A DNA stretch of 51,547 nucleotides from Candidatus Iainarchaeum sp. Its GTDB lineage: Archaea; Iainarchaeota; Iainarchaeia; JAADDC01. The stretch is from assembly GCA_030445695.1 (NCBI GenBank), contig JASUTF010000002.1, positions 1 through 51,547 on the forward strand. The letters run 5' to 3'. The translations under genes were made by a program, and so were the position numbers. Within the stretch, counting starts at the first letter, position 1. Every line of letters starts with the position of its first letter. The notes below the pieces were generated by a model, which made no database searches, had not been told where the DNA came from, and worked only from the letters and a program-made list of their open reading frames with translations. Positions 1 to 51,547 of this stretch are shown here, one piece after another.

Positions 1-491
1 ACGTCTACCATTTCAGCGGCCACTGCCGCCGCAGACCCGGAGGACGATCCTCCGGGAACCCTTTCAGTATCCCTGGGGTTTCTCGTGGGGCCGAAGTATG
101 AGAACTCTCCGGAAGAACCGCAGGCAAACTCGTCCATGTTTGTCTTTCCGACGATCACGCCGTTGTTCTTCAAAATGCGTTCAACCACCGTTGCGGTGTA
201 CGGTGGCACGTAGTTCTCCAGCATCTTTGAACCGCAGGTCATCCTCACGCCCTTGAGAGCGAAGTTGTCCTTTATTCCCCACACAAGACCGTAAAACGCC
301 TCACCCTTCCCCTGCTTTACGAGTTTATCCACCTCTTTTGCCTGCTCTCTGGCAAGCTCGAACGTTTTTGTGATGAACGCGTTTATCTCCCAGTCGCGGG
401 ACTCGATAATCTCGATCTTCTCCTCCAGGTGCTCCGACGGAAGGATATCTCCCGACTTCAGCCGCTGAACGAGTTCCTCTATCATGGGCAT
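1..491 (-). CDS. gatA: Asp-tRNA(Asn)/Glu-tRNA(Gln) amidotransferase subunit A, N-terminal part
   Basis: This is the amidase subunit of GatCAB. It releases ammonia from glutamine and passes it to GatB to amidate mischarged tRNA. About 163 codons are visible before the window edge cuts the gene. They contain the amidase-signature Lys in WGIKDN and the Ser-rich GGSSSGSAAA stretch that supplies the cis-Ser and nucleophile region. The chosen ATG at 491 overlaps the gatC stop by one base (TGATG), so translation is probably coupled; a second ATG lies two codons downstream. AspRS is encoded about 3 kb away, which suits a transamidation route to Asn-tRNA. In archaea GatCAB usually serves Asn because Gln uses GatDE, but that is family knowledge and is not shown here. 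Confidence 0.95.
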   Translation of the reverse strand, partial: MPMIEELVQRLKSGDILPSEHLEEKIEIIESRDWEINAFITKTFELAREQAKEVDKLVKQGKGEAFYGLVWGIKDNFALKGVRMTCGSKMLENYVPPYTATVVERILKNNGVIVGKTNMDEFACGSSGEFSYFGPTRNPRDTERVPGGSSSGSAAAVAAEMVD

Positions 492-769
492 CACAGGTTT
501 GGTGGGACCTTTGCATAGCGGTCCTTCTTCTCGGGGAACTGTTCCACAATGGCATCCGGATCCTCAAAGGGGTTTGAAGCGTCCTCACGGAACTCATTCT
601 CGTTTTCCGTCATGACTATGGGCTGTGCCTCGGCGAGCGGCAGTTCCTTTACCCTCTCGAGGAGCCGCAAAATATCGTTAAACTGCGGCAGGAGCTCGTT
701 GATCTCCTCCTCTGTGAGCGCGATGCGGGCGATCTTTGCGATGTGCTGCAACTCCTCCCTTGTTAGCAT
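491..769 (-). CDS. gatC: Asp/Glu-tRNA amidotransferase subunit C
   Basis: This small GatC subunit of 92 aa clamps GatA and GatB together. The N-terminus LTREELQHIAKIARIALTEEE is the usual amphipathic helical GatC start, and the C-terminal part carries the typical acidic, proline-containing tail ending in KVPPNL. The frame is open further upstream to 895, but that extension has no GatC similarity and runs into the end of the degV gene. The ATG at 769 is therefore chosen. It lies about 26 bp below a TATA-like TTTTTTAAAA (791-800), which fits leaderless transcription. The gene is followed directly by gatA with a one-base overlap. Confidence 0.93.
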   Translation of the reverse strand: MLTREELQHIAKIARIALTEEEINELLPQFNDILRLLERVKELPLAEAQPIVMTENENEFREDASNPFEDPDAIVEQFPEKKDRYAKVPPNL

Positions 770-790
770 GGGATAATTTTGAGCGGCTGA

Positions 791-800
791 TTTTAAAAAA
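791..800 (-). promoter_or_regulatory. TATA-like box of gatCA
   Basis: TTTTTTAAAA read on the minus strand is centred about 27 bp upstream of the gatC ATG at 769. It lies just beyond the stop codon of the degV gene, so gatCA probably has its own start of transcription. Confidence 0.6.
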
Positions 801-809
801 CAGAAACGG

Positions 810-1616
810 TCACTCCAGAAACGCCACGCCAAACGACCCGTAGCCGAGACGCGCTCCAATCGCGGGATCCACGCTGCAAACGACCACACGTTCACAGTTC
901 TCCCTTATCTCGCTTGCCATTCTATCGGCGTACTCGTTCCGCCCCAGAACGCCGGCCCAGACCTCTTTTTTACCCCTTATCAGATCCGCGAACTCCTGCA
1001 CGACTCGTTCCTGTCCCCTGACCGTTTTCCACAAATGGAACACGCCGTCCTTCACCACAAAGATGGGGTTAAGGCGCAGAAACTTTCCGATCTTGCCCAC
1101 AACGTTCGGCAACCTTCCGGAGCGGGCTGCCGCTTCCATATCGGCGACCACAAGGTATATTCTCACCCGATTAACGAGTGCTCTCAACTTTTGAAGGGCA
1201 TCTCCGATTGGGACCCCCTTCTCTGCCATCTCTTTCGCCCTTGCCACGAGTATTCCGGCACCTATGCTCCCTGTCAGCGAGTCCAGTACGTGTACCTCAA
1301 AGCCCTTCTTGGCGAGCATCTTCGCAGCGATCTCTGCCGACTTGAAGGTGCCGCTGAGCTTCGAGCTGATTGTGATGGCGAGTATGGGGAGGTCATTACC
1401 AAGGGACTCAAAGGCACGCATCCACTCCTTGACAGACGGTGCAGCAGTCCTTGCCCGTATCCCCTTTCTGGTGATGTCCAGCAGGGTATCCACAGTGAAA
1501 TCTACCTTGTCCTTCATGTCAACTATTCCGGCATAGACGTGCACAGGGACGAAGGGTATGTCCCATTCGGGCGGAAAATCGGCCGTGGAGTCGGTAATTA
1601 TGCGAAAACTTACCAT
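810..1616 (-). CDS. DegV family protein, FakB-like (copy 1)
   Basis: DegV/FakB proteins bind a fatty acid and present its carboxylate to the kinase FakA. This 268-aa protein has the family start ITDSTADFP, the TAAPS version of the TSQPS motif, ISSKLSGTFKSA, VLDSLTGSIGAG and the RSGRL segment, so the fold looks complete. The C-terminal motif is unusual. Most members have an H-x-GPG sequence, as in VVHAGPGAV of the second DegV in this window, but here it reads GARLGYGSFGVAF, with neither the His nor GPG. That His is thought to help hold the carboxylate in FakB. The ATG overlaps the end of fakA by 7 bp (ATGGTAA), so the two are translationally coupled. It could be a true FakB with altered ligand binding, or a partner subunit replacing the C-terminal domain missing from FakA. 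Confidence 0.88.
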   Translation of the reverse strand: MVSFRIITDSTADFPPEWDIPFVPVHVYAGIVDMKDKVDFTVDTLLDITRKGIRARTAAPSVKEWMRAFESLGNDLPILAITISSKLSGTFKSAEIAAKMLAKKGFEVHVLDSLTGSIGAGILVARAKEMAEKGVPIGDALQKLRALVNRVRIYLVVADMEAAARSGRLPNVVGKIGKFLRLNPIFVVKDGVFHLWKTVRGQERVVQEFADLIRGKKEVWAGVLGRNEYADRMASEIRENCERVVVCSVDPAIGARLGYGSFGVAFLE

Positions 1617-2491
1617 ATCTGATCAATCCTCTCCTGGACGATCTGACCGAAAGGCAGGAGGCGCTCCTTTACCTTCTCCGGATCTGTGCTGTGGATGTGC
1701 ACCTTCACCTTTCCGTGGCCTCCCACCACCACGATGGAGTCGCCGAGGTCCGCTATGGCGCCCCTTATCTCGTCGGCGGATGTGCCGTTGTTGGTCTCAA
1801 TCATGAAGTTCGTACAGTACAGTGCAGGACCGCCTCTTGACGTTTCGCGCTCGGCACGCATGCCACGGACACGGTATCCCTGAACATCGACGCCCAGGGC
1901 GTGCACAAATCCCTCAACGATGAGCGTGAATCCGTATGCACCGGAGTCGATGATCTTTGGCTTACCGAGCTTCTTCAGCATCTCCGGTGTCTTTTCCAGC
2001 GCCGAAAGAGCCGCCTGGTACGTGTGGTGGAGTATCTCCGGAACGGAGTTATACTGCCGGGCGAGCCGCTGGGCCGCCTCCGCGGTCTCACGCATCACCG
2101 TAAGTATGGTCCCCTCAACGGGGTTTGCCACCGCCTGATACGCCCAGTTCTTACCCTCGCCAAAGGCAGCCGCTACCTTCGTCCTGTCCAGCGCCGCCGC
2201 ATCGCCAATACCTTCCCGGAAGCCCCAGAAGAACTGGGAAAGGATGACCCCGGAGTTTCCGCGGGCACTCTCCAGGGCAGCATCGGCGACTGCCTCTGCA
2301 ACTTCACCGGCGTGTTCGCTGTCCACGTCCTTTACTGCTTCCCATATGCCCTTCATGGTGTTGTACATGTTCGTCCCGGTGTCCCCGTCTGCCACGGGGT
2401 AGACGTTTATGGCGTTTATGAACTCCATTTCCTTCTCTATGAGGTCCGTTGCAAGCTTGATGCCTTCTTTGAGGTGTTTTCCGTTCATCAT
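1610..2491 (-). CDS. fakA: Fatty acid kinase catalytic subunit, DhaL/DAK2 domain (short FakA)
   Basis: FakA phosphorylates fatty acids bound to FakB to give acyl-phosphate. Residues 1-205 form a DhaL domain with the Mg-ATP loop NVYPVADGDTGTNMY, the RGNSGVILSQ segment and NPVEGTILTV. Residues 215-293 match the middle domain, keeping a Cys (LYCTNF) and the HIH pair (KVKVHIHSTDP) that bind zinc in the bacterial enzyme, from memory. Bacterial FakA is about 550 aa. This one ends at 293 aa, right after the middle domain, and so lacks the C-terminal domain. It lies between a plsY gene (ATGA overlap) and a degV gene (7-bp overlap). The operon context makes fatty acid kinase far more likely than dihydroxyacetone kinase. 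Confidence 0.88.
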   Translation of the reverse strand: MMNGKHLKEGIKLATDLIEKEMEFINAINVYPVADGDTGTNMYNTMKGIWEAVKDVDSEHAGEVAEAVADAALESARGNSGVILSQFFWGFREGIGDAAALDRTKVAAAFGEGKNWAYQAVANPVEGTILTVMRETAEAAQRLARQYNSVPEILHHTYQAALSALEKTPEMLKKLGKPKIIDSGAYGFTLIVEGFVHALGVDVQGYRVRGMRAERETSRGGPALYCTNFMIETNNGTSADEIRGAIADLGDSIVVVGGHGKVKVHIHSTDPEKVKERLLPFGQIVQERIDQIW

Positions 2492-3078
2492 CCCTTTCCA
2501 CCCCAGTAATGCTTTGGCAGTTCGCCCCTCACCAGCAGTTCTGCCTTTTCACGGTAACGCAGCCAGACAGGTATGAGTGCGAGCACAAGGGCCTCCGGAA
2601 CGCTGCCGAACAGCACGTAGTAGATCGCAGGTGTAAAAATATGGCCGAGCATTGCCCCCACGGCAATATAACCGCTCACTGCGTATCCTACGGCCCAGAG
2701 GGCTGCCCAAATTACTGCGAACTTCCAGTCGAGGTAGAGCGCGGACGCGAGCATGACCGCGATGCCCCTTCCGCCCCGGAAACGCGTCCAAACTGGATAG
2801 TTATGGCCCAGCACGATGAAGAACGGGGCGAGCCACAGCGCGGAAGGGAAGTAGTTCTGCACGATCCACAGCGCCAGGATCGCCTTGAGGACATCAAGAA
2901 CCACGACGGCGACAAAGAGTATCTTTGAACCGGTGGCCCTGTACGTGTTGAGTGCCCCGACGTTTCTGCTGCCGACTTCCCAGATGTTCTTGCCGGTGGC
3001 CAGCTTCACCGCAATGTACGCCGTGGGAATGGACCCCAGCAGATACGATATCAGAGCTGCCGCCGCGTACATGTTCAC
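2488..3078 (-). CDS. plsY: Acyl-phosphate:glycerol-3-phosphate acyltransferase PlsY (copy 1)
   Basis: PlsY is a membrane enzyme that moves the acyl group of acyl-phosphate to glycerol-3-phosphate to make lysophosphatidic acid. This 196-aa copy has YLLGSIPTAY in the first helix, motif 1 as GSRNVGALNTYR (usually GSGNxGATNxxR), motif 2 as GHNYPVWTRFRGGRG (usually GGKG) and a weaker motif 3, YREKAELLVRGE. The normally conserved Lys of GGKG is Arg here. The strongly hydrophobic segments and length match the family. It overlaps plsY copy 2 upstream and fakA downstream by 4 bp each. An archaeal version using glycerol-1-phosphate cannot be excluded from sequence. Confidence 0.9.
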   Translation of the reverse strand: MNMYAAAALISYLLGSIPTAYIAVKLATGKNIWEVGSRNVGALNTYRATGSKILFVAVVVLDVLKAILALWIVQNYFPSALWLAPFFIVLGHNYPVWTRFRGGRGIAVMLASALYLDWKFAVIWAALWAVGYAVSGYIAVGAMLGHIFTPAIYYVLFGSVPEALVLALIPVWLRYREKAELLVRGELPKHYWGGKG

Positions 3079-3710
3079 ACCTTGTCCATTGTTATGGAAC
3101 GCTTTCCTTTGTGGGAAAACCGCTGTTCTTCGAGTTTGCCCTGTAGCATGAGCACGATATTATCGCGATGGCTGTAGAGCACGGCAAGGGCGGCAAACGT
3201 CACGTATGTGGTCATAAGCGGGTCTGCGATGAGGGCGTGGAGCGGGATCGCCGTCACAATGGTCACGATGTTGGCGAGGCCCGTCATCTGCGTCAGAAGC
3301 ACCACCACGAACCACGTCGTGATCATGACGGGGAGCGGGCCCCACGTGCCTGTGGCCGTAACGAGGGCGAGGTAACCGCCCGTGATCGTGGCGAATCCCT
3401 TTCCGCCCCTGAACTTCAGGAAGATGGAGAATACAGCACCGATAATGGCAAACATCGCCGCAAGAAGGGCGTAGTGGATTCCAGCATATGCATGCGCGAG
3501 GTATGCCGGCACGAATCCCTTCAACAGATCCAGGAGCATGACGAGGACTCCATAGCCCATGCCGAGGTTGCGGGCGACGTTGGCACCGCCGATGTTGCCG
3601 CTGCCCCTCTTTGTGATATCAATGCCCTTCGCTCTACCCACTAAGTAGCCCCAGGGTATCGAGCCGCTGATGTACCCGGCAAGGGCCCATATCACCGCAT
3701 TCACGTCCAT
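3075..3710 (-). CDS. plsY: Acyl-phosphate:glycerol-3-phosphate acyltransferase PlsY (copy 2)
   Basis: This second PlsY, of 211 aa, is the first gene of the operon. It has YISGSIPWGYLVGR, a near-perfect motif 1 (GSGNIGGANVAR), GGKG within FLKFRGGKGFAT, and motif 3 HRDNIVLMLQGKLE. The His that normally opens motif 2 (GHxFPxFL) is replaced by Ala (IIGAVFSIFL). Copy 1 keeps that His but has lost the Lys, so the copies differ at complementary conserved positions. Several hydrophobic helices place it in the membrane. The ATG at 3710 lies about 31 bp below a TATA box (3738-3746) and starts a four-gene chain (plsY-plsY-fakA-degV) with overlaps at every junction. Confidence 0.9.
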   Translation of the reverse strand: MDVNAVIWALAGYISGSIPWGYLVGRAKGIDITKRGSGNIGGANVARNLGMGYGVLVMLLDLLKGFVPAYLAHAYAGIHYALLAAMFAIIGAVFSIFLKFRGGKGFATITGGYLALVTATGTWGPLPVMITTWFVVVLLTQMTGLANIVTIVTAIPLHALIADPLMTTYVTFAALAVLYSHRDNIVLMLQGKLEEQRFSHKGKRSITMDKV

Positions 3711-3737
3711 CTTAACCGATCTCCGTAGGAAAACAGC

Positions 3738-3747
3738 TTATAAAAAT
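3738..3747 (-). promoter_or_regulatory. TATA-like box of the plsY-plsY-fakA-degV operon
   Basis: TTTTTATAAG on the minus strand is centred about 31 bp upstream of the plsY copy 2 ATG. No other promoter-like box is obvious inside the four overlapping genes, so the operon probably has one promoter. Confidence 0.6.
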
Positions 3748-3776
3748 GTTAAAGTTGGGGTTGGACGATCGCCGAA

Positions 3777-5036
3777 TCACGGGGTCAGGATGTCCGGCGT
3801 CCTCGGGTATGGCATGGCCTCCATGATCTTGTCCAGATTGAGCAGAGCCAGCGTCAGACGCTCCACACCCATTCCGAAGCCGCCGTGAGGCGGGAAGCCA
3901 TATTTGAACATCTCCAGGTACCAGCCGAACGCCTCCGGACGCATGCCCTTCGCGATCATCCTCTTCCGCAGCTTCTCCGGGTCGTTCTCACGTGGTCCGC
4001 CGGAGGAGAGTTCAAGACCGTTCTCTCCGGGCGCGAGGAAGTCCATCTTCTCTGCAAAGAAAGGATCCTCCTCCCTGAGTTTGTAGTAGAAGGCACACTC
4101 TGTTTCCGGGAACTCGGTGACGAAGAAGGGCACGTCGAAGTGGCTGCAGAGCTGCCTCTCTTCCGGTGCGCCGAAGTCGTCGCCCCTCTTTATGTCCACG
4201 CCGTCTGATCGCAGGAGTTCGATGGCCTCGTCGTAAGATATCTTCTCGTACTTGTTTGGAACGGGGACTTCCTCTATACCCAGGAGCTTGAGCTCGTCCG
4301 GCACCTCCCTGTTCAGACGCTCTGCAGCCGTCTTATATATATCAAACTGAATGTCCATGAGATCCTTTTTCGTGACGAAGGCGGCCTCCACGTCAATCTG
4401 CCAGAACTCCGTCAGGTGCTTCCTTGTTCTGCTCTTCTCCGCTCGGAACGACGGCGCTATGGAGAACACGCGTCCAAGGGCAGGAACGAGCGATTGTTTG
4501 TACAGCTGGGCGGACTGTGCAAGGAACGCTTCCCTGTCAAAGTAGACCAGCGGGAACAGTTCTGCACCGCCTTCCGTTGCCGTTGCGATGATTATGGGGA
4601 AGAACGCCGCCTCGTGGAAGCCCCACTTACGGAGAACCTGGCGTGCGGCGTCAACGATGACGCTCTTCGCCTTGAATATGGCTGCTATACGGGGTTTCCG
4701 TAGATCAAGGTAACGATATTCCAGCCGGGTGGGGAACTCCGCGGGGGTTTTTTCGGTTAAATCTATGGGGGTCGGCTCGGAGTTTGCAATAACTTTCACG
4801 TCTTTCGCCACGAACTCGCGGCCGTTGGGCGCCTTCTTGGACTCTACCCACTCGCCCTGGATCTCCAAAAGCGTTTCGGGGTTATACTTACCCGCTTCCT
4901 CCAGAACTTCGTCAGGCACGTTGCCCTTCTTCACGACCACCTGCTCAATTCTGTTTTCAGGGAACGTTCGTATGAGTATGAACTTGAGCTTGCCTATGTC
5001 ACGAACGTTCCAGACCCAGCCGCGGATTGTTTCCAT
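3777..5036 (-). CDS. aspS: Aspartyl-tRNA synthetase, archaeal type
   Basis: This class IIb synthetase charges tRNA with aspartate. The 419-aa protein has an N-terminal OB anticodon-binding domain beginning METIRGWVWNVRDIGK, class II motif 2 (FRAEKSRTRKHLTEFW) and motif 3 (GGFGMGVERLTLAL). Length and the absence of a bacterial insertion domain fit the archaeal/eukaryotic type. The frame stays open to 5129, but that extension has no synthetase similarity, so the ATG at 5036 is chosen; a GTG three codons upstream (5045) is 28 bp below a TATA-like box and is an alternative. GatCA nearby suggests, but does not show, that it may be non-discriminating between tRNA-Asp and tRNA-Asn. Confidence 0.94.
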   Translation of the reverse strand: METIRGWVWNVRDIGKLKFILIRTFPENRIEQVVVKKGNVPDEVLEEAGKYNPETLLEIQGEWVESKKAPNGREFVAKDVKVIANSEPTPIDLTEKTPAEFPTRLEYRYLDLRKPRIAAIFKAKSVIVDAARQVLRKWGFHEAAFFPIIIATATEGGAELFPLVYFDREAFLAQSAQLYKQSLVPALGRVFSIAPSFRAEKSRTRKHLTEFWQIDVEAAFVTKKDLMDIQFDIYKTAAERLNREVPDELKLLGIEEVPVPNKYEKISYDEAIELLRSDGVDIKRGDDFGAPEERQLCSHFDVPFFVTEFPETECAFYYKLREEDPFFAEKMDFLAPGENGLELSSGGPRENDPEKLRKRMIAKGMRPEAFGWYLEMFKYGFPPHGGFGMGVERLTLALLNLDKIMEAMPYPRTPDILTP

Positions 5037-5068
5037 TCGTCCCACCGGGTAAGAACGGGAAGGGAAGG

Positions 5069-5092
5069 CATAAAAACGCTTTTCATTAAAAG
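5069..5092. promoter_or_regulatory. Back-to-back TATA-like boxes of aspS and the DHH gene
   Basis: The minus-strand box TTTTTATG (about 5069-5076) serves aspS. The plus-strand box TTCATTAAAA (5082-5091) is centred 26 bp above the DHH ATG at 5114. Unlike several other divergent pairs in this window, the two genes have separate boxes. Confidence 0.5.
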
Positions 5093-5113
5093 CGGGCGAA
5101 GGGATATTATAAC

Positions 5114-6355
5114 ATGGAGGAGGCTGCACGACGTCTCATCGAGTCCATGCCCGAAAAACTACGAAAAGAGCACGAGAAGATTATTTCTGCGTTGAAGGAC
5201 GCCGTAGCGGAGGGCAAAAGCATCGTTGTCTTTGCAGACACGGACGCAGACGGCGCGTCGGCGGAGGCGTGGCGCATAATCGCCAAGAAACTAGGAGCAA
5301 GGGACGAAAACATAGAAGTGCGCCACGTTGACCGAAGCAACGTGAAGTTCGACCGCGACGCCTTCTATATAGTCCACGACATCACGCTCCTGCCCGCACA
5401 CCTGCAGAACGTGGCGGCGGGCGCGAAGATAGTGAACATCGACCACCACGGTCCAAGATTGGGCGAAGACGAAAGTTACGACACTGTTCTGAACCACCCA
5501 GCAGTTGTGGCGGTTGCCAACCCCTTTGCTACTGAAGTTGATAGCCCTGGCAAGACCAAAATGAGCAGGGAAGATAGTTCCCGCCTTTATGCTTTCAATC
5601 CCTCCGCCCAGCTCGTTCACATTGCCCATCGCGTCGGTGCAAATGACATGATATACAAACTTGCGGCCATTGGCATCGTTGGGGACAGGGCGCACCAATA
5701 CTCCGATGTGGCGAGAGAGTTCGCGGAAGCGGTGGCAAGGAAAACGAGCGCCACGATTGAGGACCTCGCAAAGTTGGCGGGACTCTTCGAGCTACAAGAG
5801 AACTTCCCTGGAAAGGTGACCGCCGAGGAGATAAAGGCGGATATACTTGCAGGGCTGCGGGAAAATGACCTCAAGAGCATACCGCGTAGCAAAAAGCTCA
5901 GGGAATTGCTGGAGAAGAAGGAGAAGGTGCTCGAGAAGTATCTGGAAAGGGTGAAACGCGGAGAGTACGAAAAGGAAGAATTGGAGGTCAATGGCAAGCC
6001 CGTGCGTATTATTCTAATTCACGTGGATGACGATGACGCAAAGGAGGTGCAGAAGATAAAATCCGACTTGGGTTCAGCACTGCTCGACAAGTTTTCGAAA
6101 GATCCAACCCCAACCGTTGTTCTTGCGGGCCAGTGGGAGCCGGGAGACGTTGTAAACTACCGCATCGGCGTGAACGGAGCGGGCCAGGATATTGGGTTGC
6201 ACGCCGGAGAAATCGCAAGGACACTCTCATCAAGGTTCGAACTTCCCGGCGGCGGACACGCAGCGGTTGGTGGTTCAAAAATCCCGCACAGCGAGAAAGA
6301 ACGGGCAATGGAGCACATAAAGGACGTTTTGAAAAGCATCTACGGGCAACACTAA
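5114..6355 (+). CDS. DHH-family phosphoesterase with DHHA1 domain (RecJ/GAN-like)
   Basis: This 413-aa protein belongs to the DHH phosphoesterases, which include RecJ-type single-strand exonucleases and archaeal GAN. The N-terminal half has motif I as FADTDADGASA, motif III as NIDHHGPR and motif IV as GIVGDRA, giving the usual Asp/His metal cluster. A charged helical region at about 250-300 leads to a C-terminal DHHA1 domain with LPGGGHAAVGG. The ATG is 26 bp below a TATA box, so translation is probably leaderless. Another DHH gene follows at once. A replisome-associated GAN-like nuclease is one possibility; an oligonucleotide or cyclic-dinucleotide phosphodiesterase is another. Confidence 0.85.
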   Translation: MEEAARRLIESMPEKLRKEHEKIISALKDAVAEGKSIVVFADTDADGASAEAWRIIAKKLGARDENIEVRHVDRSNVKFDRDAFYIVHDITLLPAHLQNVAAGAKIVNIDHHGPRLGEDESYDTVLNHPAVVAVANPFATEVDSPGKTKMSREDSSRLYAFNPSAQLVHIAHRVGANDMIYKLAAIGIVGDRAHQYSDVAREFAEAVARKTSATIEDLAKLAGLFELQENFPGKVTAEEIKADILAGLRENDLKSIPRSKKLRELLEKKEKVLEKYLERVKRGEYEKEELEVNGKPVRIILIHVDDDDAKEVQKIKSDLGSALLDKFSKDPTPTVVLAGQWEPGDVVNYRIGVNGAGQDIGLHAGEIARTLSSRFELPGGGHAAVGGSKIPHSEKERAMEHIKDVLKSIYGQH

Positions 6356-6381
6356 AAAAGGTTCCTCTCTTTTTCTTCTGC

Positions 6382-7422
6382 ATGGAGATCCCGGGGAACC
6401 TGAAGCGCGCGATCCGGACGTTCCGCGACAGGTTGGACGACGGCCTTTACCACGTGGAGCATGACATTGACATGGATGGATTCGCATCGGGCATTATAAC
6501 CACGGTGGCCCTTCGGCGAATGGGGTTCGATGCACACCCCTACGCCACCGAAAGGGATAAGTGCTTCGTCCCTGAGAAAGGAGCGCTCGTTTTTACGGAC
6601 ATTGCACTTGATGGCGAGCCCGTGGAGATAGTGCAGGGCGCGAGCAAATCGGGAAGAAACGTTTACGCAATCGACCACCACCCGTGGCGGAAAGACGTCG
6701 AGAAAAAACTGCATGCGTACGTGAACCCGCACTTCACGGACGTTCCAAGTCCGTCACAATGGAATACGGGCTTTCTCGCGTATCTGACGTTCAGGGAGCT
6801 TGTTTCGGACTACGACTGGCTCGCAGCGATCTCCATATACACAGATCACTGTATAGCACCCTGGAACGAGTTCTTAATCCAGCGATTTGGATACGATAAA
6901 GTAAAACGGGCAGGGGATCTGCTATCGGCATACATTGCAGTAATTGAAGACCTTTCAGAACTTGATTACATCTTGCTCAACGATATCCACAGCTTAAACG
7001 ATGTTCTGAGCCGATCCGAGTTCATAGACGCAGAAAACAAGTTCGAGGGAACTGTAAAGAAATACGTTGAAGACCCGAAGGAGCAGGCAGTCATCTGGGA
7101 TGAGAGGAGAAAAATTATAGTTCGGGTAACGGAGGAGAAGTACAGGCAGATAAACTCCATCGTTTCTACGCGCGTCTCGACGCTGCCCGAGTACAGGGAC
7201 TGGATTGTAATAGTACTTGGAATGGACAGGAACGGTACGTTGAAAGGTTCCTTCCGCTGCCAGGAGTGGGAAAAGAGGGGCATTCACTTGGGCGAACTCG
7301 CCAAACGCATTGCGGTCACGCTGGGTGGAGAAGGGGGCGGCCACCCCATGGCAGCTGGCATGCGAATCCCCAACGGTAATCTCAACTCTGTCCTTTCCGT
7401 GATCAACGAGGTGATAAAATGA
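6382..7422 (+). CDS. DHH-family phosphoesterase (second copy)
   Basis: This 346-aa DHH protein has motif I as HDIDMDGFASG, motif III as AIDHHPWR, motif IV as IYTDHCIAP and a DHHA1-type end GGEGGGHPMAAG. The first motif has an Asp-Met-Asp core rather than the usual DADG. The frame is open upstream to 6133 inside the previous gene; the ATG at 6382 is preferred because DHH similarity begins shortly after it. A box (ACTAAAAAAG, about 6350-6359) lies 27 bp upstream, over the stop of the preceding gene. It is a diverged paralogue of that gene and may share its pathway. The next gene overlaps it by 4 bp. Confidence 0.83.
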   Translation: MEIPGNLKRAIRTFRDRLDDGLYHVEHDIDMDGFASGIITTVALRRMGFDAHPYATERDKCFVPEKGALVFTDIALDGEPVEIVQGASKSGRNVYAIDHHPWRKDVEKKLHAYVNPHFTDVPSPSQWNTGFLAYLTFRELVSDYDWLAAISIYTDHCIAPWNEFLIQRFGYDKVKRAGDLLSAYIAVIEDLSELDYILLNDIHSLNDVLSRSEFIDAENKFEGTVKKYVEDPKEQAVIWDERRKIIVRVTEEKYRQINSIVSTRVSTLPEYRDWIVIVLGMDRNGTLKGSFRCQEWEKRGIHLGELAKRIAVTLGGEGGGHPMAAGMRIPNGNLNSVLSVINEVIK

Positions 7423-7886
7423 GCGGTATAGACATCGTTGAGGAATTCATTCGTGAAGAAGGTCTTGATGCAGAGGTCATACGGTTCGCAAAGCCGGTAA
7501 GAACGGTGGAGGATGTTGAGAAAATGGGCATTCCTCCCAAGGCGGTCGTAAAGACGCTCATAGTTAAGGTAGATGACAGTTTCGTGGCCGTTCTTATCAG
7601 GGGCGACGCCAAGCTCGATTTAAACAAGTTAAAGCGTGTCTTCGGGGCAAGATCTGCACGCATGGCGTCCCCGCCGGAGGTGCGGGAGGTAACGGGGGTG
7701 AGCATAGGGGCAGTGTCTCCGCTCATGCCATACGCGAAACGGATCAAGGTGATTATCGACAAGGGTGTGTTCGAACTGGAAGACGCGTATGGCGGTGGTG
7801 GAGACGAGAAGGCACTCGTGCTCTTCCACCCGCGAGAAGTTGCAGAAAAACTAAACGCAATGATAGCAGATGTGGCCCGGGCGTGA
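7419..7886 (+). CDS. YbaK/ProX-type aminoacyl-tRNA deacylase
   Basis: This 155-aa single-domain protein belongs to the YbaK/EbsC/ProXp family, which hydrolyses mischarged tRNA such as Cys- or Ala-tRNA(Pro). The family signature is visible as AVVKTLIVKV near residue 45, GVSIGAVSPLMPY near 97 and the glycine-rich AYGGGGDEKALVL near the end, which forms part of the substrate pocket. Its ATG overlaps the end of the second DHH gene by 4 bp, so the two are co-translated. The substrate cannot be read from sequence. Confidence 0.85.
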   Translation: MSGIDIVEEFIREEGLDAEVIRFAKPVRTVEDVEKMGIPPKAVVKTLIVKVDDSFVAVLIRGDAKLDLNKLKRVFGARSARMASPPEVREVTGVSIGAVSPLMPYAKRIKVIIDKGVFELEDAYGGGGDEKALVLFHPREVAEKLNAMIADVARA

Positions 7887-7934
7887 AACCCCGGATCACG
7901 CCTCACCGGAGCCGTCCCACCCGGGCCAAGAGCA

Positions 7935-8543
7935 TCATTCTCTTTCTCTTGTTAGGACAAAGAGGCGAAGGAGCTCTACAACGATGCCCACGAGATCTAT
8001 CAGGAGCTGGACCGCCGCGCGGTACTCGTCGGGATACTGACGCACTTTTGAGGCGTCGTATGCGGCGAAGAGCAGGAAAGCGATGAGCGCGATGACCGTG
8101 GTCACCAGATCCAGTTCATAAGAATACCATTGGAAGAATGAGCCGATCACGAGGGCGAGGGATCCGATGAGTGCAATCACGATGAGCGCGAAAGCGGCAC
8201 GGCCCGCTGACTCCCCGACCTCACGCTCGTTGAATACCAGGGCAGCAACGGCGAATGCAAGGGCACCGCCGGCAACAATGCCGAAAACAATCGGGCCGTA
8301 TGCTGCTGCCAGCACCGGGACGATGGAGAGGACGTAGCCCTCCGTCACGGCGGCGAAGAGCAGATACGTGCCGAGGCCCGGCCGGTACATCACTATGAAG
8401 AGCGGGACGAACGCAAGGATCGCAAGGAGTATTCTGCCAGCCGAACCGACGGATGCAAGGAGTGGAAGGTATGCGAAGCCCGCCACAAGGGCAAGGACGA
8501 AACCGGCAGCCACCAGTGAATATGTCTTCTGAACGTCCGCCAT
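7935..8543 (-). CDS. Bax inhibitor-1/YccA family membrane protein
   Basis: This 202-aa polytopic membrane protein has about seven hydrophobic helices. The C-terminal FLLFAAYDASKVR followed by LIDLVGIVVELLRLF matches the conserved YDTQ and final-helix region of BI-1/TMBIM proteins, which act as pH-sensitive calcium leak channels in studied members. A GTG three codons upstream (8552) is possible, but the ATG at 8543 is preferred because GAGGTGG sits just ahead of it as a ribosome binding site. It follows the small gene at 8554 with only 10 bp between them, so it is likely in the metK operon. Confidence 0.8.
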   Translation of the reverse strand: MADVQKTYSLVAAGFVLALVAGFAYLPLLASVGSAGRILLAILAFVPLFIVMYRPGLGTYLLFAAVTEGYVLSIVPVLAAAYGPIVFGIVAGGALAFAVAALVFNEREVGESAGRAAFALIVIALIGSLALVIGSFFQWYSYELDLVTTVIALIAFLLFAAYDASKVRQYPDEYRAAVQLLIDLVGIVVELLRLFVLTRERE

Positions 8544-8553
8544 ATGCCCCACC

Positions 8554-8805
8554 TCAGAAGCTCCGTGATCGGAGAACCTTGTCCGGCGTGAACGCCGCGG
8601 CGAGCGAGCGGAAGAGCATCTCGTTCTGGGAGTGCACCACTATGCGTTTCGGCTTCACGGACTTCAGAAACACGATGAGCTCATCAATCTGTTCCCCCTC
8701 AAGGGCAACGGCGTGCCCCTCCTCGAAGTTCGCATCCTCTATGCTCCACGGATCCACTACGTTCCAGACGGTGGAAGGAATTGAGGAGGGACGGACCAGG
8801 ATCAT
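8554..8805 (-). CDS. Hypothetical protein downstream of methionine adenosyltransferase
   Basis: I do not recognise this 83-aa protein. It is acidic in the middle (EEGHAVALEGEQIDELIVF) and looks like a small alpha/beta domain without membrane segments. Its ATG overlaps the stop of the methionine adenosyltransferase gene (TGATG), and the next gene starts 10 bp after it. That tight packing is the main reason to call it real. Confidence 0.6.
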   Translation of the reverse strand: MILVRPSSIPSTVWNVVDPWSIEDANFEEGHAVALEGEQIDELIVFLKSVKPKRIVVHSQNEMLFRSLAAAFTPDKVLRSRSF

Positions 8806-10016
8806 CAGAACACCCTGATCTCGCCGTTTATGAGCTTGTCCACCACATCCATGATGTTGTCAAGGTGCTTGTGGACGATTTCTTCCGCCTCTGGCTGAAC
8901 TTCCTTTAGTTTCGTGCCCTTCTCCGGGAGGAGCTTGACGTGAATGATCTCCGGGTCGTCTATGGGCTTCCCTATTCTGCTGAGGAGGTAGACGTATGCC
9001 TCGTGGACGCCGGAGACGTTTTCATAAATGTCCTTGGCGATCTGGTTCGCCACGACGTTGTATATCTTGCCCACGTGGTTCACAGGGTTTTTGCCGGCAG
9101 CCGCCTCGAGGGACATCCCGCGGGCCGGTGTTATGAGCCCGTTCACCCTGTTACCGCGTCCTACCGATCCGTCGTCGCCCGCCTCAGCAGAGAGACCGGT
9201 GACGGTCAGGTAAACAACACCGTTCTCTATGTCGTCGGCCGTGTTTACGTGAATCTCCACTTCCTTATCGGTTATGTTCTCGGCCAATTCTCGCACCGTC
9301 TCAAAGATCGCCGCCTTCGTCTCGAGGTACTCCTGCACGTTGTTCAGCTCGGAGTCCACCATAGCAGCGGCGATGGTGAGTTCGATCTTGTTGTTCTTTC
9401 GGACCGCCATAACCTTGATGTCCTCACCCACGGCGGGGTACTCGCGCTTGAACGCGTCGGAGTTCAGGAACCTCTCCGTCTCGAGGGTGAGCGCCTCCGT
9501 CTCGGTGAGCGGGGCATAACCGACGCCCAAGGACGTGTCGTTGGCCAGAGGTATCCCATTCTTTCGCTGCTCAAAGAGGTGTTTCAGGTCCACAGACCCG
9601 TGTCCTATCTTGGATTCGATAATAACGTGGCTTTCCACGTCTAGGTGCCTGAAATTCTCCCAGAGGAAGTCCTTGGCCGCCTCAATAGCGATGCGATGAA
9701 CAGGAATCCATTCACCATCGACCATGCTCGTCGCACGACCAGAGAGAAGGATGTATATGGGCTTGATGACCTCGCCGCCACCCCACATGGGCCGGGAACG
9801 GCCCCCGACAACCTCCACCTGGTCCGTGTTGTGGTGCAGAACAGTCCCGAAGAGGTGAACATACTCGGCGCAGAGGGCCCTGCTCACTGCCTCCGCGATT
9901 CCGTCCGCGATAGAATCCGGGTGGCCCACACCCTTTCTTTCGACGATCTCGACTGCCTGCTCCTCCACAGGAATTGCCTGAACAGTGTCAATTACCACGT
10001 TCCTTTTCCCGGCCAT
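8805..10016 (-). CDS. mat: S-adenosylmethionine synthetase, archaeal type
   Basis: This enzyme makes S-adenosylmethionine from ATP and methionine. The 403-aa protein belongs to the archaeal class (COG1812), which is very distant from bacterial MetK. It shows [15 protein letters not shown] near the N-terminus, [14 protein letters not shown], and the glycine-rich [18 protein letters not shown] with [16 protein letters not shown]. The ATG at 10016 is about 27 bp below an AT-rich box (10037-10048). It is the first gene of a likely three-gene unit with the 83-aa protein and the BI-1 protein. Methyltransferases elsewhere in the window would use its product. Confidence 0.95.
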
Positions 10017-10042
10017 CGAGAGAAAAAGAGGGAAAATGCTTA

Positions 10043-10321
10043 TTATTGTTTCCGGGTGGTAACGGCAATCGCCACCGCGAGCTCCGGGTAGCGGGCGATG
10101 GCAAGTCCATCCTCGGGGCTTGCAAATATAATGATACGTTCGCCGTCTTTTTCAAGTTCTGCGTAGATTCTCTCCCTCCCGTAGGGAGAATACGACTCTA
10201 CGTAGCGTTTTAATTCGTAACCCGCGTCCACGTGCCTCTGAACCTCGTAACGGGCAAAAAGCAATGCCTCGTCCCAATATCCGTCGTCAAACACAACCCT
10301 TTCAATCACGTCGGCTATCAT
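10043..10321 (-). CDS. Hypothetical protein, 92 aa
   Basis: No family is recognised. The protein is acidic and mixed alpha/beta, with [16 protein letters not shown] near the start and [20 protein letters not shown] near the end, and no membrane segment. The ATG is 24 bp below a clear TATA box (TTTATAAAA, 10340-10348 region), which supports leaderless expression. It ends 26 bp before the methionine adenosyltransferase start, inside that gene's promoter. Confidence 0.6.
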
Positions 10322-10373
10322 GTTTGGAGAACGGAACCGTTTTATAAAGGGTTTTTGGAACAGTTGCTTTCCC

Positions 10374-10532
10374 CTAACCTTCCGCAGTGTTTAGGTTCAG
10401 ATCGACCGGTAGGGACGTTATGCCTATGGCCATGCCCGTCGTCGTCCACTGGTACCATGCGAGTGCCAGAAAGAGCACTGCAAGCAGCACGAACGCGAAC
10501 GCCAGCCATATGAACAGGGAATCTATTCCCAT
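10374..10532 (-). CDS. Small single-pass membrane protein, 52 aa
   Basis: This short gene encodes 52 aa with one strongly hydrophobic helix at about residues 6-26 (rich in F, V, L and A) followed by a hydrophilic tail ending LNLNTAEG. The ATG at 10532 is 26 bp below a box shared with the divergent gene at 10585. A longer frame over the same bases (10342-10584) encodes an unlikely Cys/His/Arg-rich sequence and is rejected. I cannot name the family. Confidence 0.6.
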   Translation of the reverse strand: MGIDSLFIWLAFAFVLLAVLFLALAWYQWTTTGMAIGITSLPVDLNLNTAEG

Positions 10533-10554
10533 GCAAGAAGATATTTGGTAGAAG

Positions 10555-10566
10555 AAATATAAATAT
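10555..10566. promoter_or_regulatory. Shared bidirectional TATA box
   Basis: AAATATAAATAT lies 26 bp from the minus-strand ATG at 10532 and 25 bp from the plus-strand ATG at 10585. The box reads as TATA on both strands, so it can serve both leaderless genes. Confidence 0.55.
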
Positions 10567-10584
10567 CCAACACGTGTTTAACAT

Positions 10585-10926
10585 ATGTCCCTGCGGTTCT
10601 TTGGGGAGAAGAAAAGAAAGGAGCCGCCCCGGGAAAGGCCGGTCTTCGATGGAGCGAGCGAAAAGACGAAAATGAAAGATTTACTTGCCAGCGTACACAA
10701 AGCGGAAGAGCAGCAGAGAAAACTTACCGAAAAAGAGCGGGAGAAGATACACAACCTCCTCGACGCCTTCGCAGGAGTATTAGGTGCCGAAGACCACAGA
10801 GTCCGCCACGACTCGCATTACTACGTTCTGAAAATGGAGGACGGATATCACCTTCTCCGGGTGGGCTACAGGGGAATCGAAAACCAGCTGAGCTTCCGTG
10901 TACTGAAACTGGGGACAAGCGCGTAG
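10585..10926 (+). CDS. Hypothetical protein, 5' part of a probably frameshifted gene
   Basis: The first 113 codons encode a basic N-terminus (KKRKEPPRERP), a helical segment (EEQQRKLTEKEREKIHNLL) and a beta-rich part ending NQLSFRVLKLG before a quick stop. In the -1 frame the sequence continues without a gap as GDKRVDLEKAIEHMDRIAD and runs to 11243. The switch would occur at GGGG (10911-10914). One missing G there, or slippage, would join both parts into a protein of about 218 aa. No family is recognised. The ATG is 25 bp below the shared TATA box. Confidence 0.6.
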   Translation: MSLRFFGEKKRKEPPRERPVFDGASEKTKMKDLLASVHKAEEQQRKLTEKEREKIHNLLDAFAGVLGAEDHRVRHDSHYYVLKMEDGYHLLRVGYRGIENQLSFRVLKLGTSA

Positions 10927-10949
10927 ACCTCGAGAAAGCGATCGAACAC

Positions 10950-11243
10950 ATGGACAGGATTGCAGACAGATTCCACGGTATTGAGTTCGACGCAAAATAC
11001 ATGGGCGGTGCTCTGGCTAAAAAGATATTGGAAGATCTTCTGGAAACACTAAAAGATGCTTACGGCGAGGAGAGAGTGAAGCAGATCATAAAGCCCGCTG
11101 AGAGGGAGGATGCAAGGAAGATCTACGATGTGTTGCGAAAGATCTACCACGAATCAATGCTGCCTCAACCAGAGTCGGAAGAAGATCTGGAGAACCTGAA
11201 AAAGGAAATACTCAGAAGGATTCGCGAAATGCAAAATGAGTGA
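10950..11243 (+). CDS. Hypothetical protein, 3' part of the same probably frameshifted gene
   Basis: This 97-codon stretch from an internal ATG continues the preceding frame. Coding potential extends upstream of the ATG in the same frame (DKRVDLEKAIEH), which suggests that the ATG is not the true start. The rest is strongly helical and charged (LEDLLETLKDAYGEERVKQI). It ends four bases before the 3' end of the convergent tRNA-Thr gene. Function is unknown. Confidence 0.5.
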   Translation: MDRIADRFHGIEFDAKYMGGALAKKILEDLLETLKDAYGEERVKQIIKPAEREDARKIYDVLRKIYHESMLPQPESEEDLENLKKEILRRIREMQNE

Positions 11244-11246
11244 GAG

Positions 11247-11320
11247 AGCCCCGGGCGGGATTTGAACCCGCGACCTCTCGCTTACCAAGCGAGCGCTCTA
11301 CCAGGCTGAGCTACCGGGGC
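11247..11320 (-). tRNA. tRNA-Thr (GGT)
   Basis: The gene folds as a standard cloverleaf. The acceptor stem is GCCCCGG/CCGGGGC with discriminator U, and the D arm is GCTC...GAGC. The anticodon stem encloses loop TTGGTAA, so the anticodon is GGU for Thr, and the T arm is GCGGGTTCAAATCCCGC. CCA is not encoded and no intron is seen. The all-GC acceptor stem fits a thermophile. Confidence 0.95.
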
Positions 11321-11321
11321 G

Positions 11322-11425
11322 ACCATGCGAACCAACGATATTCTACTGTGCTGTGTGGTCGGTTGCTCCGCAACCGGCCTCGCGGACCCGCGGGCCGCGT
11401 CGGCCCCTGAGCTACCGGGGCACGC
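11322..11425 (-). other. GC-rich spacer with a duplicated tRNA-Thr 5' end and hairpins
   Basis: The first 15 bases of tRNA-Thr (GCCCCGGTAGCTCAG, 11306-11320) recur exactly at 11407-11421 in the same orientation, about 100 bp upstream. Between them lie a perfect 7-bp hairpin (CGGTTGC, GGA loop, GCAACCG) and a second GC-rich inverted repeat (CGCGGCC/GGGTCCGCG). No second cloverleaf can be built. A TATA-like GTTAAAAAC (about 11447-11455) lies some 30 bp above the copy. The stretch could be a leader cotranscribed with the tRNA, a small structured RNA, or a scar of tRNA-targeted recombination. Confidence 0.5.
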
Positions 11426-11450
11426 TTTCAATGAAAGGGAAGGAATGTTT

Positions 11451-12374
11451 TTAACCCTGTGGCCTCTTCCCGCCGATCCCCGTGACGAGCTTGAAGACGG
11501 CGGCAACCACGAATGCAACCCACTCTGCAAAGAGCGTTATGATCGAGTAGAGCATCGCGCCGACAAACGCGTAAATGTAGTGCACGTTCTCGAAAACAGA
11601 GCGGAAAACAGGCATCTCGCGAATCTGCCGCTCTATGGCCGACCTCATAACATTCTCGTCCGGGGACTTAATGCTCAATGCGAGCGCCTCCCGGATGCCC
11701 TTCTTTATGCCCTCATACTGCTCAAGATACTGGTTGATGAGCTCCTGTTGCTGCTCCGGCGAGAGGGAATCCCAGTTGGGCACCGAACTCTTGACGCTTT
11801 CTATGATCTTTTCACGCTCCTCGGGAGTTATGCCCTCGGGAATGATCTGGTTCACGTCCAGAATGTTTTTCTGCGAACCCGCACCGGTGAGTGCCAGTTC
11901 AACTATGCGGTCCACGAGGAGGGGCTGGAGGGTGCCAGCCATTGTGGAACCGTGATATATGAGAACAACGAGCACTAGGGCAAAACCCAAACTCTTGGGC
12001 GACGAAACGGTGTGCCAGACCCCCATCTTGCACGGATCATCGCTGGAGACGGGCAGGATACCCCCTGCAACGGTCGCCACGATAAAGGCAGAGACAATTG
12101 GATCCAGACCCAGCAGCACCGCGCCCAGGACCGCAACGGTCAGTTCAACAGCCCAGTAGATGACCCTCTGGCGTCTGCTGTCGGAGGACCAGCGGAGAAG
12201 GAAGACGGACAGCAGAACAGCAGTTAGGGGAATAACAAGACCGGCTGCGGACCGGAGGAGCATCATATCGGGAATTACAATGGATTCAGGTGAAAACGAC
12301 ACGCCAGTGACAAGTATCTCCGCAAGGACCGTGAGAACCACCGCAGCAACCGCCAGTACGTATCGATCGCCCAT
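11451..12374 (-). CDS. Polytopic membrane protein of unknown function
   Basis: This 307-aa protein has about four or five hydrophobic helices in the first 150 residues. A soluble, charged segment of about 100 residues follows (containing PEGITPEEREKIIESVKSS and SPEQQQELINQYLEQYEG), and two closing hydrophobic helices end the protein. I do not recognise the family. It follows map by 6 bp with GGTGAGGGAG just ahead of its ATG, so it is probably the third gene of the degV-map unit. The soluble loop between membrane halves is the main feature. Confidence 0.7.
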   Translation of the reverse strand: MGDRYVLAVAAVVLTVLAEILVTGVSFSPESIVIPDMMLLRSAAGLVIPLTAVLLSVFLLRWSSDSRRQRVIYWAVELTVAVLGAVLLGLDPIVSAFIVATVAGGILPVSSDDPCKMGVWHTVSSPKSLGFALVLVVLIYHGSTMAGTLQPLLVDRIVELALTGAGSQKNILDVNQIIPEGITPEEREKIIESVKSSVPNWDSLSPEQQQELINQYLEQYEGIKKGIREALALSIKSPDENVMRSAIERQIREMPVFRSVFENVHYIYAFVGAMLYSIITLFAEWVAFVVAAVFKLVTGIGGKRPQG

Positions 12375-12380
12375 TCTCCC

Positions 12381-13277
12381 TCACCAACTTACAAGGTCGA
12401 AGACATCTATAAGGATTTCCGCCCCGTCGGGCTCCACAACCACCGTTGTCTCGAACTGGCCCACTGCCGCGCCCTTCTGCTCCATCAGAATCGGATACTG
12501 GTGCAGGGACCCCAGCTTCGCCAGTTCGAACAGTGCCATCCGCCCCTGCAGTCCAAACTCCCGCTCGATCCACTTCTGGGCAAAGGGAAGCGGGCCATAT
12601 TCTTTCTCTATGTGGGAAAGAACCTTCTTGGCCAGGGGAGTCCTCGCCCTCGCACGCTGGAGGGAGAATATCGTGACGCTGGGACCGTTGTTCACGTAAC
12701 CCCTGCCGTCCGTCATAAACGGCTCAATGGCTATCTGCATGCCCTCTTCTATGACTGCTCGGCCCTCAGGAACGTTAGGAATGAAAAGACCTGCGTGCAA
12801 GTTGTATCTTTTAATTTCATGGCCCCCCAGGTTCGATATGGGCCTGACACCGTACTTCTTCGCCACGTCTGATATTACCTTCCCGATCTCAGATACCTGC
12901 ATGCCGGGCCGTATTGCGTGTACTGCCTCGCTCAGCGCCTCGTACGCTGCCCTTGCAACCGAGACGTAGAAATCGTCGAGCACGTAGGTGAAAGCGGCGT
13001 CGGATATCCAGCCGTCTACGTGGGCGCCCGCGTCAATCTTCACCAGCTTTCCGCTCGAGAAGTCCGCCGTCTCCGTGTCCGTGGGTGAGAAATGGGCGGC
13101 CACGTGGTCCACTCCAACGTTACACGGGAATGCGTTCCTTGCCTCCTCCAGAATGGCCTGCTCCACGGAGTCCGCCACTGCCAGACCCGAACGCTCTCCA
13201 GAATCAATCTTCCTGAAAGCATTCCGCAGGGCCCTCTCCAGAACTTTACCAGATCTGCGGAGCGCATCCGGATCCAT
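12381..13277 (-). CDS. map: Methionine aminopeptidase, type II (archaeal)
   Basis: This enzyme removes the initiator methionine from nascent proteins. The 298-aa pita-bread protein shows the two metal-binding Asp in KIDAGAHVDGWISDAAFT, the ligand His in NLGGHEIKRY, the first ligand Glu in IAIEPFM and the second in GQFETTVVV. The insertion between the last metal ligands and the length match the type II archaeal enzyme. It starts 6 bp after the degV copy 2 stop and ends 6 bp before a membrane-protein gene, so all three look like one operon. Confidence 0.95.
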   Translation of the reverse strand: MDPDALRRSGKVLERALRNAFRKIDSGERSGLAVADSVEQAILEEARNAFPCNVGVDHVAAHFSPTDTETADFSSGKLVKIDAGAHVDGWISDAAFTYVLDDFYVSVARAAYEALSEAVHAIRPGMQVSEIGKVISDVAKKYGVRPISNLGGHEIKRYNLHAGLFIPNVPEGRAVIEEGMQIAIEPFMTDGRGYVNNGPSVTIFSLQRARARTPLAKKVLSHIEKEYGPLPFAQKWIEREFGLQGRMALFELAKLGSLHQYPILMEQKGAAVGQFETTVVVEPDGAEILIDVFDLVSW

Positions 13278-13283
13278 TCCGCA

Positions 13284-14090
13284 TCACTCGACAAAAAGCA
13301 TACTGACCGCTCCCGGGCCGGCGTGCACCACGATAACGGGGCTAAGGAGCACCTTCTCCTCTACTTTGATACCCCTATAGTTCAAGTGTTCCTCCAGTGC
13401 CTTTCCGTCGTCCCCTCCAGGCGCGTAGGCCATTAAAACGGACTCTGAGCCCGCGAGAGCAGCCATCTCCGCCCATAGTTTGTTCTTGCGAACCGTGTTC
13501 TCAAGATCCACCCTGCCCTCACGGATCGTCAGTATCGGGCGGATACCCACTATCTTGGCCAGTGTCGCCTTGAACGGGTCGAGACGTCCCCCTGCAACAA
13601 GGTAGTCAAGCGTGGGGACTGCAAAGTATATTCTGATCCTGCTCCTCAGCGCCTCAAGGGCGGGTATCACTTCCTCAATGGTTTTCCCTTCGTCCCGCAG
13701 GCGCAGGGCCTCACGGACGAGAATGCCGATGCCCGCGGACACGGACAGCGAGTCGAAAACGTGGAGATTTACTCCCTTCTTTTTCATGAGGTTTGAAGCG
13801 ATAAGGGCTGCGTTGTACAGGCCGGAGAGCCGGGATGATAACGTTATGTAAAGCACGTCTCCTTCCATCCCCTCCACGGCGGACATGATCTGCTTTGGCG
13901 ACGGCTGACTCGTCTTAACCTTGCCCGGCTTCATCTCGCGGATATAACTGAGCACGTCTTCCTTTGATATGGTTCCCGGATACGTGTACTCCTCTTCGCC
14001 TATGAAAACATTGATGGGAACCTTGAGCACGTCCTCCGGCGTTCCGCTGAGCAGGTCGGCACCGCCGTCTACCACGATTTCAAACGCCAC
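13284..14090 (-). CDS. DegV family protein, FakB-like fatty-acid-binding protein (copy 2)
   Basis: This 268-aa DegV protein keeps every motif expected of FakB: KTSQPSP, ITLSSRLSGLYNAA, VFDSLSVSAGIG, DYLVAGGRL and the C-terminal VVHAGPGAV with the His-x-GPG signature that copy 1 lacks. The N-terminal motif is VVDGGADLL instead of TDSSADL. An ATG at 14111 exists, but it overlaps the TATA box (14110-14118). The GTG at 14090 is 24 bp below that box and gives the normal DegV N-terminus, so it is chosen. It may carry fatty acids for the FakA encoded at 1610. The downstream map gene is in the same unit. Confidence 0.87.
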   Translation of the reverse strand: MAFEIVVDGGADLLSGTPEDVLKVPINVFIGEEEYTYPGTISKEDVLSYIREMKPGKVKTSQPSPKQIMSAVEGMEGDVLYITLSSRLSGLYNAALIASNLMKKKGVNLHVFDSLSVSAGIGILVREALRLRDEGKTIEEVIPALEALRSRIRIYFAVPTLDYLVAGGRLDPFKATLAKIVGIRPILTIREGRVDLENTVRKNKLWAEMAALAGSESVLMAYAPGGDDGKALEEHLNYRGIKVEEKVLLSPVIVVHAGPGAVSMLFVE

Positions 14091-14109
14091 GTTCCAATAT
14101 GGCACGATC

Positions 14110-14118
14110 ATTTAAAAC
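14110..14118. promoter_or_regulatory. Shared bidirectional TATA box
   Basis: ATTTAAAAC lies 24 bp from the minus-strand GTG at 14090 and 26 bp from the plus-strand ATG at 14140. One box can therefore direct two leaderless divergent transcripts, and its position decides the degV start. Confidence 0.55.
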
Positions 14119-14139
14119 CCTGTATCCCCGTTCTACTAG

Positions 14140-14598
14140 ATGGACTATAACGCGGCCATTCTGGTACTCCTCTCGCTTGCCCCGACAATCGAGACAAGGT
14201 ACACGATTCCCCTTGCCATCGCAGCTGGCTACAACCCCCTAATCGTTTTTGCAACTGCATCTGTTCTCACGTTTGTCCTGACAGCGGCACTGGCATACGG
14301 GTTGTGGATTCTGGAACTGCTGATACGTAAAATACCCATCATCCGGGATCTCTGGGAGAGATATGTTAACAGTGCCCGGAGAAGAGTGCGTCCCTACGTT
14401 GAGAAGTACGGTGCTCCTGGCGTAATACTTTTCGTGGCGGTACCGCTGCCCGGAACCGGTGTATGGACTGGCAGCATTGCAGGATACCTCCTGGGGATCG
14501 AACCAAAGAAACTGATGATATACACAACGATAGGGGGTATAATAGCCAACATTATCACATTTTTTGTGAGCGTGGGCGTCATCACAATGATTTTGTAA
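14140..14598 (+). CDS. Small multidrug export-like membrane protein (COG2426)
   Basis: This 152-aa membrane protein has about four helices. SLAPTIETRYTIPLAIAAG near the start and EKYGAPGVILFVAVPLPGTG in the middle are typical of the COG2426 family, annotated as putative small multidrug export proteins and related to DedA-type folds. The substrate is not known. The ATG is 26 bp below the box shared with degV. About 100 bp of A/T-rich sequence without a gene follows and contains a T-run that may end transcription. Confidence 0.78.
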   Translation: MDYNAAILVLLSLAPTIETRYTIPLAIAAGYNPLIVFATASVLTFVLTAALAYGLWILELLIRKIPIIRDLWERYVNSARRRVRPYVEKYGAPGVILFVAVPLPGTGVWTGSIAGYLLGIEPKKLMIYTTIGGIIANIITFFVSVGVITMIL

Positions 14599-14701
14599 GA
14601 AATTAAAGAAAAAAGTCAAGAATTTGAAGTAACTCCAAGTTTTTTACAAACTATGCATTTTATATTCTATTACTGGGTGTATTTACTATACGGTGGTTAC
14701 A

Positions 14702-15097
14702 ATGGTTACCGTTATGCTCCCGGGTCTCCGGGGAGTAAAGGCAGAGAGGGAGTTGCTGAAACTTGCCGCAAAACTCAAGCACAAGTATGATATTCACTAC
14801 GACAGAAACGCCAACGATGAGTTTGAAGCACTCTACGGCATTCTCAAGGGTCTTGATGAGATCATAGAAGATCTGAAGAAAAGAGAGTACGAGGTGGACA
14901 AGACAAAGGCGTTCATAGATGCCATCATCTCGGAAAAAGGCGAGATAACTGCGGAGGGCGTCTACGTCTGGCCCAGGCATCTGAAGGAAGAGGCAGAAGA
15001 ACTTGGAGTTGACTGGGAAGAGTTTAAGGAAGAACTGAAGAAGGCAGGAGTTATTGAGTTTGACCCGAAGAACAAAAAGTACAAGGTGAAGCTCTGA
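14702..15097 (+). CDS. Hypothetical charged helical protein, 131 aa
   Basis: I do not recognise the family. Residues 15-75 are highly charged helices (LKHKYDIHYDRNANDEFEAL, IIEDLKKREYEVDKT). The C-terminal part (FIDAIISEKGEITAEGVYVW through WEEFKEELKKAGVIEFDP) has the spacing of a winged-helix DNA-binding domain, which is a weak inference. An in-frame GTG at 14693 is possible, but the ATG at 14702 follows GGTGG at a normal ribosome-binding distance. A TATA-like TTTATATTC lies at 14658-14666. Confidence 0.65.
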   Translation: MVTVMLPGLRGVKAERELLKLAAKLKHKYDIHYDRNANDEFEALYGILKGLDEIIEDLKKREYEVDKTKAFIDAIISEKGEITAEGVYVWPRHLKEEAEELGVDWEEFKEELKKAGVIEFDPKNKKYKVKL

Positions 15098-15127
15098 TTT
15101 TTATCTTCTTTTACCCTTCCTAATAAC

Positions 15128-15292
15128 ATGAGTTACCAGTCGCTCGCGCTGGCGTTTTTCACGGGGTTTGTGGTTGGAGTAATTTTCAGGGCTTTGAAGC
15201 TCCCGATCCCCGCACCAAACACGTGGGAGGGCATTCTCGGAATACTGGGCATATTCATCGGCTATATGATACTAAAAACACTGGGTGTCTGA
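15128..15292 (+). CDS. XapX domain membrane protein, 54 aa
   Basis: This short gene encodes two hydrophobic helices joined by LKLPIPAPNTWEG and followed by ILGILGIFIGY, which is the XapX (DUF1427) signature. The family's role is unknown. The ATG is 27 bp below TTTTTATC (15097-15104), which fits leaderless expression. The stop lies one base before the alaX ATG, so the two genes are probably cotranscribed. Confidence 0.8.
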   Translation: MSYQSLALAFFTGFVVGVIFRALKLPIPAPNTWEGILGILGIFIGYMILKTLGV

Positions 15293-15293
15293 C

Positions 15294-16028
15294 ATGACGG
15301 AAGAACTATACCTTGAGGACCACTACTTGAAGGAGTTCGACGCGACCGTCGTGGAAGTAGGAGAGGATTACATCGTCCTGGACAAAACAGCATTCTTTCC
15401 GCGCGCCTCCGGACTGGAGGGGGACACGGGAAAGATCGTGACAGAAGACGGTAAAGAGTACAGGGTGATCGGCGGGAAAAGAGTTGAGGGAAAGGTTCTT
15501 CATTTCCTCGAGACAACGGAAGGGCTCGAACCGGGCATGAAGGTTCACGGAGTGATCGACTGGGAGAACCGTTACCGTCAGATGCGGCTGCACACGGCAT
15601 CGCACATCGTTGCGTCGCTTTTCTACCAGAAGTACGGTGCAGAAATTACTGGGGGCCACATAACAGCGGAGAAGGCAAGGGACATGCTCAATGTTGATCA
15701 ACTGACGCCGGAGATGATTGACGAGGTGTTCTCAGAGGCCAACGAGATCGTGAAGAAGGAACTCCCGGTCAAGGTCTACTGGCTCTCCCGTGAAGAGGCG
15801 TTAAAAATTCCGGGAGTCGTGAAACTGGCGGCCCGCATGCCCCCGAACATCGAGCGCTGGAGAATCGTGGAGATCCCGGGAGTAGACATGCAAGCGGACG
15901 GCGGCCCACACGTGGCGAACACCAAGGAGATCGGCGAGATCGTCTTCCTCAAGAAGGAGAACAAGGGGAAAGGCAAGAAAACGATACATTTCACGGTGAA
16001 GCCGCAACTACTCTTCCCAGAACCTTAA
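15294..16028 (+). CDS. alaX: Alanyl-tRNA editing protein AlaX
   Basis: AlaX proteins are free-standing copies of the AlaRS editing domain and deacylate Ser- or Gly-tRNA(Ala). The 244-aa length fits the AlaX-M class. The N-terminal beta domain contains TAFFPRASGLEGDTG. The catalytic domain shows the zinc motif HTASH, a GG-rich segment (EITGGHITAEKARD) and the second motif MQADGGPHVANTKEIG. The second zinc motif in the family is often written CGGxH; here Asp occupies the Cys place. Some archaeal AlaX-M proteins may share this, but I cannot check. The ATG follows the XapX stop by one base. Confidence 0.9.
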   Translation: MTEELYLEDHYLKEFDATVVEVGEDYIVLDKTAFFPRASGLEGDTGKIVTEDGKEYRVIGGKRVEGKVLHFLETTEGLEPGMKVHGVIDWENRYRQMRLHTASHIVASLFYQKYGAEITGGHITAEKARDMLNVDQLTPEMIDEVFSEANEIVKKELPVKVYWLSREEALKIPGVVKLAARMPPNIERWRIVEIPGVDMQADGGPHVANTKEIGEIVFLKKENKGKGKKTIHFTVKPQLLFPEP

Positions 16029-16087
16029 TCTTATCCTTCTTCCAGATGCAGCACGCCAGGTGGCCCCTGCGACAAATGAACCTATGA

Positions 16088-16330
16088 TTATGAAGCCCTC
16101 CAGATAGTTCGTTCCACGTGTTCATCTCCATGAACCGGGGGGTTTCCCCGTGTTTCGCCAGAGAGTGGGTTCTCGATTTCTTCCGCGGTGTTTGATATAA
16201 GACCGGACCCCTCATACGCCAGAAATATGAGAAAAACCGCGGCAAGTCCGAGGACAGAGAATATGCCACCGCCGATCATACCGCCGATGCCGATCGCCAC
16301 TGCATCCCACAGCCCGATTGTCCTACGCAC
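16088..16330 (-). pseudogene. Amino-acid permease (APC family) remnant with internal deletion
   Basis: The reading frame starts like an APC transporter (LWDAVAIGIGGMIGGGIFSV, the first helix). Within a few residues it jumps to FLIFLAYEGSGLISNTAEEIENP, which in intact permeases lies around the sixth helix. About 150 residues are therefore missing, and the rest after IENP is unrelated. A GTG at 16330 is 27 bp below a TATA-like TTTTTAAATC, so the promoter may survive. The stretch from 16029 to 16087 shows nothing else. A full transporter is ruled out by length. Confidence 0.75.
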
Positions 16331-16393
16331 AAGGAATGGAACGAATCCAGCATTTTTAAATCCTCTGCACCAAAATACACCTGCGAGCCAGCA

Positions 16394-16466
16394 GCGCCGG
16401 TAGTCTAGCCTGGTAGGACGTCGGCCTTCCACGCCGACGACCCGGGTTCGAATCCCGGCCGGCGCA
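16394..16466 (+). tRNA. tRNA-Gly (TCC)
   Basis: The cloverleaf has acceptor stem GCGCCGG/CCGGCGC with discriminator A, D arm GTCT...GGAC and anticodon stem TCGGC/GCCGA. The loop CTTCCAC gives anticodon UCC for Gly, and the T arm is CCGGGTTCGAATCCCGG. CCA is not encoded and there is no intron. A short T-rich stretch follows. Confidence 0.95.
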
Positions 16467-16480
16467 TTTCATTCTTCGAG

Positions 16481-17047
16481 TTATAGCACACCCCTTGCGT
16501 CGATCAGCACTGGTAGCCCGCGCAGCAGTGAGAATAGCACGAGATATAGTGAATACCAGAAGGAGAATTGCCAGGAGAAGGGAACAACCCCATAGCGCAT
16601 AAGCGTGAGCACAAGGAAGAAAAGCACCTTGGAAACGCCATAGAGCCCGCGGACAAAACGGCTCTTCACGAAGGTCCTTCCCCACCAGGAGCGCATCATA
16701 CCGTAAACGGAAACGTTCTTCCCTGCAGCGCGGCCCCGAATGGCATCGGTAAGGGCAGCACGGGAGAGAACGATGATCGGGGCCCAAGCCGGGACGTAGT
16801 CGATCGCAAGGAACATCAGCCAGAGAACGATTTCCGTCATTCTATCTCCGACCACGTCCAGAAGCGATCCAATAACCGTCTCGCACTTGTAGCGCCTCGC
16901 CACGTACCCGTCCAGCGAATCCATGGCGAACGCGATTATAAGGAGGATAACTGAAAGCCACCACGGCCCCCACGCGTAGTATACAAGAACAGCAACCACA
17001 AAAACGAGGACCGTCCTGATAATCGTGATCCAGTCGGCAGGAGTCAC
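16481..17047 (-). CDS. CDP-alcohol phosphatidyltransferase family protein
   Basis: This 188-aa integral membrane enzyme carries the complete family signature D-x2-DG-x2-AR-x8-G-x3-D-x3-D, seen as DSLDGYVARRYK followed by GSLLDVVGDR. Such enzymes join a CDP-activated lipid to an alcohol phosphate during polar lipid synthesis. The alcohol (glycerol-P, inositol-P or serine) cannot be told. A TTG at 17053 is possible, but the GTG at 17047 is 26 bp below TTTTTATAC (17068-17079) and is preferred. It could supply head groups to lipids built by the PlsY or UbiA enzymes in this window. Confidence 0.87.
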   Translation of the reverse strand: MTPADWITIIRTVLVFVVAVLVYYAWGPWWLSVILLIIAFAMDSLDGYVARRYKCETVIGSLLDVVGDRMTEIVLWLMFLAIDYVPAWAPIIVLSRAALTDAIRGRAAGKNVSVYGMMRSWWGRTFVKSRFVRGLYGVSKVLFFLVLTLMRYGVVPFSWQFSFWYSLYLVLFSLLRGLPVLIDARGVL

Positions 17048-17080
17048 GGTCAAAAAAAAGAAAAGGTTGTATAAAAAGGT

Positions 17081-17608
17081 TCAGCGGGCAGCCAACGCTA
17101 TGCCGATGAACGTTGCCCCGCTGAACAGCAGGTCCAGAGACACGTAAAGCCCGAGGAACCAGAGCGCTGCGCCGGGCCACTGGATTGCTATTAAGACACC
17201 GAGAGCGATGCTAATTATACCGGAAAGCACTATCCAGCCCCAGTACGGGAGCACGTCCCTGTTCTGCCAGGCAATCCAAGCACGCACAATGCCTATCGCT
17301 ATGAACGCCGCAGCCATGGCGAGGGTTATTGCAGCGCTGGCCATCACGGGGTTGTAGAATGCTAACGCACCGAACACTATGTAGAGCAATGCAAGGACTA
17401 TGTTCGCCACCCTGCTGACCCAGCCACCCGTATGCGTGAATCCATTTATGAGCTGAACGACACCGGCGATAATCGCAAGTGCTCCGAAGAATAACACTGT
17501 TGCCATTGTGGTTAGCGGCAGATACAGCAAACCCGCCACTCCCAGCGCGATGAAGAAGACGCCCACACCAAGCATCCATGCCCAGTACTCCTTTACATCG
17601 CCGAACAT
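17081..17608 (-). CDS. HdeD/DUF308 family membrane protein
   Basis: This 175-aa protein has six hydrophobic helices as two similar halves, typical of the HdeD (DUF308) family linked to acid stress in enterobacteria. Repeating pieces include FGALAIIAGVVQLINGF and FGALAFYNPVMASAAITLAM. The ATG has an unusually strong ribosome binding site, GGAGGTGA, 6 bp upstream, unlike the leaderless genes around it. The molecular role is unknown. Confidence 0.82.
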   Translation of the reverse strand: MFGDVKEYWAWMLGVGVFFIALGVAGLLYLPLTTMATVLFFGALAIIAGVVQLINGFTHTGGWVSRVANIVLALLYIVFGALAFYNPVMASAAITLAMAAAFIAIGIVRAWIAWQNRDVLPYWGWIVLSGIISIALGVLIAIQWPGAALWFLGLYVSLDLLFSGATFIGIALAAR

Positions 17609-17664
17609 GATTTCACCTCCTTTTTGGAATTGCCAATAAAATTTGGGTAGAAGTGGTTAAAAGT

Positions 17665-19023
17665 TCAATCTATTATCTTCTTCATCCATCCCGTCCAGAA
17701 CACGAAGTACAGGGACAGCAAACCACCAAGCACATTGCTCAGGGCCATACCGAGGAAAACACCGTTCACTGACCCCCAGGCCCGGCCCAACAGGTATGCT
17801 AACCCCACGCGGAACACCCAGAGCCGCACAAATGCAAGCGTTGCTGAAATCTTCGTCTTTCCTGCAGCGCGAAGGGCATTCATCACGGGGAAAAAGATGC
17901 CAAAGAACGGGACTGAGAGCGAGAAGTAGAACAGGAGCATAGCACCAGTATTTATCACCGCTGGATCAGATATGAAGATCTCGATCAGGTCGTAACGGAG
18001 CGCGAACACCACGAGGGCAAGAACGGACATTGTCGAAAACGTGATCTTTATCGTGGTTGCCAAGATGTGCTTTGCCCTTTCATACTGTTCTGCACCGATG
18101 TTCTGGCCGATCATAACGGACGCTGCCTGCGACATGCCAAAGGCAACAGCGGAGACGATGTTGATTATACGCATGCCGATTCCATAGGCGGCCACTGCCA
18201 CCGAGCCGAAAGCAGAAACGATCGCCATAATAGTAGTGAATGCAAGGCCGTTGAGCGAATTGGAAAGTCCTGCAGGCGTACCGATGCTGACTATTTTGCT
18301 AATCAGCGATCCGTCGGGAATCAGGTGCTCCAGACGGACATGTATGTGTTTCCAGCCCTTAAAGAGAATTACAAGCGAGACCATAGACGCAACGGCGTTT
18401 GATAGTGCTGTTGCAATTGCTGCACCTGCAACACCCATCGCAGGAGCACCCAGCCAGCCGAATATGAGTACCGGGTCAAGGATAGCGTTTAGCGTGATGG
18501 TTGCGAGGTTAATCTTGGTCGGTGTCCACATGTCACCAACGGCACGCAGCACCATGGAAAAAACAAACACCACGAAGGAGAACGGGAGCGACGCAAAAAT
18601 TATTCTGAGATACGTTGCGGCTTCAGGAATTACATCTTCAGGGATTCGCAACAGGTGCAGGATCTGGGGCGTAAAAACGTACCCGAGCACACCGAAAACG
18701 ATGGAAAGCGCACCAAGAAGAACAAGGAGGTTTCCAACAACTTTATCGACCCTTTCCCACTTGTTTGCACCAACGTACTGTGAAACGAGGGCCAGTCCCG
18801 CCGTTGCAAATCCCCCGCCAAACATCGTTACAGTAAAAACAATGGGCCAGGCGACGGCGGGGGCAGAAACGGCTGCACGGCCGAGACGCCCCAACCAGAA
18901 CGTGTCCACAAGGTTGTAGAGAATCTGAACGAGCTGCGTGAATATGAGGGGTGCTGAGAGCTTTAGCAAAGTCCTGACAACGTCTCCCTCGAGTATCTGC
19001 TGGCGCATCCTGTGTGGCGTCAT
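17665..19023 (-). CDS. MATE family multidrug/Na+ antiporter-type efflux protein
   Basis: This 452-aa protein has the twelve-helix MATE architecture in two homologous halves. Each half has the N-P-x-L/L-P-F-type segments, for example LSAPLIFTQLVQILYNLVDT at the start and SIGTPAGLSNSLNGLAF at the beginning of the second half. Members export cationic drugs or metabolites using Na+ or H+ gradients. The ATG is about 30 bp below CTTATATCC (19050-19058). The gene stands alone between HdeD and hisS. Confidence 0.92.
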   Translation of the reverse strand: MTPHRMRQQILEGDVVRTLLKLSAPLIFTQLVQILYNLVDTFWLGRLGRAAVSAPAVAWPIVFTVTMFGGGFATAGLALVSQYVGANKWERVDKVVGNLLVLLGALSIVFGVLGYVFTPQILHLLRIPEDVIPEAATYLRIIFASLPFSFVVFVFSMVLRAVGDMWTPTKINLATITLNAILDPVLIFGWLGAPAMGVAGAAIATALSNAVASMVSLVILFKGWKHIHVRLEHLIPDGSLISKIVSIGTPAGLSNSLNGLAFTTIMAIVSAFGSVAVAAYGIGMRIINIVSAVAFGMSQAASVMIGQNIGAEQYERAKHILATTIKITFSTMSVLALVVFALRYDLIEIFISDPAVINTGAMLLFYFSLSVPFFGIFFPVMNALRAAGKTKISATLAFVRLWVFRVGLAYLLGRAWGSVNGVFLGMALSNVLGGLLSLYFVFWTGWMKKIID

Positions 19024-19096
19024 ATTTGCTCACCAAAAAGCAGGCGGATATAAGGTGTGGTACGTAGCGAATAAAAAAGAAGTGCTGGAAAGGAAT

Positions 19097-20323
19097 TTAG
19101 TGCTTCTGTCCGGCGAGTTCAGTTATAGGCACTGCCTTCTGTTCCCCGCTCTCCATATCCTTAACCACAACTTTGCCCTCTTCCGTTTCCTTGCCCACGA
19201 TGATTACGGTTTTTATCCCTCTTCTCTCTGCGTCTGCCAGTTGCTTTCCGAGTTTCCTTCCTGTAACGTCCATGAACACGCGTTTTCCGGATTTCCTGAG
19301 TTCTTTTGAGATCTTTATTGCCATATCTTCATACCCCGGAATCACCGCGACGAAGATGTCCGCCTCATCTGCGTTCAGGTTCATGGAATCCACGTAGAGA
19401 TCAAGAACCCGGTCCACGCCTATGCTGCCGCCCGTCGCTGGAACCTCCTTTCCTCCCAGAAGTCCAATGAGTTCGTCGTATCTTCCGCCGGAGAGTATGC
19501 TCGTGGGTCGGTCCACAAACGTCTCAAATATCGGCCCCGTGTAGTAGTCCAACCCGCGGACGACGAACACGTTGAATGCCCAGAGCACGCCGAAGTCGTC
19601 CAAATACTCGCCGAGTTTCAGCAGGTCGTCCTTTGCTTTAGAGATCTCTTCGCTCTTCTCGGGCAGTTCATCCAAATCCACGTTGAACTCAAGGAACTTA
19701 TCCAGGAACGGTGCGAGATCCTTTAGTTCTTCACGAACGCCATCCTCCCCGATCTTATACCACTTGTCAATGGCGCGATAGAATTCGTCCCTCCGGTCTT
19801 TGGACAGTTCAATGTAATCGGCGATAGCGTCCAACAACCTCCGGTCGTTTAGCTGTACAGTTCCCTCAAGACCTGCACGCTTCAGCGCAGTCCAGGGTGC
19901 CGCAATGACTTCTGCATCCGCCAGCAGGTTCGTCGTTCCGAAGATATCCACATCCGCCTGAGTAAATTCCCTAAAACGTCCGGCCTGCGGACGGTCATAC
20001 CTCCATACCTTGCCGATCATATAACGCTTGACGGGCAGGGGCATGGTCTTGTTCTCCGCCAGCACACGGGCGGTCGGGAGTGTCAAATCAAAGCGAAGAC
20101 CGATGCCTCTCCCAGCCTTGTCCTTGAACAGATACAATTCGTCACGAATTTCTTCTCCGCCCTTAGACGTGAGCAGCTCAGCTGTTTCGAGGGCGGGAGT
20201 ATCCCAGGGGGCGAAGCCGAACTCACTGTAAGTTTCCTCGATGATCCTCAGAAACTCAGCACGTTTCACGCTCAGCGGCGGCAGAAAATCGCGGGTTCCA
20301 CGAACGCGGTTAGTGAAGTCCAT
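19097..20323 (-). CDS. hisS: Histidyl-tRNA synthetase
   Basis: This 408-aa class II synthetase charges tRNA-His. It shows motif 1 around RGTRDFLPPLSVKRAEF, motif 2 VWRYDRPQAGRFREFTQAD, the His-specific signature VVRGLDYYTGPIFE, motif 3 GGSIGVDRVLDL and a C-terminal anticodon-binding domain starting DIFVAVIPGYED. A GTG one codon upstream (20326) is possible; the ATG at 20323 is preferred. A TATA-like TTTTTATTATCC lies at 20358-20370, giving a short leader. It lies 49 bp downstream of a DHH gene. Confidence 0.95.
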   Translation of the reverse strand: MDFTNRVRGTRDFLPPLSVKRAEFLRIIEETYSEFGFAPWDTPALETAELLTSKGGEEIRDELYLFKDKAGRGIGLRFDLTLPTARVLAENKTMPLPVKRYMIGKVWRYDRPQAGRFREFTQADVDIFGTTNLLADAEVIAAPWTALKRAGLEGTVQLNDRRLLDAIADYIELSKDRRDEFYRAIDKWYKIGEDGVREELKDLAPFLDKFLEFNVDLDELPEKSEEISKAKDDLLKLGEYLDDFGVLWAFNVFVVRGLDYYTGPIFETFVDRPTSILSGGRYDELIGLLGGKEVPATGGSIGVDRVLDLYVDSMNLNADEADIFVAVIPGYEDMAIKISKELRKSGKRVFMDVTGRKLGKQLADAERRGIKTVIIVGKETEEGKVVVKDMESGEQKAVPITELAGQKH

Positions 20324-20372
20324 CACCCATCACAATCACCAGACGTAACGGAAACAAGGATAATAAAAAGGA

Positions 20373-21542
20373 TCACAGTCTCTCCAGAATCTGCTGAATA
20401 ACCCGTTCCGGCTCTGTTGTGGACAAAGAAACAGCATTCGGGTGGCCCCAGTACTCTGCAGCGCCCAAATTCTTTACCATTGAGAGCAAATCTCCCTTCC
20501 CGCGCATTGTGACGGTATATCTGAAGCTCTTCTCTGCATCCGTGACAATTACGATGTCGTAGCCCCTTTCATCCATCAAGCACGAGGCAATCTTGCCCTT
20601 GTGTGGGTAGTTTGGCGTATATGAAAGTTTCACGATGAGAGCCCGCTTCCCGTTGATTTCCTTCTCTTCCATCTCCGCGTTCTCCAATGCCATTTCTACT
20701 TTCATTCTGAACAGTTCGTAATATGTCTTCCAGAGGTCCGTTTCCAGTATCTGTTCGGCCAGACGGAGGTCAGCACGAATTGCCTGTGACATCTCCAGCG
20801 CCAATGCTTTCTTCCTGTCCTCTTCGCCCCATTCAATCACCGAACTCTTATCTCCCGCGGCAGCAATCCTCCCCCACTCTGGCTTCTCCACCCACGACTT
20901 CACAAGGTACGAAACGAGCGTTGCCGTGTTGTATTTGGACAGCTCCGGTGAGTGAAGAGCAGGATTAATCACCACACCGAAGCCGTGCTGTTTTTCAGCG
21001 TAGTGGTGGTCCACAACGAAGGTCGGGCCGTAACTCGAAAGCAAGAAAAGGCCGGGGCGATCTCTCCAGTCACTACCCACGTCCAGAAGGAGATAAAGAG
21101 GTGCATCTGACAGCCAGATTTGGGCCTCACGAAGCGTCCAATGCGAAATCGTTGAAAACGCTCTGTCCGAAAGTCCGAGTGCCTTCTTTATCAGGAGCGC
21201 CGCGATGATACCGTCCGCGTCGTTGTCGTAAAAGACCTGCGGCGTTTCACCCGTTACCTTGAGAAACGCCAGTTCCTTCCAGAGCACTTCAAAGTTGCCG
21301 CGGAGGAAAGCAATCTCGTCGGGCAGTTCCAAATCCACCTTCAGGCCAGATAGAAAACGTTCCTTCACCTTCGGGCGGACGCTTTCGCTCAGCGAGAAGA
21401 GTTTGCCGTCCCGCAACTCCACACTGTCCCCAGTCCTGAACCGTTCTCTAGAAACAGCCCTGTAATACTTCTCGCCATCAAAAATCACGTACTCCGTCCC
21501 TTCCCTCCCGCGGAAAGATGATGTGATAATACCACGAGGCAT
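20373..21542 (-). CDS. DHH-family phosphoesterase with N-terminal beta domain (third copy)
   Basis: The 389-aa protein begins with an OB/TRAM-like beta segment (REGTEYVIFDGEKYYRAVSR) that may bind nucleic acid. A DHH domain follows with FYDNDADGIIAALL, FVVDHHYAEKQ and AAGDKSS. A C-terminal DHHA1-like domain follows, but the glycine-rich GGGH segment is reduced to GAAEYWGHPNAVS. It is the third DHH gene in the window and the most divergent. The HAD hydrolase gene ends 24 bp upstream. RecJ-like nuclease or small-nucleotide phosphodiesterase activity is possible. Confidence 0.82.
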   Translation of the reverse strand: MPRGIITSSFRGREGTEYVIFDGEKYYRAVSRERFRTGDSVELRDGKLFSLSESVRPKVKERFLSGLKVDLELPDEIAFLRGNFEVLWKELAFLKVTGETPQVFYDNDADGIIAALLIKKALGLSDRAFSTISHWTLREAQIWLSDAPLYLLLDVGSDWRDRPGLFLLSSYGPTFVVDHHYAEKQHGFGVVINPALHSPELSKYNTATLVSYLVKSWVEKPEWGRIAAAGDKSSVIEWGEEDRKKALALEMSQAIRADLRLAEQILETDLWKTYYELFRMKVEMALENAEMEEKEINGKRALIVKLSYTPNYPHKGKIASCLMDERGYDIVIVTDAEKSFRYTVTMRGKGDLLSMVKNLGAAEYWGHPNAVSLSTTEPERVIQQILERL

Positions 21543-21566
21543 AAAGATAATTATTGTGGGAATAGT

Positions 21567-22223
21567 TTACAAATACTCCTTCAAAATTTCTCTCAGCTCT
21601 TCCCAGTTCTTCGCTTTTCTCAGCCGCGGTATCGTCTTTGCCACTTCCTTCTCCCACTCTGCTGTCGTCGGGAACTGGAACCAGACGGGGACAATTCTTC
21701 CATTCACGTTGTGGCGAAAGCGGTGCGGCCTGTCATCCACCCAGATGAATATAGCGTCTCTGTATTGCTCTCTCAGGTTTTCCAGCAACTTTTTCCGCTC
21801 CCTGTAGTCGCGGAAGCTCACAACATCGTCAAAATACTTGTCCAGCCCTGTTCTTCGGAAACGCCGCTCCTTGTAGTCGGAAACCCAGTCCTTCGACGAG
21901 AAGAGGATAATAGTGGCGCCCCGACGCTTTGCCCACTTCAGCGTCTCCTCCACGCCAGGGAGGACTTCAGAATGTTTAGCCAGCGCCCGGTTCCACGCCA
22001 CGAGAACGGGATAAAAGATTATACCAACAAGACGACCGAGAACCCCTGGCTCCCCCTTCGTTCCCTTTCGCTTCACATACCTCCCATAAATCCTGTCCAG
22101 AATTTCACGCTTTCGGGGCAGGAAAGGGAAGAACAGTCGTGCAACGTCCTCCGATGCGTCCACGAAGTGCGCCGGCGAATCCACAATCACTCCGTCAAAA
22201 TCGAGGAGCAAAACAACCCGCAT
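21567..22223 (-). CDS. HAD-superfamily hydrolase
   Basis: This 218-aa protein carries the HAD motifs: the nucleophile motif LLLDFDGVIVDS, the Ser motif ATIILFSSKDW and the acidic motif IFIWVDDRPHRF. A helical cap lies between residues 15 and 80. An ATG at 22235 is only 17 bp from the TATA box, so the ATG at 22223, about 30 bp below it and right before VVLLLDFDG, is chosen. The box is shared with the divergent CcdA-like gene. The substrate is unknown. Confidence 0.82.
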   Translation of the reverse strand: MRVVLLLDFDGVIVDSPAHFVDASEDVARLFFPFLPRKREILDRIYGRYVKRKGTKGEPGVLGRLVGIIFYPVLVAWNRALAKHSEVLPGVEETLKWAKRRGATIILFSSKDWVSDYKERRFRRTGLDKYFDDVVSFRDYRERKKLLENLREQYRDAIFIWVDDRPHRFRHNVNGRIVPVWFQFPTTAEWEKEVAKTIPRLRKAKNWEELREILKEYL

Positions 22224-22238
22224 GGATAGTTTCATGGA

Positions 22239-22267
22239 CTGAAACCAATAAATATATTCGGTTTCAG
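22239..22267. promoter_or_regulatory. Inverted repeat CTGAAACC-N13-GGTTTCAG around a shared TATA box
   Basis: Perfect 8-bp inverted half-sites (22239-22246 and 22260-22267) flank the AT-rich box that serves both the HAD gene (ATG 22223) and the CcdA-like gene (ATG 22281). A regulator bound here would control both directions. One half-site, CTGAAACC, recurs beside the thiI promoter at 25188-25195. Confidence 0.55.
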
Positions 22268-22280
22268 CGTGGGTAGAAAC

Positions 22281-22949
22281 ATGGACGTTCAGACGTTGTG
22301 GACGATCACCGGACTAGCAGCCGTCGACATGGTAAATCCCTGCACCCTTGCAGTGCAGGTACTCCTACTATCTGCTCTTGTGTTAACGAAGGGCAGAAGA
22401 GACGCAATTATCGGCGGAATCCTATTCACGGTAACGATATACATAATGTATCTGCTCTACGGGCTTGGCGTGCTTCAGCTCATTTACACGCTGGGAATTC
22501 AAGACCTCTTGCGTGCGATTCTCAAGATTCTGATACTCGTGATGGCAGTTCTCGAAATCATGGCTTTCTTCAAGTACCGTCCCGGCTTCATATCCCTTGA
22601 AATGCCCATGTCCTTCCGACCCATCGCTCAAAAAGCTCTGAAGTCCGTTGAGAACCCGTGGATGGCCGTACCCGTCGCCGTCCTCTGCTCCGTACTTTTG
22701 CTCCCCTGCTCCTCCGGGCCATACCTTTCCGCAATCATCCTACTTGCAAACACAGCAGTTGAAAAAATCTTCTACCTTCTTTACTATAACATGATATTCA
22801 TCCTTCCGATGATTGCAATAACGGCAATCGTTGGTTTTGGAACAAAACCGGAGGCGGTGATGGAATGGAGAAAAAGACACATAAGGGAACTGCACCTGAT
22901 CGCGGGAATACTGCTGCTGGCGGTGTTCGCTATGCTATCTATGGAGTAA
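22281..22949 (+). CDS. CcdA/DsbD-type transmembrane thiol-electron transporter
   Basis: This 222-aa polytopic protein resembles CcdA, which moves reducing electrons across the membrane. Two membrane-embedded Cys in family-like settings are visible, VDMVNPCTLAVQ in the first helix and LLLPCSSGPYLSA in the middle, each next to Pro, with about six helices in all. The ATG at 22281 is 28 bp below the shared TATA box; an in-frame start at 22269 is less likely. The next gene, a membrane-anchored thioredoxin-like protein, overlaps it by 85 bp, suggesting that they work as a pair. Confidence 0.83.
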   Translation: MDVQTLWTITGLAAVDMVNPCTLAVQVLLLSALVLTKGRRDAIIGGILFTVTIYIMYLLYGLGVLQLIYTLGIQDLLRAILKILILVMAVLEIMAFFKYRPGFISLEMPMSFRPIAQKALKSVENPWMAVPVAVLCSVLLLPCSSGPYLSAIILLANTAVEKIFYLLYYNMIFILPMIAITAIVGFGTKPEAVMEWRKRHIRELHLIAGILLLAVFAMLSME

Positions 22950-23431
22950 TTTTCTCAATCATATTGCTGGTAGCGGCCCTTGCGTGGTATTCCGGCCAGA
23001 CAGGCGGCGGGAAAGATATGCCACAGGAGGGCAACCACTTGGGCGTTCTCGTATACTCTCCAACCTGCCCGCACTGCCACTCACTGATGAAATACCTAGA
23101 CGAGAAGTATCCGGACGCTCCGATACTGAGAACAACGGACGGCTCCAAGATAAAGGAGTACCTAAAGGAAGCGGGCGTTTCATGGGACGGTGGCGTCCCA
23201 ATCATGGCGGTGCGCGTGGATGGAAACGTCTTCGTGCTTTCTGGCTTTCCGTCGGAGAACCAGGACGTGAACGGCTACTTCATGGGCAGAGAAAAGGAAC
23301 TGTCACTCTGTAAAGGAATGCGAGGAACGCCGTACCCTAACGAGCAAAACTACCTCTTCTGCATACTTCCGGACGGAAAAATACTGGGAAACAAGTACGT
23401 AGTGGACTGGGTGCTCTCTAAGATCGGATAA
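22865..23431 (+). CDS. Membrane-anchored thioredoxin-like protein
   Basis: The 188-aa protein has one hydrophobic helix at about residues 23-43 and then a thioredoxin-like domain with active site SPTCPHCHSLMKYL and the cis-Pro region GVPIMAV. Two more Cys lie at LSLCKGM and YLFCILP. The domain should face outside. The ATG at 22865 is inside the ccdA-like gene, 85 bp before its end, and follows GGAGGCGG as a ribosome site; no later start would keep the anchor. Its 3' end overlaps the convergent membrane winged-helix gene by 14 bp. It probably takes electrons from the CcdA-like protein. Confidence 0.85.
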   Translation: MEKKTHKGTAPDRGNTAAGGVRYAIYGVIFSIILLVAALAWYSGQTGGGKDMPQEGNHLGVLVYSPTCPHCHSLMKYLDEKYPDAPILRTTDGSKIKEYLKEAGVSWDGGVPIMAVRVDGNVFVLSGFPSENQDVNGYFMGREKELSLCKGMRGTPYPNEQNYLFCILPDGKILGNKYVVDWVLSKIG

Positions 23432-23864
23432 TGTCCTTCAGTGCGGGGCCGGGGAGGATAATATACGTTTTTCCCACTCTTTCCCGCCTGATAACGTCAC
23501 GGGCCTCGAGGGCTGCCACCGCCCTGCTAGCACGGACCTTCCCGAAAAGCTCGGAAATCTCGGACTGAAGGACGCTGCCATTCTCAAGGACGGATCGGAC
23601 GATGAACCACTCTTCCTCCTTGTCAAAGAGCGTGGCGATCCTATCCAGATCATAATGCGAAGTGTTTCCTCCTTCCGGAAATAGTTTCAGGAGGGCGATG
23701 CCCGCGATTATGCCAACCGCAAAGAACGTGGGGATATATAGCGGAACGGGGAAGGAACAGCCACAGACGTTACCGCTCGCAATGATCTGCTGGACGTGGT
23801 AGGTCTGGTACGCCACGAGGAGCGTGGACGCGATCAGTATCCCCGCCGGTATGTATTTCCTCAT
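23418..23864 (-). CDS. Membrane-anchored winged-helix protein
   Basis: The 148-aa protein starts with two hydrophobic helices (about residues 5-22 and 42-60). The loop between them carries two Cys in NVCGCSFPVP. From residue 72 a winged-helix domain follows (DRIATLFDKEEEWFIVRSVL, SEISELFGKVRASRAVAAL, RRERVGKTYIIL). It looks like a membrane-bound regulator with DNA-binding domain inside and Cys loop outside. Its ATG overlaps the thiI stop (ATGA). It could sense thiol state for the adjacent CcdA/thioredoxin genes; that is inference. Confidence 0.75.
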   Translation of the reverse strand: MRKYIPAGILIASTLLVAYQTYHVQQIIASGNVCGCSFPVPLYIPTFFAVGIIAGIALLKLFPEGGNTSHYDLDRIATLFDKEEEWFIVRSVLENGSVLQSEISELFGKVRASRAVAALEARDVIRRERVGKTYIILPGPALKDIIRS

Positions 23865-25174
23865 TGTGCGATCCTCCTATACGTCTTCTCGTCGAGCGCG
23901 TAAACGTCAAATCCCTGCTGGCGGAGGACAGACGCCTTTGCCATAGCCGCCGTGCCGGTGGGGCAGATCAAGAGGTATTTCCTCCCTTTCTCCGGCACGA
24001 AGTAGGGGTTCTCACGCAAGTTCACCACGACAAAACCCTTCAAGCTCTGGCCGTGGAAGATAACATCTTCGTCAGCGTGCTTCTCCGTCTCGCGAAGCCG
24101 ATCTACAAACTCTTCGTAATTAAAACCGAGCTTACCTACGAACATCTGGACCTTTTCGGGCTTCGGGTTCGTTACCGCGTGCTTCGACAGGACGCAGACC
24201 TCCGGTACCTTTTCTGACGCTTCGAGCGTGCCGATCCTCCGGGCAAGTTCGACGATCTCATCCTTGTCGTATGAGATGAGTGGTCGGAAAATCGGGCGTG
24301 AAGCGTATCTCTCCAGAACGGTGAGCGACTCCAGCGTCTGCGTGGATACTTGAGATAGAACCTCACCCGTTCCGATCGCGGGGAGATTCAGCTCGTCTGC
24401 CACTGCATCGGCGATTTTGTACAGGACTGCCTTGAACACGATCTGGCGGTAACCCTCGGGGACCGTATCTATGATCTTATCCATTATTTCCGGTGCGTCT
24501 ATAACGTAGAAGTGCAGGTAGGGGAACCACTCTGCCAGACGTTCGTAGACGCTGTATACGAGGGTTTCCTGGGCAGGCCCGGCAACGTTGACGAAAAGGA
24601 GTGTTGGCTGGACTCCACGCTTTGCCAGTCGCCATACTGCCACGGGTGAGTCGATTCCACCGGAGAAAAGGAAGAGTACGCGGCCTGCAACGCCGACAGG
24701 CAGCCCGCCCGGACCGGGAAACACGTCGCGGAAAACATAAGCTTTCCCGTTGATAATCTCTATGCCGATGTTTAGCTCTGCGTTCTTCAAATCGACGGTG
24801 GCACCAGTTTTTTCCTTGACATAGCCGCCGACGAGTCGATTAATCTCTGGAGAAGTCCAAGGCACGTCCTTAGTCACACGCTGCGTCTTCACTGCGAAGG
24901 TCTTCTCCCCGCGGTAGAGGGAAAGTGCCGCCTCTCTCATTTTCTCCGGCTCCGCGGGGACAACGATTGCAGGGGAATACGACTTCACTCCGAAGACCTT
25001 GCCCACCTTTGTCCAGTCGCCACCCTTCAAAATGATTCTGGCTGCCTCGCGGTGTGCTTTCCCGCCTGTCTGGCGCTCGAGATTCCTGACTAACTGCTGC
25101 TCGAAGCGTATGCGAACGGGTCGGCTCTTCAGGGCAATCTCAGAGTGGCGGACAATCACAACGTCGTAGTTCAC
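23861..25174 (-). CDS. thiI: tRNA 4-thiouridine synthase ThiI with short rhodanese-like tail
   Basis: ThiI adenylates U8 of tRNA and transfers sulfur to make 4-thiouridine. The 437-aa protein has an N-terminal ferredoxin-like/THUMP region (1-165), the PP-loop LFLFSGGIDSPVAVW near 190 and the catalytic-Cys segment KVPEVCVLSKHAV near 325. A compact rhodanese-like end includes FVVVNLRENPYF and YLLICPTGTAAMAKA, whose Cys is at the persulfide position. The tail is shorter than in E. coli. The start is GTG at 25174, 25 bp below TAATATATT. A CTGAAACC half-site like the one at 22239 touches this box. The membrane winged-helix gene follows with a 4-bp overlap. Confidence 0.93.
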   Translation of the reverse strand: MNYDVVIVRHSEIALKSRPVRIRFEQQLVRNLERQTGGKAHREAARIILKGGDWTKVGKVFGVKSYSPAIVVPAEPEKMREAALSLYRGEKTFAVKTQRVTKDVPWTSPEINRLVGGYVKEKTGATVDLKNAELNIGIEIINGKAYVFRDVFPGPGGLPVGVAGRVLFLFSGGIDSPVAVWRLAKRGVQPTLLFVNVAGPAQETLVYSVYERLAEWFPYLHFYVIDAPEIMDKIIDTVPEGYRQIVFKAVLYKIADAVADELNLPAIGTGEVLSQVSTQTLESLTVLERYASRPIFRPLISYDKDEIVELARRIGTLEASEKVPEVCVLSKHAVTNPKPEKVQMFVGKLGFNYEEFVDRLRETEKHADEDVIFHGQSLKGFVVVNLRENPYFVPEKGRKYLLICPTGTAAMAKASVLRQQGFDVYALDEKTYRRIAQ

Positions 25175-25187
25175 AAAAGTAACAGAA

Positions 25188-25205
25188 CTGAAACCAATAT
25201 ATTAC
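25188..25205 (-). promoter_or_regulatory. thiI TATA box with adjacent CTGAAACC half-site
   Basis: On the minus strand GGTAATATATTGG is followed by GGTTTCAG (25188-25195), placing the half-site between the TATA box and the start of transcription at about 25174. The same 8-mer forms both arms of the inverted repeat at 22239-22267. Confidence 0.5.
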
Positions 25206-25597
25206 CTCGCGTAGAGGTGGCCCACTTCGAGGTGCGGGCGGAAGATGTGCGGTGCGTAAATTTCGATAAGAGCGTTGGTGAACTCTTCGGATCTGCCGTC
25301 GTGTATGCCCTTCTCGGCGATCTGATCAGAAAGCATGTAGTGGAACTCGTCCTCGCTCATATTCCCGCGGTAGACGTAGATTATCTCGCCCTCGGGTATG
25401 TTGTAGCGGGAACGGAACTCCTCCTCCATTTTCCGGGCAATATCGTTAATTCTTTCTTCTCCCTCAAAACCGTCTAGGCCCTGAACACCCCTTCTGGATA
25501 GCAATGCAGCCAGTTTTACCAGAGACGTCCGAAGAGGCGTCAGCTTCTGCCCTGCACGGAGAAGCGCCATACCCTTGACTTCGAGATACGTGGGCAC
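25202..25597 (-). CDS. Hypothetical protein upstream of thiI
   Basis: No family is recognised in this 131-aa protein. It is basic at the start (LLRAGQKLTPLRTSLVKLAA), then acidic and helical (ERINDIARKMEEEFRSRY), without membrane segments. The start is a GTG 25 bp below TTTTTATATTG (25618-25628), consistent with a leaderless mRNA. It ends inside the thiI promoter, so thiI probably has both its own start and read-through. Confidence 0.6.
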   Translation of the reverse strand: MPTYLEVKGMALLRAGQKLTPLRTSLVKLAALLSRRGVQGLDGFEGEERINDIARKMEEEFRSRYNIPEGEIIYVYRGNMSEDEFHYMLSDQIAEKGIHDGRSEEFTNALIEIYAPHIFRPHLEVGHLYAR

Positions 25598-25601
25598 GGA
25601 T

Positions 25602-25628
25602 TAATAAGGCAGCGGAACAATATAAAAA
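25602..25628. promoter_or_regulatory. Crossed promoters: sRNA box and GTG-gene box
   Basis: TTAATAA (25602-25608) is 25 bp before the likely 5' end of the C/D sRNA on the plus strand. TTTTTATATTG (minus, about 25618-25628) is 25 bp before the GTG at 25597. The plus-strand box lies downstream of the minus-strand one, so the two divergent transcription start regions overlap. Confidence 0.4.
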
Positions 25629-25630
25629 CA

Positions 25631-25690
25631 ACGTGATGACGCCAAGCCGCTACTGACGAAAGGATGATGAAAGGAGGGATTGCTGATTAT
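25631..25690 (+). ncRNA. C/D box guide sRNA
   Basis: All four boxes are present in order: C GTGATGA (25633-25639), a 13-nt guide, D' CTGA (25653-25656), a 7-nt spacer, C' ATGATGA (25664-25670), a 12-nt guide and D CTGA (25683-25686). This is the compact archaeal arrangement that directs 2'-O-methylation. The elements next to D' and D are CCAAGCCGCTA and AGGAGGGATTG; the targets pair with these and are likely rRNA or tRNA, not identified here. TTAATAA lies 25 bp upstream. Confidence 0.8.
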
Positions 25691-25714
25691 AAACTACTGA
25701 TTTCAGTTCTAAAT

Positions 25715-26371
25715 ATGAAAGAAGAGTGGAAGGGGCAGCTTCGTATCTCCACGAACTATACCCACTCGGTTGTAACCGCATTGGGGATCAAAGAGGGCCA
25801 TCGCGTTCTGGACGTTGGCTGTGGGCCGGGCTATCACTCGGCAGTAGCCCACGTTCTTGGCGCAGAGGTGCACGCAATTGATCTGAACAAGAAAAACGTG
25901 GAGACGGCGAAGAAACTCATTATGCATCTCAATGAACTGAAAGAGGCCAAAAAACTTGAGCTACCGGGAGACCCGGCCAAAATACAAAAGATAATACTCA
26001 ATGCAATGAAGAATGAGCCGCCCAAAAAGCTTCCTGAGCGAGCACACATATATCACGGAGATGCGGCGGAACTGGACCGGCATATCTCCGATAAAGACGA
26101 ATACTTTGACGTAGCGCTGGTAATAGACGTATTACACCTGGTAAACATGCAACGCGGCCCAAAAGGTATAATGAAGGTGCTAAAACAGGTGCATAAAAAG
26201 TTAAAACCGGGTGGAAAGCTCGTAGCATTCAATTTCGAGCCAGGAATTCAGAACTACATCAATAAGATACTTGAGAGGTGGGGCTACCAGAGAATTGGCC
26301 TCTCCGAGCATGGAATTACAGAGCATGACAAACTAGCCCTGAAGCACGTGTGGATAAAACCCAAAGTATAA
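25715..26371 (+). CDS. Class I SAM-dependent methyltransferase
   Basis: This 218-aa protein has the Rossmann methyltransferase motif I HRVLDVGCGPGYHSAV, the acidic motif II VHAIDLNKKNVE, and later FDVALVIDVLHLV and LKPGGKLVAFNF. An insertion of about 30 residues after motif II (EAKKLELPGDPAKIQK) is unusual. In-frame ATGs at 25664 and 25667 fall inside the C' box of the sRNA; the ATG at 25715 is 25 bp below TTATAAAC (25687-25694) and is chosen. The substrate is unknown. The next gene's TATA box overlaps its stop. Confidence 0.82.
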   Translation: MKEEWKGQLRISTNYTHSVVTALGIKEGHRVLDVGCGPGYHSAVAHVLGAEVHAIDLNKKNVETAKKLIMHLNELKEAKKLELPGDPAKIQKIILNAMKNEPPKKLPERAHIYHGDAAELDRHISDKDEYFDVALVIDVLHLVNMQRGPKGIMKVLKQVHKKLKPGGKLVAFNFEPGIQNYINKILERWGYQRIGLSEHGITEHDKLALKHVWIKPKV

Positions 26372-26395
26372 AAGCATCTTTTTCGTTTTGAGAAC

Positions 26396-27127
26396 ATGGA
26401 CTTCAGCTTTGACGTGCCACAGGAGAAGGACCCGAAGAAGGAAGCACTGCTAAAATACTCAAAAATCGTGTTCATCGGCTGCTCGAGGAACGAAGAAAAA
26501 GATGCACACACCGTCCCAAAGTTCATGAAGGAGCACGGGTACGAGATCGCCTGCGTTAACCCCTTCGCAGAAGAGAACATTCTCGACGCGCCCACGTTCA
26601 AAGATATTGCAGACGTTCCAGACGAGTTCCTGGAAATCATCGATGTATTCCGCCCCTCTGAGGAGATACCGAAGATAGTGGACAGAATCATAGAAACGGG
26701 CAAGATTCCGAAGGTATTCTGGATGCAGGACGGGATAAGAAGTGAATACGCCCGCCAGAAACTCGAGCCATTGGGAGTCACGGTCATCGAGGACTCCTGC
26801 ATCATGCGCAAGCATATGGAGTTGTTCGTGAGCAAAGACCCCGTTTATGAGGCGATTCTGCGGTTTGCACGTACATATGCGAAGGCACAGGGCTTTGTTC
26901 TGAATCCAGACCCCGAGAAATTGGACGAAGTTATCTCAGGCCTTGCATACAACCAGAAGACGTATGGCTTCCGCTACTGTCCCTGCCGACCGATTACTGG
27001 AGATCTGGAGGAAGACAGAAAGAAGATCTGCCCGTGCTTCTGTCACCGCGACGAGATAAAACGCGACGGCCACTGCCACTGTGGCTTGTTCTGGGATCCG
27101 GAAGCTGCAAAGAGGTTGCAGAAGTAA
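26396..27127 (+). CDS. CoA-binding domain fused to ferredoxin-thioredoxin reductase catalytic domain
   Basis: Residues 15-145 are a CoA-binding (YccU-like) Rossmann domain: [53 protein letters not shown] and a closing [11 protein letters not shown]. Residues 190-243 are the catalytic domain of ferredoxin-thioredoxin reductase with cysteines as CPC-x14-CPC-x12-CHC ([20 protein letters not shown]), which bind a 4Fe-4S cluster and the active disulfide. The fusion is notable. It may pass ferredoxin electrons to thioredoxin-like proteins such as the nearby PDO, with CoA as regulator or substrate; that link is inference. The ATG is 26 bp below AGTATAAAAGC. Confidence 0.88.
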
Positions 27128-27169
27128 ATATGCAGGGTCTGACTAACATTGTTAATTCTTTAAAGAACC

Positions 27170-27187
27170 TTTGCACAATTGTGCAAA
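27170..27187. promoter_or_regulatory. Perfect 18-bp palindrome in the gdh promoter (likely ArsR-type operator)
   Basis: TTTGCACAATTGTGCAAA lies just after the TATA-like CTTTAAAG (27159-27166) and covers the predicted transcription start. The same TTTGCA-N6-TGCAAA pattern is found at 29816-29833 over the promoter of the ArsR-type gene, so that regulator is the best candidate to bind both. Confidence 0.7.
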
Positions 27188-27210
27188 TATACAAACAAGG
27201 AGGTGGTCAG

Positions 27211-28437
27211 ATGGTATTTGAGCAGGGTATAAAGCGGTTGGAGCACACGGCAGAGAAGATAGGACTTGAGGACTGGATTCTGGAGGCACTGAAGCGTCCG
27301 AAACGTGTTGTTAAGGTCTCCTTCCCCGTCAAGATGGACAACGGAACCATAAAGACGTTCACGGGCTATCGCGTTCTCTACAACGACGCACGCGGCCCAG
27401 GCAAGGGTGGAATCCGCTATCACCCCAACGTGAACGAGGATGAGGTCACGGCACTGGCGTTCTGGATGACCATTAAGAACGCTGTAGTGGATCTGCCCTA
27501 CGGCGGTGCAAAGGGCGGAATTACTGTTAACCCCAAGGAACTATCGCCAACGGAACTCGAACGCCTCTCCCGCGCATACATAAGGGCAATAGCGGATGTC
27601 ATCGGCGACGAGAGGGACATCCCCGCACCTGACGTCTACACGAACCCCAAGATAATGGCGTGGATGGTGGACGAGTACGAGACCATCGTCCGCAAGCACG
27701 AGAACGGTGTGATAACGGGCAAGCCCCTCTCCATCGGCGGTTCCAAGGGAAGATTTACTGCAACGTCCTGGGGCGGATTCTTCGTCATGGAGGAGGCCTT
27801 GAAGACCTACGGCATCGACGGAAAGACCGTGGCAATCCAGGGTATAGGCAACGTGGGTGGTGGGCTGGCACAGATACTTTACGACAAGGGCTACAAGGTC
27901 GTGGCTATCTCCGACTCCAAGGGCGGCATATACAACCCGGACGGTCTGAACATTCCCGCAGTGATGGAGCACAAGAAGAAGACGGGCCGCGTCTCCGGAT
28001 TCCCAGGCGCAAAGGACATAACCAACGAAGAATTACTAGAATTGGACGTGGATGTTCTCGTCCCCGCAGCCATAGAGAATGTCATAACGAAGGAGAACGC
28101 GGACAGAATAAAGGCAAAGATTGTTCTGGAACTGGCAAACGGCCCGACAACCGCAGAGGCGGACGAGATACTCAAGAAGAAGGGCATCGTCGTCGTCCCA
28201 GACGTCCTGGCCAACGCGGGCGGAGTGACTGTATCCTACTTCGAGTGGGTGCAGAACCGCATGGGCTTCTACTGGACGGAGGAAGAGGTGCTCGAACGCC
28301 TGAGGAACAAGATGGTCTCAGCGTTCCATGACGTCCACAAGAAAGCAGAAGAGCTCGACGACGATTTGAGAACAGGAGCCTACGCAGTGGCTGTGGAAAG
28401 GGTTGCGGAGGCCATGCGCGACCGCTACGGCCACTGA
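27211..28437 (+). CDS. gdhA: Glutamate dehydrogenase
   Basis: This 408-aa enzyme interconverts glutamate and 2-oxoglutarate plus ammonia. It has [18 protein letters not shown], the catalytic Lys in [10 protein letters not shown], the substrate-loop Asp in [13 protein letters not shown] and the nucleotide-binding [13 protein letters not shown] in a C-terminal Rossmann domain. Length and sequence match hexameric archaeal GDH. Unlike most neighbours it has a leader with a strong ribosome site (GGAGGTGG). The frame is open upstream to 27034, but that lies in the previous gene. An 18-bp palindrome sits over its promoter. It overlaps the convergent beta-helix gene by 13 bp. Confidence 0.96.
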
Positions 28438-29483
28438 ACCCATTCTTCAACCTCTTCTTTGCATGCATTGAATTCTACCCTCTCGTCACACGGGCAGTAG
28501 AACGGGATGAAATCGTCCGAAGAGTGCCAGTAGATCGTGCCGGAATAGCACTCACAGTTTATAGAAGAAGAACCCAATTCAATTAAGGGCGATTCTGCGT
28601 TACTGCAGATGTATGAATAACTGTCTACCACGAGTGTCACATTCGAGAAGTTAGCGTAAATCGCAGGTCCCAAAGTGGGCCGGAGAATCCGGATTCGTTT
28701 CAGCATAATGCCATCTGAAAAACTAATGACAAGCGGTGCTGCAGCGTCAGCCCAGAAGTCCTCTCCATTCTTCGTCATTTGCTTATCAAGATACGCGATG
28801 GATACGCCGTCTAGCCGGCAGGAATCAGAATTGTACAAAACAACTCCAGATCCCGTAGGGTCTGTCGGTACTGCTACCTCGTGAAGAGTAACGTCGTAAG
28901 AGTTCTCTATGCGTATGGCAGACCCGCCATAACCATGAAATCCGACCACAAGGTTGTGTAGAACGACGCGTGAGACACCATCCAAATGAATGGAGCTTGC
29001 CCAGCCAGCATAATCCCACACCTGAACATTAATGTCCTCCAAAGACACACCAGTGGACGAGTTTATCTCAATTGCCGGTGAACTGTTCGGGTTGAAATGC
29101 GTTGCATATATAAAGTGTCCGTTTCCGTCAAAGACAATCCACCGTTTATACGGTACGCGCAACCCCGATACTTTAATGCAAGAGCCGTTCTGTCTACCAA
29201 TATCCCGCGTTAAAGTAACATAGACGTTGATACCCATCGCATTAGCAATTCTATTGGCCTCCAGAAGAGCGTTGACGCACGATTCGCAAGAGTTACATTC
29301 AAGATGGCCTATATTTTGAATGTTAGGGTGTTGGGATCCGTGTTCTTTCGCGCTCCTGGGCTGGATGTTCACTAATGTAGAATCGACGCGCACCAGCGTA
29401 TTTGAAAACTGAACAATCGCCACAACAACAACTAATAGAATCAAAAAGATTACAGCAAGTTCCTGTAGCTTTGGGCGATACAT
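28425..29483 (-). CDS. Secreted or membrane-anchored right-handed beta-helix protein, Cys-rich
   Basis: Residues 9-26 are a hydrophobic helix acting as anchor or signal. Residues 110-300 show short beta repeats typical of a parallel beta-helix ([50 protein letters not shown]). Cys cluster at the start (ECNSCESC) and end (NCECYSG, YCPCDE), suggesting disulfides outside the cell, and several N-x-S/T sites could be glycosylated. Such folds are used by surface or carbohydrate-active proteins; no catalytic motif is seen. The TATA box (AATAATAAA) is 29 bp upstream and inside the end of the ArsR-type gene. Confidence 0.75.
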
Positions 29484-29502
29484 CGAGATATATAATGCCT
29501 CG

Positions 29503-29814
29503 CTACTTTATTATTCCTGGCGTCGGTTTTTCAGCGCTCAGAGTTTTCTCTGCCAGTTCAAGAATTCTGCGGACAGCATCAACGTCGTTCACGTAGACGA
29601 TTATCTTCCTGCCCTCACGACGAGAAGTGACTATCCCGGCATCCTCAAGAACCTTTATGTGACGCCAGGCGGTAGAAACGTCCTTTCCTATACACGCAGC
29701 AACGTCCTGAGCACATTTGGGGTCGGATATTATTTCGTAGAGTATGCGCAACCGTGATTCGCTGGCAAGAGCACGGAAAAAGCGGGCAAGACGTGTTAGA
29801 TCGTGATAATTCAT
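29503..29814 (-). CDS. ArsR-type winged-helix regulator with two Cys
   Basis: The 103-aa protein is a compact ArsR-family winged helix (FFRALASESRLRILYEI, then DVSTAWRHIKVLEDAGIV and SRREGRKIIVYV). At the place where metal-sensing ArsR has ELCVCDL, it has PKCAQDVAAC, giving Cys34 and Cys41. These could form a redox-sensing disulfide. The frame is open to 29832, but the ATG at 29814 is 28 bp below TTTTTAAAG and is chosen. The 18-bp palindrome 29816-29833 lies between the box and the start, so it probably represses itself. PDO and thioredoxin reductase are encoded divergently. Confidence 0.85.
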   Translation of the reverse strand: MNYHDLTRLARFFRALASESRLRILYEIISDPKCAQDVAACIGKDVSTAWRHIKVLEDAGIVTSRREGRKIIVYVNDVDAVRRILELAEKTLSAEKPTPGIIK

Positions 29815-29815
29815 A

Positions 29816-29833
29816 TTTGCATAGTTATGCAAA
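29816..29833. promoter_or_regulatory. 18-bp inverted repeat in the ArsR/PDO intergenic region
   Basis: TTTGCATAGTTATGCAAA has perfect 8-bp arms. It covers the region between the TATA box (about 29836-29846) and the leaderless ArsR start. For the PDO gene it lies immediately upstream of the same TATA box. It shares TTTGCA-N6-TGCAAA with the gdh operator at 27170-27187. Confidence 0.7.
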
Positions 29834-29896
29834 CATCTTTAAAAACAACGATTCCATTTAACAGGGTTAAAGTTCCGATTATCGAGGTGAGAAATT

Positions 29897-30574
29897 ATGG
29901 TTTTGAGTGACAAAGACAAAGAGGGTGTTAAGAAGCTCCTCGAGCCGGTTCAGAGGGACGTGAAGATCCTGTTCTTCAGGGACGACTCTTCGCGTTGCCA
30001 GTACTGCGATGTTATAGAGGAACTGCTCGAAGATATTCATTCTGTCAACGAGCACGTCATCTACGAGGTTCTGGACGCGAACAGCGACAAGGCAAAGGAA
30101 TACGGCATTGAGGGTGGCCCCGTCCTCCTCTTTGAGGAGAGGCCGAACATCCGCTACAGGGGAATTCCTTCAGGTCACGAGTTCCCAGCATTCCTTGATG
30201 ACATCGTTACAATCGCAAAGGGATCCGTGGATCTGAATGCAAACGCCGCGAAGAAGATCGCAAGGATACAGGAGCCGCTCCACGTGCTGATCTTCGTCAC
30301 ACCGACCTGTCCATACTGTCCACTGGCAGTTAGGGCTGCACACCACTTCGCATACGCCAACGACAAGATACTGGCAGAGATGGTAGAGGCCATTGAGTGG
30401 AGTGACCTGGCAGACCAGTACCGCGTCTCCGCGGTGCCCAAGATCGTTGTGCTCGACCCCGAAACGGGCAACGAACTGCTGGAGTGGGAAGGTGCCGTCC
30501 CTGAGGAAGTGTTCGCAGACTACCTGCTCCATGCGCTTGAGCACAAGCACGGGGCCCACGACCATCACCACTGA
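29897..30574 (+). CDS. pdo: Protein disulfide oxidoreductase (PDO), glutaredoxin-like
   Basis: PDO is the double-thioredoxin-fold protein common in thermophiles, where it helps form, reduce and shuffle intracellular disulfides. This 225-aa copy has an N-terminal active site CQYC (34-37) and a C-terminal active site CPYC (about 138-141), each followed by a thioredoxin-like domain with cis-Pro segments (GIEGGPVLLF, VSAVPKIVVL). The last residues, LEHKHGAHDHHH, form a natural His-rich tail that could bind metal. A leader with GAGGTGAG precedes the ATG. Thioredoxin reductase follows after 12 bp, and the divergent ArsR-type gene shares the promoter. Confidence 0.94.
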   Translation: MVLSDKDKEGVKKLLEPVQRDVKILFFRDDSSRCQYCDVIEELLEDIHSVNEHVIYEVLDANSDKAKEYGIEGGPVLLFEERPNIRYRGIPSGHEFPAFLDDIVTIAKGSVDLNANAAKKIARIQEPLHVLIFVTPTCPYCPLAVRAAHHFAYANDKILAEMVEAIEWSDLADQYRVSAVPKIVVLDPETGNELLEWEGAVPEEVFADYLLHALEHKHGAHDHHH

Positions 30575-30586
30575 GGAGGTGGTGGC

Positions 30587-31576
30587 ATGCCGTCCCCCTT
30601 CTCTTTTTCCCTCGAATCACCGGTGCTATCGAAGGCAGAGCTGAAGCCGGAATATGACGTGGTCATCGTCGGCGGAGGACCTGCAGGCCTCGCAACAGCC
30701 ATCTACGCAGCCCGTGCCATGCTCCGAACCGCTGTAATCTCCAAGGATTTTGGAGGGCAGGTTTTAGACGCACACTCCGTGGAGAACTATCCCGGATTCA
30801 TCAAAACAACGGGGCAGGAACTCATGAACGCGTTCAAAGAACACGCGGAGCATTTCGGTGCTGAACTCATTCAAGCAACGGTAAAGGACATCTGGAGGGA
30901 AGGCGATCACTTCGTCGTCGACACAGACAGAGGAAGCACAAAGGCACCGGCCATCATATACGCAACGGGCTCAACGCACAGGAAACTGGGCGTTCCGGGC
31001 GAGGAAGAGTTCCTCGGGAAGGGGGTTTCTTACTGTGCCATCTGCGACGCCGCTCTGTTTCAGGGTAAGGTCGTTGCTGTCGTTGGCGGGGGCAACATGG
31101 CGTTCATGGACGCAGACCTGCTCACTCAGCACGCCTCCAAAGTTTATATCATCCACCGTCGCAACGAGTTCCGTGCAGAGCCCCTCTGGGTTGAACGCCT
31201 GAAGAAGAACCCGAAGGTGGAGTTCATAACGCCCTACGTTGTCGAGCGCATCGAGGGCACAGACAAGGTCGAGAAGCTCATCATAAAGAACAGAGAGACG
31301 GGAGAGACGAAGGAACTGCCCGTAGACGGTGTGTTCATCGACATCGGCATGATCCCGCAGACAGAACTGGCAAAAAGGGTCGGTGTGGAACTGAACGAGC
31401 GTGGATACATCATAGTCAGGGAAGACCAGAGCACAAACGTTTCGGGCTTCTTCGCGGCGGGAGACGTGACCACGGGCATGAACGGCGTGCATCAGATCGT
31501 CACCGCAGCGGCGAAGGGAGCCATAGCAGCTCTGTCCGCCTACGACTACCTGAAGGGCAAAGGCTTCGTGAAGTAA
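30587..31576 (+). CDS. trxB: Thioredoxin reductase
   Basis: The 329-aa flavoprotein reduces thioredoxin-like proteins using NAD(P)H. It has the FAD motif VVIVGGGPAGLATAIYA, the redox pair CAIC (150-153), the nucleotide-binding VAVVGGGNMAFMDA, the basic HRRNEFRAE that favours NADPH, and the FAD-closing FFAAGDVTTG. The ATG follows GAGGTGGTGG closely. It is cotranscribed with PDO, which is very likely its substrate, as known for PDO systems in other thermophilic archaea. Confidence 0.95.
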   Translation: MPSPFSFSLESPVLSKAELKPEYDVVIVGGGPAGLATAIYAARAMLRTAVISKDFGGQVLDAHSVENYPGFIKTTGQELMNAFKEHAEHFGAELIQATVKDIWREGDHFVVDTDRGSTKAPAIIYATGSTHRKLGVPGEEEFLGKGVSYCAICDAALFQGKVVAVVGGGNMAFMDADLLTQHASKVYIIHRRNEFRAEPLWVERLKKNPKVEFITPYVVERIEGTDKVEKLIIKNRETGETKELPVDGVFIDIGMIPQTELAKRVGVELNERGYIIVREDQSTNVSGFFAAGDVTTGMNGVHQIVTAAAKGAIAALSAYDYLKGKGFVK

Positions 31577-31609
31577 ACCCTTTTATTGTTCGTCACTCTT
31601 CTCTTTCTC

Positions 31610-32296
31610 GTGCCAGAAAAGAAAAAGTTCCGCTACTCACTTAAACGGCCTGAAGACGTTGCAGGAGAAGCATACTTGCGGTCACTGACCGGCAATGAGG
31701 CATCAGAAATATCCAGAAGTATGAGGGGAACAGGACTTCAGAACAACCCAAAGCTGTGGGGTACCAAACTAAGGAGAAACGCGAGATTCGCGGCGGTTCC
31801 CAAGAACGTGGAGGAAATACGCAGAATTCTTGGAATAGGAGACGAGCATACTGTGATTGTAGCGCCAGTATACTCCGGAGAGTGGAGCAAAATGCACCCA
31901 AATGCCGTAGGAATCGATTTCTCCGAGGAAGCCCTTAAAAGACACCACAATGAACACAGAGTCCTGGCAGATCTCCGGAACATTCCGCTCCCGGATAGTT
32001 ACGCAGACCATATGGTGATGTTTGAGCCCACCCCCATGCACCCGATAACGGCGTCTCCCAGCGATGTGCTCAGAACACTGCTTGAAGCAACAAGGGTGGC
32101 GAAGCGTGTCCACATCATCCAGAGGGCCAAGAAAAGGTTCCTCACGTGGAGTGACCCGTTCCTTACGAAGTACCTTTCGAACTTGGGTGTAAGATACGAG
32201 GTAAAAGATCTGACGAAACACACTGAGCTTGACCCAGGAGCACACCACGTATCTTGGGGGGTGGCAGCACTAACGCTGAAGAGTGAAAAACGTTAA
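31610..32296 (+). CDS. Methyltransferase-like protein
   Basis: This 228-aa protein has a Rossmann-like core with VGIDFSEEALKRHH and VLADLRNIPLPDSYADHMV, which matches motifs II and III of Methyltransf_11 proteins. The glycine-rich motif I is poorly conserved (TVIVAPVYSGEW), so binding of S-adenosylmethionine is uncertain. The N-terminal 60 residues are basic (EKKKFRYSLKRPEDV). The start GTG is 26 bp below CCTTTTATTG (about 31579-31588). It probably has its own promoter although it follows trxB closely. Confidence 0.65.
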   Translation: MPEKKKFRYSLKRPEDVAGEAYLRSLTGNEASEISRSMRGTGLQNNPKLWGTKLRRNARFAAVPKNVEEIRRILGIGDEHTVIVAPVYSGEWSKMHPNAVGIDFSEEALKRHHNEHRVLADLRNIPLPDSYADHMVMFEPTPMHPITASPSDVLRTLLEATRVAKRVHIIQRAKKRFLTWSDPFLTKYLSNLGVRYEVKDLTKHTELDPGAHHVSWGVAALTLKSEKR

Positions 32297-32498
32297 ACCA
32301 GTGCGTGACGTTATTGAAAGGGATCTGGCCGCAGTGGAGAAATTCATGAACATGGCAAGGAGAGGGAAACTATACCTAGCATGGCAAAAACTCGAAAAAG
32401 AGGCATCACCTGCGCTCAGGAAGGCCATGTACCACACTTATTTCGCGTGGAGAGCAAGGCACATGACCGAACCGCTAAAAAAGAAGAGGCGTGGCTAA
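32283..32498 (+). CDS. Small basic helical protein, 71 aa
   Basis: No family is recognised. The protein is helical and rich in Lys, Arg and aromatic residues (DVIERDLAAVEKFMNMARRG, KKKRRG at the end). It starts with GTG 14 bp before the end of the methyltransferase-like gene and overlaps the end of the convergent GNAT gene by 4 bp. The coupling supports it, but the call rests mainly on spacing. Confidence 0.5.
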   Translation: MKNVKPVRDVIERDLAAVEKFMNMARRGKLYLAWQKLEKEASPALRKAMYHTYFAWRARHMTEPLKKKRRG

Positions 32499-33010
32499 AG
32501 TGCGATCACCACATCCCCCCTAAACACCTTGGCAAGCTTGTAAAGATCTTTCCCATCCTCCCGCACGTGCTCCACGATACGGAAACCCTGTTCCAGATGT
32601 TTCTTGATCCAGCCCGTCTTTTCTTTCGATATCTTACACCATACCGCGCGCATGCCCCTCTTGGAAAGTTCTCTTATCGCAGTTCTACGGAGCACCGTGC
32701 CGATACCCTTTCCCCTCTGTTCCCTTGCGACGCCCGTCAGCCATATGTAAGCGATGCCCGGAAGCGTCTCATACCACACTGTGAAGCCAACTGGCTTTCC
32801 CCTGCACTCCGCCACGATTACCCCGTGGTCGCTCTGCAGCCGCAGCTCCATATCCGTCGCGTCGATATACTCCAGGTGCGGAAAGCATTCCCGAACAAGG
32901 GAAATGTTCTCAAAAAGCCAGTTTTTGTCATGCACTCGGAAAGATATTTCCGCTAAAATGCGCCTTACGGCGCCCGTCTGAGTTGGGATGGCATCACCAT
33001 GTTCCCACAC
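32495..33010 (-). CDS. GNAT family N-acetyltransferase
   Basis: This 171-aa protein has the acetyl-CoA-binding motif LTGVAREQRGKGIGTVLRRT, preceded by GKPVGFTVWYE and followed by a typical C-terminal strand (GFRIVEHVREDGKDLYKL). The substrate is unknown. No ATG exists near the start; GTG at 33010 or TTG at 33016 are candidates, with a TATA-like GATTTAAATACC at 33049-33060. The first 25 residues may therefore be adjusted. Confidence 0.82.
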   Translation of the reverse strand: MWEHGDAIPTQTGAVRRILAEISFRVHDKNWLFENISLVRECFPHLEYIDATDMELRLQSDHGVIVAECRGKPVGFTVWYETLPGIAYIWLTGVAREQRGKGIGTVLRRTAIRELSKRGMRAVWCKISKEKTGWIKKHLEQGFRIVEHVREDGKDLYKLAKVFRGDVVIAL

Positions 33011-33067
33011 CTCCAAAAGAACCGTCTGGCAGAAATTGGGGCAGTAGTGGTATTTAAATCTCTGTTT

Positions 33068-33706
33068 TCACTTGCTGTAGTTACAGACGTCCCGCAGCGG
33101 ACAGGCATTGCACAGGGGATTCTTTCTACAGATGCGTTTGGCGTGTTCATCAATGAGGGCATGAAACTCCTTGTACACTTGCACGTTCGGCGGGATTTCA
33201 GATTCTACGAGTTTCTTTATGCCCTCGTAGTCGTAAGGACCGCTCCAGATGCCGAGACGCGTGAAAATGCGATGTGTATACCTGTCAACGACGAAGGTAG
33301 GTTTATTCGCCGCGTAAAGGATGATCGCATCTGCCGTTTCAGGTCCGATTCCTTTCACGGAGAGCAGGGTTTTTCGCAGTTCGCCCAAAGGGAGAGAGAA
33401 GAGCCGTTCCAATCCACCATAATCTTGGATGAGTTTGCATATCGCTTTCAATCGCTGCATCTTCTGGTTATAGAAACCGGCAGGACGGATTAGTTCGCGA
33501 AGGACATCATCGGGCGTTTTGAGAACGCTTTCAGGATCCATGAGTCCCTCTCGCTTCAGATTGTCAATTGCCTTCTCAACGTTCCTCCAAGCAGTGTTCT
33601 GAGTTAGGATTGCACCAACAACCACTTCAAAGGGCGTCTCCGCGGGCCACCAGTTCTGAGGGCCGTAGAACAATAATAAACGCTCGTAGAGCTCCTGCAA
33701 ACGCAT
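33068..33706 (-). CDS. HhH-GPD DNA glycosylase (endonuclease III family, COG2231 type)
   Basis: The 212-aa protein is a base-excision repair glycosylase. It shows VVGAILTQNTAWRNVEKA, a helix-hairpin-helix LLSVKGIGPETADAIILYA, the catalytic Asp in FVVDRYTHRIF, and a C-terminal 4Fe-4S motif C-x5-C-x2-C-x5-C (ICRKNPLCNACPLRDVC). The helix-hairpin-helix lacks the Lys used by bifunctional Nth, so it is probably monofunctional, like the MagIII or Mpg-II group active on methylated or deaminated bases. It ends 9 bp after the UbiA start region on the same strand. Confidence 0.88.
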   Translation of the reverse strand: MRLQELYERLLLFYGPQNWWPAETPFEVVVGAILTQNTAWRNVEKAIDNLKREGLMDPESVLKTPDDVLRELIRPAGFYNQKMQRLKAICKLIQDYGGLERLFSLPLGELRKTLLSVKGIGPETADAIILYAANKPTFVVDRYTHRIFTRLGIWSGPYDYEGIKKLVESEIPPNVQVYKEFHALIDEHAKRICRKNPLCNACPLRDVCNYSK

Positions 33707-33715
33707 GTATGAAAA

Positions 33716-34546
33716 TCAGGGCAAAAGGATTAAAGCACCTGCAAGGAACCAGAGCGCCAGAAGGAACATGATCGCCGTGTGATGCCAGAAGATGCGGTCA
33801 ACGAACTCCTGTGCGTGCAGATCTCCCTCCTTCGTCTTCTGGTACTGGGGAACTGTGTAAATGACAGCACCGAGTAGACCAAAAATAAACGCAATTACGG
33901 AGCGAGAGAGAACGTAGAGCGTTGGGACCGCAAAGAACATGGCAACAAGAACGAAGAACAGGCCAACAGGGTCCGTCAGAGCGTGCTTAGCCTGCTTCCT
34001 GAGTTTGTAGACGATGTGACCCAACGCGTAGAGCGTCGCGTACTCGAGGAAAACAGAAGAAGGCCAAGTCCCTGGAAAAGAACTGTAAAGAGCAATCCAG
34101 CCCGCGACGAAGTTCAAGTACTCAACGAGGACAAGAAGCACCTGGCGCGGAAGAACAGAGCGGACGTGAGAGCGTAGGTTGTTCAGGAAGACTGCGAAGA
34201 ACGTGACAATACCAAGTAGGGGAGAGTAAAGCGCAGTAAGGAGAACACCAAGCGCGAAGAGGTTAGTCGCGAGGAAGAGATACTCCTTTTCGGTTGCCCG
34301 CCCACGTGCTAAAAGTTTTGCAGGATATACGGCCTTCGTTTTATCATCCTCCAAATCTAACAAGTCGTTGTAGAAGTACGTTGAAAGGTACGTGATAAAG
34401 AAGAGCAAGAAACCAACGATTCCAGACAAATTTGGAGCGTTTCCGAGAATTGTAGCAATGAAGACAACAAATGCAAGCATCTGGAGTTTCAAAACAAACT
34501 TTGGAATTATCAAATCTCTGAAAAGGGAGAGGATATCCATGCGCAC
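33716..34546 (-). CDS. UbiA-like prenyltransferase family protein (copy B)
   Basis: This 276-aa membrane protein with about eight helices has the first Asp-rich motif of UbiA enzymes, YFYNDLLDLEDDKTKAVYP (N-D-x2-D-x3-D). That motif binds Mg-prenyl diphosphate. The second Asp motif expected in the middle is not evident; its place holds NLRSHVRSVLPRQ. In archaea the family includes the enzyme adding the second geranylgeranyl chain to lipids, but this pair is divergent. It follows copy A by 3 bp, so they probably act together. Confidence 0.78.
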   Translation of the reverse strand: MRMDILSLFRDLIIPKFVLKLQMLAFVVFIATILGNAPNLSGIVGFLLFFITYLSTYFYNDLLDLEDDKTKAVYPAKLLARGRATEKEYLFLATNLFALGVLLTALYSPLLGIVTFFAVFLNNLRSHVRSVLPRQVLLVLVEYLNFVAGWIALYSSFPGTWPSSVFLEYATLYALGHIVYKLRKQAKHALTDPVGLFFVLVAMFFAVPTLYVLSRSVIAFIFGLLGAVIYTVPQYQKTKEGDLHAQEFVDRIFWHHTAIMFLLALWFLAGALILLP

Positions 34547-34549
34547 ACC

Positions 34550-35485
34550 TCACAGCATAAAGTGAAGGATTTCGTTCTGGTACCGATCAATACTAGAAAG
34601 AACCACTGTCATCTGGGCGGGTGGCTGAACTGGTAGCGGCTCGATAGGAATATTTGCGTACACGATGGCAGCACCAATCAGCATGAGCATCACAGTCCCT
34701 ATGACAAGGGCTACGTCGTGGGCCTTGAATATCTTCTCCATACCCGCCTCTACGTTATTTGCGTATCTCGCAGCCTGTACACCAACGGCGAGTACATAAA
34801 GTGCAGTAAAAACGATTAGCGCAATAAAGTGTGCTGTGCTTTCCGCGGCAAGCGGGATGCTAAACACCGCTGAGACGAACAAGACACCTGCAAGAACCCA
34901 GACCCACCACTGGCGAACCGCCCAGAGTAAAGGTTTTGATCTTAGTTTGTATAGAGCGTGAGATAGAGCGTACGCGGAGGAGTACGCTGCGAAGATTGGT
35001 ACTGCAAGCCAAGGGATCAAAGAACCGTAAAGTGCAACCCAGAAGCCCTCGAAGTTCAAAAACTCCACCACAGCGAGGAGAACTTCCCGAACAAATAAGT
35101 TCTTGACAACTGTACGCGCATGGTTAACCAGGATGGCTAACGCTGCAACCACCGCAAGAAGCGGCGAATACAGGTACGTTGATAGGAGCCCCGCAACAGG
35201 AACCCATGCGAGGAGGTGTACATAGTCTTTCTCCGTTGCTTTTTCGTGGCGCAGTAGTTTCTCTGATGGCATATACGCCCGCTTTTTGTCCGATTTGTAG
35301 TCGATAAGATCGTTGTAGTAGTAAACGGACGAATACGTGAAGAGGAACAAAACAACGCCGATGAAAGATTTCCAAGAGGGGGTCAGTGCGAAATAAGTAG
35401 CCACGAAGATCGTCACCGCGATCATGTTGAACTTGCGCTTCAGTATGGATCCCCAGAAATCACGGAAATATGCACTCCAATCCAC
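34550..35485 (-). CDS. UbiA-like prenyltransferase family protein (copy A)
   Basis: This 311-aa paralogue of the next gene has about nine helices and the first Asp motif YYYNDLIDYKSDKKRAYMP. As in copy B, the second Asp motif is missing (NHARTVVKNLFVREV in its place). A C-terminal extension of about 40 residues (IPIEPLPVQPPAQM onward) is absent from copy B. The two share the pattern KxxEYLNF/VEFLNF and ALYSS/ALYGS, which shows recent common ancestry. They could form a heterodimer. Catalysis is uncertain without the second motif. Confidence 0.76.
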   Translation of the reverse strand: MDWSAYFRDFWGSILKRKFNMIAVTIFVATYFALTPSWKSFIGVVLFLFTYSSVYYYNDLIDYKSDKKRAYMPSEKLLRHEKATEKDYVHLLAWVPVAGLLSTYLYSPLLAVVAALAILVNHARTVVKNLFVREVLLAVVEFLNFEGFWVALYGSLIPWLAVPIFAAYSSAYALSHALYKLRSKPLLWAVRQWWVWVLAGVLFVSAVFSIPLAAESTAHFIALIVFTALYVLAVGVQAARYANNVEAGMEKIFKAHDVALVIGTVMLMLIGAAIVYANIPIEPLPVQPPAQMTVVLSSIDRYQNEILHFML

Positions 35486-35536
35486 AGTATAGATAACGTC
35501 TGCAGGGTTTTAAATGGTAATGCATTTCGACGATTG

Positions 35537-36172
35537 TCAATGTAGTTTTTGATACAAGACGTAAGACCAGATCCACAGCACCACAATCGCGGCAAGGAGA
35601 GCAAGGATTAAATACATGAAAAATTTGGCCGAAATAAATGCAGTGATCAGCATCGCAACGCCGAAAGCAGCGAAAAGTATGCCTGCAGCTCTATTCACTC
35701 GCTTCCACACCTCTGGAGACGATAGCGTCCACGGCGTTCTGAACCCGACGAACCAGTTGGGCTCAGATACGTACATGATGTAGCCCGCACCGATCATGAG
35801 CACAGAGACGAGAATAAGGATGGGAATCGTTACGTCGGAGAACCAGCCGAGGTTGTACCCAAGCACGAATACTTGGACAACTGCGAGGAACACCGCCAAC
35901 CCCACAACGAACCAGTCATACACCTTCCTGAACTTCTCCACATTCCTGCGTAGCGGGTCAATGAACGGCAGGCCCCAGACGATGAAGACAAGAACAGCAT
36001 AAGCGACGGGAAACCAGAGTATTGCGTTCCTGTTCATCCAGCCGTTCGGTTCCCTGTTGATCCCCCAGTGCGTTACGATCTTTGATGGAAGTGCAGCGTA
36101 GTAATAGGCGGAAAGGAGCAAGGACAAGAAGATTATAAACTCGGCGAGCAGCAATGCATCACGGCTCTGCAC
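35537..36172 (-). CDS. SdpI/DUF1648 family membrane protein
   Basis: The 211-aa protein has six helices, the DUF1648 start ALPSKIVTHWGINREPNGW and the SdpI signature NWFVGFRTPWTLSSPEVWKR. SdpI in Bacillus gives immunity to a toxin and signals to a repressor; the archaeal role is unknown. The start is GTG, 28 bp below CTTTTTATACTTG (about 36193-36205), which abuts the D box of the C/D sRNA. SdpI genes are often next to ArsR-type regulators, but here none adjoins it. Confidence 0.85.
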   Translation of the reverse strand: MQSRDALLLAEFIIFLSLLLSAYYYAALPSKIVTHWGINREPNGWMNRNAILWFPVAYAVLVFIVWGLPFIDPLRRNVEKFRKVYDWFVVGLAVFLAVVQVFVLGYNLGWFSDVTIPILILVSVLMIGAGYIMYVSEPNWFVGFRTPWTLSSPEVWKRVNRAAGILFAAFGVAMLITAFISAKFFMYLILALLAAIVVLWIWSYVLYQKLH

Positions 36173-36205
36173 GATAAGAAGATAACCATAACAAGTATAA
36201 AAAGC

Positions 36206-36262
36206 GGTCAGCTTGGCGGCTTCTCATCACCGTCAGCGAGGCCCAAAACCGCTCATCATCCC
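36206..36262 (-). ncRNA. C/D box guide sRNA
   Basis: On the minus strand the boxes follow in canonical order: C ATGATGA (36259-36253), a 16-nt guide, D' CTGA (36236-36233), 3-nt spacer CGG, C' TGATGAG (36229-36223), an 11-nt guide and D CTGA (36211-36208). The elements before D' and D end TTTTGGGCCTCG and AAGCCGCCAAG. The targets were not identified. It sits between the end of the 160-aa gene (36299) and the SdpI TATA box, so it may be processed from the upstream transcript. Confidence 0.82.
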
Positions 36263-36298
36263 TAAAGGAAGAGGAAAACAAAGTTCAAAAGAGAGCCC

Positions 36299-36781
36299 CT
36301 AAACAACATTGTTGGGCCCTATGATAGTATCGCCGTAACGCTTGTGCACTTCGCGGATCTTGTTCTTCAGAATCTTGATCAAATCGACCTTGGAAAGACC
36401 GCGTTCGTGCAGTTTCCAGAACGGTGCGCCATACTGCTTCTCCAAAACAACCAATGTTCTCGCAAGTTCGTCAGCAAGTTCTTCCGCACGCCCAGGACTG
36501 ACATAAAGTGTTTGCAGCTCAGGCATCAGTTCGGACCGGCCATGCACAGTATCGGGCAATCCAAAATGCGGGCCGAGCTCGTCATGCAATCTCATAAAAA
36601 GATCAGTAGCGATCCCGAAAAGTCCCGTTCTGTCTTGTTCTATCCTCTTACAATGTTCGTCCACACCGAACTCATTCAAACGGTGCTGGAGATACTTGGT
36701 GGTGAGCTCACCCCGCACAAACTCGTGAAACGGCTTGTAGTTCTTCAAACGTTGCCGGATAGACGCCTCAAGTGGTTCCAT
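36299..36781 (-). CDS. Hypothetical protein, 160 aa
   Basis: I do not recognise the family. It is a soluble, mostly helical protein with EPLEASIRQRLKNYKPFHEF at the start, IEQDRTGLFGIATDLFMRL in the middle and KVDLIKILKNKIREVHKRYG near the end. The frame is open to 36853, but the ATG at 36781 is 25 bp below GGTTATATATTC, so it is chosen. A long frame on the opposite strand is a shadow. Confidence 0.65.
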   Translation of the reverse strand: MEPLEASIRQRLKNYKPFHEFVRGELTTKYLQHRLNEFGVDEHCKRIEQDRTGLFGIATDLFMRLHDELGPHFGLPDTVHGRSELMPELQTLYVSPGRAEELADELARTLVVLEKQYGAPFWKLHERGLSKVDLIKILKNKIREVHKRYGDTIIGPNNVV

Positions 36782-36826
36782 ACAGTAACAACCACACCAG
36801 AATATATAACCATCGCTGGTGGACAA

Positions 36827-36862
36827 ATGTAAAGCTTTATTAACGTAAAGCATTATTTACAT
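36827..36862. promoter_or_regulatory. Repeated GTAAAGC sites and ATGTAAA/TTTACAT inverted repeat
   Basis: GTAAAGC occurs at 36829-36835 and 36845-36851, 16 bp apart. ATGTAAA (36827-36833) and TTTACAT (36856-36862) form an inverted pair around the likely TATA region (CTTTATTAAC). This lies just upstream of the membrane-protein/HTH pair and is a plausible operator for the HTH protein. Confidence 0.45.
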
Positions 36863-36876
36863 AGAGGTGAGCCAAG

Positions 36877-37248
36877 ATGGAGAGAAAGTATCTGCGTGCC
36901 GGACTCATCATAGCAACCCTCGCGATAGCAGGATGGTTAATGGGTGACGCTGCCGAAAGAGGGGACGTGTTGCTGTTTACGGTCGAGTGGCTCATCGCAG
37001 CAGCGATCGTTGTAGCAATAACAACGGTTTTTGGGCCGGTTCAAACCGCGGACGAGCGTGCGGTTGCCCGTTCAAAGGATGCTGCGCTCATCGCGGTCCG
37101 CTGGTCCGCAGTAGTCGGGTTAATAGGCGCAGCATACGCGAACATGCTTAATCTGACCGCTGCAACGGTATTCCTCACTGGCATGATGTTTCCGGGACTC
37201 CTTTGGACAGTTGCATACTTTATACTGAACTGGAGGGACACGCATTGA
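36877..37248 (+). CDS. Four-helix membrane protein paired with HTH regulator
   Basis: The 123-aa protein has four hydrophobic helices, with a soluble link [13 protein letters not shown] between helices 2 and 3 resembling DUF2178-type membrane proteins. GAGGTGAG precedes the ATG at a ribosome-site distance. The next gene, an HTH regulator, overlaps it (TTGA). Such membrane-protein/HTH pairs are common in archaea and firmicutes; the membrane protein may modulate or be controlled by the regulator. Confidence 0.72.
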
Positions 37249-37439
37249 AGAACAAACTGAGGGAACTGCGGGCAGAGCGAGGAATTACACAGGAAGAGTT
37301 AGCGGCAGCGTTAGGCGTCACGAGGCAGACCATCATCGCCATAGAGAAGGGCAAGTACGACCCGTCACTGCGTCTGGCGTTCAAGATTGCCCGCTTCTTC
37401 GGCAAGAAGATTGAAGAAATATTTGAACCAGAAGATTAA
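37245..37439 (+). CDS. XRE/Cro-type HTH transcriptional regulator (COG1476)
   Basis: This 64-aa protein is a bare helix-turn-helix: [20 protein letters not shown] as helices 1-2, [19 protein letters not shown] as recognition helix and following helix, then [14 protein letters not shown], the ending typical of the YozG/COG1476 group. The start is a TTG overlapping the TGA of the preceding gene. It probably binds the repeats at 36827-36862. Confidence 0.88.
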
Positions 37440-37440
37440 C

Positions 37441-37499
37441 GGCCCCCGCTCGCGACGCCCGGGGAGGAGATGAACCGGTGTCTCTGGCGGGGGCAACAG
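37441..37499. other. GC-rich hairpin between convergent genes
   Basis: GCCCCCGCT (37442-37450) can pair with GGCGGGGGC (37486-37494, with one G-U) to close a stem of nine pairs around a 35-nt loop, which itself holds GGAGA/TCTCT. ACA follows the stem almost directly, as in H/ACA RNAs. I could not build the internal guide pocket, so a terminator-like or unknown structured RNA is as likely. Confidence 0.35.
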
Positions 37500-37502
37500 T
37501 TC
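37486..37502. repeat. 17-bp direct repeat, left copy
   Basis: GGCGGGGGCAACAGTTC overlaps the stop codon of the large secreted-protein gene. It matches GGCTGGGGCAACAGTTC at 41137-41153 in 16 of 17 bases and in the same orientation. The two copies bracket the gene. Confidence 0.6.
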
Positions 37503-40500
37503 ACTCCAATTCTATTAAGTCGTTAAACGGAGCGTATGCGGGGATAAATCCGTATTCGTTTCCTCTCTGAACGAGGTAGTAGTTGACCGGCTCCTGGGCA
37601 GTTTCGCCGATGAACTCTCCGAAGGGATCCCAAGTTGATGTGCCGGGAAGATTGGAGGTAGCACGCGTGCACCATGAGGGCAGGCATGAATCCGTTTTCT
37701 TTAGATACTCTCCGCGGCCGATACCCCAAACGTATTTCGGAGATTCACAGAACGGGTCAACGCGTGTTGAGAACCCGCGGATGGAGTAGTCATAGAAAAA
37801 GTACTTGTTCCCCCTATTCACCGCCAAGAGGATCTTCCTTTTGCTCTTTAGCCCGCCCAGATCCCAGTAAACGGCGTACGGATACATTTCAGGAGGTTCG
37901 GGGAGTATGTTGGAGTAGGCAAACCACATGGCGTAATATCCAGCCGGGCTGATGCGAATATCGGTCAGTTCCTCCGAATTCACCGTCCAGAACTTGCCGT
38001 TCATGGACAAGGTCAAAAGATGGACGGTGCATTCCTCAAACGTTGGCCCGAGTTCCATCCGCTCCTCCACGGTATGGTCATAGTGGATGTTCAGTTCCTC
38101 GTCTCCGAATCGAAGGGAGCCCACACAGAACCCGAAATCGTCGCAACTGGAGGACAGGGTGGCTGGCAGGACGTTGCCGTCCACCAGCGCGTATGTTTTT
38201 TCAGGGTGTGCGAAAGAGTGCTTGGGAAATATCTTGCTGTAGCTGGCTGGCACGTGAAGGACGTGGAGTTCTTTGATTCCCTTTTTCTGAGCGTATGCCA
38301 TGGACAAGAGTAGAAGGCGGTTGTCGCAGAGAACGCGGTTGCAGCAGTATGGTGTTTCACAACCGGAGGTGGAGGAAGAGAACTCGTAGAGCGAGTCCTG
38401 TGGGAAGATATAGGCGATGCGGTCGAGCGCTGTTTTGTCTGCATACCTGGAGAAGTAGACCACCGGCCTCAGGTAGGGAATGGGAGAGTAGTAGATGCCC
38501 TCGCTGTCGATGGTATTCCTGATGGCGTTATACTCGTTGTAATGAGGGAAATAATAGGAATCGAAAGAGACGTATGGGGATTCGTCGATGACGTGAGCCG
38601 GCGGGAATGCAAAGTTCGGTGCATCTGTCGGGCGGGCAGGAAGCCGGGCAGCGTCCCTGATGGAGAAGCGGATTACGTATTTCCCGTCCCCGTCCTTGAG
38701 CGGGGTGCGTATCTCGTAGAGGTGGTCGCAGTTTAGCTCGTTGTATATGCTAGGATCAAATACCGGGTTTCTGCCCGTGCAGGCGTTGAAGGTCAATTTA
38801 TATCCCGTATCGAACTCCTTGATGCCCATAGCACGATTTCCATTTAGTTCATAGATAGATACAGGGATCGGAAAGACCGTTGTATTCACCAAATCAAGGC
38901 CGTCGAGGTAGAGAATCTCCCGGGGATCGTAGGGAGCTCCGTAAAAGTTGTACTCCAAGCTAAGTACCGCTGTGCGCAATATGCCATTTGTGGGTTCTAG
39001 ATCTGGCGCTGCAAAAACCCTCAAATTGTGAACATCTCCTCTAAGGTAAGCAATGCGATTCGTTATATACCGCGGATCCGAGATTCTACATGAACCGTGT
39101 CGCGACACATCTTCAGTATCGCCGTAAATGTGTAGTTTGATACGCTCTCCAGGTCTTGCAGAGCCCCACCCCATTATCGTCACTAAACTATCCCCACCAT
39201 CTACAGTAATGATTTTGGCTCGCAACAAATTCGAGATAACAGTGCCAAACACCGTCTTGACACCCAGACACTTGGGATTAAATGATTGATAGGCGAAAGG
39301 CGTTACCCACGGCTGATCATTTATGTCCACCGGTACTGGATCTGTGGGGTCCACGCGCTCGATTTCATAGCAGCCAGAGAGATTATTGAAAGTCACCATT
39401 GTGTTACCCTCAGCATATTTCAGAGGCAGCTTTCCGGGCGGTATTATTTCCACACTAAGACGAACGCGAGCCACGAAAAGACCCGTTGTGCCCGTCTCTT
39501 CTATTATCTTGGGATCAGATACTCTTGGGTAACACCAAATACTAACCATACGGGCATAACCATCACAAACATCGCCTTTCTTGGGTCTCACCGGATTCGA
39601 AAAAGTACAATAAAAATCATAGCCATGAGTTTCAGAAACCAGCCGAATATATGCCATGGTTCCATCTTTCAGGAACGCACGATAAGGATGTCTCTTGATG
39701 TAATCAGCAGCAGAGTCGAAAGTATCAAAAACGAGTGCTTCAGTATTGGGAATAAACAATTCCTCGGGATAGATCTCAGGCCCAGCTATCGCGTTTATAT
39801 CGTTCGTACACAAATACCATGTGGCCCTGCTGGCCAAATCTAATACTTTAATGAGGATCGGGGATGGGTACCTTGTCCCGATGAGTGATAAGTTAGGATA
39901 TAAAATAACCGGCCTAAGTACTAGCTTCGGCGGAAGGTAAGCATTTGATCCGACACTTCCATCAGTCAGGTCTTGGTAAGTGTTGTTCTCTGAACTCCCT
40001 TCACCCCAGAATGCGGATTCTGATGCATTTACCTCCTCCTCGAAGTAGATGCCGTCGCCGGAAACGGTGAGCTCGCTGTTGAACTCGATGACGTTGGCAT
40101 CGAGCAGTATTTCGCCCTCACGCAGGTGGTAGACGGAGGTGAAAGTGTTGCCGTCCACGGTGAAGTTGAGCTCAGCGACAGTGTCTCTCAGTCCGACTAG
40201 GGAGATGTATGCCACTCCGTCGCCGGCGATGACGTCAACGCAGTAGGAATCGTTGCACTGCATCCTGTCGGAGAGTATAGGGATTCTCAGTTCTCCGGCA
40301 GGGGTTTTAATGGTTAACCACTCGCCACGGTGTTTAGGGCCGAAAACCTGGAGAAATGCACAGTTTTCCGTATCTATGCGCCTGCCCTCATCGGCGAGGA
40401 TGAAGTTCACATCCGCGGGGGTGCCCACAAAGCGTGCGGGACCATCAATACTGGCGTAGTTCCCGTTGCGCCAGGCAATGGCATAGTATCCGCCCTGTGA

Positions 40501-41088
40501 AACACCGAAGATTGGGGTTCCGTCCAGTTTGAAGGTGAATGCATCCTTCCCGAGGTAATCCAAGGTGTCTAGCAGGTCCTGACAGGTGAGGGAAACGGGT
40601 TCGCGGACTTCAACCATTGGAATGGTTCCGCCATACAGCCGAACCAGCCAGGAGCCACCGGCGTCTGCCACGAAGAGGAAGGAGTTTTTGTCAATCTCGT
40701 TGACGTCACCGACGACCAAGGACGTATACATGCAACTACCGCCGTCCGATGAGAAGATGCACGCCCAGGTTGGCTGGGAGAATTCTATCTCGTAATACTG
40801 TGGCGGTTCCTCCGGCTGTAAAAAGACGGTTTTCGTGTCCCGGGAGACGGTGGCCGGGGTTCTTCCTTCGGCGATTACGGTCGCGGGCACGGGGATATCA
40901 TAGTTACCGTCGCTGGGGATGAAGAGGGTGTTTCCCTCGGCGTAGACCACCGCACCGTCGGGAGGGACGTTAAGGATTTCAACGCGGGTAAAGTTGGCCT
41001 TTGAGGGCGTTTGCAGGATGCTGGGCCGGCAAAGAATGATTGCTACTGATAGGAGAAGCAGGACGAGTGCGAGCATACTTTTCCTCAT
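37501..41088 (-). CDS. Very large secreted surface protein, Cys-containing, unknown function
   Basis: The 1195-aa protein begins with a signal-like helix (MRKSMLALVLLLLSVAIILC); its Cys could be a lipid attachment or cleavage site. Residues 30-95 resemble a PEGA-type beta domain (EILNVPPDGAVVYAEGN). The rest is beta-rich, full of Tyr, Asp and Pro, with many Cys in pairs (CMYTS, CNDSYC, CETPYCCNRVLC, DDFGFC) and several N-glycosylation sites. No C-terminal anchor is seen. The coding strand looks more A/T-rich in the middle (about 39000-39980) than at either end. The ATG is 28 bp below AATTTAATTAATTC with GAGGAGA ahead of it. I cannot assign a function; an envelope or adhesion role is a guess. 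Confidence 0.75.
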   Translation of the reverse strand: MRKSMLALVLLLLSVAIILCRPSILQTPSKANFTRVEILNVPPDGAVVYAEGNTLFIPSDGNYDIPVPATVIAEGRTPATVSRDTKTVFLQPEEPPQYYEIEFSQPTWACIFSSDGGSCMYTSLVVGDVNEIDKNSFLFVADAGGSWLVRLYGGTIPMVEVREPVSLTCQDLLDTLDYLGKDAFTFKLDGTPIFGVSQGGYYAIAWRNGNYASIDGPARFVGTPADVNFILADEGRRIDTENCAFLQVFGPKHRGEWLTIKTPAGELRIPILSDRMQCNDSYCVDVIAGDGVAYISLVGLRDTVAELNFTVDGNTFTSVYHLREGEILLDANVIEFNSELTVSGDGIYFEEEVNASESAFWGEGSSENNTYQDLTDGSVGSNAYLPPKLVLRPVILYPNLSLIGTRYPSPILIKVLDLASRATWYLCTNDINAIAGPEIYPEELFIPNTEALVFDTFDSAADYIKRHPYRAFLKDGTMAYIRLVSETHGYDFYCTFSNPVRPKKGDVCDGYARMVSIWCYPRVSDPKIIEETGTTGLFVARVRLSVEIIPPGKLPLKYAEGNTMVTFNNLSGCYEIERVDPTDPVPVDINDQPWVTPFAYQSFNPKCLGVKTVFGTVISNLLRAKIITVDGGDSLVTIMGWGSARPGERIKLHIYGDTEDVSRHGSCRISDPRYITNRIAYLRGDVHNLRVFAAPDLEPTNGILRTAVLSLEYNFYGAPYDPREILYLDGLDLVNTTVFPIPVSIYELNGNRAMGIKEFDTGYKLTFNACTGRNPVFDPSIYNELNCDHLYEIRTPLKDGDGKYVIRFSIRDAARLPARPTDAPNFAFPPAHVIDESPYVSFDSYYFPHYNEYNAIRNTIDSEGIYYSPIPYLRPVVYFSRYADKTALDRIAYIFPQDSLYEFSSSTSGCETPYCCNRVLCDNRLLLLSMAYAQKKGIKELHVLHVPASYSKIFPKHSFAHPEKTYALVDGNVLPATLSSSCDDFGFCVGSLRFGDEELNIHYDHTVEERMELGPTFEECTVHLLTLSMNGKFWTVNSEELTDIRISPAGYYAMWFAYSNILPEPPEMYPYAVYWDLGGLKSKRKILLAVNRGNKYFFYDYSIRGFSTRVDPFCESPKYVWGIGRGEYLKKTDSCLPSWCTRATSNLPGTSTWDPFGEFIGETAQEPVNYYLVQRGNEYGFIPAYAPFNDLIELE

Positions 41089-41436
41089 AGTTGAGATTAT
41101 CTCCTCGGGAATTAATTAAATTTTCGGTGAAGTAGTGGCTGGGGCAACAGTTCCAAACCCTTTGGGCAAACGACACAGCATTTTTATTTCCGAGAAGAGA
41201 ATTATAGTCGAGCGAGCATGGGTGGACAGTTGGCCCGGGGAAATCTTGGCCTTCCTGCAGTTTGTATATTAGTTCACGTACCTTGAGAGGGAAATTACTC
41301 ATGATTCAACGACAGTCAAAATTACTCTCAAATGAGACAATGTCAAACGTTCATGATTCGAAGCATGACCGAGGAAGCAACATTTTAATTCTGCCAAAAC
41401 GTTAGGACTGCGAGAGTTGACCGGAAGGTGAATGTA
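41089..41436. other. 348-bp spacer without a gene
   Basis: It holds the TATA box of the large gene (41109-41122, minus), the right 17-bp repeat (41137-41153), a TATA-like CATTTTTATTTCC (41179-41190), two copies of TCATGATTC (near 41300 and 41351) and the plus-strand box AACATTTTAATTC (41381-41392) for the next gene. Small frames here are not convincing. A short RNA could start near 41210. Confidence 0.4.
41137..41153. repeat. 17-bp direct repeat, right copy
   Basis: GGCTGGGGCAACAGTTC lies 49 bp upstream of the large gene's ATG and matches the copy at 37486-37502 with one mismatch. The flanking bases differ. Confidence 0.6.
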
Positions 41437-42417
41437 ATGAAAATCATATATGCTATGACGGGCGAAGTCATCCACGCCGATAAGGAAAAGTCCCAGAAGG
41501 GCGTTAAAGAGATAAAGGGCCTTGAAAAAGCACTGCTTGCCCTTCTAGTCCTGGTCTTTGTGGGAATCATGCTCATACCAATCATATCCGGAATTTACTA
41601 TCTCCTGCAGAACCAGGACGCCCTCAAATATGCGGGAGATATAGGCGTTCTGCTTCTCGAGATAAGCATCATTGTGTTCATCGTAGGCATAGTGATCATC
41701 ATCTACTCTCTTGGTAGTGAGAAAAGAAAACTGGAAAAGGCGAGGAAACTCGCATCGAAACTGGCATCGATGGATATTCGAATAGATGGAAGACGGGTGA
41801 TCGTAGACGGCAAGAGGCCGCGGCTCGCAAGGGGCGAATACATCAAGATTCGGGGCAGAAACGTGGATATTGAGTACATGGTATGGAAGCTGCACGGCGA
41901 AACAGAGGGCGATAAATACTTGATTATGGGAAGGAAGGGTTTGCTTCCGATGTACGACTTCGGCGAGTTCTACGTTGCGTTTCTGCCACCGGGAACGAAG
42001 TACTATCTGAAAATCAAGGAAAACTTGGAAATAGATACGGGAATGGACAAGGCACGACTGTTACAAGACCCGGGAGAAGAAGAAATAGAGTTCCACTACG
42101 TTGCGGGAAAGAGCAGGGACGCACACGTTCTCTTCGACTGCTGTGGAGTTGAAGTGCCGATACTGAGGGCAGAGGGCATTCCTTTCCAGAAACACATTGT
42201 GCATGCAGGGGCAACCGACGACATATATGCCCTGATATTCGATAATCCACGCCTCGGCACGATATGGCAGGACTACTACAAATACAGGCAGATGCGCGCG
42301 CACATAGGACGGTACTACGTGAACGGAAAGGGAAAGGTAAAACTGAAACTTGACTTCCCCATGGCGCCGGATAAAGTAGCGGAGACGGAGGCAGAGTTCG
42401 TGCTTGCGTCGGAATAG
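41437..42417 (+). CDS. Two-helix membrane protein with C-terminal beta domain (paralogue 1)
   Basis: The 326-aa protein has two hydrophobic helices (about residues 30-57 and 70-90), a basic stretch and a large beta-rich soluble domain from about 105. That domain resembles the one in the gene at 43100: TGMDKARLLQDPGEEEIEFH against KGVDKADAEQVGKGVEIRY, GIPFQKHIV against GIPFVQKVF, and similar ends EAEFVLASE and DAEFVAEE. The ATG at 41437 follows GGAAGGTGA; an in-frame GTG lies 9 bp upstream. Function is unknown. A Cas4-like gene separates the paralogues. Confidence 0.7.
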   Translation: MKIIYAMTGEVIHADKEKSQKGVKEIKGLEKALLALLVLVFVGIMLIPIISGIYYLLQNQDALKYAGDIGVLLLEISIIVFIVGIVIIIYSLGSEKRKLEKARKLASKLASMDIRIDGRRVIVDGKRPRLARGEYIKIRGRNVDIEYMVWKLHGETEGDKYLIMGRKGLLPMYDFGEFYVAFLPPGTKYYLKIKENLEIDTGMDKARLLQDPGEEEIEFHYVAGKSRDAHVLFDCCGVEVPILRAEGIPFQKHIVHAGATDDIYALIFDNPRLGTIWQDYYKYRQMRAHIGRYYVNGKGKVKLKLDFPMAPDKVAETEAEFVLASE

Positions 42418-42471
42418 CGGAAAGCAACTCCTCCGAAAGGTGGTTTTAAAACGTCAGTGCAGTTACAGAGC

Positions 42472-43077
42472 GTGATATACTTTGTCAGCCCGAAGAAGGG
42501 AAAGCCAGCAAACGCCATAACAGTTACAGACCTGGCCGACTTCTACATCTGCCCGCGCCGCTTTCTTTACCGCAAGATTTTTGGACAGAAATTAACGTCT
42601 GCCATGATACACGGTGCAAGACAACACGCGAAGAAGTACAATGAGCACAAGGAGCGAGCAGAGAAGAAGATGGAACTCGGACTGGCGGTGGATTTAGCGC
42701 TCGCCGGCGAGGAACTCGTCGGCAGGGAAGTGGAGATTCACGGGAACGGGCTCTACGGAGTAATCGACGAGATACGGCTGTACCCAGAAGAGGCAGTGAT
42801 TATTGACTACAAAGCGTCTCTTTCAGAGCGGGGCAAGATTCAAACAATGGCGTACGCGTCGGCACTACGTCCGTACGGCGTGGAGAACATCACTGTAAAG
42901 ATTGTACGAACAAAGGACGACGAACCGCTCTGGGAGAAGAGGTTCGACGAAAACGACTTCTGGTTCGTGGAATCGCTAAAGCAAAGGTTCCACGCGACGG
43001 TTCGGGCCGGCACGTTCCCAAAGAAAGAGCATCCGGAAGTGTGCGAGACCTGCCCGTTCAGAAGGATATGCTCTTAA
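42472..43077 (+). CDS. Cas4-like PD-(D/E)XK nuclease with 4Fe-4S Cys motif
   Basis: The 201-aa protein matches Cas4/RecB-type nucleases. It has the first Cys in YICPRRFLYRK (C27), a His (H48), GVIDEIRLY (D99), IIDYKAS (D112 and K114), the QTMAYA helix and the closing C-x2-C-x5-C in CETCPFRRIC (191, 194, 200). These give both nuclease centre and Fe-S cluster. The frame is open to 42457, but the GTG at 42472 is 24 bp below TTTTAAAA (42444-42451). No Cas1, Cas2 or CRISPR repeats are in the window, so it is a solo Cas4-type protein, perhaps for DNA repair or an unknown defence role. Confidence 0.85.
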   Translation: MIYFVSPKKGKPANAITVTDLADFYICPRRFLYRKIFGQKLTSAMIHGARQHAKKYNEHKERAEKKMELGLAVDLALAGEELVGREVEIHGNGLYGVIDEIRLYPEEAVIIDYKASLSERGKIQTMAYASALRPYGVENITVKIVRTKDDEPLWEKRFDENDFWFVESLKQRFHATVRAGTFPKKEHPEVCETCPFRRICS

Positions 43078-43099
43078 AGGAGAAAGTCAATAATCAAAC

Positions 43100-44179
43100 G
43101 TGCGGTGGGTTAGCGGAATCACGGGCGAAGATTACGCGCACACAAAGAACGAGCCAATAAAAGAAGAATCCAAAAGCGGTGCGTGGCGTCTCGCAAAGGC
43201 ATCGCCAGCAACAAAGGTTGTGCTGTTTTTTGCAGGCACTTTGATCATAATCCTAGCGTTTACGTTCTGGATGTTCAACGCGCTCTTCGGCCCAATTTTC
43301 AAAACAATGTCCGCATTCTTCCCGGAATCTTATGGAAACACTTTTCTGGTGGGTATGGGATTCATAACGATTCTGGAAACTCTTGTGGCAATAGTAATGC
43401 TGACAGCGGTATTCAAGCTCATAAAAATAATCTTAGAAGCCGCAAGAGGAATTATGAGCCGTACAAGGCGTTTTGCCACCAAAGCGGCAAAGGACATCAC
43501 GTTCACGGTATCTGGAAACACTTTGGTTGTGGAGTCAAAGAATCTGAGCATCTCAAGCGCGGGATACGTGGAGATACGAACAGAAACGGACCTTATTGAC
43601 AAGGGAAAAGACGTTCAGGTCGTGAGATACGTGCAAACGCACGCCCCCGACGACCCGCATCGAGTTGAAATTCCGTTGGAGGGGTTCTGGAGCAGTTACG
43701 CGGCCAGATTCCCGGCAATCGAAACGGAGGGGCACTTTGTTGGGTTTGTCCCTGCACTGGGCAGATTGTACCTGAAGCTTAACGGCAAGTTACACGTGGA
43801 AAAAGGTGTCGACAAGGCGGATGCCGAACAGGTTGGAAAAGGCGTGGAGATACGATACGTGGCAATGAAAAGTAGAAAAGCGAAGTTTGAAGTGTTGAAA
43901 GGAAACCTGCAGGTGCTTGAAGAAAAACTTGAGGGCATTCCCTTCGTGCAGAAGGTATTCAGGCCCGGCAAGAGCAGAGAATCCGTTGCAGTCGTGTATC
44001 CCGCAATGGGGGGTATTTCGGCAAAAATGGACTGGCCTGACGCTACTGCTGTGTTATACAAAGCTACCGGCGATCGATTCGGAGCATTCGGCCCGGTAAC
44101 CGTCCGACTCTCCCTTGACATACCGGGAGCCCCAGACGTGTACGACGAATGCGATGCAGAGTTTGTTGCAGAAGAATAA
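43100..44179 (+). CDS. Two-helix membrane protein with C-terminal beta domain (paralogue 2)
   Basis: The 359-aa protein has two hydrophobic helices (about 42-65 and 80-112), a basic linker (GIMSRTRRFATKAAK) and a beta-rich soluble domain of about 240 residues homologous to that of the gene at 41437. The start is GTG, 24 bp below CTTAAAG, which overlaps the stop of the Cas4-like gene. Function is unknown. The symmetric order membrane protein, nuclease, membrane protein suggests a functional set. Confidence 0.7.
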   Translation: MRWVSGITGEDYAHTKNEPIKEESKSGAWRLAKASPATKVVLFFAGTLIIILAFTFWMFNALFGPIFKTMSAFFPESYGNTFLVGMGFITILETLVAIVMLTAVFKLIKIILEAARGIMSRTRRFATKAAKDITFTVSGNTLVVESKNLSISSAGYVEIRTETDLIDKGKDVQVVRYVQTHAPDDPHRVEIPLEGFWSSYAARFPAIETEGHFVGFVPALGRLYLKLNGKLHVEKGVDKADAEQVGKGVEIRYVAMKSRKAKFEVLKGNLQVLEEKLEGIPFVQKVFRPGKSRESVAVVYPAMGGISAKMDWPDATAVLYKATGDRFGAFGPVTVRLSLDIPGAPDVYDECDAEFVAEE

Positions 44180-44193
44180 ATAGGAAGAAAAGG

Positions 44194-44742
44194 TCAGTAG
44201 ACCTTTGCACTGGGCCTCTGCTCGATTTCCTCCCCGAACTGGAGGTACTCCTTCTCGCGGAAGCCGAACATCGCTGCAACGATGTTCGTTGGGAACATCT
44301 CGCGGAGCATGTTGTAGCTCTGCACCTGGTCGTTGTACAAATACCTTAAACGTGCGATCTCGTCCTCTACGTCCTTTATGGAGCTCATAAGGTTCTGAAC
44401 GACAGCTGCGCTCTTCAGGTCAGGGTAGTTCTCCATCACTGCCATCAACCTACCAAACACGTTCCTGGCCACCGCGTCTGCGTCCCTTACGTCCGCCGGC
44501 GTGTTCAGGTTTATATTCCTGAGCTTTGCTACGTCCGTCATAACGTCCTTCTCGAACTTTACGTAGCTGGATGCCGCTTCAACGAGCTGGTTAATCATGT
44601 CAAACCGCTTCTTCATGGCGACGCGAATCTGGTGGAACGTGTTCTCAATGGCGTTGTCCAGCTGCACGAAACGGTTGTACGCACCTATAAGCCAGAGAAC
44701 GAACAGAACGACCAGCGTGGCAATAATCCAAACCCAAACCAT
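44194..44742 (-). CDS. lemA: LemA family protein
   Basis: LemA proteins have a short N-terminal membrane helix and a long helical domain. Here the helix is at residues 3-22 and is followed by AYNRFVQLDNAIENTFHQIR, the NLMSSIKDVEDEIARLRYLYN segment and the diagnostic end FPTNIVAAMFGFREKEYLQF. Length is 182 aa from the ATG at 44742. The frame is open to 44841, but the added part has no LemA similarity. The role is unknown. LemA is often near DUF2207 proteins, as here (45656-47431). Confidence 0.9.
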   Translation of the reverse strand: MVWVWIIATLVVLFVLWLIGAYNRFVQLDNAIENTFHQIRVAMKKRFDMINQLVEAASSYVKFEKDVMTDVAKLRNINLNTPADVRDADAVARNVFGRLMAVMENYPDLKSAAVVQNLMSSIKDVEDEIARLRYLYNDQVQSYNMLREMFPTNIVAAMFGFREKEYLQFGEEIEQRPSAKVY

Positions 44743-44773
44743 ACAACCACCGTGTAAAATATCGCGTTCGGTG

Positions 44774-44782
44774 TTTTTAATC
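44774..44782. promoter_or_regulatory. Shared TATA box inside GTGTT/AACAC inverted repeat
   Basis: TTTTTAATC is 26 bp above the plus ATG at 44804 and, read on the minus strand, 36 bp above the LemA ATG. GTGTT (44771-44775) and AACAC (44783-44787) flank it symmetrically. Confidence 0.45.
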
Positions 44783-44803
44783 AACACGTGAGAAAAGTAT
44801 ATC

Positions 44804-45655
44804 ATGCACAACTCTGGTACAGACTGGCTCCTCATCGCCATCAGAATCGTGTTCTTCGCCCTATTCGTTGCCGCCCTATACTATGGAGGGGTTGGCCTCG
44901 TGGACAGAATCGTGGCGTTAAACAGCCAGATGAACGGCGAACTGCTGAAAAATTGGGCAAAATACGCGGGGTTGGCAGTCTTTCTGTCCTTAATTCGCTC
45001 AATGCTCGGCAAAGATGCGCAGCACGTAATGGACTGGGCGATAGCAATCACCATCGCCGTCACAATGATATACACGCTGGGAGCTGATTTCATCACGTTT
45101 TTTGCCATGATAACGGGCGCAATGCTACTCGTAACTTCCATACTGTATGTCAGAATAGCAGGGGTTACCATAAAGACCGTGACAGGGAAAAAAGCTACAC
45201 ACAAGGCACCATGGCTTGAAATGTCGCTCACAGCATACTTTGCAATCGTTCTTGCAGCCGTTTCAAAGTTCTTCGAGGGGCCTGTATTCACTGAAGCAGA
45301 AGTCACGCCCGTCTATCACGACCCGATAATAGCAGGCACCGTCATGGCAGTTGCAATCTTTTACGTCGTGATGGCTGTGCCGGAGGGCCGGAAAATACAG
45401 CAAAGGTTTTACGAATACTGGGAGTGGTTCGACCGCAGGGGATTCAGGAGAAATCCTGCAGCAGGCGTTTTGGCATCATTCCCGATGGTGATTAGAATAA
45501 TTGTATCCTGGAACAGACTATACTCAATTTATTTGGCCCCGATCATGGCGATCTTCGGTATATTTGTAATGGCGAGCTGGATCAGTTTTCTGAAAGAATA
45601 CTCTGAGTTCAAAAAGATGCAGGGGCATGGAATACCCGCAGAGACAGTGGAGTAA
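44804..45655 (+). CDS. Polytopic membrane protein of unknown function
   Basis: The 283-aa protein has about seven hydrophobic helices and no motif I recognise. A short soluble loop (KTVTGKKATHKAPW) and a charged segment with aromatic residues (RKIQQRFYEYWEWFDRRGF) lie on one side. The ATG is 26 bp below the box shared with LemA. It is convergent with the DUF2207 gene, which starts its stop codon one base later. A link to the LemA/DUF2207 pair is suggested only by position. Confidence 0.68.
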   Translation: MHNSGTDWLLIAIRIVFFALFVAALYYGGVGLVDRIVALNSQMNGELLKNWAKYAGLAVFLSLIRSMLGKDAQHVMDWAIAITIAVTMIYTLGADFITFFAMITGAMLLVTSILYVRIAGVTIKTVTGKKATHKAPWLEMSLTAYFAIVLAAVSKFFEGPVFTEAEVTPVYHDPIIAGTVMAVAIFYVVMAVPEGRKIQQRFYEYWEWFDRRGFRRNPAAGVLASFPMVIRIIVSWNRLYSIYLAPIMAIFGIFVMASWISFLKEYSEFKKMQGHGIPAETVE

Positions 45656-47431
45656 TTACCGTGCTCCTCCGCCGCCCCCGCCAAAGCCGCCTCCGCCACC
45701 AAATCCACCGGCTCCAGAAGCGGCGGAAATTGCAACGGATTTCGCGCTTATCGCAAACTGTACAGAATTCAAGCCAAGATACATACCCATATACACATCA
45801 GAGTACTCAGATACATCGGGCACGTTGAGCTCCTTTATCGCCTTGAGCACCTTGTCCGCGACGCCCAGTGCCGCTCCGTAGATCAGCCAGTCCTGCCACA
45901 TGGAGCGGAACTGTTCGGAGTATTCCTTTATGCGAGTCAGGTCGGAGAGGAAACGCTTGAACGCCTGCCACCGTGAGTATTCTCTTCCGTAGCCGTCCTT
46001 CCAGCGGCCGAGAACGTCAGGGGACATACCAGACAGAATGGCTACGTTTGCAAGCATGGCAAAGGCAACGCCAAAGGAGAAAGCATCTCCAGAAATATAA
46101 GAAATGACAAAGTACAGAATTGCTAGACCCGCGAGACCGTTGCGAATGATTTTCGAAGGATAGCGGACAAACTGCTTCGCGGCGTCTTTTGCCAGAATCG
46201 AACCGTTTGTGAGCTCCTTCCATAATCCGTAGATGTTCAAAAATTCCAGCCGATCTGCATCTTCAACGACTTTCTTGAACGCCTTGGGTGAAAAGATACC
46301 ATCTACAGAATAACGCCGTAAGAAAGCGAGTACGGTGTATTCATAATCATCTACGGCGGATGTCAAAGATTTGGGCAAAACTATAACTGTTTCATCTCCC
46401 CGCTTTTCGAAACGGAGAATTCCACGACGTTCGAGATCCATGATCGTAGAAATGAACGCCCCTTTGTCAAACTCTCCTGCCTTGCCATTAAAAACCGCGT
46501 TAACGACCCATGGCTTTCTCTCTGGGTTAGGCACGTTCGTGAGAAAATCAGGGACGTCCGGATACTCCTTCTCACGCCCATACAGAAACCAATATGCAAA
46601 AATCAAAAGGGGGATCAAAAATAGAAGCACCAATGAGATAAACCGATATGCATCATATATGTCTGGCGAAAGTTTTGCCAGCTCGTAGCGGCTCTTAACA
46701 CCATGCGTCTTCTGAATAAAGGGGTAATCGGCCACTGGGGCAAGAAGTGCCTCTATCTCTAATCTTTGATTGCCATTCAGACCAAACAAAGCAATCATCC
46801 ACTTGGGGGGGCGAATGACATAATCCTTCACACCAACTCCAGAAAATGCCACACGGACATTAGAGTAGGGAAAGTGATTGTTCCCGGCAAGAGATATGTT
46901 CGCGTGGCAGTATTGGCCGTCGCACTGCACAGGAGGATAGATGGAAAAACGAACGCGCATTTCGTACGTTCCGGCTGGGAGTGTACCCGTCTCGGATGCG
47001 CACCCAACCTCCCCCATCTTTGCCATTTCCATATACGCATATGGAAGCGTGGGAATGTCGTATCTGACCTCATACTCAGGAACCCACGCCCCCTTGTAGA
47101 ACACGTAAATCCCTGATGGCTGGTTGATATAAGGTAAGGTTCCTGGCGGACATCTAACATCAAGAACGTGAACTCCGGGGTGATTCGGGATGGAAAGATA
47201 AGCAGAAACGTCCCAGTCCCTGTAAATCAGATGCCTTGTTTTGTCCAGCTTAAAAACAAAGCGCTCTGAAACGGTGAAAACTCCGTTACCGTCGTAATTC
47301 ACGTTGGCTTCGTAGAAAGAAACGCGGTCGCCGAAAATCTGGAACTTGGGAATGTAGAGAACTGCAACGGCAGCGGCCACCAAAAGCATAAGAAGCGTGG
47401 CACCAGCAACGATGATGAATTCGCGGTCCAC
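45656..47431 (-). CDS. DUF2207 family membrane protein
   Basis: The 591-aa protein has an N-terminal helix (residues 6-27) and an extracytoplasmic beta domain (FYEANVNYDGNGVFTVSERF), as in DUF2207. A helix near 270-290 precedes the cytoplasmic part (PERKPWVVNAVFNGKAGEFD, winged-helix-like DLERRGILRFEKRGDETVIV), and two more helices lie around 430-470. The C-terminus ends in a glycine-rich tail (GGGGGFGGGGGGAR). Starts at GTG, 24 bp below a box shared with the valS side. The family is unexplained and co-occurs with LemA. Confidence 0.85.
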   Translation of the reverse strand: MDREFIIVAGATLLMLLVAAAVAVLYIPKFQIFGDRVSFYEANVNYDGNGVFTVSERFVFKLDKTRHLIYRDWDVSAYLSIPNHPGVHVLDVRCPPGTLPYINQPSGIYVFYKGAWVPEYEVRYDIPTLPYAYMEMAKMGEVGCASETGTLPAGTYEMRVRFSIYPPVQCDGQYCHANISLAGNNHFPYSNVRVAFSGVGVKDYVIRPPKWMIALFGLNGNQRLEIEALLAPVADYPFIQKTHGVKSRYELAKLSPDIYDAYRFISLVLLFLIPLLIFAYWFLYGREKEYPDVPDFLTNVPNPERKPWVVNAVFNGKAGEFDKGAFISTIMDLERRGILRFEKRGDETVIVLPKSLTSAVDDYEYTVLAFLRRYSVDGIFSPKAFKKVVEDADRLEFLNIYGLWKELTNGSILAKDAAKQFVRYPSKIIRNGLAGLAILYFVISYISGDAFSFGVAFAMLANVAILSGMSPDVLGRWKDGYGREYSRWQAFKRFLSDLTRIKEYSEQFRSMWQDWLIYGAALGVADKVLKAIKELNVPDVSEYSDVYMGMYLGLNSVQFAISAKSVAISAASGAGGFGGGGGFGGGGGGAR

Positions 47432-47449
47432 GGGATAAAAACGTCAGGC

Positions 47450-47460
47450 TTATTTAAAAC
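47450..47460. promoter_or_regulatory. Shared bidirectional TATA box between DUF2207 and valS
   Basis: CTTATTTAAAA is about 24 bp from the minus GTG at 47431 and 22 bp before an ATG at 47477 that opens a 17-codon frame ahead of valS. Confidence 0.5.
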
Positions 47461-47476
47461 AAAAACGCAGGATTAT

Positions 47477-47530
47477 ATGGAGGTGAGGAAGGTGAAAGGT
47501 GATGGACGGGTCCGCGGAACCAAGGATTAA
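47477..47530 (+). CDS. Possible 17-codon upstream reading frame of valS
   Basis: ATG at 47477 lies at leaderless distance from the TATA box and opens the peptide MEVRKVKGDGRVRGTKD, which ends inside valS at 47530. Three of its 17 codons are Val. The same bases also supply the GGAGGTGAGG ribosome site of valS, so the frame may be accidental. Confidence 0.3.
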   Translation: MEVRKVKGDGRVRGTKD

Positions 47531-49850
47531 GGAGAAGCGCTGGAAGATCGATTTTGAGGAAGAGATGATTAAGAAGTGGGAAAGCGAGGATTGGTGGAAG
47601 TTCGATCCGAATTCTGACAGGCCCGTGTTCGTTATTGACACACCGCCGCCTTATCCTGCTCCTGTCTGGCATATCGGAGCTGCGGTTTCGTATTCCATGC
47701 AGGATATAATCGCCAGGATCCACAGAATGCTCAGTTACAACGTGTTATACCCCATAGGTATGGACAGGAACGGAATTCCCATCGAGATGTACGTGGAGAA
47801 GTACGAGAACATAAACATGTGGGAGCACGACAGAACGGAGTTCGAGCGCCTCTGCAAGAACTATTTAGACCAGTGGACTGAGAAAATGAGGCAAATTATG
47901 AAGCGTTTGGAACTTTCCGGCGACTACGAGGAGAACTACTACCAGACGGACTGGCCGGAGTATAGGGGGCTCACGCAACTTACGTTCAAGATTCTCTGGG
48001 ACAATGGGCTAATCTACGAGGCGGAGCGCCCGAATAACTGGTGCCCGCACTGCAAGACAACCATAGCAGACGCGGAGATCGAGTATAAAGAGAAGGATGG
48101 CACGCTCTACTACCTCAAGTACAAGGTCAAGGAGACGGGAGAAGATCTAATCGTTGCAACTACACGTCCCGAGCTCCTCTTCGGCTGCAAAGCCATCATC
48201 GTCCACCCTGACGACGACAGGTACAAGCACCTGCACGGAAAGACGGCCATCGCCCCGCTCATCGGAAGAGAGGCGCCCATAATCCCGCACAAGGAGGCAG
48301 ACCCAGAGTTCGGTACTGGTGCTGTCCATATCTGTTCCTTCGGTGACGTGACGGACGTCCGGCTCTTCAGAGAACTGAAGTTGGAACCGGTCAGAGTGGT
48401 GGACACCGAAGGAAAGCTCACTGAAGCAGCGGGCAAGTACGCGGGCATGACCGTGAAGGAAGCGAGAAAGGCCATCGTCGAAGATCTGGAGAAGGAAGGT
48501 CTGCTCGTGGACAAGAAGCCCATAAAACACAAGGTGCCCGTGCACGAGCGCTGCAAGCACGAGATTGAGATCATCCCCATGAAGGAGTATTATCTAAAAC
48601 AAACGGAGTTCCTGGACACGCTCCGCAAGTACGCGGAAGAAATGGAGTGGTATCCGGAAAAGTATAAACAGCACCTGCTCAACTGGATCAACTCCGTAAC
48701 CGTAGATTGGCCCATCTCCCGCAGGCGTTACTACGGAACGGAACTGCCCATCTGGTATAACAAGAAGACAGGCGAGAGATTCGTCTACGCGGACGGGAAG
48801 TACAGAAAACCCTGGAAGGAACTGCCGCCAGAACTGCCGGAGGGATGGAACCCGGAGGACGTGGAGGGAGAATGGAGAACGCTTGACACGTGGATGGACT
48901 CGTCCATCTCTGTGCTCTTTATCACAAAGTGGATGCGCGACGAGGAGTTCTTCAAGAAGACCTTTGAGAACGGCACGAAACTCCGTCCGCAGGGCTACGA
49001 GATTATCAGAACGTGGCTGTACTACTCGTTACTCCGCGTGCACCAGCTAACGGGCAAGAGGGCTTTCGAAAAAGTATTCATCAACGGCATGGGCCTTGAC
49101 GAGCAGGGCAGGAAGATGAGCAAGTCCCTGGGCAACGTGATTGACCCCTTCGACATCATAAACAAGTACGGAACGGACGCACTGAGGATGTACATTGCCC
49201 TTGAGACGAGCATTGGAGAGAACTACCGCATATCCGAGCAGAAGATCCAGGGCGCAGGAAAGTTCCTGACAAAGCTCTGGAACATAGCAAGATTCATCTC
49301 CATGTTTGAACCAGTTGACGAGAGGCCGGAACTCACACCAACGGACGAGTGGATACTTTCCGAACTGAACAAGGTGCGCGACAAAGTCATCAATTACTAC
49401 AAGGAGTTTGACTTCCACAACGCAGCCCTTGAGCTCAGGAAGTTCACGTGGAACGTCTTCGCGGACCACTACATCGAATTAGTCAAGAGGAGAGCACGTG
49501 GCGAAGAGGGCTTCAGCGAGGAGGAGAGCAAGGCAGCGAGGTGGACGCTCTACGAGGTATTAAGACAACTGCTGCTACTCTTCGCACCAATTATACCGGC
49601 AATCACGGACAAGATCTGGAGGGAGCTCTACAGCGAGGAGAGCATACACGCACAGCAGTTCCCCGAGCGTATCGAGGGCATCAAAGACTATTCCGAGCTG
49701 ACGGAGAAGATAGTCGAGTTTAACAGCACGGTCTGGAACACCAAGAAGAAGAAGGGCATCAAGTTCTACGAGCCCATCTCCGGCATTGAAATTCCAGAAG
49801 AGTTGGAGCCGTTCAGGAAGGACCTGGTAGCGACGCACCAGCTCCAGTAG
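47502..49850 (+). CDS. valS: Valyl-tRNA synthetase
   Basis: This 782-aa class I enzyme charges tRNA-Val. It has FVIDTPPPYPAP followed by WHIGAAVSYS (the HIGH motif is HIGA), a zinc finger WCPHCKTT, an editing domain (VATTRPELLFGCKAIIVHP, GTGAVHICSFGDVTD), WPISRRRYYGTELPIWY, LDTWMDSSIS and GRKMSKSLGNVIDP. The anticodon domain is present, but the C-terminal coiled coil is lacking, so it is shorter than most. The loss of the second His of HIGH is unusual; it may be a lineage trait of some archaeal ValRS. The ATG at 47502 follows AAGGTGAAAGGTG; a GTG one codon earlier is possible. Confidence 0.93.
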   Translation: MDGSAEPRIKEKRWKIDFEEEMIKKWESEDWWKFDPNSDRPVFVIDTPPPYPAPVWHIGAAVSYSMQDIIARIHRMLSYNVLYPIGMDRNGIPIEMYVEKYENINMWEHDRTEFERLCKNYLDQWTEKMRQIMKRLELSGDYEENYYQTDWPEYRGLTQLTFKILWDNGLIYEAERPNNWCPHCKTTIADAEIEYKEKDGTLYYLKYKVKETGEDLIVATTRPELLFGCKAIIVHPDDDRYKHLHGKTAIAPLIGREAPIIPHKEADPEFGTGAVHICSFGDVTDVRLFRELKLEPVRVVDTEGKLTEAAGKYAGMTVKEARKAIVEDLEKEGLLVDKKPIKHKVPVHERCKHEIEIIPMKEYYLKQTEFLDTLRKYAEEMEWYPEKYKQHLLNWINSVTVDWPISRRRYYGTELPIWYNKKTGERFVYADGKYRKPWKELPPELPEGWNPEDVEGEWRTLDTWMDSSISVLFITKWMRDEEFFKKTFENGTKLRPQGYEIIRTWLYYSLLRVHQLTGKRAFEKVFINGMGLDEQGRKMSKSLGNVIDPFDIINKYGTDALRMYIALETSIGENYRISEQKIQGAGKFLTKLWNIARFISMFEPVDERPELTPTDEWILSELNKVRDKVINYYKEFDFHNAALELRKFTWNVFADHYIELVKRRARGEEGFSEEESKAARWTLYEVLRQLLLLFAPIIPAITDKIWRELYSEESIHAQQFPERIEGIKDYSELTEKIVEFNSTVWNTKKKKGIKFYEPISGIEIPEELEPFRKDLVATHQLQ

Positions 49851-49964
49851 CCAATCTCTTTTTCTGTCCGTTCACGTACTCCATGGACCGTAGAAGCTTG
49901 AAAGGATGCTTGGACCGTTCAGAGCAGCATCAGCAAATAAATAGACGTCCTTTCCGTTCCATAC

Positions 49965-50771
49965 ATGGCTGTGAGAATTGTCTGGAAGGGTTACCATCCG
50001 CTTATACAGAGGTTCGTGATGATCTGGAACGCCTACGGACCTCTCACGGCGTTCGACCGCCTGGAGTACGAGCAGATGCGAAAGATCATGAACATCGCGT
50101 TCCCCCGCTTCTCCTGGGCTTGGTGGAGTAAGGGGGAAGAGTGGATCTATCAAGCGGTGCAGAAGAGGATCCGGGGACAGCCCCTGAACACGGAGGAGCA
50201 GGAGATCATCGAGGAAATCGAGGGCATACACGTGCCGGATTACGTGGAAATGATCGCCAGATCCGCAGAGGAAGACATCCGAAGGGGTTGGATCAGGATC
50301 ACCCGTGCCTTCGATGAAGTAACATCCAAGGTCTACGGGCCCCACGCGTCGTTCGGGGAGTTGAGCGTGTACACCGCAGTGAAACTGGGCCGCGGGGCAG
50401 AGGGGACAACAACACCTGCCGGGGAGATCGTGATAATGGTAGGTATGGACAAGAATTCGGGCAGGGCAGCTGGAACGAGAGTGCTGCCCCACGAGATAAT
50501 CCACGTGCTCAACAAAAAGAGCGGGCTGTCGAACATACTCGCGAAGATAAAGGCAAAAACAGGGCAGAACGCGGAGGAGGCATTCACAAACACGATAACG
50601 AACCTTGTTCTGTGGCGGGCAGGCGTTCAGGAGAGCATGTTCGAGGGGTACTATCAGCCTTCGTGGGAGGATCTGTGCAAACTGGAGGATAGAATGCGAG
50701 AGATAGTAAAGGAGTGGTGGCTCAACGGCGGAGACCTGGCAAAAATGCTGGAAGGGAGGCTGGCGCGTTGA
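49965..50771 (+). CDS. Putative HExxH metallopeptidase-like protein
   Basis: The 268-aa soluble protein carries HEIIH at 176-180 (RVLPHEIIHVLN), a zinc-metallopeptidase-type motif, after a beta-strand GEIVIMVGMD, with acidic NAEEAF about 20 residues later as a possible third ligand. The N-terminal 120 residues are Trp-rich and helical (SWAWWSKGEEWIYQAVQ). I cannot name the family, and catalysis is unproven. The ATG is 26 bp below AAATAAATA (about 49934-49942). The following gene overlaps it by 4 bp. Confidence 0.65.
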   Translation: MAVRIVWKGYHPLIQRFVMIWNAYGPLTAFDRLEYEQMRKIMNIAFPRFSWAWWSKGEEWIYQAVQKRIRGQPLNTEEQEIIEEIEGIHVPDYVEMIARSAEEDIRRGWIRITRAFDEVTSKVYGPHASFGELSVYTAVKLGRGAEGTTTPAGEIVIMVGMDKNSGRAAGTRVLPHEIIHVLNKKSGLSNILAKIKAKTGQNAEEAFTNTITNLVLWRAGVQESMFEGYYQPSWEDLCKLEDRMREIVKEWWLNGGDLAKMLEGRLAR

Positions 50772-51274
50772 ACTGGCCGGTCATACCCTATACCCCGAAA
50801 AACCCGGGCCCCTCCGACCAGACACTGGAGGAGATGCTCATAGACCTAGAACGACTCGATTCAGATGGATTCCTGAGGATAATAACGCACGGGGGTGAAA
50901 GGGGATACCACATAAAGCTCGTTATGGATAAGGGTAAACTCGTATCGCTGTATGCGTGGAACGACAAGTTCTTACGAGGAGAGAGAACGCTGCTCCGGTC
51001 CTATGGCGTCTGGCCGATCGAGGCCATGGAAATCGACCCAGAGGAGGGGGACAGGATCATCGCAGAGGGCAACTATCGCCTGAAGAATGGTATTCTGGAA
51101 ATGAAGATCGAGAAGGCGTTCGAGCAGCCCGCGAAGGCAGGACTTATCAGATACCGGCTCAAGCTGGCCAGAATACGCGAGTATCAGTCGCCGAAACACG
51201 GGTGGTCTGTCAGGCCGGAGTACTACGCCACCCCACTACCATCTTCGTTAAAAACACGAGAAACAAGAATATAG
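50768..51274 (+). CDS. Hypothetical protein coupled to the HExxH gene
   Basis: The 168-aa protein starts with TTG overlapping the preceding TGA. Residues 15-80 (EEMLIDLERLDSDGFLRIIT, then HIKLVMDKGKLVSLYAWN) look like the strand-helix pattern of DUF4388/PATAN-like or DUF2226 proteins, a weak match. The C-terminal part is basic. No catalytic motif is seen. Close coupling suggests joint function with the HExxH protein. Confidence 0.6.
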   Translation: MNWPVIPYTPKNPGPSDQTLEEMLIDLERLDSDGFLRIITHGGERGYHIKLVMDKGKLVSLYAWNDKFLRGERTLLRSYGVWPIEAMEIDPEEGDRIIAEGNYRLKNGILEMKIEKAFEQPAKAGLIRYRLKLARIREYQSPKHGWSVRPEYYATPLPSSLKTRETRI

Positions 51275-51275
51275 T

Positions 51276-51547
51276 GTGGAACCAGAAGTTGTGGCGATTC
51301 TCGGCGTTCTGACGATACTCATAGTGGTGGGGGTCTTCCTCTACCTGCCAGAAGTCGGCGAAGAGATTGTAACGGCAGCGAGGGACTTCTATGAGAGCTA
51401 CATTGACTGGATGGTCGTGGTTGCTGCAGGCATCATTGCATTAATAACCACCGCAACGGTTCTCGGCTTCTACGTGACTGAGGGGAACCCCAGAGATGCA
51501 TATCTGGCTGCAGCGGTGTTCGTATACCTTATCAAGCTCGCGCTCAC
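51276..51547 (+). CDS. Membrane protein, N-terminal part (cut by window end)
   Basis: Ninety codons are visible. A hydrophobic helix (about 5-24: VVAILGVLTILIVVGVFLYL) is followed by a charged loop (PEVGEEIVTAARDFYESY) and a second and third hydrophobic stretch up to the edge. The GTG at 51276 is 25 bp below TTAAAAAC (51247-51254), which overlaps the end of the previous gene. No family is recognised. Confidence 0.6.
   Translation, partial: MEPEVVAILGVLTILIVVGVFLYLPEVGEEIVTAARDFYESYIDWMVVVAAGIIALITTATVLGFYVTEGNPRDAYLAAAVFVYLIKLAL

Follow-up and report, generated by a model that had tools for sequence, protein, structure and literature searches.

A conserved operon linking a short fatty-acid kinase to PlsY-like proteins in a DPANN archaeon, with counterparts in Asgard archaea

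Introduction

Archaeal membrane lipids are isoprenoid ethers built on sn-glycerol-1-phosphate (G1P), while those of bacteria are fatty-acid esters built on G3P. This lipid divide is central to discussions of early evolution and eukaryote origins. To our knowledge, no acyl donor system was known in archaea before, and the presence of PlsY alone in an archaeal genome is therefore ambiguous. A locus in Candidatus Iainarchaeum sp. raises the question of whether a bacterial-type fatty-acid kinase (Fak) could supply such a donor, since two plsY genes form an overlapping run with genes for FakA and a DegV/FakB-family protein. The window referred to below is the whole 51,547-nt stretch of DNA analyzed, and its relevant features are as follows.

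3777-5129, minus strand: aspS, for an aspartyl-tRNA synthetase of the archaeal non-discriminating type, located 5' of the operon (NF003483, 3e-124; TIGR00458, 8.5e-110)
3737-3746, minus strand: TATA-like box TTTTTATAAG, upstream of plsY1
3075-3710, minus strand: plsY1, 211 aa
2488-3078, minus strand: plsY2, 196 aa
1610-2491, minus strand: fakA, short form, 293 aa
810-1616, minus strand: degV1, 268 aa
491-769, minus strand: gatC, an in-frame ORF with a matching 93-aa gene in relatives, probably co-transcribed
3-494, minus strand: gatA, truncated by the contig end, about 75-79% identical to the full-length neighbor in same-genus relatives
13284-14111, minus strand: degV2, a second DegV/FakB (PF02645, 7.3e-55)

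Organization and conservation of the operon

The cluster plsY1-plsY2-fakA-degV1 (3710-810, minus strand) sits between archaeal aspS and gatCAB, with overlaps of 4, 4 and 7 nt at the plsY1/plsY2, plsY2/fakA and fakA/degV1 junctions. The sequence-only reading had described four overlapping genes here, and their positions and order hold, all on the minus strand, with Pfam matches for each. It had also proposed one transcription unit behind one TATA box. A TATA-like sequence (TTTTTATA) does begin 36 nt 5' of the plsY1 ATG (chance expectation ~0.003 per 66 nt), and a comparable T-rich box occupies the same position in three other same-genus genomes (G076, G078 and G079). We infer that the four genes are co-transcribed, and the unit probably continues into gatC-gatA-gatB.

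A gene-neighborhood search recovered the order aspS-plsY1-plsY2-fakA-degV-gatC-gatA in separately assembled genomes from both genera of the host family, some showing part of this run only, with contigs ending there; AspS is 86-88% identical to that of same-genus relatives. Among the ten family genomes sampled, which are incomplete (88.6% completeness for the source genome), PlsY was found in eight and FakA in seven, and neither was found in any of 77 genomes elsewhere in the phylum. G076 and G079 give additional weak Dak2 matches, that of G079 falling within a chaperonin gene. The bacterial type of the genes and the incompleteness of the metagenome-assembled genome could suggest a contaminating or chimeric contig, a reading whose probability is negligible: the flanking genes are archaeal, in keeping with the archaeal context first proposed, the FakA sequences stand apart from the sampled bacterial ones, and within the phylum PlsY and FakA are restricted to the host family. 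Because gene order is conserved across separate assemblies from two genera, both chance and chimerism are excluded.

The fatty-acid kinase and its DegV partners

FakA contains a DhaL-type kinase domain (aa 32-196; Dak2, PF02734, 8.8e-43) with the DxDTGxN and GNSG ATP-site motifs, followed by a middle domain (aa 225-291; FakA-like_M, PF21645, 4.5e-18) in which Cys226, His265 and His267 are the equivalents of Cys240, His282 and His284. Both sets of residues are invariant in all seven host-family sequences and in nearly all Asgard sequences. These profiles, together with a phmmer match to the FakA of 7W7H (3e-50), uphold the initial assignment, to which the short form of the protein must be added: the FakB-docking FakA-C domain was not found in the 293-aa protein, the profile covering 291 of 530 positions, and the score of 296 bits lies below the NCBIfam YloV cut-off for full-length FakA (396 bits). 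The domain content thus points to a protein of the FakA_NL type rather than full-length FakA. In Staphylococcus aureus, the FakA_NL construct phosphorylates fatty acids although it has no C domain, so that the docking domain is dispensable for catalysis there, and the N and L domains also function in trans (PMC9136124). The archaeal protein shares with FakA of S. aureus and S. suis the DhaL and middle domains, the ATP-site motifs, the Cys-His-His set and a DegV/FakB partner, but lacks FakA-C, as a natural counterpart of the FakA_NL construct, and differs in having degV directly 3' of fakA with a 7-nt overlap. Homology to DhaL might instead suggest a dihydroxyacetone kinase-like enzyme acting on a substrate other than a fatty acid. 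This is very improbable given the FakA-like middle domain with its Cys-His-His set, the DegV partner, the linkage to PlsY, and a match to the FakA profile TIGR03599 (4.6e-88) far exceeding that to DhaL (7e-8).

DegV1 is a clear member of the DegV family (PF02645, 3.7e-52; TIGR00762, 5.9e-56), as had been read from the operon, but its role as the Fak partner is less straightforward. Compared with the FakB carboxylate network (Thr62, Ser95, Ser/Gly171, Arg173 and His270, FakB1 numbering), alignments show that it keeps Thr57, Ser88, Ser166 and Arg168, while position 256, which falls at the fatty-acid carboxylate-binding position, is changed from His to Arg in the source genome only, its orthologs retaining His. 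DegV2, present also in three same-genus genomes, is canonical at all network positions. Because of the substitution in DegV1, DegV2 is more likely to be the canonical FakB of the source genome. DegV1 may conceivably be a detached FakA-C domain, but in an unrooted DegV tree, with modest support and long branches that meet, it does not fall into the principal group of C-domains from bacterial FakA.

Two non-equivalent PlsY paralogs

Both PlsY proteins belong to the family (G3P_acyltransf, PF02660, 2.6e-39 for PlsY1 and 8.5e-36 for PlsY2), as first read, yet they are not equivalent, and neither has the full canonical active site. PlsY1 (phmmer to 5XJ5, 4.1e-25) scores 135.9 bits, slightly below the TIGR00023 cut-off of 137.2. 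It shares with Aquifex aeolicus PlsY (aaPlsY, 5XJ5-5XJ9; numbering used throughout) the fold, with a TM-score of 0.67-0.70 to 5XJ5 for a low-confidence predicted structure, and the complete glycerol-phosphate clamp (Ser35, Arg45, Lys104, His177 and Asn180), but differs by T41A, H92A and S142N. It is thus PlsY-like by fold and acceptor pocket, and a putative acyltransferase. PlsY2, by contrast, retains His92 but carries T41L, K104R, H177Y and N180K (AlphaFold model pLDDT 80; TM-score of about 0.8 to 5XJ5). Since Lys104, His177 and Asn180 are replaced by Arg, Tyr and Lys, it is regarded as a PlsY-fold homolog and not classed as a G3P acyltransferase. In aaPlsY, Thr41 and His92 are the sole side chains touching the acyl-phosphate, the T41A and H92A mutants retain 4.8% and 17% activity, and H177Y retains 0.03% activity on G3P (PMC5700162). 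The Thr41/His92 pair is Ala/Ala in PlsY1 and Leu/His in PlsY2, and is complete in neither.

Each paralog forms its own supported clade, and PlsY2 orthologs in both genera keep the same substitutions, so that PlsY2 as a mere duplicate or decaying gene is rejected. Four more PlsY-like genes, with motifs lost, are present in the source genome.

Partner lipid genes and the likely acceptor

The source genome contains the archaeal ether-lipid genes for G1P dehydrogenase and GGGP synthase, adjacent to one another and coexisting with the operon, and UbiA homologs are found in all ten family genomes. PlsC (PF01553), noted at first as missing from the window, was found neither in the rest of the genome nor in any of the ten family genomes. 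Searches of these ten genomes for a G3P supply through GpsA (PF07479) or glycerol kinase (PF00370) gave no match. The acceptor is therefore likely to be G1P, which, unlike G3P, is probably on hand in the host, and this modifies the earlier reading. Bacterial PlsY was recently shown to use G1P (PMC13400652).

Relatives in Asgard archaea and bacteria

The system is not unique to the source archaeon. FakA occurs in 45 of 227 Asgard genomes, Heimdallarchaeota carry fakA-degV-plsY operons, with a single PlsY and mostly no PlsC, and two other Asgard genomes encode a PlsY::FakA fusion with an adjacent DegV. Heimdallarchaeota PlsY retain the phosphate clamp, while His177 and Asn180 are altered too in the PlsY fused to FakA. 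Asn142, at the 2-OH-binding position, is common to PlsY1 and Heimdallarchaeota PlsY and absent from the bacterial PlsY compared. These operons and fusions are a strong sign that FakA and PlsY share one pathway in archaea. In fakA-plsY pairs from Bacteroidota, Neomarinimicrobiota, Spirochaetota and Deferribacteres records, plsY likewise directly follows fakA, but FakA there measures about 590 aa and ends in a DegV-like domain, and the one PlsY is canonical.

PlsY and PlsC homologs were already reported in Asgard archaea, in both cases as bacterial-type acyltransferases alongside archaeal ether-lipid genes, as here; no Fak was found in the text read from these reports, whereas Fak is here linked or fused to PlsY with PlsC mostly absent (PMC6737245, PMC6431249). 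No earlier report of an archaeal Fak, or of a linked archaeal Fak-PlsY system, was found in the open literature searched, in keeping with the original impression that such an operon was undescribed.

The PlsY tree supports the paralog clades, but the trees of FakA and PlsY are too weak, with bacterial sampling limited to the best 80 matches, to name a transfer donor. Constraining all archaeal FakA together gave a fit equal to the free tree (AU p 0.59), which does not reject a single origin and does not thereby prove one.

Proposed pathway and alternatives

The reading that we favor, with moderate confidence, is a predicted fatty-acid-activation module feeding acyl transfer by PlsY1 to glycerol phosphate. 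A DegV/FakB protein would bind a scavenged fatty acid, whose carboxyl group would be phosphorylated by the short FakA, composed of the DhaL kinase domain and a zinc-binding middle domain, and PlsY1 would move the acyl group from the acyl-phosphate onto glycerol phosphate, most likely G1P from the host G1P dehydrogenase. The product would be a glycerol phosphate with one ester-linked acyl chain, made in parallel with the usual ether lipids. PlsY2, conserved beside PlsY1, no longer has the glycerol-phosphate grip but has kept His92 of the acyl-phosphate site, and probably spends acyl-phosphate on another acceptor or aids PlsY1. We infer from sequence the substrates, reaction direction, G1P use, PlsY2 role and product fate. 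The loss of Thr41 and His92 from PlsY1 and of the carboxylate-network His from DegV1, and the failure to find PlsC, count against this module.

Two other readings of its function are unlikely, though each has some evidence in its favor. PlsY1 could acylate G1P and PlsY2 the second hydroxyl, completing an ester-lipid route that needs no PlsC, CoA or acyl carrier protein and yields diacyl or mixed ether/ester lipids; the PlsY2 acceptor would then be the monoacyl product or geranylgeranylglyceryl phosphate. The adjacent, overlapping plsY genes in both genera, with complementary losses and separate supported clades, and the family-wide absence of PlsC fit this route, but H177Y leaves aaPlsY almost inactive on G3P, we know of no PlsY that acts at sn-2, and the Heimdallarchaeota operon has one PlsY and mostly no PlsC. 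Alternatively, the module may no longer make membrane phospholipid, and may recycle or detoxify fatty acids, or use acyl-phosphate to modify another acceptor, be it a protein, a sugar or the head group of an ether lipid, as the incomplete sites of both PlsY, the additional motif-less PlsY-like genes and the altered His177 and Asn180 of the FakA-fused Asgard PlsY might indicate. The entire phosphate clamp of PlsY1, kept also in Heimdallarchaeota, would however be pointless without a glycerol-phosphate-like acceptor.

A broader proposal is unlikely as well: that two distant archaeal groups, the DPANN family and Asgard lineages, couple a domain-reduced fatty-acid kinase to PlsY to make ester lipids on G1P, that in the DPANN family two specialized PlsY carry out the two acylations independently of PlsC, CoA and acyl carrier protein, and that the change of Ser142 to Asn is an adaptation to G1P.

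Significance

What seems to be new is a conserved archaeal Fak-PlsY operon, whose gene set recurs in Asgard archaea, in places as one fused protein. Together with the Asgard PlsY::FakA fusions, it supplies a candidate acyl donor for archaeal PlsY, leads one to expect particular products, either acyl-G1P or mixed ether/ester lipids, and makes the lipid divide directly testable in this tiny uncultured archaeon. The operon suggests that a tiny DPANN archaeon may make membrane or signaling lipids from the fatty acids of surrounding bacteria.

Gene order and genomic setting

The cassette plsY1-plsY2-fakA-degV1 occupies positions 3710-810 of the window's minus strand, within a longer run of genes.

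Genes of the run, in order of transcription
aspS, 5129-3777, minus strand, non-discriminating AspRS, first gene of the run, before plsY1
plsY1, 3710-3075, minus strand, strong Pfam and NCBIfam scores
plsY2, 3078-2488, minus strand, strong Pfam and NCBIfam scores
fakA, 2491-1610, minus strand, strong Pfam and NCBIfam scores
degV1, 1616-810, minus strand, strong Pfam and NCBIfam scores
gatC, 769-491, minus strand, after degV1
gatA, 494-3, minus strand, incomplete, cut by the contig end

Coordinates, family matches and overlaps (4, 4 and 7 nt within the cassette) agree with the sequence-only reading of four overlapping genes behind a TATA-like box, which precedes plsY1 at 36 nt; a comparable T-rich box sits at the equivalent place in three further genomes of the genus. 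The flanks are archaeal, with the non-discriminating AspRS and, further off, archaeal-type methionine adenosyltransferase and glutamate dehydrogenase.

The window's genome comprises 29 contigs (664 kb, completeness 88.6%). Among 87 genomes of the phylum, Dak2 matches above cut-off occur in 7/10 genomes of the window's family and PlsY in 8/10, each with 0/77 elsewhere. The neighbourhood plsY-plsY-fakA-degV was recovered in both genera of the family, where separately assembled genomes keep the order aspS-plsY1-plsY2-fakA-degV-gatC-gatA, a contig end falling inside the run in several of them. All four cassette proteins share mostly 38-67% identity with orthologues in both genera. A chimeric contig is ruled out by this conserved order in separate assemblies and by the confinement of FakA and PlsY to the family.

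Proposed fatty acid activation by FakA and DegV

The encoded proteins suggest a pathway in which a fatty acid would be bound by FakB/DegV, converted by FakA and ATP into acyl-phosphate, and transferred by PlsY1 to glycerol phosphate, giving monoacyl glycerol phosphate. The window FakA (293 aa) consists of a DhaL domain and a FakA-like middle domain with nothing beyond, whereas bacterial FakA has about 550-590 aa. An equally truncated S. aureus construct, FakA_NL, has kinase activity and binds FakB about 10-fold more weakly, and the N and L domains function even as separate proteins (PMC9136124). In alignment the ATP-site motifs and Cys-His-His are invariant, the latter corresponding to the essential zinc ligands Cys240, His282 and His284 (PMC11617999).

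The window encodes two DegV proteins, DegV1 (810-1616) and DegV2 (13284-14111). Of the FakB1 carboxylate network, DegV1 retains in alignment four residues, Thr, Ser, Ser and Arg (Thr62, Ser95, Ser171, Arg173; PMC8892158, PMC9136124), and has Arg at a position that is His in FakB and in its own five orthologues. Every network position is canonical in DegV2, which makes it the safer choice as this genome's FakB candidate. The degV2 gene is also present in three further members of the genus; from the second genus DegV1 alone was recovered, and there the His is preserved. A 307-aa protein without Pfam match (11451-12374) lies close to an M24 peptidase and degV2, and a homologue is also close to degV2 in another genome of the genus, G078.

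Two divergent PlsY paralogues

Relative to Aquifex aeolicus PlsY (aaPlsY; PDB 5XJ5-5XJ9), PlsY1 retains the glycerol-phosphate clamp (Ser35, Arg45, Lys104, Asn180) and His177, and in PlsY1 and every full-length orthologue Ala replaces both Thr41 and His92; in aaPlsY no side chains other than these two touch acyl-phosphate (PMC5700162). PlsY2 is its mirror image, retaining His92 and carrying Lys104Arg, His177Tyr and Asn180Lys in all orthologues; in aaPlsY, H177Y leaves 0.03% activity (PMC5700162). The AlphaFold model of PlsY2 (pLDDT 80) matches PlsY crystal structures with TM 0.74-0.81, and the less certain PlsY1 model (pLDDT 66) retrieves the same five structures. The two form separate supported clades in an unrooted tree with a biased bacterial sample. 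Given these clades and the conserved, opposite residue losses, PlsY1 and PlsY2 are old, non-redundant paralogues. PlsY2 may acylate another acceptor, and is a possible stand-in for PlsC.

The window's genome, G000, encodes another four small PlsY-like membrane proteins, all lacking the catalytic motifs (L044:6112-6516, L044:7159-7677, L045:6386-6724 and L046:1152-1817, on contigs 12, 13 and 15). The gene on contig 13 directly follows the PheRS beta gene, as does its G078 counterpart.

Glycerol phosphate supply and the acceptor

The search of the rest of the genome proposed in the sequence-only reading found GGGP synthase (PF01884, 2e-57) immediately adjoining sn-glycerol-1-phosphate (G1P) dehydrogenase (PF13685, 2.6e-24) on contig 26. 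UbiA prenyltransferases, the superfamily that includes DGGGP synthase, occur in 10/10 family genomes. Profile searches of these ten incomplete MAGs found no PlsC (PF01553), GpsA (PF07479) or glycerol kinase (FGGY_N, PF00370), each profile giving matches in bacterial control genomes. With G1P dehydrogenase present and GpsA and glycerol kinase not found, G1P is the only glycerol phosphate with an identifiable synthesis route, the search for a G3P source covering these two enzymes. The window also holds a tandem pair of weak UbiA-family prenyltransferase-like genes (33716-34546, 34550-35485) and an ORF of 1195 aa without any Pfam match (37501-41088).

G1P would be the preferred acceptor of PlsY1: the genome encodes a source of it, the search gave none for G3P, and bacterial PlsY uses both glycerol phosphate enantiomers in vitro (PMC13400652). 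PlsY1 has Asn at the position of Ser142, a 2-OH contact in aaPlsY; Heimdallarchaeota PlsY shares this replacement (local motif LANIVT or similar), and aaPlsY and nine bacterial PlsY compared have Ser. The 2-OH is where G1P departs from G3P, which makes Ser142Asn a concrete candidate adaptation to the acceptor. Across 7,288 homologues analysed in a published study, Asn is outside the three commonest residues at position 142.

Asgard relatives and novelty

After the family itself, the next-best FakA relatives are from Heimdallarchaeota (37-39% identity), where a short FakA of similar length is followed by degV and then a PlsY with intact clamp; PlsC was not found in 6/7 Heimdallarchaeota genomes searched. 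FakA profile matches occur in 45/227 genomes of the Asgard phylum. Two Asgard loci (L205:2717-4513, L207:5098-6855) encode a single protein of about 585-600 aa, PlsY N-terminal and then FakA (DhaL and middle domains), with degV overlapping downstream, and two other Asgard genomes (L203, L204) have the order fakA-degV-plsY. G101 (L198, L208, L209) shares with about two dozen further Asgard genomes a FakA split over separate genes that lie far apart: two encode proteins with a DhaL domain (about 214 and 227 aa), and one encodes the middle domain on its own (about 105 aa). In several bacterial phyla plsY follows a fakA longer than the window's. Both the PlsY::FakA fusion and the recurring linkage argue strongly that in archaea FakA supplies PlsY.

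PlsY and PlsC have been reported in Asgard and other archaea (PMC6431249, PMC6737245), one paper detecting no PlsY outside Loki- and Thorarchaeota. Searches of openly accessible literature, with few subscription papers or preprints among it, turned up no account of Fak in archaea, Asgard included, in line with the earlier impression that no linked archaeal Fak-PlsY operon had been described. The protein families are known; what appears new is the domain of life, the reduced, linked and fused form, and the altered active sites.
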